Below, one piece after another: positions 1 to 32,677 of a stretch of DNA of 32,677 nt; within the stretch, counting starts at the first letter, position 1, and each line of letters starts with the position of its first letter. The stretch lies in the NCBI GenBank assembly GCA_016838845.1, contig JAEHKV010000027.1, positions 1-32,677 on the forward strand, in the 5' to 3' direction. The notes under the pieces were generated by a model. The model saw only the letters and a program-made list of their open reading frames with translations, made no database searches and had not been told where the DNA came from. Source of the DNA: Nitrosopumilales archaeon. GTDB lineage: Archaea > Thermoproteota > Nitrososphaeria > Nitrososphaerales > Nitrosopumilaceae. A program made the position numbers and the translations under genes.

Positions 1-455
1 AAGTAGAGATTTCCATTTTTCTTTACTATTTTTCCATGGTTTTTCGTAATATTACTGCCTCCTAACAACGAATGATATGCAGTATTACCCATCACGCAGA
101 TTATTTTCGGTTTAATTAATGAAATTTCAGTTTTAAGATAATGTTCACATGCCTTTTTTTCCGATTCTTTCGGAATTCTATTTTTTGGGGGTCTGCATTT
201 AACGACATTTGTAATGTAGACCTTGTCCCTTGAAATCCCTGCATATTCTAATGCTATTGATAATTTTTTTCCCGCAATCCCAACAAAGGGTTCTCCCTGT
301 TTGTCCTCGCTTCTCCCTGGGGCCTCACCAATAAACATCAACTCCGATTTATGATATCCCTTTCCCGGCACAGCATTTGTTCTGCTTTTACAAAGATCAC
401 ATTTAGTACAGATGGAAACCCTGTGACGAATCTTTTCTAATTCTAAGGAGCTCAT
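1..455 (-). CDS. Type-4 uracil-DNA glycosylase (C-terminus cut by window edge)
   Basis: Removes uracil from DNA, the first step of base-excision repair of deaminated cytosine. About 151 codons are present; the rest lies beyond base 1. The N-terminus has CTKCDLC (C16, C19) and later cysteines near residues 86 and 102, which fit the four ligands of the family's 4Fe-4S cluster. The signature GEAPGRSEDKQGEPFVG follows near residue 43, with the uracil-binding AGKKL just after. The ATG at 455 overlaps the TGA of the upstream peptidase gene by four bases (ATGA), so the two are probably co-transcribed and translationally coupled. Family assignment is secure from the motifs; the missing C-terminus prevents checking the final active-site loop. 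Confidence 0.93.
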   Translation of the reverse strand, partial: MSSLELEKIRHRVSICTKCDLCKSRTNAVPGKGYHKSELMFIGEAPGRSEDKQGEPFVGIAGKKLSIALEYAGISRDKVYITNVVKCRPPKNRIPKESEKKACEHYLKTEISLIKPKIICVMGNTAYHSLLGGSNITKNHGKIVKKNGNLY

Positions 456-1873
456 GCTTCAACGCTTTTCACAGTAGCAGTTGCTCTGAGTGTGGGACCT
501 CCATTTCCCATGAACATTGATTGCATTGGATCACCTTTTCCACAATTAGTAATTGGTCTAACGGTAAAGTCGTTTCCACAAGCATCAATTGATTTAAAAA
601 AATCAGGGGCTGTTCCCATAACAATAACATCTCTTAACAAATCAGTAATTTCTCCGTTTTCAATTTTGTGGGCGTATTGACATGAAATACTCCAGTTGTA
701 TCTTTTCATATCTATTGATGGAACCTTCATGTTAGAAATGAAATAACCTTCTTTAACCTCACTAATCATTTCTTGAGGATCCCAATCTCCTCCATCTATA
801 CATGTACAGGCCATTCTAATCAATGGCATGAATTTGTATGACGTTGCTCTCATGTTTGCACTTGGTTTGACACCATAAATTTCTGCAGTTTCACGGTTTT
901 GTAGATGATTTACCAAAGTACCACTTTCAATCAAATTCGTTCTTGAAGATTTTACACCTTCATCATCATAATGATACCAACCTAAATTTCCCTCAATTGT
1001 CGGGTCATCGAAAACATTCAGATTTTCTGAAGCTATTTTCTCTCCTATTTTGCCTGCCCACCAAGCTCCCCCTGCCCATGCCATTTCCTTTCCTAACACT
1101 CTATCTGCTTCTGATGGGTGCCCTAGAATTTCATGAGTAAGTAAAGCTACAAAATCTGGATTCATTACTAGCGGCGCTTTGCTCTCTTTAACTGGTTTTG
1201 CATCTATTAGCTCAGATGCTTTTTCAGCAATGAATCGTGAAGTTTCAGTAATATCACATTCTTTTGTAATTTTTTCCAATCCTCCTCTTCCCCCCTCTGT
1301 AATGTTAACAGATTGTGTCAAACCAGATTCATGAGCAGTCGCACTTAGATTAGCTATAACATCAGTTTTATTCTGATTAATTTTTGAACCTTCAGTATTG
1401 ACAAAATATTTTGATACTGCAATGTATCCCAAAGCTGTTACTGCCCTGATGATCCTAGATTCTTTCTGAATTATTTTATTACACTCAAATCCAATTTTTA
1501 CTAGTTCATCTATATTTGGCTCATCTTTTACTGGAAAATTTATTTTTTCATTATTTACAGGAACATTTGAAATTTTTACTTTTAATTTATTGTTATTAGA
1601 ACAATATTGCGCTACCTTTGCTGCACTGTTCACTCCATTCCTAACTTGTTCTAAAGAAGTTGGATTTGAAATTGAGTAAAAACCCCAAGCACCACTTTTT
1701 AGAATCCTAATTCCTAATCCTTGATCTTCGTTTGATATTGGATATTCTATTTCACCATTTTCAATTATTACTCCTCTTTCTGAAATGACTTCAGCTCTTA
1801 CATCGCAATATTGACATCCTTCGTCATTAGCATATAGAATTGCTTTCTCGGCAAAATCTTCAAGACCATTCAT
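452..1873 (-). CDS. tldD: TldD/PmbA-family metallopeptidase, TldD type
   Basis: A 473-aa TldD-type protein. The family is known for zinc-dependent breakdown or maturation of peptides as a TldD-TldE heterodimer. The N-terminal half (about 1-220) is the pocket domain. The metal site is HEILGH (H247, E248, H252), the HExxxH arrangement expected of the catalytic TldD subunit rather than of the TldE/PmbA partner, which lacks it. A late Cys residue (GNGGP follows near the C-terminus) is also family-typical. No TldE gene is visible in the window; it may lie elsewhere. The ATG at 1873 has a TATA-like run centred near 1900, which supports a leaderless start. Its stop overlaps the start of the uracil-DNA glycosylase gene. 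The physiological substrate cannot be told from sequence. Confidence 0.92.
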   Translation of the reverse strand: MNGLEDFAEKAILYANDEGCQYCDVRAEVISERGVIIENGEIEYPISNEDQGLGIRILKSGAWGFYSISNPTSLEQVRNGVNSAAKVAQYCSNNNKLKVKISNVPVNNEKINFPVKDEPNIDELVKIGFECNKIIQKESRIIRAVTALGYIAVSKYFVNTEGSKINQNKTDVIANLSATAHESGLTQSVNITEGGRGGLEKITKECDITETSRFIAEKASELIDAKPVKESKAPLVMNPDFVALLTHEILGHPSEADRVLGKEMAWAGGAWWAGKIGEKIASENLNVFDDPTIEGNLGWYHYDDEGVKSSRTNLIESGTLVNHLQNRETAEIYGVKPSANMRATSYKFMPLIRMACTCIDGGDWDPQEMISEVKEGYFISNMKVPSIDMKRYNWSISCQYAHKIENGEITDLLRDVIVMGTAPDFFKSIDACGNDFTVRPITNCGKGDPMQSMFMGNGGPTLRATATVKSVEA

Positions 1874-1943
1874 TAAATGCTCTAATTGATTGGCGTTCCT
1901 TAATCTTTTGTTAATTTAACCTTCATTTGTTATAGATGTTTGA

Positions 1944-3812
1944 TTATGGTGTAGTTGTAGAGGATGCTTTTGGGAGGGAAAAGCTAAAGGTAGACCCCAC
2001 ATTAAGAGTGCTTTCAAGCCAGATTTTGCCACCGTGATTCTCAACAATTCCTTTGCAAATTGCTAGTCCTAGGCCACTTCCCCCCCGTTCTCTTGTTAAG
2101 GTTGCATCTACTTGATAGAATTTTTTAAAAAGATCTTTTTGTTTCCCCTCTGGTATCCCAGTTCCATTATCTTTGACATTAATAATGACCTCAGAAGGCA
2201 AATCTTGTACTTCAATTGTTATAATCCCAGTTTTTGATTTTACAGCAGTCAGACTATTTTTAATGAGATTAGTTAGAACTTGAATAATTCTTTCAGAATC
2301 ATGTGAAACAATAACATTGGAAGATTTTGAAATGATCTTTACTTTCTTTTCAGCAACTTGTGGTTTAAAAGATTCAATTGTCTTTTCTATAGTGTCTTTG
2401 ATTGCATTATCAGACTTGTTCATTCTTAATTGGCCAAGTTCCAATTTTTGTGCATCTAACAAATCAGATATTAGATCCAACAGAGATGTAGCACTTGATT
2501 TTATTATTGATAATCGTTCTTTTTGTTTTGGAGTAAGCTTTCCTAAATGTTCACTAAGAAGAATATCAGCATACCCTTGAATTGGAACCAATGGTGTTTT
2601 CAGCTCATGTGTAATCATTGCAAGAAATTCATCTTTTGCAATATCGGTCTTCCTAGCTTCCTCTTCCTTTTGTCTAATTGTATCTGACATTATGTTGAAA
2701 GATTCAACAATCTCTCCAACTTCATCTTTCGCTGAATAATTAATTTTTTCACCATAAACTCCCTCTTTTACTCGAGATAATCCATGCGTGATTAGTCCAA
2801 GTGGACTTAACGATTTTCTAATTACTAAAATAATTACTACAAAGATTGCAATGTCAATTCCTGAAACAAGCTGGATAATAGATTGCTCTTGACCTTTACT
2901 TTCGTTTAATGCATTATTCCAAGAATCTAGTAAATCATCAATGTTAGACGACAATGTAGTTTTCTTTAAATCCAAATCTTGGCGAGCAGTTTGAAATTCA
3001 GGTGAAAGTAAAGAATTTTCCTCTAAAGTTTTAACTCTTAATTGAACTGCTTCCCATAATGGTTCTAACTGTCTTAATGTATTCGAGTTTTCCCTAGGTA
3101 TTTCTTGTAATTCCTCTGGAGTGTGGAAAAGATCTTCAACTATTGCGGCATCAATGTGGGCATCAACTAATTTCCTCAAATCAACTTCAAAACCAAGTCG
3201 ATGTGTTCTTAGAATTTTTTGGACTCCTTCTTCTTCTCCAATGGAAAGCAATAATGTTTGACGACTAATGGCTTTTGCATGTTCTTGTAGTTCCTCAGAA
3301 AGTTCTTGGTGTCTCTTGAAAGTTCTATCTAAACCAGAAATCTCTTGAATTACTCCATCAGTTAATATTATAACCTCTCCATTTCTTTCAAGCACATAAT
3401 TTAGCGCTTCAATAACATTTTGATCAAAAACTGAAGTCACTTGAACTGTAGTGGCACTATTTTTGTAAGATGTCCAAGAGGAAGCAACTTGATCATATTC
3501 ATTAGAAATACTAGATGGAATAGTAACAATGGCCTGACCCCTAATGGTTCCTCCATTTTTTAAAGCATCTAAAGCATTTTCAAAATCTTGTATTTCATTT
3601 TTTAGAATTTCTCGGTCACCCTCATTACCAATTGCAATAGAAGATGCAAGTCCTGCAACTGTTTCAGCTGATGCTTTTAGATCCCCTGCACGAATAATAG
3701 ACAGAGATTCTGCAGTACCAGCTTGTTGAATTTCATAAACTAAGAAAAGGTTTACTGTAGCAGTTGCCATAACAATACCTATCAATAGGTACGTCTTTAC
3801 GGTAATCTTCAT
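1944..3812 (-). CDS. Membrane sensor histidine kinase (HAMP-HisKA-HATPase)
   Basis: A 622-aa two-component sensor. A first membrane helix lies at about residues 7-27, followed by a long extracytoplasmic, helix-rich sensor region (about 28-305) and a second helix at about 310-335. A HAMP-like linker (to about 385) precedes HisKA with ITHELKTPL, where H402 is the phosphoacceptor. The C-terminal HATPase_c has an N-box (NLIKNS), a DNGTGIP box and the GSGLGLAICKGIVE G2 box. No receiver domain is attached, so phosphate must pass to a separate protein. The divergent HPt and CheY-like genes next door are obvious candidates. The shared 3813-3875 intergenic region has a TATA-like element (TATAAAAA near 3840), correctly spaced for this ATG. 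The helical periplasmic region resembles methyl-accepting or nitrate-type four-helix sensors, but the ligand is unknown. Confidence 0.93.
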   Translation of the reverse strand: MKITVKTYLLIGIVMATATVNLFLVYEIQQAGTAESLSIIRAGDLKASAETVAGLASSIAIGNEGDREILKNEIQDFENALDALKNGGTIRGQAIVTIPSSISNEYDQVASSWTSYKNSATTVQVTSVFDQNVIEALNYVLERNGEVIILTDGVIQEISGLDRTFKRHQELSEELQEHAKAISRQTLLLSIGEEEGVQKILRTHRLGFEVDLRKLVDAHIDAAIVEDLFHTPEELQEIPRENSNTLRQLEPLWEAVQLRVKTLEENSLLSPEFQTARQDLDLKKTTLSSNIDDLLDSWNNALNESKGQEQSIIQLVSGIDIAIFVVIILVIRKSLSPLGLITHGLSRVKEGVYGEKINYSAKDEVGEIVESFNIMSDTIRQKEEEARKTDIAKDEFLAMITHELKTPLVPIQGYADILLSEHLGKLTPKQKERLSIIKSSATSLLDLISDLLDAQKLELGQLRMNKSDNAIKDTIEKTIESFKPQVAEKKVKIISKSSNVIVSHDSERIIQVLTNLIKNSLTAVKSKTGIITIEVQDLPSEVIINVKDNGTGIPEGKQKDLFKKFYQVDATLTRERGGSGLGLAICKGIVENHGGKIWLESTLNVGSTFSFSLPKASSTTTP

Positions 3813-3875
3813 TCAGATGAGGTTACACGTGAAACAGTATAAAAATGACAGGTGAAATATTCTTGATGAAAGAGA

Positions 3876-4238
3876 ATGTCAGACGAATTTACTCAGATAG
3901 CAACAAAAGAAATCAATGAAGAGTTGATTGGAATTGAAGGAATCTTAAACTCTTGCAAAAATGATGAGGACATTATCAATAATAGTACTGATATAGAAAA
4001 ACATCTTCACAAGATAAAAGGTCTAGCACCAATGATGGGCCAAGAAAGTGTTGGAGAAATTGCAGCGTTAAATGATACTCTAATGAAAAAAATCATTGCA
4101 GGTCAAATTATTGAAGGCATCTTTGAAACCTCAAATGAATCAAATCATCTAATGAAAAATCTCATGAATGGTTCTACCACTAATATTTCTGAATTAAAGG
4201 AAAAGTTGAAAACAAGATATTCAGAATTCTTTGAATGA
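3876..4238 (+). CDS. Stand-alone CheA-type histidine phosphotransfer (HPt) protein
   Basis: A 120-aa, probably all-helical cytoplasmic protein. The motif HLHKIKG places H45 where CheA P1 domains have the phosphorylated histidine of their AHxIKG motif, and APMMGQESVGEIA continues the pattern of a four-helix HPt bundle. It has no kinase, dimerisation or CheW-like domain, so it is a free phosphotransfer module rather than CheA. The position, divergent from a histidine kinase and 32 bp upstream of a CheY-like receiver, suggests a phosphorelay kinase to HPt to receiver, though the direction of transfer is inferred. The ATG is at 3876. Family-level confidence is good; no enzymatic role is claimed. 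Confidence 0.78.
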   Translation: MSDEFTQIATKEINEELIGIEGILNSCKNDEDIINNSTDIEKHLHKIKGLAPMMGQESVGEIAALNDTLMKKIIAGQIIEGIFETSNESNHLMKNLMNGSTTNISELKEKLKTRYSEFFE

Positions 4239-4270
4239 CTCTTTAAATAATAATTTATTCACGACAACTT

Positions 4271-4633
4271 ATGGCTTCAATATTAATCGCTGATGACTCG
4301 GACGCAATTAGACTTGTATTAAGAGACATTGTGGAAATTGGAAAACATACTGTTGTTGGAGAGGCTATTGATGGAGCTGATACCATTGAACAATATCCTC
4401 AATTGAAACCTGATTTGGTGTTGCTCGATTTGGCTATGCCAAAAAAAGATGGACTAACTGTGATCCATGAAATAATGAAAATGGATCCCAAGGCAAAAAT
4501 AATTTTGATTACTGCAGCAGATAATATAAAAATAATTGACAAATGTTTAGAGGGTGGCGCAAAAACATACATTGCCAAACCATTTGAGTTTGAACAAGTT
4601 TTAAAAATAATTGATAAAATCCTTAAGAAATAA
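4271..4633 (+). CDS. CheY-like single-domain response regulator
   Basis: A 120-aa receiver domain with no output domain. The acidic pocket is D8-D9 (IADDS), the phosphoacceptor is D53 (LLDLAMP), the switch residue is T81 (ITAAD) and the conserved lysine is K103 (IAKPF). It is the full length of a CheY fold, so it acts by binding partners rather than DNA. The HPt gene lies 32 bp upstream on the same strand. A TATA-like stretch near 4241-4258 suggests it can also be transcribed from its own promoter. In thaumarchaea such stand-alone receivers may serve chemotaxis or phosphorelays; no chemotaxis genes are visible here. Confidence 0.93.
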   Translation: MASILIADDSDAIRLVLRDIVEIGKHTVVGEAIDGADTIEQYPQLKPDLVLLDLAMPKKDGLTVIHEIMKMDPKAKIILITAADNIKIIDKCLEGGAKTYIAKPFEFEQVLKIIDKILKK

Positions 4634-4699
4634 CTTTTTGAATATATACACTGTCACATTTTAGTTATGATTAAAAGTAGGTTTGGGAATTTTTTCTAG

Positions 4700-6520
4700 T
4701 TGACTAAAATAGTTTTAGACACGAGCATCATAATTAATGGCCAAATAATTACACTAGTTGAAAGTGGGTCAGTAAAAAATACTGAAATCATAATTCCAAT
4801 GGCTGTTTTAGATGAATTACAATCTCAAGCGTCTCAGAAAAAAGAACAAGGTTTTGTTGGTCTAGAAGAAATTAAAAAACTACAAGATATTTCAAGCAAA
4901 TATGGTTTGACAATTACATTTGAAGGCAAGCGACCTGATATAGATGATGTAAACTTGGCTTCGCGCGGAAGAATTGATGCAATTATACAAGATGTCGCAA
5001 AACAAAATGATGCAATTCTTTATACATCTGATCATGCTCAATCTTTAGTATCTCAGGCTGAAAGAATTAAAGTTAAATTCCAAAAACCAGAACAACAAAA
5101 AGAACCACTTGAATTTTTGAGATTTTTTGATTCACAAACAATGAGTGTGCATCTTAAAGAAGGCATGGCACCTCTTGCAAAACGAGGAAAACCTGGTTCA
5201 TTTGAGCTTACTAAAATTGAGGACACAATTTTAACACGTGAATATTTGCATAACATATCTACTCGAATCTTGGAAACATCAAAAATTTCTGGCTCTAGTA
5301 ATATCGAAATTTCAAAGCCAGGAGCATTAGTAATTCAATACTCTGATTATAGAATTGTAATTACACAACCACCATTTTCTGAAGGATATGAAATTACAAT
5401 TGTACATCCAATTGTAAAACTTAGTCTAGATCAGTATGATGTTTCAGACAAATTAATGTCAAGATTTTCTGAAAGAGCAGAAGGAATTTTGATTTCAGGA
5501 CCTCCAGGTTCTGGAAAAAGCACTTTAGCATCTGGCCTTGCAAATTTTTATCATAATGGAGGAAAGATCGTCAAGACTTTTGAATCGCCAAGGGATTTAC
5601 AAGTTGATGCAGGCATAACACAATATACAAGATTAGATGGTAGTTTTGAAAACTCTGCTGACATTTTGCTTTTGGTAAGACCAGACTATACCATTTTTGA
5701 TGAAGTTAGGAGAAGAGAAGATTTTAGTATTTTTTCTGACTTGAGATTAGCAGGAGTTGGTATGGTTGGCGTTATACACGCCAATTCTCCAATTGATGCA
5801 ATTCAGCGATTTATAGGTAAAATTGAGTTAGGAATAATACCAAATGTACTGGATACTGTAGTCTTTGTTAAAGATGGTAAAATTTCTGAAGTGTATGAAT
5901 TGAAACTAAAAGTCAAAGTTCCCTCTGGAATGACAGAGCAGGATCTGGCTAGGCCTGTAATTGAGATTAAAACTTTCGAGGACCAAACTTTAGAATATGA
6001 AATTTACACATTTGGAGAAGAAAATGTAATTATGCCTATTTCAAAAAAAGCCACTTCATTTGGAGTTGAAAAATTAGCCGAAGAGAAGGTTAAAGATACA
6101 TTCAAAAAATTTGATCCTAGAGCTGAAGTCGAAATTCTATCTGAAAATAACGTAAAGGTCAAGGTAGACAAACAAGCTATTCCATCAATCATTGGTCGTG
6201 GTGGAACCAATATTAATCGCTTGGAAAAAATGTTAAATGTACACATTGACGTTGTAGAACGTGACCAATCCTCAGAATCTTTAACAAATTATGAATTACC
6301 ATTTAGTTTTTCAGAATCAAAAACATCCCTTATACTTTCAGTTAGTAGGGAATACACAGGAATGCATGCAGATGTTTATGTAAATGAAAAATACATGACA
6401 TCCTCCAGAATTGGAAGAAAGGGCCAAATTAAAGTTCCAAAACGTTCTGATGTAGCAAAACACTTGTTACAATTTGCATCATCCCAAAATGAAATTCAGA
6501 TTTTTCTTAAAGATTTTTAA
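4700..6520 (+). CDS. PIN-domain / PilT-like ATPase / KH-domain protein
   Basis: A 606-aa archaeal PIN-ATPase fusion. The N-terminal PIN nuclease-like domain (about 1-125) has acidic residues D7, E39, D93 and D111 in the expected places. The middle is a secretion/PilT-family ATPase with Walker A GPPGSGKST at 267-275, a DYTIFDEVRR acidic box and a VIHANSP histidine box. A KH RNA-binding domain sits near 485-535 with the GxxG loop GRGG at 499-502. The start is TTG at 4700: an in-frame TAG directly precedes it and the first PIN strand begins at residue 3. A TATA-like element near 4674 would give a leaderless message. The combination suggests ATP-driven RNA handling or cleavage, but no function is firmly established. 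It overlaps the convergent repressor gene by 14 bp. Confidence 0.9.
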   Translation: MTKIVLDTSIIINGQIITLVESGSVKNTEIIIPMAVLDELQSQASQKKEQGFVGLEEIKKLQDISSKYGLTITFEGKRPDIDDVNLASRGRIDAIIQDVAKQNDAILYTSDHAQSLVSQAERIKVKFQKPEQQKEPLEFLRFFDSQTMSVHLKEGMAPLAKRGKPGSFELTKIEDTILTREYLHNISTRILETSKISGSSNIEISKPGALVIQYSDYRIVITQPPFSEGYEITIVHPIVKLSLDQYDVSDKLMSRFSERAEGILISGPPGSGKSTLASGLANFYHNGGKIVKTFESPRDLQVDAGITQYTRLDGSFENSADILLLVRPDYTIFDEVRRREDFSIFSDLRLAGVGMVGVIHANSPIDAIQRFIGKIELGIIPNVLDTVVFVKDGKISEVYELKLKVKVPSGMTEQDLARPVIEIKTFEDQTLEYEIYTFGEENVIMPISKKATSFGVEKLAEEKVKDTFKKFDPRAEVEILSENNVKVKVDKQAIPSIIGRGGTNINRLEKMLNVHIDVVERDQSSESLTNYELPFSFSESKTSLILSVSREYTGMHADVYVNEKYMTSSRIGRKGQIKVPKRSDVAKHLLQFASSQNEIQIFLKDF

Positions 6521-7010
6521 AATTCTCTAAAATTTTGGGGTTTGATTTTAAAAAAGTAATAAACTTTCTTAGTTGCTTAATAGTTCTTGGGTTAAGATGA
6601 TGTTCAATTCCTTCAGCATCTTGATTTGCAGTATCACGTCCTATACCAAGAATTTCAAAAAATTCTAACAAAATTCCATGTTTTTGTCTAATGCTATCTG
6701 ATAGGTGCGTTCCTTTAGGTGTTAAATTGATTCCATGATATTTTTCATATTCTAAATAGCCATTTTCATCCAATCTTTGCAACATTTTCGTTACACTGGG
6801 AGCACTTACATCCATGTATCTAGAAATGTCTAATGTTGTAGCATATCCTTTCAATTCAACTAATTCAGCAATAACTTCCAAGTAATCTTCCACCCTAGTA
6901 CTTGAACCAGCTTTCTCTGTTTGATGTGCAGCTTTGATTGACTCTAATCGCTTTGGGTCTCGTTTTTTCAAGTCGTTTTGAATTCTCTTCTCACCTTGAT
7001 ATAATTTCAT
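6507..7010 (-). CDS. mntR: MntR-type (DtxR family) metal-dependent transcriptional repressor
   Basis: A 167-aa DtxR-family regulator that is closest, by recalled pattern, to bacillar MntR. After a basic extension (1-38) comes a winged helix (about 40-100) and a dimerisation helix region. All six metal ligands of MntR have counterparts: D42, E45, H111, E133, E136 and H137 (in the DAEGIEHHL motif). This argues for Mn(II)- or Fe(II)-sensing rather than a degenerate copy. There is no SH3-like third domain, as in MntR. The extra N-terminal tail of about 38 residues is unusual. The direct repeat GTAACGTAAC at 7062-7071, about 52 bp upstream in the divergent promoter region, is a possible but unproven site. 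The target genes are not identified in the window. Confidence 0.85.
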   Translation of the reverse strand: MKLYQGEKRIQNDLKKRDPKRLESIKAAHQTEKAGSSTRVEDYLEVIAELVELKGYATTLDISRYMDVSAPSVTKMLQRLDENGYLEYEKYHGINLTPKGTHLSDSIRQKHGILLEFFEILGIGRDTANQDAEGIEHHLNPRTIKQLRKFITFLKSNPKILENFKNL

Positions 7011-7116
7011 ATTAAATTACTATAAGAATCAAAAATTAGGTTATTCATTATTGACTTTGGGGTAACGTAACTTGATCTTTGAATTTTAACTAATTTTTTC
7101 AAAACTAGGATTAGAA

Positions 7117-7467
7117 ATGGAAGACGCTTTAACAAAAAAACTTGAAAAATTAAAGGCATATTCAGATTCTGCTAAAAGAAGAGCAAATTTGTATACTGAT
7201 ATAGCAAAAATCGATGATAAAGATACAGCAAAATCTCTTGGCGCATTACAGAAAGTATCCGCTCCTGGGAAAAAACTACAAAAAATTGGTTTTATCATGT
7301 TTTGGGTTCCAGAACCCACCGGAGTCACCTGTGCTGTTGGTGGACCAATGATTTTAGCAGGCCGCTATTTGGAGAAAAAATACAACAGTGCCACAATCTG
7401 TGATGTGGGTAATCATGTCAGGGAATCTTTCGCTTCCATTAGTGACGTTAAAAGTTCAATCTTGTAA
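7117..7467 (+). CDS. Hypothetical protein with one hydrophobic segment
   Basis: A 116-aa protein not recognised as a named family. The N-terminal half is charged and helical (about 1-50, heptad-like Leu/Ala spacing). A hydrophobic, Gly/Pro-rich stretch follows at about 57-83 (FIMFWVPEP...GGPMILAG), which could be one bent membrane helix or a membrane-associated hairpin. The C-terminus is polar. It is divergent from mntR and 39 bp upstream of the DUF192 gene, so metal-responsive control is conceivable but not shown. Codon use and the clean ATG at 7117 support a real gene. Confidence 0.65.
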   Translation: MEDALTKKLEKLKAYSDSAKRRANLYTDIAKIDDKDTAKSLGALQKVSAPGKKLQKIGFIMFWVPEPTGVTCAVGGPMILAGRYLEKKYNSATICDVGNHVRESFASISDVKSSIL

Positions 7468-7506
7468 GCATCTTTAGTTTTTAAAAGGAATCTAACAATA
7501 CCAAAT

Positions 7507-8001
7507 ATGGCAACAAGAGTGCAGGTAATTTTACCTATAGCAATCGCTGCATTTATCGTTGGAATTGCAGGAATTCTTTCAATTCCTAGTGATTCCATAC
7601 TTGAAGCCGTTGAATTTCCTATAGGCACCATTAAGGTCGATGAAGTAGTTTTACAAGTACAAATTGCTGATACAGAACCTGGGAGGGTTCGAGGTCTCAT
7701 GTTCCAAGAACAACTTCCGTATGATCAAGGAATGCTTTTTGTTTTTGAAGAACCAGGTACTTATTCATTGTGGATGCTGAACATGCAATTTCCATTAGAC
7801 TTGATCTGGTTTGATAGCAACGGAAACGTTGTTTACATTGAGAAAAATGTGCCTCCATGTAAATCTGCACTTGAAACTGCAACTTGTAGTAGTGTTAATC
7901 CAGAAACTAATCAAGCACTGTATATTCTAGAAGTAACTTCAGGATTTGTTGACGAATTTGACATAACTGAAAATTCTGTGCTACAAGTTATTTCAATTTA
8001 G
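7507..8001 (+). CDS. DUF192 family secreted/membrane-anchored protein
   Basis: A 164-aa protein. An N-terminal hydrophobic helix (about 9-27) acts as signal or anchor. It is followed by the DUF192 core: TVKVxxxxAxTxxxRxxGLM-like pattern (RVRGLMFQEQLP), then GMLFVFEEPG, and FWMxNMxxPLDxxF-like LWMLNMQFPLDLIWFD, ending with the Cys-containing VPPC motif near residue 118. DUF192 proteins are small extracytoplasmic proteins of unknown biochemical role. The TauE/SafE permease follows 36 bp downstream on the same strand, so the pair may be one transcription unit. Two cysteines (C119, C127) flank a short loop and could form a disulfide outside the cell. Confidence 0.85.
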   Translation: MATRVQVILPIAIAAFIVGIAGILSIPSDSILEAVEFPIGTIKVDEVVLQVQIADTEPGRVRGLMFQEQLPYDQGMLFVFEEPGTYSLWMLNMQFPLDLIWFDSNGNVVYIEKNVPPCKSALETATCSSVNPETNQALYILEVTSGFVDEFDITENSVLQVISI

Positions 8002-8037
8002 TTATATAGACTAGAATGTTTTGTTTTCAGGTTCACA

Positions 8038-8796
8038 ATGATTGAAGAATTATGGTTAATCCCTTTAGGATTTGTAGCGGGAGTATTGGGCTCAATGATT
8101 GGTTTAGGTGGTGGAATAATAGTGGTGCCAGTTTTAACTTTTGCAGGATTTCCTCCAACACTTGCTGCAAGTAACAGTCTTTTTGCAGCATTTAGCAATG
8201 CAGTGGCATCAACAATTTCCTATTCAAGGCAGAAAAGAATCGAGTATTCAATTGGACTAAAACTAGGATTGTTATCTATCCCAGGTACAATACTTGGAGC
8301 ATACATTTCAGCAGATGTGACTCCAGGGATATTCAAAATTCTATTTGGACTTGTACTAATTTCATCCGCAGCTTACATTTTTTTGAGGAGGAAAATCGAA
8401 TCTAGACAAATAAACACATCAAAACAAGTAATGCTTTTAGCTATTGGCGCTAGTTTCTTTGCAGGTATCCTATCTAGCTTTTTCGGTATTGGTGGCGGTA
8501 TAATTTTTGTGCCATTAATGGTGGTCGCTATGGGCATGGGAATGAAAAAAGCTGCTCCTACTTCACAACTAATCTTACTTTTTGCATCATTTTCTGGCTT
8601 GGTCACTCATAGTCTTCTTGGCCATCCAGATTATTTTCAGTCATTGTTATTGGCAATAGGAGCATTTGGTGGTGGATTAGTTGGCGCAAGACTATCACTT
8701 GAGATTAAGGAAAAGTGGTTGCAAATTCTAGTATCTGTTGTGATCATTGTAGCTGCGATAAAGCTCTTCACAGATTCAGTAGAGAACTTGTTCTAG
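8038..8796 (+). CDS. TauE/SafE family permease
   Basis: A 252-aa polytopic membrane protein with about eight predicted helices in two halves. Each half carries the family's Gly-rich signature (GSMIGLGGGIIVVP near 17-30 and SFFGIGGGIIFVP near 150-162). This internal duplication is typical of the sulfite/organosulfonate exporter-like TauE/SafE family. The substrate is not determinable; many homologues are annotated only as sulfite exporters. The ATG at 8038 starts directly at the first helix. It is co-oriented with the DUF192 gene 36 bp upstream. The length matches the family norm. Confidence 0.9.
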   Translation: MIEELWLIPLGFVAGVLGSMIGLGGGIIVVPVLTFAGFPPTLAASNSLFAAFSNAVASTISYSRQKRIEYSIGLKLGLLSIPGTILGAYISADVTPGIFKILFGLVLISSAAYIFLRRKIESRQINTSKQVMLLAIGASFFAGILSSFFGIGGGIIFVPLMVVAMGMGMKKAAPTSQLILLFASFSGLVTHSLLGHPDYFQSLLLAIGAFGGGLVGARLSLEIKEKWLQILVSVVIIVAAIKLFTDSVENLF

Positions 8797-8876
8797 TTTC
8801 TAGGCAGTTCTTTTTCAGAAATACTACGTGTAGAAAAAAACTCTTTTCCTACTTTCAAATCTGAAAATTTCTTCAT

Positions 8877-10649
8877 TTATCTTTCTTCATCAACGCAAAA
8901 TATTACAATGCCAGAAGATGGAGAATTTTCAGAAACAAAATAGTTTATAGCTTGAACAATATTTTCGTTATTTGGTTCTTTACCATCTACAGTTCCTGGT
9001 AAAACCAAAAATGCTCTAACCTTTGACTTCAGAACATCACTTAATTCTTGATTTACAGTTGCCGTAAATGGTCTTAATGCTCCCCTAAACACCTCAATTG
9101 TTGCTCTTTGAACACCAGTAACTTTCCCAGCAGGCAAGTCTGGACCAATTGTCACAACAGTTCCAGTTTTGTCTTTGAATAATCTAGGATCTGATCCTCC
9201 ACCTGGAACAAAATAATTCAATGCCCGTTGAACCACAGTTGCAGGAGTATTGATGAACTTGTCAACCAGATCATCCCATTCCTTTCTTGATAATTCAACA
9301 AGTTTTGAAATTTGAGGAAGATTTCCTGTAATGTTTATGACTGCAGCTATTTGGCCTTGGCTTTTTGCAGCCTCAATCCATTTATCAATCTCTTCAGGAT
9401 TCTTTAAGTTAATAGTGTGGGAATGAAATTTTGAACTAATAGAATCTTGAATTTCTTTTGAACAACTATCAGAAATTAAACAAACTGCCTTGCCACCATT
9501 TTTTTCAATATTTTGTGCTAAAAATTCAACACGATCAGCATCTGTTTTATCGGTAGCATTGATTGCAAAAACTACGACTTTAGAAGTAAAGTCAGGTTGA
9601 TGAACAGATGGAGTCGCTGTTGCAATATGTGGTCTAACTGGATAAAATACTCTGTCACCTGGAATAACTCTGCCGTTTAGAATTTTTGCTTGCTCATCGT
9701 CACAAAGAGTGAGAACTGTTTTTGCTACTTGTGATTGTGATAGAAATTGCTGATTAGCAATCATTCTAGAAGTATTTTTTTGAATTTTTTCAGCAACAGT
9801 TTTGATTTTATCTAGAAGGTTTGTCAATGTTTCAACATGTTTTTCAACATCTCCACCTTTTGATTTGGCTAAATTCTCAGCAGCTTTTGCTATTCCTTCT
9901 TTTATCACATTTTCATCTTCGCCTAACAAAGGAACAATTTCGTTGCTGACTGATTCAACTTCTACAGGATTCAGGCCTTCAAAGCCACTTACTCTCAAAA
10001 ACTCTGATGCCGCTTTCGGATAAACTGTTTTGTAAATTCTATCAGAATGAACAGGCCCAGGATTTGTAGCAATAGAGATAATTCCACGATCCGTTAGCTC
10101 CCATGACATTGCTTCAGCTAATCTATTCTTTGCACCTTGAGCTGCAGTGTATGGATCTCTAAATCGATATGGACGTTGTTCAAGCGGTCTTTCTTCTGCA
10201 AAGAATGTTGAAATTGTAATAATTTTAGCACCATCTTTCATTACTCTCAGAGCCTGTACCGAGGTCCAAAACGTACCAGTAAGATGAATTGCTACTGTAC
10301 TTTTGAAATCATCTAAATTTGAATTTGCAAAACATGTAACGGGTCCAGAAACCCCTGCATTGTTAACAACAATATCTACATTCGTATTTGATTCCTTCAA
10401 TGAATCAAACATTTGGTTTACTGCTTTTTCATCACTAACATCCACGCCAGGAAATATTTTTACAAATGCATTACTTTGAACCTTTGAAATTATCTCTTCA
10501 AGAGATTTGGCAGCTTCTTCTAATGGCTCTTTTCTTCTACCAAGAATAATTACACTTGCCCCATTTTCGACAAATTTTTCTGAAATGGCCTTGCCAATCC
10601 CTGTTCCACTTCCAGTAACTAAAGCAACTTTATCTTGGAATTTCAACAT
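8877..10649 (-). CDS. Tandem short-chain dehydrogenase/reductase (malonyl-CoA reductase N-half-like)
   Basis: A 590-aa protein with two Rossmann/SDR units. The first has TGSGTGIG (12-19), NNAG (96-99), STFF (Ser147 region) and a PYTAAQGAKN segment. The second (from about residue 365) is degenerate and lacks a clear TGxxxGIG. The order SDR-linker-SDR and segments such as NPGPVHSDRI resemble, from memory, the N-terminal half of Chloroflexus malonyl-CoA reductase (FPGPIESDRI), which reduces malonic semialdehyde to 3-hydroxypropionate. In the first unit the usual YxxxK is Y167-TAA-Q171, so the catalytic lysine is replaced. The ATG at 10649 is preferred over the TTG at 10664 because a TATA-like run is centred near 10674. 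The activity is unknown; a role near the carbon-fixation cycle is inference only. Confidence 0.8.
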   Translation of the reverse strand: MLKFQDKVALVTGSGTGIGKAISEKFVENGASVIILGRRKEPLEEAAKSLEEIISKVQSNAFVKIFPGVDVSDEKAVNQMFDSLKESNTNVDIVVNNAGVSGPVTCFANSNLDDFKSTVAIHLTGTFWTSVQALRVMKDGAKIITISTFFAEERPLEQRPYRFRDPYTAAQGAKNRLAEAMSWELTDRGIISIATNPGPVHSDRIYKTVYPKAASEFLRVSGFEGLNPVEVESVSNEIVPLLGEDENVIKEGIAKAAENLAKSKGGDVEKHVETLTNLLDKIKTVAEKIQKNTSRMIANQQFLSQSQVAKTVLTLCDDEQAKILNGRVIPGDRVFYPVRPHIATATPSVHQPDFTSKVVVFAINATDKTDADRVEFLAQNIEKNGGKAVCLISDSCSKEIQDSISSKFHSHTINLKNPEEIDKWIEAAKSQGQIAAVINITGNLPQISKLVELSRKEWDDLVDKFINTPATVVQRALNYFVPGGGSDPRLFKDKTGTVVTIGPDLPAGKVTGVQRATIEVFRGALRPFTATVNQELSDVLKSKVRAFLVLPGTVDGKEPNNENIVQAINYFVSENSPSSGIVIFCVDEER

Positions 10650-10747
10650 AGACAAAAAACTCAAACTTTTGTATTATTTATTTTGTGTATATTATTGAAA
10701 CCTAATTTCGTGATATCTTTATTTGTAGGTAGAATTGATCACTCGTA

Positions 10748-10984
10748 ATGCATGATACTGAAGCGGAAACTTTTGTTTTAAAAACAGAACCAGAGAAATA
10801 TTGTGATTTGTTGGCAGCGATCGGTATTAACGCTAAACCCAAAGAAATTGGAACAGATGATGTTGAGAAAGGTGATTACTATAGCAGATATTTTTCATCA
10901 ACGCCAAGAATGATCACTAACAGAGGCTGTCTTGAACCAAAAAAAACCAAGATTGACGTTATTCAAATTATTCAAAAGGGTTGA
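10748..10984 (+). CDS. Hypothetical protein, 78 aa
   Basis: Unrecognised small acidic protein, start ATG at 10748. It begins with a charged segment (HDTEAETFVLKTEP) that looks like the first strand-helix of a small alpha/beta fold, and ends with a lysine-rich strand. It has a single RGC motif (C61) and no membrane helix. It overlaps or abuts the next gene in a TTGA arrangement at 10981, so the two proteins are likely made together and may interact. It is divergent from the tandem SDR gene across about 98 bp. Too little is visible to propose a function. Confidence 0.6.
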   Translation: MHDTEAETFVLKTEPEKYCDLLAAIGINAKPKEIGTDDVEKGDYYSRYFSSTPRMITNRGCLEPKKTKIDVIQIIQKG

Positions 10985-10989
10985 AAGCA

Positions 10990-11358
10990 ATGCAAGATGC
11001 AACTATTTCACATTGGGGAGCACAAGATAGGTTTCAAGCACATTTTATCGTAAGAAAAAGTGGTAATCCTTTAGATTATAATGCAAAAACAGTTCTTTCA
11101 ACTCAAGGACATTTTGGTTTAAAGAAAGTTGTCGGTGTTACTTGGATTGGCGGAAAGTTAGCTGATGTCTTAAACAAGGATTCAAAATTGAATGATTTAG
11201 TCTCAAAACAAACTGTTAACGACGCAACAATTTTTGTGGAACCAACTGACTCTGAAGTTCGAATTCATAGCAAATGGAAAAGCCATTTTGATTTTCAAAT
11301 TACAAAAGAATTATTTGAAATTTATAATAAAATTGCAGGACACATAAAATCTCTTTAA
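10990..11358 (+). CDS. Hypothetical protein, 122 aa, coupled to the preceding gene
   Basis: Unrecognised soluble protein. A TTG at 10981 would overlap the upstream stop codon, but the ATG at 10990 (5 nt after that stop) is the more conventional start. The sequence alternates strands and helices (FQAHFIVRKS, KKVVGVTWIGGKL, DATIFVEPTDSEVRIHSKW), suggesting an alpha/beta or beta-sandwich fold, and it lacks cysteines and membrane segments. Its 3' end overlaps the convergent endA by four bases. With the 78-aa protein upstream it forms a two-gene unit of unknown role. Confidence 0.62.
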   Translation: MQDATISHWGAQDRFQAHFIVRKSGNPLDYNAKTVLSTQGHFGLKKVVGVTWIGGKLADVLNKDSKLNDLVSKQTVNDATIFVEPTDSEVRIHSKWKSHFDFQITKELFEIYNKIAGHIKSL

Positions 11359-11891
11359 GCTTTCCACCAATCTAGCGCTAAATAATCTACTTTGTCTTTC
11401 CCATTAGATATAGCTAAAATGAATTGCTTCCTCACAGTACTAGCTAATCTTCCAGCCAATACGATCCCTGTCGTTGAAATTGAATCCTTATTGTTATACA
11501 CTTGAACTAGATATGGTGCATGATCTATGCCTGGCCCTTTTTGGTAAACCGCAAAATCACATCCAAATTTTATTCCTGGATTTACAATGTAACCTTTGTC
11601 TCTAAAGTTTTTGTAAACAATATATTTTTTATCAAAATCATGGTATTCTTTTTTACAAATCTCTAACATCTTTCTGTTTGTAACTTTTTTTTTGGATTGA
11701 TAAATGGTAATTTTTTTTCTTTCAAGTAAATAATAACCTTCAATTAAATCCAGAATTAGTGGAACATTGATTTCTTCAATCTTTGGTTTTGGAATTCCAA
11801 TCGGCTTTCCATAATATCCTTGACTGAAAAGTTTTTTTGAATCTTCGATATTCCAGACTATGATACGATTTTCTATTAATTCACTTTTCAA
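11355..11891 (-). CDS. endA: tRNA-splicing endonuclease (homotetramer-type EndA)
   Basis: Cuts introns from pre-tRNA (and processes rRNA) at bulge-helix-bulge motifs. At 178 aa it has the length of the short homotetrameric archaeal enzymes. The catalytic triad is visible in order: Y116 (FAVYQKGPG), H124 (DHAPYLV) and K155 (STVRKQF). The N-terminal domain (1-85) is the usual divergent one. The start is TTG at 11891, one base after the TAA of the upstream DUF47 gene, so translation is probably coupled. No upstream in-frame ATG is possible without crossing that stop. Confidence 0.94.
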   Translation of the reverse strand: MKSELIENRIIVWNIEDSKKLFSQGYYGKPIGIPKPKIEEINVPLILDLIEGYYLLERKKITIYQSKKKVTNRKMLEICKKEYHDFDKKYIVYKNFRDKGYIVNPGIKFGCDFAVYQKGPGIDHAPYLVQVYNNKDSISTTGIVLAGRLASTVRKQFILAISNGKDKVDYLALDWWKA

Positions 11892-11892
11892 G

Positions 11893-12546
11893 TTATAGAC
11901 TCAGTGCTAACATAATGAAAGAATCAGAAACATGTTGACATTTATCAGCCATTTCCTCAATTCCCTCAATCACATCTTTAAGCAGTAAGAGTTCTTTTGT
12001 GTTAGTCACCTCAGTTAAAAGTACGATTGTGGCTTCACGATATTTTAAATCAATTTCTCTTTCTATCGTCTGAGTTTCTTGGGCAAGCTCTATAGCATTT
12101 GCTGCATTTGAGTTTAAACTACGAATTATCTCATTAAGTTTGTAAACCTGATCAACAACGAGTTCAATTAATTTTGTAAGCTCTTTGTCTATTTTTGAAC
12201 TCTTGAGGGTGGAAGCTTTGACATTTGAAAGTTTGAATGCTATGCCAGTTATGTATCCCGCAATTTCATCCATTGTATATGCCGTGTTAAGAAGATTTTC
12301 TCTATTCATGATTAAACCCCCAACATCTGCAACTTCTCTTGTAATCTTTCGGCGAAGACTTTCTACCTCATCTTCAATGGTTGAAATTAGTGCAAGAGTC
12401 TTTTTGACTCCGGCTTTGTCTTTTTTCATAACCATCTCAGGCAATGTAGCTAATTCCCTTGCCGCATTTAGAATTCTATTAATTTCATCCTGTAAAACAG
12501 CAACAGCTTTTCTTTTGGCCTGGACCTCAAGTTCCCCGCTATACAT
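11893..12546 (-). CDS. PhoU-like / DUF47 family protein
   Basis: A 217-aa all-helical protein with the heptad-rich pattern of the DUF47 (TIGR00153, PhoU-like) family. It has a three-helix unit around 45-110 with the sequence EDEVESLRRKITREV and a second unit around 150-205 with TIEREIDLKYREAT and IEGIEEMADKCQHVSDS. These E/DxxxD-type repeats bind metal clusters in PhoU proteins. DUF47 proteins usually partner Pit-type phosphate or other transporters, but no transporter is adjacent here; endA follows instead. The ATG at 12546 has a TATA-like TAATTAAAT near 12570, correctly placed for a leaderless message. Confidence 0.82.
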   Translation of the reverse strand: MYSGELEVQAKRKAVAVLQDEINRILNAARELATLPEMVMKKDKAGVKKTLALISTIEDEVESLRRKITREVADVGGLIMNRENLLNTAYTMDEIAGYITGIAFKLSNVKASTLKSSKIDKELTKLIELVVDQVYKLNEIIRSLNSNAANAIELAQETQTIEREIDLKYREATIVLLTEVTNTKELLLLKDVIEGIEEMADKCQHVSDSFIMLALSL

Positions 12547-12608
12547 TTCAGAGATTTTTTCTTTTGTGACGCTAATTAAATCCTTGTATAAAATGAGAAT
12601 TCATAAAA

Positions 12609-14375
12609 TTAAATTTGCTTGGTATCTTGGATTACTTTTTTCTGCCCTTTATAGAGAGCAATAACTTCTTCAGAAGTAGAAGAATCTTCGGGGCCCTTCT
12701 CCATTCTAATTTTACCAGTAAACTTTGGAAATCGTAATGCTAATCCAGTGTTTTTCCTTATTGCATTCATTGCAGTTTTATGAATTGGACTCAGTGTAAT
12801 CTCTGAAGCAACAATTTCTATTACTAGCTCTGGTTCAAACCACACATCAGCTTCCATTTGACTATTGATCCTAGGATTCTTTTTCAATGTAACCTTATCA
12901 GATAATAACTGATAGAGTTGATCTAAGTCTTCATCAGTAAAACCAGTCCCAACTTTGCAAAGACTTGGAAAAGTATCGGTTTTATCATCATACACTGCCA
13001 ATAACAATGTACCATATCTACCTGTACGTCTACCTCTTCCAAAAAATGCACCAATTACAACTAAATCTAAACTATCTCCTAGCTCATTCCTATATTCTCT
13101 TTTTAATTTGAGCCAATAACTCCCTCTAGCTCCAGCTTGGTAAGAGGCATCCAACATTTTTAACATCAATCCTTCACAACCTGAATTAATGCTATTTTCT
13201 AAGAAATCTTCAATTTCATTTTCATTTTGAACAATTGTCATTGGAACAAGTTTAGCAAATTCATTTTCTGAAACTATCGTTTCAAGCAATTTTCGACGCT
13301 TGGAATATTCCAAATCTAGACAGCTTTTTCCATCTACAAATAGCACATCAAAAAAATTCACTGTGATAGGATATTGAGAAACAGCTTTCTCTATTTTGTA
13401 TTTTCTCCTTCGATGCATTAATTCCTGAAAAGGTAAAAAATCTCCAGAATCTTCGTTTATAGCTACAGCTTCTGCCTCTAAAATTATCTCATCAGCTTTG
13501 ATTGCTTTGGAAATGTTATCAACAATATCTGGATAATAACTAGTAATATTTTCTAAACTTCTTGAAAATAGAATTACTTTATCTTTTTTACTATGAATCT
13601 GTACACGTTCACCATCAAGTTTGTATTCTGCAGCAAACTTGTTTCCCATTTTGGTGATTGCCATTTCTTCACTTTTCACTCTATCTGCAAGCATTGGCCG
13701 AATTGGATTGAAAACTGTAACTTGGAAAGTTTCTACCCCTTTTAATCCCATCATTGCAGTTACTTCAGCTACTTTGCCTAGGTCACTAGATACATTGTAA
13801 GCACGTTCCAACGACTTTCGATTTTCTTTTGTTCCGGTATATGCCATTGCAAGTGCATCCATCACAGTATTTTCTGCAATACCTAAACGCAAAGTTCCCA
13901 ACAAAATTTTGAGAATAAATCTAGCTTCTAAAGGACTTGCATCATTCAACAGACTCGAAATGTATTTCATTTTCATGTCTTGAGATCGTATTCCTTCAAG
14001 TTTTGCAATTTTGTAAAGTGTTTCATAAACTCTTTCAACTGTAATATCTTCATTAACGAAAGTTGTTTGTGATTTTTGTTCTAAAATTTTTGATGCAGCA
14101 TGACCTAAATCTCCTTCTTTTCTATATTCATCTTCAATTTTTATAATAGGAATTCCTGAGGATTTTGAAATTGCTTTTATTGCAAGTTTCTCTGCAACCC
14201 CCAGTTCAATTCCTTCAAAATCAGGTCGTAGTTTTCCTTGAATCAAGTAAACTATTTTTGAAATTAACTCAGGAGAGGTTTTTTTAAATAATTCTACAAG
14301 TAATTGTGTTAATTCTAATCTCTTAGTAGTGCCCTCCATTCTTTTGAATGATTCTGCCAGAACCGCAAATTCCAC
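12609..14375 (-). CDS. lig: ATP-dependent DNA ligase (archaeal Lig1 type)
   Basis: Seals nicks in Okazaki-fragment joining and repair. A 588-aa protein with the N-terminal DNA-binding domain (about 1-215), nucleotidyltransferase domain and C-terminal OB fold. Motif I is EYKLDGERVQIH with adenylated K252. Motif III (VNFFDVLFVDG), motif IV (EGLMLKM) and motif V (YWLKLKREY) are all readable. The length is typical of archaeal replicative ligases. It lies on the minus strand between a membrane protein (35 bp upstream) and the DUF47 gene (62 bp downstream). ATG start. Confidence 0.97.
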   Translation of the reverse strand: MEFAVLAESFKRMEGTTKRLELTQLLVELFKKTSPELISKIVYLIQGKLRPDFEGIELGVAEKLAIKAISKSSGIPIIKIEDEYRKEGDLGHAASKILEQKSQTTFVNEDITVERVYETLYKIAKLEGIRSQDMKMKYISSLLNDASPLEARFILKILLGTLRLGIAENTVMDALAMAYTGTKENRKSLERAYNVSSDLGKVAEVTAMMGLKGVETFQVTVFNPIRPMLADRVKSEEMAITKMGNKFAAEYKLDGERVQIHSKKDKVILFSRSLENITSYYPDIVDNISKAIKADEIILEAEAVAINEDSGDFLPFQELMHRRRKYKIEKAVSQYPITVNFFDVLFVDGKSCLDLEYSKRRKLLETIVSENEFAKLVPMTIVQNENEIEDFLENSINSGCEGLMLKMLDASYQAGARGSYWLKLKREYRNELGDSLDLVVIGAFFGRGRRTGRYGTLLLAVYDDKTDTFPSLCKVGTGFTDEDLDQLYQLLSDKVTLKKNPRINSQMEADVWFEPELVIEIVASEITLSPIHKTAMNAIRKNTGLALRFPKFTGKIRMEKGPEDSSTSEEVIALYKGQKKVIQDTKQI

Positions 14376-14410
14376 TTTGATGTTTTGAAGTTTCCAGAAT
14401 AAAAAATGAA

Positions 14411-14827
14411 CTATAGGTACTTGAAGATGGTTTTTTTATTAGATTTAGGCATGTCTGAAACCAGAGCAAAGTTATACAAAGGAAATGATTTTTTGTATTG
14501 TTTCATGAAACTCCAACCTACATCATGAGTTTTGAATTCAGTCCTAACTCCTTCAATTTTTGATTCTTTTCCATACACATCAAACATGATAACCAAATAT
14601 TTTTTTGGTCTATTGTGAGGTCTAGCTCTAAGTAACCAAGTTAGTGCAAAAACAAAAACTGCAGCTAACACTATAGCTGCACCAGCATCTCTGAAAAATG
14701 TCCAAATGATGTTTGGTATGGTTTGACCAAATAATTGAACAACTAACTGTGAAAATGATAGAATGCCTAATGATATAATGATATAGTTCTTTAGTCCAAA
14801 GATTATTCCAAGATTATACTTTTTCAC
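14411..14827 (-). CDS. Hypothetical membrane protein with two N-terminal helices
   Basis: A 138-aa protein not assigned to a family. Two hydrophobic helices (about 12-35 and 42-66) form a hairpin, followed by the positive-inside segment RARPHNRPKK and a cytoplasmic alpha/beta tail (KYLVIMFDVYGKESKIEGVRTEF...) of about 65 residues. The tail resembles a small ferredoxin-like domain but no motif decides it. It precedes the ligase gene by 35 bp on the same strand and has a TATA-like TTTAACTTTATT stretch near 14853. Confidence 0.68.
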   Translation of the reverse strand: MKKYNLGIIFGLKNYIIISLGILSFSQLVVQLFGQTIPNIIWTFFRDAGAAIVLAAVFVFALTWLLRARPHNRPKKYLVIMFDVYGKESKIEGVRTEFKTHDVGWSFMKQYKKSFPLYNFALVSDMPKSNKKTIFKYL

Positions 14828-14904
14828 AAATTAAGATTCATCTATTATCATTTAACTTTATTGCTGATAATTTTGAACAAAAAGTAAAGTAATTTGTGAT
14901 TGTT

Positions 14905-16041
14905 TTAATCTGGATCGTCGTATGATTCCTTTCTCTGTGCAGATGATTTGTTATCTTCTAAAGGTTTCATCTTACTTTGAAGTTTTTCCATCCTAGCTTT
15001 ATAGCCTTCAGCGTATTCTAGTTCTGAAGGAACGAGTGTTGCAGGATGAATAAATCCTTGGCTTCGCATTGCCAATGCCTTTTGAGTTGCTATCCCTCTT
15101 ACATAATCCCAATCAGCAGTTGAAAATCCATCAAAAGGTCCTACCAATTTTCCATTGTGCATACTAAAAACCAAAGCTTCGACAATAGGAATACAAAAAT
15201 CAATTGTAGCTGCTGAATTAATTTTCACTGGCATTAAAGGCATATGGTGACTTCCTCTGGTATTTCCTGCAACATAGTGTGGATTGTTAAAGACGCTTCC
15301 TGCCTCTTCCGTTGCAGGAAACTTTTTTTGTGTTCTAACAATACAAATCGGATCATCTTTTCCAACATAAGTGCCAGCTATGTTATGCAATCTATCTGTA
15401 GATGCGGAAACAATTGGCTCTCCGTCTTTTGTGTTAATTGTGGATACTACATAACGACCTGGATACATTAAAGCTGCTTCAATAGTAGGTTTATCTTCCC
15501 ATAAAGAAAGCTCAGCAATTTTCCCTTCCTCAACATCCATTATGTTGAAAATAACTCCTTCAGCAAGTGATTCGTTCACAATTAATCCTGTATTACTCAG
15601 ACTATCCACAAACAAACGGTAAAATGGATAATTGAAAGCTCCGGGTTCAGTTTTATCTGCAGCGAAAATTGTAAAGGCTTCGTTCTGCCTTTCTTCAAAC
15701 TCTAACTCTGCCACTCCTGGACCCATTCCTTTAACATTTCCTGAAAAAGAATCCTTTAGAAGATCTTGACCTGCTCCATACAGCCCTTCTTCCTTTGCTA
15801 CTTTAGTTGCCTCCTCAAATGCAGTCCAAGCTAGTTGATGTATTTCTTTACTATCCTTTCCTTTTGTGTGGGTCATTAGTATGTGAATGTCATCTCCACA
15901 AAACCCAATATAATGATCAATTAACAAATCGCCAGCATTTTTGATCGTTTTTTTAACAGCATCCAACAAACCGTCACTTGGAAGTGTATGGCCACCAACT
16001 CCTCCGACGTCTGCCTTGATCACAGAAACAGTAATTTTCAC
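14905..16041 (-). CDS. fbp: Fructose-1,6-bisphosphate aldolase/phosphatase
   Basis: Bifunctional archaeal gluconeogenic enzyme: joins DHAP and glyceraldehyde-3-phosphate and dephosphorylates the product to fructose-6-phosphate, which makes gluconeogenesis one-way. It has the family N-terminus VKITVSVIKADVGGVGGHT, metal ligands in HxLP and D residues, the lid-loop region GNTRGSHHMPLMPV and the terminal FDGFSTADWDYVRG. I chose GTG at 16041 (378 aa): family members begin at this strand, and a TATA-like element near 16067 sits 26 bp upstream. The ATG at 16059 would add six residues and lie only about 8 nt from that TATA. It is divergent from EF-1A. Needed to make sugars from carbon fixed by an autotroph. 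Confidence 0.94.
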   Translation of the reverse strand: MKITVSVIKADVGGVGGHTLPSDGLLDAVKKTIKNAGDLLIDHYIGFCGDDIHILMTHTKGKDSKEIHQLAWTAFEEATKVAKEEGLYGAGQDLLKDSFSGNVKGMGPGVAELEFEERQNEAFTIFAADKTEPGAFNYPFYRLFVDSLSNTGLIVNESLAEGVIFNIMDVEEGKIAELSLWEDKPTIEAALMYPGRYVVSTINTKDGEPIVSASTDRLHNIAGTYVGKDDPICIVRTQKKFPATEEAGSVFNNPHYVAGNTRGSHHMPLMPVKINSAATIDFCIPIVEALVFSMHNGKLVGPFDGFSTADWDYVRGIATQKALAMRSQGFIHPATLVPSELEYAEGYKARMEKLQSKMKPLEDNKSSAQRKESYDDPD

Positions 16042-16136
16042 TAATTCTGTCAATAACATCTTTGATTTATGTGTAATTTCTCAAAAAAATCGATCCTAAA
16101 AAAATTGAAAAAAGCTCAAAGTTTTTTAAAAAAATA

Positions 16137-16150
16137 GGAAAGGTAATAAA
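16137..16150 (+). promoter_or_regulatory. Probable EF-1A promoter (BRE/TATA-like)
   Basis: The stretch GGAAAGGTAATAAATCC has a purine-rich BRE-like part followed by TAATAAAT centred near 16146. This is about 26-28 bp upstream of the ATG at 16174, the spacing expected for a leaderless archaeal transcript. It is inferred from spacing and composition only. Confidence 0.5.
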
Positions 16151-16173
16151 TCCCCTTTCACTACGAGTTCGAT

Positions 16174-17472
16174 ATGGCAGATAAACCCCATTTGAACTTG
16201 ATAATTACTGGTCATATTGATAATGGAAAGTCTACAACCATGGGTCATTTCCTTATGGATTTGGGCATAATAGATGAAAGAACTATTGCTCAACATGCTG
16301 AAGAATCAGAAAAAACAGGAAAGGGTGACACCTTCAAGTATGCATGGGTTTTGGACAATATTAAAGATGAAAGAGAAAGAGGTATTACAATCGATCTCGC
16401 TTTTCAAAAATTTGAAACTCCAAAATACTTTTTCACATTAATTGATGCTCCTGGACATCGTGACTTTATCAAAAACATGATTACCGGTGCATCTGAAGCC
16501 GATTGTGCAGTTTTGGTACTTTCTGCAAAGGAAGGTGAAACTGACACTGCTGTTGCTCCAGGAGGCCAAGCTAGAGAGCACGCATTTTTGTTAAAGACAT
16601 TGGGTGTTAACCAATTAATCATTGCAATTAACAAGATGGATGATAGCAAGTATTCTGAAGATGCATTCAAATCAGCTAAAGAAAAGGGCGAAAAACTCAT
16701 CAAATCAGTTGGATTCAAGGTGGATTCAGTTCCAATCATTCCAGTTTCTGGTTGGATTGGTGACAATCTAGTTAAAAAATCTGAAAACATGCCTTGGTGG
16801 ACTGGCAAAACCTTACTTGAAACATTTGATGACTTTACACTTCCAGAAAAACCAACAGGAAAACCACTCCGTATACCAATTCAAGATGTTTATTCTATTA
16901 CTGGTGTTGGAACAGTTCCAGTAGGTCGTGTTGAAACTGGAACAATGAAACCTGGAGATAAAATTGTTGTAATGCCTTCTGGGGCAGTTGGAGAAATTAA
17001 ATCAATAGAAACCCATCACCAAGAAATGCCATCTGCATCAGCCGGTGATAACATTGGATTCAATCTAAGAGGTATTGAAAAGAAAGATATCAAAAGAGGC
17101 AATGTTTTGGGCTCACCAAATTCCCCACCTAAAGTTGCTAAAGAATTCAAAGCACAAATTATTGTTATTCACCATCCAACTGCTATTGCTCCTGGGTATA
17201 CTCCAGTTATGCACTGCCATACTTCACAAGTGGCAGCAACTGTCACAGCATTTGAAGCAAAAATTAATCCTGCATCAGGCGCTGTTGAAGAAGAAAACCC
17301 AAAATTCCTCAAAGTTGGCGATTCTGCAATAGTTAGGATCAGACCAGTAAGACCAACATGTATTGAAACTTTTGAAGACTTTCCTGAGCTAGGAAGATTT
17401 GCGCTGAGAGATATGGGCGCAACAATTGCTGCAGGAATTGTAAAAGAAATTACTGAAGAACACAAAGCCTAG
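16174..17472 (+). CDS. tuf: Translation elongation factor 1A (aEF-1A)
   Basis: GTPase that delivers aminoacyl-tRNA to the ribosome. A 432-aa protein with the P-loop GHIDNGKST (13-21), switch I with RGITIDLAF, G3 DAPGHRDF, G4 NKMD near 153 and the two beta-barrel domains. The P-loop Asn at position 17 replaces the His or Ser more usual in other archaea and eukaryotes; I take this as lineage variation. S10 follows after 10 bp, the conserved archaeal EF-1A-rpsJ pair. Confidence 0.98.
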   Translation: MADKPHLNLIITGHIDNGKSTTMGHFLMDLGIIDERTIAQHAEESEKTGKGDTFKYAWVLDNIKDERERGITIDLAFQKFETPKYFFTLIDAPGHRDFIKNMITGASEADCAVLVLSAKEGETDTAVAPGGQAREHAFLLKTLGVNQLIIAINKMDDSKYSEDAFKSAKEKGEKLIKSVGFKVDSVPIIPVSGWIGDNLVKKSENMPWWTGKTLLETFDDFTLPEKPTGKPLRIPIQDVYSITGVGTVPVGRVETGTMKPGDKIVVMPSGAVGEIKSIETHHQEMPSASAGDNIGFNLRGIEKKDIKRGNVLGSPNSPPKVAKEFKAQIIVIHHPTAIAPGYTPVMHCHTSQVAATVTAFEAKINPASGAVEEENPKFLKVGDSAIVRIRPVRPTCIETFEDFPELGRFALRDMGATIAAGIVKEITEEHKA

Positions 17473-17482
17473 GTATGAGTCG

Positions 17483-17791
17483 ATGACTCAATCTGCTCGA
17501 ATTAAACTCACCAGTACTAATCTCCGTAAATTGGATGGTGTTTGTGTTGAAATTATGGGTATTGGAAAAAAAACTGGAGTCAAAATTAAGGGCCCGACAC
17601 CACTTCCTGTGAAAAAACTTCACATCGCAACCAGAAAATCTCCTTGTGGAAGTGGTACAGAAACTTATGAAAAATGGGAAATGAGAATGCATCGAAGATT
17701 GATTGACATTAGCGCCGATGACAAGGCAATCAGACAACTAATGAGACTAAAAATCCCTGATGACGTTTACATTGAACTTTCATTAAAATGA
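17483..17791 (+). CDS. rpsJ: Small ribosomal subunit protein S10
   Basis: A 102-aa uS10 of the archaeal type, part of the 30S head near the decoding region. It has the conserved ARIKLTSTN start, the loop KGPTPLPVKKLHIATRKSPCG and the closing RRLIDI...DDVYIEL. The ATG at 17483 is 10 bp after EF-1A, so the two share a transcript. Length is normal for archaea. Confidence 0.98.
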   Translation: MTQSARIKLTSTNLRKLDGVCVEIMGIGKKTGVKIKGPTPLPVKKLHIATRKSPCGSGTETYEKWEMRMHRRLIDISADDKAIRQLMRLKIPDDVYIELSLK

Positions 17792-17831
17792 TTTTTGTTA
17801 GCCTTAAATTATAGAGATTTTTGATAACGAT

Positions 17832-18041
17832 ATGGCAGAAGAAAACGTTGAAGCAGAAGCTCCAACTCCAGAGGAAAACATTCCGAGTGAAAAATTTGAT
17901 ATTCTATACTCTTGTTTAAGATGTGGAACCACTGTTCCCAATACTGAACTAGGCAGATTACCAGAAATAAAATGCATTTGTGGATTTAGGGTTTTTACGA
18001 AAGTACGTCCTCCAATTGTTAAATCAGTAAAAGCCATTTGA
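17832..18041 (+). CDS. rpoP: DNA-directed RNA polymerase subunit P (Rpb12 homologue)
   Basis: A 69-aa zinc-ribbon subunit of RNA polymerase. Zinc ligands are C28 and C31 (YSCLRCG) and C48 and C50 (KCICG). The end FRVFTKVRPPIVKSVKA matches the basic RpoP tail. The acidic N-terminal extension of about 20 residues (EENVEAEAPTPEEN) is longer than in the shortest archaeal RpoP. A TATA-like TTAAATTATA near 17808 sits 26 bp before the ATG, so it is likely leaderless and separately transcribed from EF-1A/S10. Confidence 0.9.
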   Translation: MAEENVEAEAPTPEENIPSEKFDILYSCLRCGTTVPNTELGRLPEIKCICGFRVFTKVRPPIVKSVKAI

Positions 18042-18043
18042 TA

Positions 18044-18241
18044 TTACCTGTCTTTTTTGTAACTATGTTTTCTTTGTAAATGAGTACGCATTTCTTCCAT
18101 ACTAGAAAAAAACTCATTACATTCTTTACAATCATAGGGAAGATCTTTGTAATGAAAAACTTGAAGATGTTGCATTAGTTCTTCTTGGTGTGAAAATTTT
18201 CTATCACATTTCTCACATTCAAATTTTTTGAAAAATTTCAT
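18044..18241 (-). CDS. Two-finger C2H2 zinc-finger protein
   Basis: A 65-aa protein that is almost entirely two classical C2H2 fingers: C9-C12-H25-H30 and C38-C41-H54-H59, each with the hydrophobic core residues F/Y, F and L of the fold. Short C2H2 proteins are known in archaea, where they act as nucleic-acid-binding or regulatory proteins. It follows the 12-cysteine zinc protein by 3 bp, so it is co-transcribed with it. It ends 2 bp from the convergent rpoP. The target is unknown. Confidence 0.88.
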   Translation of the reverse strand: MKFFKKFECEKCDRKFSHQEELMQHLQVFHYKDLPYDCKECNEFFSSMEEMRTHLQRKHSYKKDR

Positions 18242-18244
18242 TAT

Positions 18245-18655
18245 CTATCCCTGTTTTGCTTTTTCAGAATCCCAACAATTTCTACAAAGCTGACCTTCAA
18301 TTTTCCATTTACTTTTTGTATTATATCTTATCAATCCTAATTGGGTTCCACATAAACTGCAAAAATTTTTTTTCCTCTCAAAACCTTCTTCTTTTTTGTC
18401 AAAACATTCCTTACACAACAATCCTTCCATATCCCATTGCCAGCGTGGTTCCCATAAATCGGAAATTTTTTTTCTAGTCCCGCAACTTACACAAGGCTGC
18501 CTAGCTTTGGCTTCATAGAATTCTTGCATCTTATCAACATGACAATTCCCACAGAGACGTCCATTGATCTTCCATTCTTTTTTTGGTTTATGTTTGTGTG
18601 TGAGCTCCTTACCACAAATGGCACAAAAGACTGGTTTTCTACTAAACAAACCCAT
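18245..18655 (-). CDS. Triple-repeat CxxC zinc-ribbon protein
   Basis: A 136-aa protein made of three tandem copies of a treble-clef-like unit: CxxCG, about 15-20 residues, W-x-(I/M)-x-G-x-L-C-x-x-C. Cysteines are C11/C14/C35/C38, C55/C58/C81/C84 and C99/C102/C124/C127, so it should bind three zinc ions. No other domain is present. I do not recognise a named family with all three repeats. A TATA-like GGTTTAAAAAAC at 18676-18686 lies 26 bp before the ATG. It heads a two-gene unit with the C2H2 protein, suggesting a nucleic-acid-binding function. Confidence 0.85.
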   Translation of the reverse strand: MGLFSRKPVFCAICGKELTHKHKPKKEWKINGRLCGNCHVDKMQEFYEAKARQPCVSCGTRKKISDLWEPRWQWDMEGLLCKECFDKKEEGFERKKNFCSLCGTQLGLIRYNTKSKWKIEGQLCRNCWDSEKAKQG

Positions 18656-18742
18656 TTCTATCTAACACTCTTTTCGGTTTAAAAAACATAATATTTTTCA
18701 TACCATAAAATGAAAAAATCAAAACAAGAAAAATGACCTAAT

Positions 18743-18868
18743 TTAGGCCTCGTTTAGTATTTTTTCAACTACCTGGCTGAGATTTAACATGCCATGTTTT
18801 TTGCCATACTCTTCAAGTTTTTTGTATTGTTCTTTGGTAAAACAAATTGGCATTGAGCGGTTTTCCAT
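18743..18868 (-). CDS. Very small ribbon-helix-helix (CopG/Arc-like) protein
   Basis: A 41-aa ORF with the RHH layout: a short N-terminal strand (RSMPICF), helix A (TKEQYKKLEEYGKKHG) and helix B beginning LNLSQVVEKIL. This is about the minimal size of a single RHH domain, which binds DNA as a dimer at palindromes. The ATG at 18868 lies about 28 bp from the left half of a perfect inverted repeat (18892-18918), so autoregulation through that site is plausible. Divergent to the TIGR00725 gene. The gene is too short for statistical proof; the fold pattern and promoter spacing are the support. Confidence 0.6.
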   Translation of the reverse strand: MENRSMPICFTKEQYKKLEEYGKKHGMLNLSQVVEKILNEA

Positions 18869-18891
18869 AATTTTTGAATTAATTTGGAATT

Positions 18892-18918
18892 AATATCTTT
18901 TATGATTGGAAAGATATT
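18892..18918. promoter_or_regulatory. Perfect inverted repeat forming a bidirectional promoter/operator
   Basis: AATATCTTT (18892-18900), nine-base spacer, AAAGATATT (18910-18918). Each arm lies about 26-28 bp from a start codon: the left arm from the RHH ATG at 18868 (minus) and the right arm from the ATG at 18945 (plus). The two arms can therefore be back-to-back TATA regions, and the whole palindrome is a natural RHH binding site. Confidence 0.55.
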
Positions 18919-18944
18919 TGATACGGATTTCAAAAATGAAATGA

Positions 18945-19454
18945 ATGACAAAAAAACGACAAATCTTAGTCATAGGACATAATGTTAATGGCTGTACTCC
19001 AGAACATGAAAAGATTGCTTATGAAACTGGAATGGAGATTGCAAAGTCAGGCTCTGTATTGATTTCAGGTGGACTAGGAGGTGTTATGCAAGCTGCATGT
19101 CATGGTTCTCATGATGCAGGAGGAATAGCTGTTGGAATTATTCCACAAGATGATCCAAGTTTGGCAAATGAATTTTGTGATATTGTTATTCCAACTGGAA
19201 TGGGATTAACTAGAGACTTTTTAAACGCACTTTCAGCTGATGGAATTATAATTATTGGTGGGGGTTCTGGAACTCTATCTGAAATTTGTGCTGCTTATAT
19301 GCACAAAAAACCAATGGTTGCAATTCGTAATCTAGGCGGAACGGCAGAGCAGTACATTGATCAATATTTAGATCATAGAAAAAATATTAGGATACTTGGT
19401 GCTGATTCTCCAAAAGAAGCTGTAAAATTAATTCTAGAAAAAATTACTGCATAG
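18945..19454 (+). CDS. TIGR00725 / LOG-like Rossmann protein (SLOG superfamily)
   Basis: A 169-aa Rossmannoid protein. It has the nucleotide-binding GGLGGVMQAACHGSHDAGG segment (about 47-65) and GGGSGTLSEICAAY (about 104-117), the PGGxGTxxE-like motif of the LOG/lysine-decarboxylase-like family. This motif binds nucleotides or cleaves N-glycosidic bonds in relatives. The TIGR00725 branch has no assigned reaction. The 3' end overlaps the convergent 3-hydroxyacyl-CoA dehydrogenase by 11 bp. The start ATG fits the right arm of the palindrome at 18892-18918 as its TATA region. Confidence 0.85.
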   Translation: MTKKRQILVIGHNVNGCTPEHEKIAYETGMEIAKSGSVLISGGLGGVMQAACHGSHDAGGIAVGIIPQDDPSLANEFCDIVIPTGMGLTRDFLNALSADGIIIIGGGSGTLSEICAAYMHKKPMVAIRNLGGTAEQYIDQYLDHRKNIRILGADSPKEAVKLILEKITA

Positions 19455-20586
19455 AAACAAGTAGTGGATCAGGTTCGTAAAACTGACCGTGTTTTTCAGC
19501 TAACTGTTTTAGCTCAATTACAATTTTTGATATACCGTATTCTTTTGCTGTTTCAAAAAGTGGTTTTTTTAATCCCAACCCTAACCGAGCTGCCTTTTCT
19601 ATTTCTGGAATATCACTTGCACCGTTTGTAACAAGCCATGCTGCATTGTTTAGGATGTTGGCTATGATTTGAATTGGATTGCATTTTTCTGCAAGTTCTT
19701 CGGACAAAGGAATTCTTTCATATTTATCACCTGAATATTTGTAAAATCCTTCCCCAGATTTTTGACCAAGTTTCTTTTCATTGAATAGTTGTTCAATTTT
19801 TGGGTGAGGATTTATGACTTTTTTGTCACGCAAGTGCATTTCTGTAGTGGCTTTGTGAATTACATCCATACCAGTAAAATCAGCTAACTCAAAAATTCCC
19901 ATAGGAAATCCAAGTTTGAATTTTACTGCAGAATCAATCTCTGTAAGCTGCGATCCTTGTCTATCCATGACGTAGCATGCTTCGTGAACGAGAGGAATGA
20001 ATAATCTATTAATGATAAACCCTGGAACATCCTTTCTACATAGAACTGCTTCTTTCTTGACAGATTTTACATAATCTTGCGTTATGTCTATGATTTCTTG
20101 TGCAGTTTTTTGACCTGGAATTATTTCAACTAGTTTCATTAGTTGAGGTGGATTGAAAAAATGAATTCCAATGAATCTTTCTGGCCTGCTTGTGGTATTT
20201 GCGATTTCTGTAATAGGTAATGTACTTGTATTTGACGCAAATATTACATCCTTGTTTGCAACCTGATCAAGCTCTGCGTAAACTTTCTTTTTTAAATCCA
20301 TAATTTCAGGAACTACTTCAATAACAAGCTCGCAATCTTTTACCGCATCCTTTAGATCTACTACTGGTTTTATTCTGGAGTAAATGTCATTTGCTTGGTC
20401 TTGTGAAATTTTTTCTTTGGAAACAAGCTTATCTAAACTCCACTTGACTTTTTCCATCGCTTTATCGAGAAATTTCTGCTCAATGTCTCTGAGTACAACA
20501 TTGTATCCTGCCATTGCTGAAACTTGTGCAATTCCGTGACCCATAATTCCAGAACCTAAAACTGTGATATTTTTTACAGGCAACAA
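19444..20586 (-). CDS. 3-hydroxyacyl-CoA dehydrogenase (probable 3-hydroxybutyryl-CoA dehydrogenase)
   Basis: NAD-dependent oxidation of (S)-3-hydroxybutyryl-CoA to acetoacetyl-CoA. A 380-aa protein with the Rossmann motif GSGIMGHGIAQVSAMAG (11-27), NTSTLPITEIA, catalytic HFFNPPQLMKLVEII and the C-terminal helical domain with PGFIINRLF. A second short C-terminal helical repeat (about 300-375) is present. In thaumarchaea such an enzyme serves the 3-hydroxypropionate/4-hydroxybutyrate carbon-fixation cycle (established for Nitrosopumilus; assignment here by similarity). The start is TTG at 20586: TTATAA at 20609-20614 is centred 26 bp upstream, supporting a leaderless message. That promoter is intact next to the integrated element. 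Confidence 0.9.
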   Translation of the reverse strand: MLPVKNITVLGSGIMGHGIAQVSAMAGYNVVLRDIEQKFLDKAMEKVKWSLDKLVSKEKISQDQANDIYSRIKPVVDLKDAVKDCELVIEVVPEIMDLKKKVYAELDQVANKDVIFASNTSTLPITEIANTTSRPERFIGIHFFNPPQLMKLVEIIPGQKTAQEIIDITQDYVKSVKKEAVLCRKDVPGFIINRLFIPLVHEACYVMDRQGSQLTEIDSAVKFKLGFPMGIFELADFTGMDVIHKATTEMHLRDKKVINPHPKIEQLFNEKKLGQKSGEGFYKYSGDKYERIPLSEELAEKCNPIQIIANILNNAAWLVTNGASDIPEIEKAARLGLGLKKPLFETAKEYGISKIVIELKQLAEKHGQFYEPDPLLVSMQ

Positions 20587-20684
20587 GTTTCGGAACTACT
20601 AGTATCCTTTATAATGTATTCCAACGGACGACAACCATCTTTATTTCTTATAATGGTTTATTATTGAAGGGGAGAAAATAGAGT

Positions 20685-21869
20685 ATGCAAAGATCGTTAA
20701 CAATTTTTGAAGGAGCAATCAAGACAGAAGCTACACGAGAAGCATATCTGTATCAATTAGAAAAATTCAGAGAGTGGACCAAGATTAAGGATTTTGATTC
20801 GCTTCTACAAGCGCCTCAAAAGAACATCCAGGAATTGTTAGAAGATTATGTAATGTATCTAAAAAAGAAGGTATCACCCAATTCTGTGCCTATCTACTAC
20901 GCACCAATTGAGCTATTTTTTGTCATGAATGACGTTACAATCAACTATAAGAAATTAAGAAAACTGTTTCCTAAAAAAGTCAAAAAGGGTAATGAACGAG
21001 GCTACACCATAGAGGAAATAAGGAAGATTGTCAAAAACACAAAATCAAAAAGAAACAGAGCTCTGGTATTACTGTTTGCCAGCTCGGGAATTAGATTAGG
21101 AGCTATACCAGACATTCTCTTAAAACACCTCACAAAAATAGGAAAAAACAGCTATGCCATCAAAATCTATGAAGATGAAACAGAGGAGGATTATATTTTC
21201 ACTACTCCAGAGGCCACTAAATCAATTGATGAATATTTAGACGAACGGAAGAAAGATGGTGAATATGTAGATCAAAATTCACCACTTATTCGAACAAGCT
21301 ACAAACTTGGAATTGAGAAGGCCAAGTCCTGTAATTTAGATACTCTAGCTCATGTTATGGCTAGGCTTGTTAGTTGTGTGGATAGAAAGAAACGAGGTAA
21401 CAGATATGATGTTCCAAAGGATCATGGCTACCGTAAATTTTATGGAACGGTAATCAAAGACACACAAGGAATAACTCCCACAATGTCAGAGAAACTAATC
21501 AACCATATTGGAGTGGTTCAGCTTGATGGCTCTTACTTCAAACCAACCAAAGAACAAATGTTTGAATCATATCAAAAAGTGATATCTGGCCTAACCATTG
21601 ATCAAACAGAAAAACATGAAGCTTTAATCGAGTCACAAAAAGGGAAAATATCAGAGCTGGAACAGAATCAGAACAGAATTGACAATCTAGAAAAACACAT
21701 CTTACAAGAACAAAGAATCCTTGATCTAGTAGCTGTGGGAGGCCTGAAGGTTAGTAGAAAGGATGGTAGAACCAAACTAAAATGGACAATCGATCCTGAT
21801 GACCCAGATTCAATAAGAAAGAATTTTCCAGAACTGTTTGAAGAGGAAAAGGATAGAACTATTGGATAA
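20685..21869 (+). CDS. Tyrosine recombinase / integrase
   Basis: A 394-aa site-specific recombinase. The N-terminal SAM-like DNA-binding domain (about 5-95) contains EAYLYQLEKF and LLEDYVMYLKK. The catalytic domain (about 105-300) shows R137 (SSGIRLGAI), H247 and R250 (KDHGYRK), H274 (LINHIG) and the nucleophile Y284 (GSYFKP), so all key residues are present and the enzyme should be active. A coiled-coil stretch follows (about 305-345), then a C-terminal extension with KWTIDPDDPDS, which is not part of the usual fold. The ATG at 20685 has a GGGGAG purine run 12-17 nt upstream and TATA-like TTATAATGG / TTTATTA elements near 20650-20660. It is intact, not split by integration as in SSV-type elements. 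Confidence 0.9.
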   Translation: MQRSLTIFEGAIKTEATREAYLYQLEKFREWTKIKDFDSLLQAPQKNIQELLEDYVMYLKKKVSPNSVPIYYAPIELFFVMNDVTINYKKLRKLFPKKVKKGNERGYTIEEIRKIVKNTKSKRNRALVLLFASSGIRLGAIPDILLKHLTKIGKNSYAIKIYEDETEEDYIFTTPEATKSIDEYLDERKKDGEYVDQNSPLIRTSYKLGIEKAKSCNLDTLAHVMARLVSCVDRKKRGNRYDVPKDHGYRKFYGTVIKDTQGITPTMSEKLINHIGVVQLDGSYFKPTKEQMFESYQKVISGLTIDQTEKHEALIESQKGKISELEQNQNRIDNLEKHILQEQRILDLVAVGGLKVSRKDGRTKLKWTIDPDDPDSIRKNFPELFEEEKDRTIG

Positions 21870-22014
21870 AGAAAAACCAGTTGGAACACTCCCAAAGGGA
21901 TGGAAGGAGAATGTCGATGCTATCAAGAAAGATTCTCTCTCACCTAAGGAAAAAAGAATACTTAGAGAGGGTACTGAGCGAATAAAGCGGATTACCAGAG
22001 CGATTAAAGACTAA
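21862..22014 (+). CDS. Small basic ORF overlapping the integrase end
   Basis: A 50-aa ORF starting at TTG 21862 (or TTG 21838) inside the integrase 3' end. It encodes a charged protein with a PVGTLPKGW start and a helix-rich, Lys/Arg-rich remainder (SLSPKEKRILREGTERIKRI). The position, overlapping the integrase as in a translational coupling, suggests an accessory or excisionase-like role, but no motif shows that. The lack of an ATG and the small size make this tentative. Confidence 0.42.
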   Translation: MDKEKPVGTLPKGWKENVDAIKKDSLSPKEKRILREGTERIKRITRAIKD

Positions 22015-22028
22015 TTCTGTGCCTGCTA

Positions 22029-22077
22029 ATATACGTCAACGTATATCCGAAAATGGCCTATATACGCATGCTTATAT
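22029..22077. promoter_or_regulatory. Paired 18-bp palindromic operators upstream of the RHH gene
   Basis: Two related palindromes: ATATACGTCAACGTATAT (22029-22046, 8-bp perfect arms) and ATATACGCATGCTTATAT (22060-22077, one mismatched pair). Their centres are 31 bp apart, about three helical turns. They lie upstream of the TATA box (22101-22110) of the RHH gene at 22151, as expected for sites of a cooperatively binding RHH dimer. Confidence 0.6.
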
Positions 22078-22082
22078 TTGTA

Positions 22083-22129
22083 ACCGTACTATACCTTACT
22101 GATATATAAATGGTACAGATATGTACGGT
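22083..22129. promoter_or_regulatory. Inverted repeat enclosing the TATA box of the RHH gene
   Basis: ACCGTAC (22083-22089) and GTACGGT (22123-22129) are perfect inverted arms, with GATATATAAAT (22101-22111) between them as the likely TATA box. Transcription would start near 22132 and the ATG is at 22151, preceded by AAAGGTGA, a possible ribosome binding site. A protein on these arms would cover the promoter. Confidence 0.5.
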
Positions 22130-22150
22130 ATTGGAAAAGGTGAATGAAAA

Positions 22151-22333
22151 ATGAGCTATGTAAAAACTAGTATAAATCTGGAAAGAGATCAAATAGATTT
22201 TCTAAAATCAAGTGGTTATTCTCTTTCCAAACTTATTAGACTTCAAGTTTCTAATTTAATGAAAAAATCTGAAGGCCAATCTTGGGGGACACAGCCAACA
22301 GACGAATCAAGAGAGGATTCTAACTATGGATAG
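22151..22333 (+). CDS. Ribbon-helix-helix regulator of the integrated element
   Basis: A 60-aa protein with an RHH domain at 3-38: strand VKTSINL, helix A ERDQIDFLKSSG, and helix B with SLSKLIRLQVSNLM. A polar tail (39-60) follows. RHH proteins act as dimers on palindromic sites. Two 18-bp palindromes and a TATA-flanking inverted repeat lie directly upstream, so this is the probable autorepressor or copy-control protein. It overlaps the following gene by 8 bp (the 302-aa gene starts at 22326), so the two are co-translated. A ribosome site GGTGA precedes the ATG by 8 nt. Confidence 0.75.
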   Translation: MSYVKTSINLERDQIDFLKSSGYSLSKLIRLQVSNLMKKSEGQSWGTQPTDESREDSNYG

Positions 22334-23234
22334 TTTTTCTAATAAAAAAAGGTATAGTCACACTAACACCCAAAAAGTCACACTAACCCCAAATAGTAAC
22401 ACTAAACCGGTAACACTAGATCACACATACAGTAGAAGCTTACAACAATTTGTTGACAGAGCTTATCACATTAACGTTAAGGAACAAAAACCGTTCCTCT
22501 TTAAGGATTATCCAAACCTAAGTCATACTAATTTTAGAAGAATCATTCGTAAATTAGGTAAAGATGTTGTACGTGTAGGGAATGGTAGACCACAGTTATA
22601 CAAACTTAGGGGGATAAAACTACCTGGTGACACTAGAAAGATCACACTAGAGCCTATGGGGGCCCAAGAAGAACACTTTGTTGAACTCATATCAAAACTA
22701 AAGGAACAACCACCACGCATACATGACATTAAGATCAGAATAGATAATTCAGAGTTACATAAGGAGTTATTGCAGAAAGGATCTTCTAAAGACAAACATA
22801 ATCATTCTATTAAGATTAATTTTGAAGGAATTGATAACAATGTCACCACTAAGATTCTAGTTTATCCTAATACAATTCAGGTTGATATTGGTTGTACTTA
22901 CAGGCCACTAATCTACAATATTGATACTGTTTGGTATCTACATGAGCACCTAGCAAAGATTTCTTATCATCTTACTGGCCTAAGTGGTGTTATTCTACCA
23001 ACTGTCAATAATTGGATTATCACTCACTGGCATTTTGGCAAAGATGGAACTACGGCATACAATGGACAGAGCTTTCATTTTACCATAGAAGATGTGAATA
23101 CTGGATTAATCAGGTTCTATTCCAAGCTTATGGAGAATGGTGAGAGAATCCCACGTCTAGAGCAGATACAAACCCCTCAAAACTCGATTGAAGACGAGAT
23201 GAAAAGAGCAATGTTTTCTGGGTTGTCTAATTGA
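22326..23234 (+). CDS. Winged-helix-like element protein, possible replication/partition initiator
   Basis: A 302-aa protein of no family I can name. Residues about 36-95 read as a winged helix (LQQFVDRAYHI, TNFRRIIRKLGKDVVRVG, then the wing NGRPQLYKLRGI). The middle (115-235) is alpha/beta with KILVYPNTIQVDIGC. A later THWHFGKDG segment (about 236-244) has a His-Trp-His pattern that only loosely recalls the HUH motif of rolling-circle initiators; no clear partner Tyr motif was found. The 5' coding part carries iteron-like DNA repeats (22357-22649), a layout known for plasmid initiators that bind repeats in or near their own gene. The ATG has a GAGAGG ribosome site 9-14 nt upstream and overlaps the RHH gene. 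The function is inferred, not shown. Confidence 0.65.
   Translation: MDSFSNKKRYSHTNTQKVTLTPNSNTKPVTLDHTYSRSLQQFVDRAYHINVKEQKPFLFKDYPNLSHTNFRRIIRKLGKDVVRVGNGRPQLYKLRGIKLPGDTRKITLEPMGAQEEHFVELISKLKEQPPRIHDIKIRIDNSELHKELLQKGSSKDKHNHSIKINFEGIDNNVTTKILVYPNTIQVDIGCTYRPLIYNIDTVWYLHEHLAKISYHLTGLSGVILPTVNNWIITHWHFGKDGTTAYNGQSFHFTIEDVNTGLIRFYSKLMENGERIPRLEQIQTPQNSIEDEMKRAMFSGLSN
22357..22649 (+). repeat. Six iteron-like direct repeats, consensus GTNACACTA
   Basis: Copies start at 22357, 22377, 22396, 22410, 22627 and 22641 (GTCACACTA twice, GTAACACTA twice, GTGACACTA, ATCACACTA). Spacings are 20, 19 and 14 bp in the first cluster and 14 bp in the second, all same orientation. The first four lie inside codons 11-31 of the 302-aa gene and give the protein a repetitive VTL segment. 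This resembles plasmid iterons. Confidence 0.65.
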
Positions 23235-23494
23235 GCCCAAAATCCCCCTTTTCTCCTTCCCGAAAGGGTAACGTCAATTCTAGGCACACTTACGAAAATA
23301 GGGACAAAAATGAGGGATTAACTGAGCGTATTCTCGAAAAGGAGGGAAAGAAGCAACATAAGATAATGAATTTTTGTTGGAGAATGATGAAGAAATTAGG
23401 ACCTGATGACAAATTGTATCTATCTTATGCTGACAGATACCAAAAGGCGTCAAAGAGGAAGCTGGAGATTATCAAGAAGTGGTATGGTTTATGA
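23231..23494 (+). CDS. Small basic hypothetical protein of the element
   Basis: An 87-aa, strongly basic protein starting at TTG 23231, which overlaps the TGA of the preceding gene. The N-terminal third is Ser/Arg/Asn-rich and probably disordered; the rest (about 28-87) is helical with KKQHKIMNFCWRMMKKLG and YADRYQKASKRKLEIIKKWYG. No family is recognised. The codon-start region holds CCCTTT...AAAGGG (23246-23251, 23263-23268), a small hairpin that might limit translation. A shorter start within the ORF is possible. Confidence 0.45.
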   Translation: MSPKSPFSPSRKGNVNSRHTYENRDKNEGLTERILEKEGKKQHKIMNFCWRMMKKLGPDDKLYLSYADRYQKASKRKLEIIKKWYGL

Positions 23495-23511
23495 AAACCC
23501 TTTCAAGTTAA

Positions 23512-23533
23512 CCTAAAAATTCTTAATTCTTAG
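23512..23533 (+). repeat. Copy of the dispersed CCTAAAAATTCTTAATTCTTAG motif
   Basis: A 22-bp motif with an internal heptamer repeat (ATTCTTA twice in tandem). It is nearly identical to copies at 32388-32409 and 32536-32556, where it sits 18 bp upstream of start codons. Here it lies 17 bp after the last element gene and no start codon follows on the plus strand, so it may mark an element edge or a displaced promoter. Confidence 0.5.
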
Positions 23534-23723
23534 ATTTCAACAGTTCGGTAATTCTGTTGATTTGAAATGTTAATGAATTGATTGTATTGGTTCTAGGATC
23601 TAGGATCATAATGACAATCACAGTTACATCCTTTTTGACATTTGATTCTTTTACAATCAGAACAAATTGAAAAATTGGTATTAAACAAAATACAAGACCA
23701 ATTTTGACGAATTTGGATTTCAA
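23523..23723 (-). CDS. Small predicted membrane protein
   Basis: A 66-aa ORF with TTG start at 23723. A single hydrophobic segment (about 7-25, FVKIGLVFCLIPIFQFVLIV) could be a signal anchor, followed by a polar tail. It lies between the element and the antiporter gene, on the strand of the antiporter. Weakly supported: there is no recognised family and no ATG. A copy of the dispersed AT-rich motif (23512-23533) overlaps its last codons. Confidence 0.35.
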   Translation of the reverse strand: MKSKFVKIGLVFCLIPIFQFVLIVKESNVKKDVTVIVIMILDPRTNTINSLTFQINRITELLKSKN

Positions 23724-23791
23724 TTAATATTTACTCCTATTCTAGGTTTGATGTAAAATTCCAAGTGGATATCTGCAAAATTTTTCAAAAT

Positions 23792-25003
23792 TTATGAGAC
23801 GCGACTCGATTCCTTCCTATATTCTATTTTCAACCATATGGGAGTAATAATGGTAGTAACAGCAACCATAATCACAATTGTGGAATAAACATCCGCAGTA
23901 AGTATTCCTGATGAAATTCCAACTCCTGCCACAATAAGTCCTACTTCACCTCTTGATATCATTCCTATTCCTACCCTCATGCCTTGGGCTTTGCTTTTTA
24001 GAAATAGCATTGCTGGAAGTCCACATCCAAATAGTTTAGTAACAACTGCAATTACTATGATTACTCCACTAAGCAGTAAGATTTCCATATTTACTACTCT
24101 GAAATCCACTTGAGCACCGACTATGGCAAAGAATAATGGTGCAAAAATTAATCCAATTTTTTCAACATAAGTTTCAAGTTTTTCAAAAACTTTGGTATGG
24201 GCTAGCGCCATTCCTACTGCAAAAGCGCCAACTATTGGAGAAAGACCAATAGAACCAGCTAAAGCTGCGGTGCCAAAGAATAATGCAGTTGCAATTCCCT
24301 CCACACTTCCCTTAGCCTGCCAAAATCTTGATGAAACCAGCCTTGGAATTGCTATTGCAGAAACTAATAGCATAGCACCAAAGAATCCCAACACCTGTAG
24401 GATGGTAATTGTAACTTCCATAACATCAATTTGTTCCACTCCGCCCTCTCCTGTTGCAAGAGAAGATACTACCGAAAGAACGGCTATTGCTAGGATATCA
24501 TCAACTATCGCTGCGCTAATAATCAATCTAGCTTCTGGAGTTTTTATTTTTCCAAACTCACTTAACACTTGAACTGAAATTGCTATACTGGTAGCCGTAA
24601 GCGCAGTTGCAATTAACATAGATTGTAATACATCAAAACCAAAGATCTGGAAAACCACAAGACCCGCAAAGAATGGAATAACCACTCCTAATGTTCCAAC
24701 TGTAAAAGCTGCCTTTCCGCCTTTAAGAAATTCTTGTGGTGTCATTTGAAGTCCTGCCATAAACAAGATTACGATGGCACCTATTTCTCCAAGAAATCTA
24801 ATTTCAGTACCAATTTGTAATAATGATTCCCCATTAAAGACTAGGAATGCACCCAGAGCAAAGGGTCCAATAATCATGCCAGCTAAAAGCTCTCCTAAAA
24901 CAATGGGAAGTTTTAATCTGAAAAAGAGCTCGGCCATTAATTTTGCAGCAAAAAGTAAAATCCCAATGCCAATAATGGCCTGAATAAAGCTTTCTTCTAC
25001 CAT
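23792..25003 (-). CDS. CPA2-family cation:proton antiporter (Kef/NapA type)
   Basis: A 403-aa polytopic protein with about 12-13 membrane helices. The ion-binding VDDILAIAVLSVV segment (about residue 165) is the double-aspartate motif of electrogenic CPA2 antiporters, and TALTATSIAISVQVLSEFGK precedes it. The C-terminal half has GLSPIVGAFAVGMALA and SRGEVGLIVAGVGIS. No TrkA-type cytoplasmic domain follows; the protein ends shortly after the last helix, so it is the membrane part only. It would exchange Na+ or K+ for H+ in the cytoplasmic membrane. It lies downstream of the roadblock-like and 30-aa membrane genes, and co-transcription with them is possible. Confidence 0.92.
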   Translation of the reverse strand: MVEESFIQAIIGIGILLFAAKLMAELFFRLKLPIVLGELLAGMIIGPFALGAFLVFNGESLLQIGTEIRFLGEIGAIVILFMAGLQMTPQEFLKGGKAAFTVGTLGVVIPFFAGLVVFQIFGFDVLQSMLIATALTATSIAISVQVLSEFGKIKTPEARLIISAAIVDDILAIAVLSVVSSLATGEGGVEQIDVMEVTITILQVLGFFGAMLLVSAIAIPRLVSSRFWQAKGSVEGIATALFFGTAALAGSIGLSPIVGAFAVGMALAHTKVFEKLETYVEKIGLIFAPLFFAIVGAQVDFRVVNMEILLLSGVIIVIAVVTKLFGCGLPAMLFLKSKAQGMRVGIGMISRGEVGLIVAGVGISSGILTADVYSTIVIMVAVTTIITPIWLKIEYRKESSRVS

Positions 25004-25050
25004 AAACCTTCAACTCACTGTGATTTTAGCGTCTAATCATCCCCGACATC

Positions 25051-25143
25051 CTAATTGAAAATAGATTTACTAAAAAATAGAAAATTTATACCGACAACAA
25101 GGCCGGCCCCAACGAGGATTATAATTATGGTGTTCTTCGTCAT
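25051..25143 (-). CDS. 30-aa single-helix membrane protein
   Basis: ORF with ATG 25143 and stop TAG at 25053-25051. It encodes one strongly hydrophobic helix (IIIILVGAGLVVGINFLFF, about 6-24) with Lys on both ends. The start lies 4 nt after the stop of the roadblock-like gene, so it would be translationally coupled, and the antiporter follows 47 bp later. Such mini-proteins can be subunits or regulators of membrane transporters. Size alone makes it tentative. Confidence 0.42.
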   Translation of the reverse strand: MTKNTIIIILVGAGLVVGINFLFFSKSIFN

Positions 25144-25147
25144 TTCT

Positions 25148-25519
25148 TCATTTGAAGATCTCTAAAGCTTTGTTTGCAATTTCCTCTGCGTCTGTATTGG
25201 GTTCCGCTGATATCACAAGAATCTTTTTGTTTAAGGGAATGGTTATCTTTACGACCTCACCTCTTTTTGCCGCAATATACTTGACAGGCCCTAAGACATC
25301 GTCAAGTTCTCGTCTCATAGAAACTTCCAAGACAAGTTGCATGAACAAAACACGTCTTTGCTCATCATTAGTGAGAGGTTTGACTCCATATCTGAATCCC
25401 CCAGTAACCAGCCGTCCCATCTGATTAATTACGCCTACAAACCTGATTCCTTGTGCATGTAGCATTTCTTTGCATGCATGTTCTAACGATTGTTTTTCCT
25501 CAGCAGTTACGAGAGACAT
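25148..25519 (-). CDS. Roadblock/profilin-like protein, thaumarchaeal DUF6659 type
   Basis: A 123-aa soluble protein with the pattern of the small thaumarchaeal family (DUF6659) that I recall as roadblock-like: IRFVGVINQMGRLVTGGFRYGVKPL, then EQRRVLFMQLVLEVSMRREL, then LGPVKYIAAKRGEVVKITIPL and a final strand-helix KKILVISAEPNTDAEEIA. The function of the family is unknown; roadblock folds often bind small GTPases or sensory complexes. The promoter region carries one of three shared 25-bp elements (25596-25620), next to TATTGATAAAAT. GGAG lies 17 nt before the ATG. Confidence 0.75.
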   Translation of the reverse strand: MSLVTAEEKQSLEHACKEMLHAQGIRFVGVINQMGRLVTGGFRYGVKPLTNDEQRRVLFMQLVLEVSMRRELDDVLGPVKYIAAKRGEVVKITIPLNKKILVISAEPNTDAEEIANKALEIFK

Positions 25520-25595
25520 TTTTTCAGTTTACTCCTATTGGTAATTTCCAACGATTTTTGCATGATTGTGTTTGGAGAAATTTATTGATAAAATA

Positions 25596-25620
25596 GTAGC
25601 AACACACTGTAGTACAATGT
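25596..25620 (-). promoter_or_regulatory. Shared 25-bp element, copy 1 (roadblock-like gene promoter)
   Basis: On the plus strand GTAGCAA followed by ACACTG-N5-CAATGT. It matches copy 2 at 20 of 25 bases and copy 3 (reverse orientation) at 21 of 25. Read in the gene's direction, the palindrome comes first and the TATA-like ATTTTATCAATAAATT (25578-25593) comes just after it. Transcription would start near 25561 and the ATG is at 25519. Confidence 0.65.
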
Positions 25621-25675
25621 ACTTTTGTAATGGGATAACTATGGCATCATATATGGCAAGAAACTGTTCTGGCCC

Positions 25676-26335
25676 CTACTCATAATCTATTTCTCTGTTG
25701 CCATATTTCATATAAAGAATAGCTGCCACCGCCACACCTAATGGAATCACAATTATTGCAACAAGAATCTCATACTGTATCTCGAATCTTCTTGCTGGCT
25801 GAACAACTATTTCATCCGTAGAGGTTACATCTGGATTTTCATAAACCATTGTAGTAAACGTTACTGTTCTTAAGGAAGGAGAATCAGCTGGTGCTCTAGC
25901 AGCGCTTTGAATTCCTGAGGTTCCTCCGCTTTGAATATTTTCAAATCTAATCTCTACCGGTCCAGGGAACTCAAAGATAAAATTTCGATAATCCCCACCA
26001 ATGCTAGTCAAACCTTCATCACGAAATATTTCATCACCATTTTGAATCAGTATTAGATCATACTTCATTTTGTCTAAATTTGTATTAGTAGCTGGGTCAT
26101 AGGTTTGATAAATGAATGTAACCTTCTCGTTTGTTTTGATAACATTTGGTTCCCATGTCATATCAATCTCAATTATCCCATCAGCAGTATATTCAATCAC
26201 AGGAAATTTTTCTATTTTATTTCCCAAGGAATCATGAGGATAATCTGGAATTGAAACAGTTTGTTCTTTTGCAATTGTAGTTTGAAATGTAAGCAAAAGA
26301 AAATAGATACAGAAAATAAAAAACAAAGATTTCAT
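25676..26335 (-). CDS. Secreted cell-surface protein with C-terminal membrane anchor
   Basis: A 219-aa protein with signal peptide (about 1-22, hydrophobic FFIFCIYFLLLTFQ then TIA-K), an extracytoplasmic beta-rich domain (23-185) and a C-terminal helix (about 188-208, ILVAIIVIPLGVAVAAILY) with a short charged tail. This is the layout of many thaumarchaeal surface proteins whose C-terminal anchors resemble PEFG-type sequences, though no PEFG motif is present. The ligand is unknown. It lies 35 bp downstream of the CBS-like gene on the same strand, so they are probably one operon driven by the shared element at 27252. Confidence 0.72.
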   Translation of the reverse strand: MKSLFFIFCIYFLLLTFQTTIAKEQTVSIPDYPHDSLGNKIEKFPVIEYTADGIIEIDMTWEPNVIKTNEKVTFIYQTYDPATNTNLDKMKYDLILIQNGDEIFRDEGLTSIGGDYRNFIFEFPGPVEIRFENIQSGGTSGIQSAARAPADSPSLRTVTFTTMVYENPDVTSTDEIVVQPARRFEIQYEILVAIIVIPLGVAVAAILYMKYGNREIDYE

Positions 26336-26370
26336 GATGGAGTTTTCTCAATGACAACTTAAAAAATCAT

Positions 26371-27135
26371 TCACCGTAGAAGAAGAGCTATATCCCAAGG
26401 TGAAATGATCCGATCCTGGGTCATGACATAGGGGGTGTCCATACCAAGCATCCTTTTAGCTAATTCTGGAATTGGCAGATCTTCAGATATCTTTTCAAGC
26501 TTTTTCAGAGGGAATGTACCAGCTTTGATTTCCAAAAAGTTTGATACACCATCCAAGTAATTTAATTTAAAAGCAATTTTTTCAAGGATCAATCTATCAC
26601 TTATGAAAGACGAGTAATCCTCCAAAACCAGTCTTCGAGTTTGCGTGTGAAACATGGATGTTAAAACATAATCCATTGTATCCTCTTGTGTGAATGTGAT
26701 GATGTTCTTTTTGGGTATTTCACTTGCCTTCATATCAGTTTTTGATAATGCAGATACCTCAAGTAACGTTCGTACCGAAATGGCCGAATACCATCCCTTA
26801 TCATGAGGGATTACTGCAAACCCAGTCCTTTGATGCTGCATCATTGATATCAAATCTGATAAGGTGGTTTGCAGTGTCACTATATTACTAAAACCCCCCA
26901 TAACTTCACCTGCGGTGATTTGGTTAAAAAATTCAAAAGTTGGATTTTTGAGTAGTCCAAGAAGCGTTTCTTTTACTCCTAAAATTCCTATTGGTTTGTC
27001 GTCTTGAATTATTATAATATTGTCGATAAAAGATTCCAGATGGCTGCACAACATTGACGTCATTACCCACATCTTTTCAGTTGGTGGTGCTGCAACAGCT
27101 GGTGTAGACACCAATGATTGTGGGAGATCTTTCAA
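26371..27135 (-). CDS. CBS-domain-like protein
   Basis: A 254-aa protein that reads as two or more CBS-like units: a first around 1-60 (IDNIIIIQDDKPIGILGVKETLLGLL), a second around 65-125 (AGEVMGGFSNIVTLQTTLSDLISMM...GFAVIPHD) and a third-fourth pair around 135-250 (KNIITFTQEDTMDYVLTSMFHTQTRRLVLE). CBS domains sense adenine nucleotides. The first canonical start is TTG at 27135, yet the frame stays open for about 29 more codons upstream (sequence like GPESQARTRNKKIQAG), which look coding. No ATG, GTG or TTG lies in that stretch. The promoter element at 27252-27276 would give a transcript beginning near 27219, matching the longer form. Confidence 0.7.
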   Translation of the reverse strand: MKDLPQSLVSTPAVAAPPTEKMWVMTSMLCSHLESFIDNIIIIQDDKPIGILGVKETLLGLLKNPTFEFFNQITAGEVMGGFSNIVTLQTTLSDLISMMQHQRTGFAVIPHDKGWYSAISVRTLLEVSALSKTDMKASEIPKKNIITFTQEDTMDYVLTSMFHTQTRRLVLEDYSSFISDRLILEKIAFKLNYLDGVSNFLEIKAGTFPLKKLEKISEDLPIPELAKRMLGMDTPYVMTQDRIISPWDIALLLR

Positions 27136-27251
27136 AGAATATTTTGAAATAGGAGCCCCTGCTTGAATTTTCTTATTACGAGTTCTAGCCTGTGATTCTG
27201 GTCCTAATATTATTCCCGTGTTTATATTTCTGCAAAGCTATTGAAATAATG

Positions 27252-27276
27252 GTAGCAATACATTGTGTTGCAATGT
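27252..27276 (-). promoter_or_regulatory. Shared 25-bp element, copy 2 (CBS-like gene promoter)
   Basis: On the plus strand GTAGCAAT followed by ACATTG-N5-CAATGT, a perfect 6-bp inverted pair at 27260-27276. The adjacent TATTGAAATAAT (27240-27251) is the TATA region in the gene's direction. The layout matches copies 1 and 3. It is divergent to the RHH gene at 27353, whose own TATA is near 27328. Confidence 0.65.
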
Positions 27277-27352
27277 AAAGTGAAATTAGTGAGGACCTTG
27301 TATTTTTGCATGTTTTTTTACAGAGATTTATTAGTTGTATTAGCCTAGACTT

Positions 27353-27910
27353 ATGATAATGACACAAAAAAATTACGATGACACCATACAAAAGAAAACT
27401 CAAACAATTACATTTCGACTTTCCTCATCAATCATAGAAGATTTAAAAGAAGACGCAGAAATTGAAAAAATCAATCTTAATCAACTTATTTCAAAAATAT
27501 TATCCTATCACGTTCTATGGGAGAAATATGAAAGAAAGGTAGGCTTATTGCCCATGACAAAACCGTTTGTTAAAGATGCGGTAAACAGACTTGATGAAGA
27601 AGAAATAATACACCTTGCACAAAGAATTGAGAAAGATACCTCTAAAGACATTTTTAATTCAATAAAGATTGACTATACTGTAGAGGATTTTATAGAAATT
27701 TTGCGAGCGTGGCTAAATGTTGTCTGGATGCAACATTATATAAAAAAAGGAAAAAATTGTTATCATTTTAGAATCCAACACGACCTTGGAAAAAAATGGT
27801 CATTATATATCAAAACTTTGGTAGTGGGCCTTTTTGAGGATATATTAAATAAAAAATTAGAAGCAAAAACTACAAAAAATACAATATCATTTGTTTTTCC
27901 ACGAGAATAG
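27353..27910 (+). CDS. RHH-domain protein with C-terminal domain of unknown function
   Basis: A 185-aa protein. Residues about 17-55 form an RHH domain: strand TQTITFRL, helix SSSIIEDLKEDAEIEK, helix INLNQLISKILSYHV. The C-terminal part (70-185) is helix- and strand-mixed, with VGLLPMTKPFVKDAVNRLDEE and a terminal KNTISFVFPRE. It has one Cys (KKGKNCYHF) and no recognised ligand site. This is a regulator with a sensory or oligomerisation domain. The ATG at 27353 (or 27359) is 26 bp from GATTTATTAG, supporting a leaderless transcript. It is divergent to the CBS-like gene and may bind the shared element between them, which is a guess. Confidence 0.72.
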   Translation: MIMTQKNYDDTIQKKTQTITFRLSSSIIEDLKEDAEIEKINLNQLISKILSYHVLWEKYERKVGLLPMTKPFVKDAVNRLDEEEIIHLAQRIEKDTSKDIFNSIKIDYTVEDFIEILRAWLNVVWMQHYIKKGKNCYHFRIQHDLGKKWSLYIKTLVVGLFEDILNKKLEAKTTKNTISFVFPRE

Positions 27911-27990
27911 ATTTCCATAATTTCAAACCAATTTTCTTATTTTATTATACGACATGACTCAAATTTTCTAGTTACGAAATTAGAAGGATA

Positions 27991-28015
27991 ACATTGTGTT
28001 ACATTGTGTTGCTGC
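27991..28015 (+). promoter_or_regulatory. Shared 25-bp element, copy 3 (RHH/TFB promoter)
   Basis: Reverse-strand copy of the element; on the plus strand it begins with ACATTGTGTT twice in tandem (27991-28010). Its reverse complement matches copy 1 at 21 of 25 bases. The TATA-like GATATATCTATAAT (28017-28030) follows, so the order operator-TATA-gene is the same as in the other two copies. Transcription would start at about 28049. Confidence 0.65.
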
Positions 28016-28048
28016 TGATATATCTATAATGTGGAAAATATAAAAAAC

Positions 28049-28231
28049 ATGGTGAAGACTAAATCTCTTCATTTAAGATTACCTAGATATTTGTATCAAC
28101 AAATTGAAGTTAGATCTAACATAGTGGGTTGCTCAAATGAGGATTTTGTAAAAAAAGCACTTGAGCTTGCAATAAATGGTTACAGCGAATTTGATTTTAA
28201 AGATAAACCAGTTGACAAAGAAATTGAATAA
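28049..28231 (+). CDS. Small RHH protein upstream of TFB
   Basis: A 60-aa protein with an RHH domain: strand TKSLHLRL, helix PRYLYQQIEVRSNI, helix CSNEDFVKKALELAINGY, then an acidic tail. The ATG at 28049 is chosen over GTG 28031 because the TATA-like run is centred near 28023, exactly 26 bp upstream. It probably forms an operon with the TFB gene 67 bp downstream. Its own promoter carries the shared 25-bp element, which makes this the best candidate for the element's binding protein. Confidence 0.72.
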   Translation: MVKTKSLHLRLPRYLYQQIEVRSNIVGCSNEDFVKKALELAINGYSEFDFKDKPVDKEIE

Positions 28232-28298
28232 CCGTTCTAATTTGAATAAGAATTTGAATCTTGGTGCGAATCGAAAAAAAATTACTAGCTATTTTTTG

Positions 28299-29186
28299 AT
28301 GGAAAAAGGATGTTGCCCAAAATGTAACAAAAAGGAGGTGATATCTGATGCCGAAGCAGGTGAAATGATTTGTGGATCTTGTGGTTTAGTACTATCTGAC
28401 CGAATAGAAGAATCTGGACCTGAACGGCGTTCTTTTTTTGATAAGCCAGATAGAATGAGAACAGGATCTCGTACGTCTCTTGCTATTCATGACATGGGCT
28501 TGGCAACTATTATCGGCCCACTAAACAAAGATGTTTCAGGAAAACCTCTTTCGCCTGATATGACAAACACGATCAGACGGATAAGAAAATGGGATAATCA
28601 AAGTCGTCACGGTGGGAGAACTGAAAGAAACTTGCAACAAGCATTTACATATCTTAACACCATGAAAGACAAGCTTGCCATATCTAATGCGGTAATAGAA
28701 AAAGCTGCTTATCTTTATAGAAAAGTTTTGGAAAAAAACCTGCTAATAGGAAGATCAATATCAGCGTTTATGGCAGCTGCATTATATGCAGCGTGCCGTG
28801 AGGCCGAAACCCCAAAAACCCGTAAGGAAATAGCCAAAGCAGCTAATGTTCCAAATAGACTTGTTGGAGTTTGCTACAGAATATTAGTCAAGGAATTAGA
28901 TTTGAAGATACCAGTAGTAGATCCAGTATATTGTATTGCTAGAATTTCCAGCAAAATAGGAATCTCTGAAAAAACAAAACGTTGTTCCATAGAAATTCTT
29001 AGGAAATCTGAAGAAAATAACATCTCAGGAGGTAAAGATCCAATGGCGCTGGCAGCTTCGGCTCTGTATCTTAGTTGTGTCAAAATGAATGAGAATCATT
29101 CTCAGGCCAAATTAGCCGAGGCCGCTGACCTTACAACAGTAACAATAAGAAACAGATGCAAGGACTTAGAAATATTGAAAATCTAG
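28299..29186 (+). CDS. tfb: Transcription initiation factor IIB (TFB)
   Basis: Recruits RNA polymerase to TATA/TBP promoters. A 295-aa protein with zinc ribbon (CPKC near residue 6 and CGSC near 25), B-reader/linker (RRSFFDKPDRMRTGSRTSLAIHD) and two cyclin folds (about 100-190 and 195-290), each with its A-A-x-L-Y motif (AAALYAACR, AASALYLSC). The frame is open upstream to 28176, but family proteins begin just before the zinc ribbon, so ATG 28299 is preferred. Nitrososphaerota usually carry several TFBs; this one sits under a promoter with the shared operator, so it may be a condition-specific factor. Confidence 0.93.
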   Translation: MEKGCCPKCNKKEVISDAEAGEMICGSCGLVLSDRIEESGPERRSFFDKPDRMRTGSRTSLAIHDMGLATIIGPLNKDVSGKPLSPDMTNTIRRIRKWDNQSRHGGRTERNLQQAFTYLNTMKDKLAISNAVIEKAAYLYRKVLEKNLLIGRSISAFMAAALYAACREAETPKTRKEIAKAANVPNRLVGVCYRILVKELDLKIPVVDPVYCIARISSKIGISEKTKRCSIEILRKSEENNISGGKDPMALAASALYLSCVKMNENHSQAKLAEAADLTTVTIRNRCKDLEILKI

Positions 29187-29208
29187 CTGACCTTGGAATT
29201 ATAAAATC

Positions 29209-29325
29209 ATGAACATTAAACTCTTTGTTAAGGAAAACAAGGGTATTAGCATTCTCATAATAGCGGTATCTTCTCTTGTGATAATAAAATTATTTCTTAT
29301 CGACTCATTTCTTTTTGGTAGGTAA
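29209..29325 (+). CDS. 38-aa single-helix membrane protein
   Basis: ORF with ATG 29209 and TAA 29323-29325. Charged N-terminus (MNIKLFVKENKG), one hydrophobic helix (about 13-32, ISILIIAVSSLVIIKLFLI) and a short end. It starts 22 bp after the TFB stop on the same strand. There is no family and no clear promoter of its own. Supported by composition and placement only. Confidence 0.4.
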   Translation: MNIKLFVKENKGISILIIAVSSLVIIKLFLIDSFLFGR

Positions 29326-29359
29326 AATGTGCCCATATCTAAAAACAGTTTTTTAGAAA

Positions 29360-29596
29360 ATGGCGATGGCATTTGTGTTAATCAACTGTGATTTAGGGGC
29401 AGAGGAATTCGTTATTTCAGAACTTAAAGAAATCGAAACTGTAAAGGAGGTTAGGGGAGTTCTTGGTACCTACGATATTCTAGTCAAACTAGAAGATGAG
29501 TCGTTAGATGAAATAAGCAAAACAATAACTTTGAAAATTCGTAAGTTGGACAAAATTCGTTTTACAATGACTTTGAATATCATCAAAGGTCAGTAA
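29360..29596 (+). CDS. Stand-alone Lrp/AsnC effector (RAM) domain protein
   Basis: A 78-aa ferredoxin-like domain, the amino-acid-binding RAM domain of Lrp/AsnC regulators without the helix-turn-helix. It has MAFVLINCDLGAEEFVISELKEI, the loop VRGVLGTYDILVKLE and the terminal RFTMTLNII. Such single domains form rings and may sense amino acids or modulate full-length Lrp proteins. The ATG at 29360 has a TATA-like CATATCTAA about 26 bp upstream. It precedes the small Cys-rich ORF by 10 bp. Confidence 0.88.
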   Translation: MAMAFVLINCDLGAEEFVISELKEIETVKEVRGVLGTYDILVKLEDESLDEISKTITLKIRKLDKIRFTMTLNIIKGQ

Positions 29597-29606
29597 CAAA
29601 AGAGAC

Positions 29607-29717
29607 TTGCAACAAAAGAAATGTCCATGCAAATGTGGCTGCACTAAAACAATATCGAATGTATATTATGATATTTGCATTCACTGTACACTTGGAACAC
29701 ATAAAAAACCTCAATAA
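29607..29717 (+). CDS. 36-aa cysteine-rich zinc-binding protein
   Basis: ORF from TTG 29607 to TAA 29717. The sequence has KKCPCKCGC near the start and ICIHC later (C6, C8, C10, C12, C24, C27 plus H26 and H32), so a small zinc or metal-binding knuckle is likely. It sits tightly after the RAM-domain gene and 11 bp before the carbonic-anhydrase-like gene. Codon pattern and Cys spacing support it; size and TTG start keep confidence moderate. Confidence 0.5.
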   Translation: MQQKKCPCKCGCTKTISNVYYDICIHCTLGTHKKPQ

Positions 29718-29728
29718 AATGAATTGTG

Positions 29729-30112
29729 ATGGCAGATGGTAAATTCGGTACTGCGATAAATTGCATAGATGGAAGAACTCAAAATCCTGTATCGCAATGG
29801 ATTAAAGAAAATTATTCTGTAGATTATGTTGATACAGTAACGGAGCCTGGTCCTGATAAAGTATTGTTGGAGGTAAATATTGAAAAAATAGAGCAGATAA
29901 AATCAAAGCTTCTCATTTCCATTAAAGCTCATAATTCCTCATTGATCGTTATTGCTGGGCATCATGACTGTGCAGGAAATCCTGTCTTAAAAGAAGAACA
30001 TCTAACACAAATAAAAAAATCAATTAACATGATAAAATCTTGGAATTTTCCAGTTAAAGTTGTTGGAGTGTGGGTTAACGACCAATGGAAAGTTGAGCAA
30101 ATTCAAGAGTAG
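29729..30112 (+). CDS. Minimal beta-carbonic-anhydrase-like protein
   Basis: A 127-aa protein with the metal and catalytic signature of beta-carbonic anhydrases: INCIDGR (C, D, R in CxDxR) and GHHDCAGNP (HxxC). It is far shorter than normal beta-CA (about 200 aa), and I associate it with a prokaryotic putative carbonic anhydrase group (Pro_CA_2 type). It should bind zinc; CO2/bicarbonate interconversion is inferred and would suit an autotroph that fixes bicarbonate. ATG 29729 is favoured over GTG 29726 because ACACATAAAAAA is centred 26 bp upstream. Confidence 0.68.
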   Translation: MADGKFGTAINCIDGRTQNPVSQWIKENYSVDYVDTVTEPGPDKVLLEVNIEKIEQIKSKLLISIKAHNSSLIVIAGHHDCAGNPVLKEEHLTQIKKSINMIKSWNFPVKVVGVWVNDQWKVEQIQE

Positions 30113-30450
30113 ATAAATTTTCATGGTTTAATACAGATAACTTTTACCGATTTATCCAAATTATCACCAAATCTTTTTTTAAATTAACATTTGATATGAA
30201 CTGTTAACCGAACTCGTAAAGTGTGGTTATTCCTTGTAAAAGAAAAAATGATCTGTTTCCATTTTCTCAAATATAATAATAAGAATTAAGAACCAGATGA
30301 TTGATTCAATGTCTATTTCGTTGAATTATTTTGAAAAGAATGCTATTTGATTATAGTTCGTATCAAATAATAACTAAGCTGAAAATCAAGGCGAATATAG
30401 AGTATGATTTCTGCCAAAGAATTATCTGCAAGAATCTGTCTTCACAAGAT
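30113..30450. other. Long intergenic region with repeat copies
   Basis: About 340 bp without a convincing gene. An open frame continuous with the downstream DUF5667 gene extends back to 30331, but that part lacks the family pattern and a signal peptide lies later. It contains the repeat AAATTAACATTTGATATGAAC (30181-30201) and a reversed ATTCTTA-type copy at 30280-30294. No RNA gene or clear terminator was seen. Confidence 0.6.
30181..30207 (+). repeat. Dispersed repeat AAATTAACATTTGATA, copy 1
   Basis: A 27-bp stretch starting AAATTAACATTTGATATGAA; 24 of 27 bases match a second copy at 31037-31063, so the two flank the DUF5667 gene as direct repeats. A degenerate third copy with one inserted base lies at 31523-31540. 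Confidence 0.55.
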
Positions 30451-30984
30451 ATGAGACAAAATAGGTATGTGTTAGGAACAATTCTAACTTTGGCAGTAAT
30501 GCTCTCCATAACACCAAGTGTATCAGCACAGAACATACCTGACCTACTTGATGCAGGAACTACCCCCGATTCGTTTGCTTATGGATTCAAACGACTCTTT
30601 GAGGCATTGGATCTTGCATTTACTTTCAATGAAAATGATAAGGTAGTAAAACACATCAAATTTGCTGAGCTCAGATTTAGTGAAGCCATATCAGTAGTCC
30701 TAAAAGGAATGCCAGAATTTGTAGATGGCTTGACAAGAGATTATGACAAACAGATTTCAGATGCCAACAAAATTGCTGGCTTGGCAGAAAATGCAAATGA
30801 CAGGGAAACATTATCTGAGCTAGTTGTAGTGATTACTTCTAAACATCTGGAAGTTTTGGACAAAATTAAAGATATAGTACCTGAACAAGCAAAGGAAAAA
30901 ATCTCATCACTTAAAGAAATAGCAATCAAAGGTAGCACAGAAGCCCTCAAAAACCTAGCCCAAGAGAACCCCAAAAACCTCTAA
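30451..30984 (+). CDS. DUF5667-domain secreted protein
   Basis: A 177-aa protein with signal peptide (about 1-26, ILTLAVMLSITPSVSA then QN). The mature part starts with the DUF5667 pattern TTPDSFAYGFKRLFEALDLAFTF and continues HIKFAELRFSEA, an all-helical domain (about 33-170) found in surface or secreted archaeal and bacterial proteins of unknown role. I chose ATG 30451, because the longer frame from 30331 would place 40 non-family residues before the signal peptide. It is flanked by the AAATTAACATTTGATA repeats at 30181 and 31037. Confidence 0.75.
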   Translation: MRQNRYVLGTILTLAVMLSITPSVSAQNIPDLLDAGTTPDSFAYGFKRLFEALDLAFTFNENDKVVKHIKFAELRFSEAISVVLKGMPEFVDGLTRDYDKQISDANKIAGLAENANDRETLSELVVVITSKHLEVLDKIKDIVPEQAKEKISSLKEIAIKGSTEALKNLAQENPKNL

Positions 30985-31036
30985 ATTATAACTTTTCAAT
31001 TAGCTATTTAATGAATCTTAATCCTAAAAATTCTTA

Positions 31037-31063
31037 AAATTAACATTTGATACGAACAATTAA
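31037..31063 (+). repeat. Dispersed repeat AAATTAACATTTGATA, copy 2
   Basis: AAATTAACATTTGATACGAA and following bases match the copy at 30181 at 24 of 27 positions. It is preceded by CCTAAAAATTCTTAA (31023-31037). The same composite, CCTGAAAATTCGTAA then AAATTAAC, recurs at 31508-31540. Confidence 0.55.
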
Positions 31064-31092
31064 TCACAGAATTTCTAAATTCTTAATTTATT

Positions 31093-31188
31093 TTATTCTC
31101 CAAACAATACGATTTTAAGACATTTTTTGCAGAGCCAATTATCAACAAGAAGCGATGGTTCCATGTGACATTTATTACAGAGGCTCAC
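31093..31188 (-). CDS. 31-aa two-CxxC zinc-ribbon protein
   Basis: ORF from GTG 31188 to TAA 31093, starting one base after the stop of the upstream 81-aa gene, so translation is probably coupled. The protein is a bare zinc ribbon: CNKC near residue 4 and CKKC near residue 20. It has no other domain. The Cys pairing and tight spacing support it; the GTG start and size keep it moderate. Confidence 0.5.
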   Translation of the reverse strand: MSLCNKCHMEPSLLVDNWLCKKCLKIVLFGE

Positions 31189-31189
31189 T

Positions 31190-31435
31190 TTAGCTCTTCT
31201 TTCTATATGCTATTCTATGTGGTAGAACAATTTTTCTATACCTTGCGTACGCCTCATCAGCTTCTTGTTTAAGCGTGGCGTCAATGGTTTTGTCTGCTTT
31301 TACTGTTAATTTGAATAGTTCTTTGTCCAATATAGTGATTATTCTTACAAGATTTTTGTCTCTTGATTTGTTAGCCTTTTTACGTGCTAACGCATACTCC
31401 ACGAATGCTTCTCGTTGTTTCTTTGTATGTCTCAA
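31190..31435 (-). CDS. Small basic helical hypothetical protein
   Basis: An 81-aa protein, ATG at 31435, very rich in Lys and Arg (MRHTKKQREAFVEYALARKK start, RIAYRKKS end). The pattern suggests two or three amphipathic helices. No family is recognised; a nucleic-acid-associated role is possible from charge alone. It is followed by the 31-aa zinc-ribbon ORF with a one-base gap, likely one transcript. Confidence 0.55.
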   Translation of the reverse strand: MRHTKKQREAFVEYALARKKANKSRDKNLVRIITILDKELFKLTVKADKTIDATLKQEADEAYARYRKIVLPHRIAYRKKS

Positions 31436-31579
31436 GATGATTATTTAACAAAAGAAAAGAAAAGCGATCTTATCGAAAAATGTTGTCTTTCTTAGTTATT
31501 GTTTTTTCCTGAAAATTCGTAAAAATTAACTATTTGATCAAAGTATAAAATTGAAATAGTATAGCAGGAATCTTTGAAT

Positions 31580-31762
31580 ATGAAAGCAAAATTTTTTACA
31601 GGCGATTCCTTTGACTTGGAGAAATCTGTGAACTCTTTTTTGGGTGAAGCAGGAAATATTCGCATCAAGAAGGCACAAATGGTTTCAACAAACGAAAAGA
31701 GTGCTAATGATGAGGCTGAGTTTGGTGTGATGATTTTCTACGTAAAGAAAGAAGAAGACTAA
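31580..31762 (+). CDS. Small alpha/beta hypothetical protein (Cse60-like pattern)
   Basis: A 60-aa protein, MKAKFFTGDSFDLEKSVNSFLGEAG at the start followed by strand-forming IRIKKAQMVS and MIFYVKKEE. The layout (strand, helix with EKxVNxFL, strand, strand) resembles the short Cse60-like family and the converging 51-aa gene nearby. ATG 31580 is preferred over TTG 31574; TATAAAA at 31545-31551 would start transcription around 31574. Function unknown. Confidence 0.55.
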   Translation: MKAKFFTGDSFDLEKSVNSFLGEAGNIRIKKAQMVSTNEKSANDEAEFGVMIFYVKKEED

Positions 31763-31803
31763 ACTGAAAAAAATTAAAAAAAGGATTAGAAGATGAACGG
31801 GAA

Positions 31804-31959
31804 TTATTCTTTATAATGAACTAATAGTGACTTTCCCATAACGGGATGAACAGCTATTATATTTTCGCCCTTCTCAGCTAGAAATTTGTTTACTACATCT
31901 TGAAGAAATACATCCTGTGGTAATTGTTCAGCTTCAAAATATTGTATTTTGTGAATCAT
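31804..31959 (-). CDS. 51-aa paralogue of the neighbouring 60-aa protein
   Basis: ORF from ATG 31959 to TAA 31804. It has strand IQYFEAEQ, helix with LQDVVNKFLAEKG and two closing strands IIAVHPVMG and SLLVHYKE, the same layout as the 60-aa protein ending at 31762 (EKSVNSFLGEAG aligned with QDVVNKFLAEKG). ATATTAATGA is centred 26 bp upstream, so a leaderless transcript is likely. The two genes converge with a 41-bp gap. Confidence 0.55.
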   Translation of the reverse strand: MIHKIQYFEAEQLPQDVFLQDVVNKFLAEKGENIIAVHPVMGKSLLVHYKE

Positions 31960-32084
31960 TATAGTGAGGATCAATTAAGATGATATTAATGATTCTGAAA
32001 ATAAGTAGTAGATATTCTTTAGAAAAATTTATGGTTTGAGAAATTTTACGTTGTAATGACTATGTTGGCCTTTTTGCGTCAAAT

Positions 32085-32303
32085 CTACTCGTCACGGTGT
32101 TGTGGAATGCTGTTTTCTATGTCATTATGACATGCATTACAATAAATCACAATGTTTGTCCAATCATCATTACTCGAATCCTCATCTTTATGATGTAGGT
32201 TTAATTTTTTGTGATGGGCAGTTTTGTGACATCTTTTACATTCCGCTTTAACATCCACAAGGCGTTTCAATATTGCTTGTATGTTGAAATCTTTTCTTGC
32301 CAT
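32085..32303 (-). CDS. Small stand-alone HNH-type protein
   Basis: A 72-aa protein with an HNH-like zinc nuclease core: CKRC (residues 22-25), LHHKDEDSSNDDWTNIV (HH, then D and N) and CNACH. The Cys pairs bind zinc and the HH...N...H positions are the catalytic set of HNH endonucleases. No DNA-targeting domain is attached beyond a short helical N-terminus (FNIQAILKRLVDVKAE). It may be a nicking or defence nuclease or a zinc-binding relic. TTATAA inside a perfect palindrome (32322-32335) is centred 26 bp from the ATG, so the promoter and operator coincide. Confidence 0.75.
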   Translation of the reverse strand: MARKDFNIQAILKRLVDVKAECKRCHKTAHHKKLNLHHKDEDSSNDDWTNIVIYCNACHNDIENSIPQHRDE

Positions 32304-32321
32304 GTTTTACGAGATTCTTAG

Positions 32322-32366
32322 TTCGTTATAACGAATCTCCAACAAAACAACTCACATTATAACGTG
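32322..32366. promoter_or_regulatory. Two TTATAA-centred palindromes upstream of the HNH gene
   Basis: TTCGTTATAACGAA (32322-32335) is a perfect 14-bp palindrome and CACATTATAACGTG (32353-32366) has one mismatched pair. Their centres are 31 bp apart. The first also sits inside longer arms GAGATTC/GAATCTC (32311-32317, 32333-32339) and supplies the TATA of the HNH gene. Confidence 0.55.
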
Positions 32367-32387
32367 AATCATTACGGAATTTTTAGG

Positions 32388-32409
32388 CCTGAAAATTCTT
32401 AATTCTTAG
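32388..32409 (+). promoter_or_regulatory. AT-rich promoter-like motif, copy A
   Basis: CCTGAAAATTCTTAATTCTTAG ends 17 bp before the ATG at 32427. The central CTTAATTCTT is about 26 bp upstream of the ATG, the TATA position of a leaderless transcript. Copy B (32536-32556) keeps the same distance to its ATG. Confidence 0.5.
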
Positions 32410-32426
32410 TTTGAGATAGAAATTTC

Positions 32427-32549
32427 ATGCTTGTCTGTGAAAAATGCGGTGAGCCAGCTTCTAGAAGTATTTCATGGGACGAAGCGAAGGGCGTAACTAG
32501 AATACATTATTTTTGTAAAAATCATATGCCAAAATCTAAAAATTCTTAA
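32427..32549 (+). CDS. 40-aa zinc-binding protein
   Basis: ORF from ATG 32427 to TAA 32549. It has CEKCGEPASR at the start and FCKNHMP near the end: C4, C7, C30 and H33 give a compact zinc finger. The middle (SISWDEAKGVTRIHY) forms a beta hairpin. Its promoter is the AT-rich motif at 32388-32409. Its last codons contain the next copy of that motif (32536-32556), so the downstream promoter overlaps this gene's end. Confidence 0.6.
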   Translation: MLVCEKCGEPASRSISWDEAKGVTRIHYFCKNHMPKSKNS

Positions 32550-32556
32550 TTCTCAG
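32536..32556 (+). promoter_or_regulatory. AT-rich promoter-like motif, copy B
   Basis: CTAAAAATTCTTAATTCTC followed by AG, ending 17 bp before the ATG at 32574; same spacing as copy A, and the following TTTAAGCTAGAAA also matches the TTTGAGATAGAAA after copy A. Confidence 0.5.
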
Positions 32557-32573
32557 TTTAAGCTAGAAAAGAC

Positions 32574-32677
32574 ATGTCAGATAATTCAGCATATTATGTT
32601 GATATTAAAGTATCAGATTGGGCGGCAGTACCAAAATCAGAGATAAACGAACCTAAATTGATCGCGTTAGTAGAAAA
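32574..32677 (+). CDS. Hypothetical protein, cut by the window edge
   Basis: The first 34 codons of a gene that runs off the end. It begins MSDNSAYYVDIKVSDWAAV and continues PKSEINEPKLIALVEK. No family can be assigned from so little. The open frame, ATG and well-placed promoter motif (32536-32556) support it as real. Confidence 0.5.
   Translation, partial: MSDNSAYYVDIKVSDWAAVPKSEINEPKLIALVE

Follow-up and report, generated by a model that had tools for sequence, protein, structure and literature searches.

A 25-bp element beside the TATA box of three promoters in a Nitrosopumilales archaeon: a predicted RHH-protein operator marking a local stress regulon

Genes and operator copies at the locus

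The window, that is, the whole stretch of DNA analysed here, comprises 32,677 nucleotides of contig JAEHKV010000027.1 from a Nitrosopumilales archaeon. It contains three copies of a 25-bp element: copy 1 at 25596..25620 and copy 2 at 27252..27276, both with the minus strand as gene strand, and copy 3 at 27991..28015, with the plus strand as gene strand. Written in one orientation, the copies are GTAGCAACACACTGTAGTACAATGT, GTAGCAATACATTGTGTTGCAATGT and GCAGCAACACAATGTAACACAATGT, which share 20, 21 and 18 of their 25 bases in the three pairwise comparisons. They had been pointed out in a sequence-only reading of this DNA (on the plus, plus and minus strands, with 18-21 of 25 matches), and the order that it described, operator, TATA, gene, is correct at all three promoters. 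The TATA-like elements are TTTTATCAA at 25585..25594 (minus) for promoter 1, TTATTTCAA at 27241..27249 (minus) for promoter 2 and ATATATCTA at 28018..28026 (plus) for promoter 3.

Behind copy 1, a short leaderless ORF (MQKSLEITNRSKLKKCLS; 25507..25563, minus) opens with an ATG at 25563, 32 nt from the operator. It has 19 codons including the stop, encodes 18 aa, and its stop overlaps the first codons of the next gene. This gene (25148..25519, minus; ATG 25519) had been called roadblock-like; its 123-aa product in fact belongs to the Pfam family DUF6659 (PF20364, E 3e-15), a recurrent operator target in other species. A 30-aa membrane ORF (25051..25143, minus) lies between the DUF6659 gene and that of a 403-aa Na+/H+ exchanger family protein (23792..25003, minus; PF00999, E 1e-60). 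Small membrane ORFs precede DUF6659 also in two other loci (L085 and L100).

Copy 2 lies upstream of a CBS-domain gene (26371..27219, minus; Pfam CBS) and a surface-protein gene. The listed start of the CBS gene is a TTG at 27135, and the frame is open as far as an ACG at 27219. Since this ACG is in frame and 32 nt from the operator, and since the alignment with CBS homologues reaches beyond the TTG, starting at about residue 16-22 of the extended protein, the gene seems to begin at a non-AUG codon. Alternatively, the ACG may represent a metagenome assembly error or a strain variant. The next gene on the same strand (25676..26335) encodes a 219-aa protein with a signal peptide and a C-terminal membrane segment, for which no Pfam family matched. 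In the opposite direction, 77 bp past copy 2, starts the gene of a 185-aa RHH protein (27353..27910, plus), hereafter RHH185, which separates copies 2 and 3 and is the candidate regulator discussed below.

Copy 3 is followed by the gene of a 60-aa RHH protein (28049..28231, plus), whose ATG at 28049 is leaderless and 33 nt after the operator, and downstream of it by a gene for TFB, the archaeal TFIIB (28299..29186, plus; Pfam TFIIB, E 5e-35). The window also encodes a Pro_CA_2 protein at 29726-30112 and contains an integrase-like gene at 20685-21869, with a sub-threshold Pfam SAM-like match and a homologue in one other locus (L088).

Operator architecture and promoter geometry

The copies were scored with a matrix built solely from sites of other species. 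Copy 3 reaches 34.0 bits, copy 1 32.6 and copy 2 28.9. By comparison, the next non-overlapping site in the window reaches 9.0 bits, and none of 6 million first-order Markov positions exceeds 16.6 bits. In leave-one-out scans of the window, each omitted copy is the top remaining site when scored against the other two. Throughout the genome (1.52 Mb in 174 contigs), the three window copies alone come within 0-1 mismatch of a 21-mer consensus, the next-best site having 2 mismatches, and a 25-bp pattern derived from the copies gives 3 matches as against 0 with the reversed pattern as control. An origin of the three copies by chance, which the sequence-only reading had considered hard to accept, is excluded.

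The copies could in principle be traces of one promoter recently duplicated within an island, or a repeat without a regulatory role. Their clustering within 2.4 kb and the integrase-like gene about 4 kb from copy 1 are compatible with this. However, the flanks past the TATA box are unrelated between copies, and the same 25 bp are kept across genera at a fixed distance from the start codon, so that this explanation is hardly credible.

Read on the gene strand, the element is ACATTGTatTACATTGTgtTGCTAC, and DNA resembling TATATCTA comes next, at a distance of up to about 3 bp. Its conserved core consists of two ACANTGT palindromes, with centres 10 bp apart and the central base of each free, plus GCTAC beside the TATA box. 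Tandem short palindromic boxes of this type are expected of RHH operators. Of 49 sites, 38 have an exact proximal box and 13 an exact distal box, the distal one being looser; the central base of the proximal box is C in copy 1, T in copy 2 and A in copy 3. The core given earlier, ACATTG-N5-CAATGT, is complete in copy 2, but it is incomplete in the other copies and is not the conserved core. Note that three motif matches inside an ATPase gene (L091, L097 and L098) were dropped as coding matches, and two further sites (L093 and L099:8225) as doubtful.

TATA-like DNA occupies a fixed place 2-11 nt past the operator in the 49 sites. A matrix scan of related genomes had been proposed along with the original description. 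Among the 49 unique leaders, 34 have an ATG 32-35 nt downstream of the operator, and in 29 of these 34 it stands at 32 or 33, compared with a background of 0.73 ATG per offset further downstream. Because of this spacing, the predicted operator promoters are classed as leaderless. The GCTAC lies at the position of the BRE, directly beside the TATA box. It was not found in the ordinary promoters of the same loci, where no clear BRE consensus emerged. The TATA boxes behind the operators are often imperfect.

Distribution across genomes and the candidate regulator

A search of 250 genomes from the family with the 25-bp pattern derived from the window, run ahead of any choice of loci, gave 82 matches as against 12 for the reversed pattern. 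The best matches in other genera adjoin orthologues of RHH185. Such orthologues, 53-68% identical, are present in 25 of the 250 genomes, the source genome included. For further comparison, we counted a site as strong if a 39-position sequence model covering operator and TATA gave it 24.5 bits or more. By this measure, 24 of the 25 genomes that encode an RHH185 orthologue have strong sites, as do 2 of the 225 that lack one (Fisher p about 4e-30, a value inflated by the relatedness of the genomes, and the model itself being built mainly from sites at RHH185 loci). The two genomes with strong sites but no orthologue are G131 and G147; in the 25th genome with an orthologue (G226), a weaker site, of 15.5 bits, immediately follows the RHH gene. 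The genomes belong to seven genera, and one of them (G139) contains more than 10 operator sites.

The sequence-only reading had named random occurrence of the motif, or a lack of conservation upstream of orthologous genes, as outcomes that would refute the regulon. Neither was observed; the operator recurs beside TATA at the leaderless starts of recurring genes in about two dozen other species. The commonest target directly behind operators there, at 13 promoters, is a Zn-binding protein of about 65 aa that begins with MAQTC and was not found in the window neighbourhood. Further targets are DUF6659 (9 promoters, the window included), carbonic-anhydrase-like Pro_CA_2 proteins (7), universal stress proteins (Usp; 7), a permease of the CitMHS/ArsB type together with its 67-aa companion (5), CBS proteins (3 and, in addition, the window), a zinc-type alcohol dehydrogenase and, in L100, L104 and probably L099, the RHH gene itself. 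In the window, the Na+/H+ exchanger stands behind DUF6659 in place of the permease. These recurring targets support the regulon that had been proposed; the TFB that it was said to include is an operator target in the window and in two other loci (L101 and L110), and is thus a recurrent rather than a constant member.

One genome serves as a natural control. G049, a genome of the same genus as G046, contains the genes for Usp, the 67-aa protein and the permease, but has neither an RHH185 orthologue nor the operator; in this one case, the predicted operator follows the regulator and not the targets. In six loci RHH185 and an operator stand no more than about 110 bp apart in divergent arrangement, and in three RHH185 lies behind an operator. 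RHH185 is the only gene found here to follow the motif, and because strong sites and orthologues co-occur as described above, it is very probably the regulator of the three promoters.

The features of the protein itself are as follows. The CopG_antitoxin profile matches the N-terminus in 17 of 18 RHH185 orthologues (best E 2e-6); the window protein scores 23, below the Pfam curated cutoff of 28. Its AlphaFold model (pLDDT 74) contains two helices, and the first 21 residues, including the N-terminal strand, are not resolved. A further conserved domain of about 120 aa, of no known family, forms the C-terminus. A fold search with the model gave weak matches, some to TRAPP/H-NOX-type folds at TM 0.38-0.44, and no solved structure matched RHH185 by sequence. 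We also considered a viral origin and rejected it, as no relative of the 185-aa protein was present in viral contigs.

Near orthologues of RHH185 from Nitrososphaerales, the operator motif was not found; several of these RHH genes share another string upstream (AACAACAATCTTTTTAA).

RHH185, the sites and the targets are linked, and another linked factor might bind the operator in place of RHH185. One candidate is the 60-aa RHH protein, which is RHH-like, is encoded directly behind copy 3 and had been put forward earlier as the possible regulator. However, it has only matches of 26-33% identity, in 8 of 28 other genomes tested, and no homologue was found in the other 40 loci examined. We therefore rejected it as the regulator, and it looks, from its distribution, like a target. 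Another candidate, the MAQTC Zn-binding protein, has in its favour that it is the commonest target, and against it that it was not found in the window neighbourhood. On balance, binding by such a factor is improbable.

A second question is whether TFB, rather than an RHH protein, reads the element. In this case, the element would be an alternative BRE recognised by a dedicated TFB, for example the one encoded behind copy 3, and the RHH protein would be incidental. Two observations fit this explanation: TFB genes are among the operator targets, and the BRE position is occupied by GCTAC, which ordinary promoters of the same loci lack. On the other hand, a conserved stretch of 25 bp with two palindromes exceeds a BRE. 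In addition, TFBs are present in 244 of the 250 genomes and the window TFB has no clear orthologue: its best matches, at 57-62% identity, are at the level of general paralogues and occur equally in motif-free genomes. The idea of a dedicated TFB was rejected, since no TFB orthologue follows the motif across genomes, and the core-promoter explanation as a whole is very unlikely. Because TFB is ubiquitous and the window copy has no orthologue that follows the motif, we regard the window TFB as a predicted output of the regulon and not as its definition.

Proposed mode of action and relation to known systems

Taken on sequence evidence, the 25-bp element is the predicted binding site of RHH185 and marks a local stress regulon, with a probability of roughly 0.7. 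Two RHH185 dimers would occupy the two ACANTGT boxes on the same face of the DNA, and GCTAC would extend to the BRE beside the TATA box. From its position about 33-57 bp ahead of the start codon, RHH185 would aid the loading of TFB/TBP on a weak core promoter, and would thereby turn on three leaderless mRNAs: DUF6659-exchanger, CBS-surface protein and RHH60-TFB. TFB and the small RHH protein would be outputs, and possibly a second regulatory step.

The same operator and the same protein could also act in the opposite sense. RHH185 would then block TFB/TBP over the BRE until released by stress, and would autoregulate its divergently transcribed gene. Most characterised RHH regulators are repressors, and the invariant GCTAC, which directly adjoins TATA in the BRE position, is an overlap that suits repression. 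An archaeal regulator bound within the promoter is known to repress by steric hindrance (PMC5937170). However, the site is for the most part located upstream of the core promoter and not over TATA or the start site, and the frequently imperfect TATA boxes suit activator-dependent promoters. Repression is the main rival, although we consider it less likely than activation. Because most of the site is upstream of the core promoter, as in archaeal activators like TFB-RF1, we lean somewhat towards activation.

TFB-RF1 of Pyrococcus furiosus, for which activation has been demonstrated, binds a palindrome just upstream of a weak BRE and TATA (PMC5937170). The system described here resembles a local regulon of the TFB-RF1 type with an RHH-type operator: in both, a palindromic site stands upstream of BRE/TATA at a conserved distance, and TFB-RF1 serves few target operons, including the regulator's own (PMC5937170). 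The corresponding distances here are 2-11 nt from the site to TATA-like DNA and 32-35 nt to the start codon. The two systems differ in the site, which is one palindrome, TCTG-N5-CAGA, for TFB-RF1 and two 7-bp tandem palindromes plus GCTAC at the BRE position here. They also differ in the candidate regulator and in that activation, shown for TFB-RF1, is inferred here.

In bacterial operators of the MetJ/CopG type, short palindromic boxes stand in tandem and RHH dimers can bind side by side. We take this parallel as a lead; the present element differs from these in its box sequence, its 10-bp pitch and its placement beside an archaeal BRE/TATA. Among archaeal RHH proteins, CdrS of Haloferax volcanii likewise has a defined motif, which precedes its target promoters and in most cases lies 41-110 nt before the TSS, but CdrS is a small single-domain protein tied to cell division (PMC8406309), whereas RHH185 has the additional C-terminal domain of about 120 aa and a stress-type set of genes.

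The gene content of the regulon also recalls that of mobile elements. UspA, CBS, Zn-ribbon, CopG/RHH and TFIIB are among the 20 commonest families on thaumarchaeal integrated mobile elements, which are characterised there by gene content rather than by a shared operator (PMC6563490). Since these cargo families match the regulon and an integrase-like gene is present in the window, the regulon may be mobile cargo, as its composition suggests. The operator would then link the recurring Usp/CBS/Zn-ribbon/RHH/TFB cargo of these elements to one possible regulatory system. A search of the open-access literature found no description of the operator motif or of the regulon. To our knowledge, specific gene regulation has received little experimental study in ammonia-oxidising archaea, whose many TFB and RHH paralogues are mostly without assigned sites. 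In this context, the analysis offers a precise operator, a named candidate regulator, predicted targets across seven genera and a promoter geometry that is testable in vitro.

A second layer of control may exist in relatives. At about 15 of their promoters, an ORF of some 10 codons (MKTKEVIKQV-like) begins at the leaderless ATG and contains the SD-like AAAGGAGGTGAT; a hairpin and then a U-tract separate it from the main gene at about +120. The reading frame of this putative mini-ORF is kept across spacing changes; its variable columns (6, 7 and 5 for the three codon positions) reveal no third-position bias. In the window, the leader of promoter 1 has no hairpin (z = +0.6), and Rfam gave no match in the window or in the leader-bearing loci. 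RNAalifold was applied to a ten-member subset, since divergent members were misaligned and the full set gave no consensus fold; it found 14 pairs, five of them with two-sided changes. One well-aligned member reaches z = -0.8 only, and divergent leaders fold into other stems at the corresponding place, with z as low as -3.8. We take the relatives' leader as a lead for attenuation, and as a possible case of uORF-based control in archaea. The fuller reading, a mobile stress regulon with a two-layer switch in which an RHH operator fused to BRE/TATA is combined in relatives with a translation-coupled attenuator leader of about 95 nt, is speculative and rather unlikely as a whole. A covariance model of the leader has matches in 12 of the 250 genomes, every one of them just downstream of an operator.

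Leaders behind the operators of relatives

Behind operators (the conserved 25-bp sites) in related genomes, leaders containing a short open reading frame (ORF) and a hairpin are found at loci L105, L106, L107, L080, L114, L101, L086, L112, L115, L103, L100, L102, L085, L104 and L108. The elements are arranged in the order leaderless ORF of about 10 codons, hairpin, U-tract and main gene; an SD-like AAAGGAGGTGAT lies inside the ORF, and the hairpin shows two-sided changes. The leader was detected nowhere but behind these operators, occurs in 12 of the 250 genomes of the family and is not among the Rfam families. It is a candidate attenuator.

Gene starts and neighbours in the window

At the expected leaderless start of the CBS gene (27219, minus strand), none of ATG, GTG and TTG is present; 32 nt from the operator, the reading frame has ACG instead, representing either non-AUG initiation or an assembly or strain variant. 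After TFB come two genes (29360-30112, plus strand), one encoding a protein with an AsnC-type ligand-binding domain and the other a Pro_CA_2 carbonic-anhydrase-like protein. This Pro_CA_2 copy has no operator upstream; in other species, Pro_CA_2 genes are among the operator targets.

Variation in the candidate regulator and the operator

In genus g16 (loci L079, L109, L117 and L118), SQVCTLRL replaces T-x-[ST]-F-R-L in the RHH strand region, and the operator adjoining GCTAC is altered (TTACAATGTAATGCTAC); protein and site may co-vary here. At the Nitrososphaerales orthologues of RHH185, the 185-aa candidate regulator, the operator is absent (L132, L133, L134, L135 and L138); upstream of the RHH gene, these loci have AACAACAATCTTTTTAA-like DNA in common, which could be its own promoter or operator.

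Integrase-like genes

Genome G147 contains no RHH185 orthologue and carries a strong operator with a TATA box upstream of a ribosomal S26e-like gene (L088:6267-6291, G147:C52); this locus also contains an integrase homologue. In the window, a tyrosine-integrase-like protein of 394 aa with a weak Phage_int_SAM_4 match (20685-21869, plus strand) is encoded between a 3-hydroxyacyl-CoA dehydrogenase gene and the regulon, possibly at the boundary of an integrated element.
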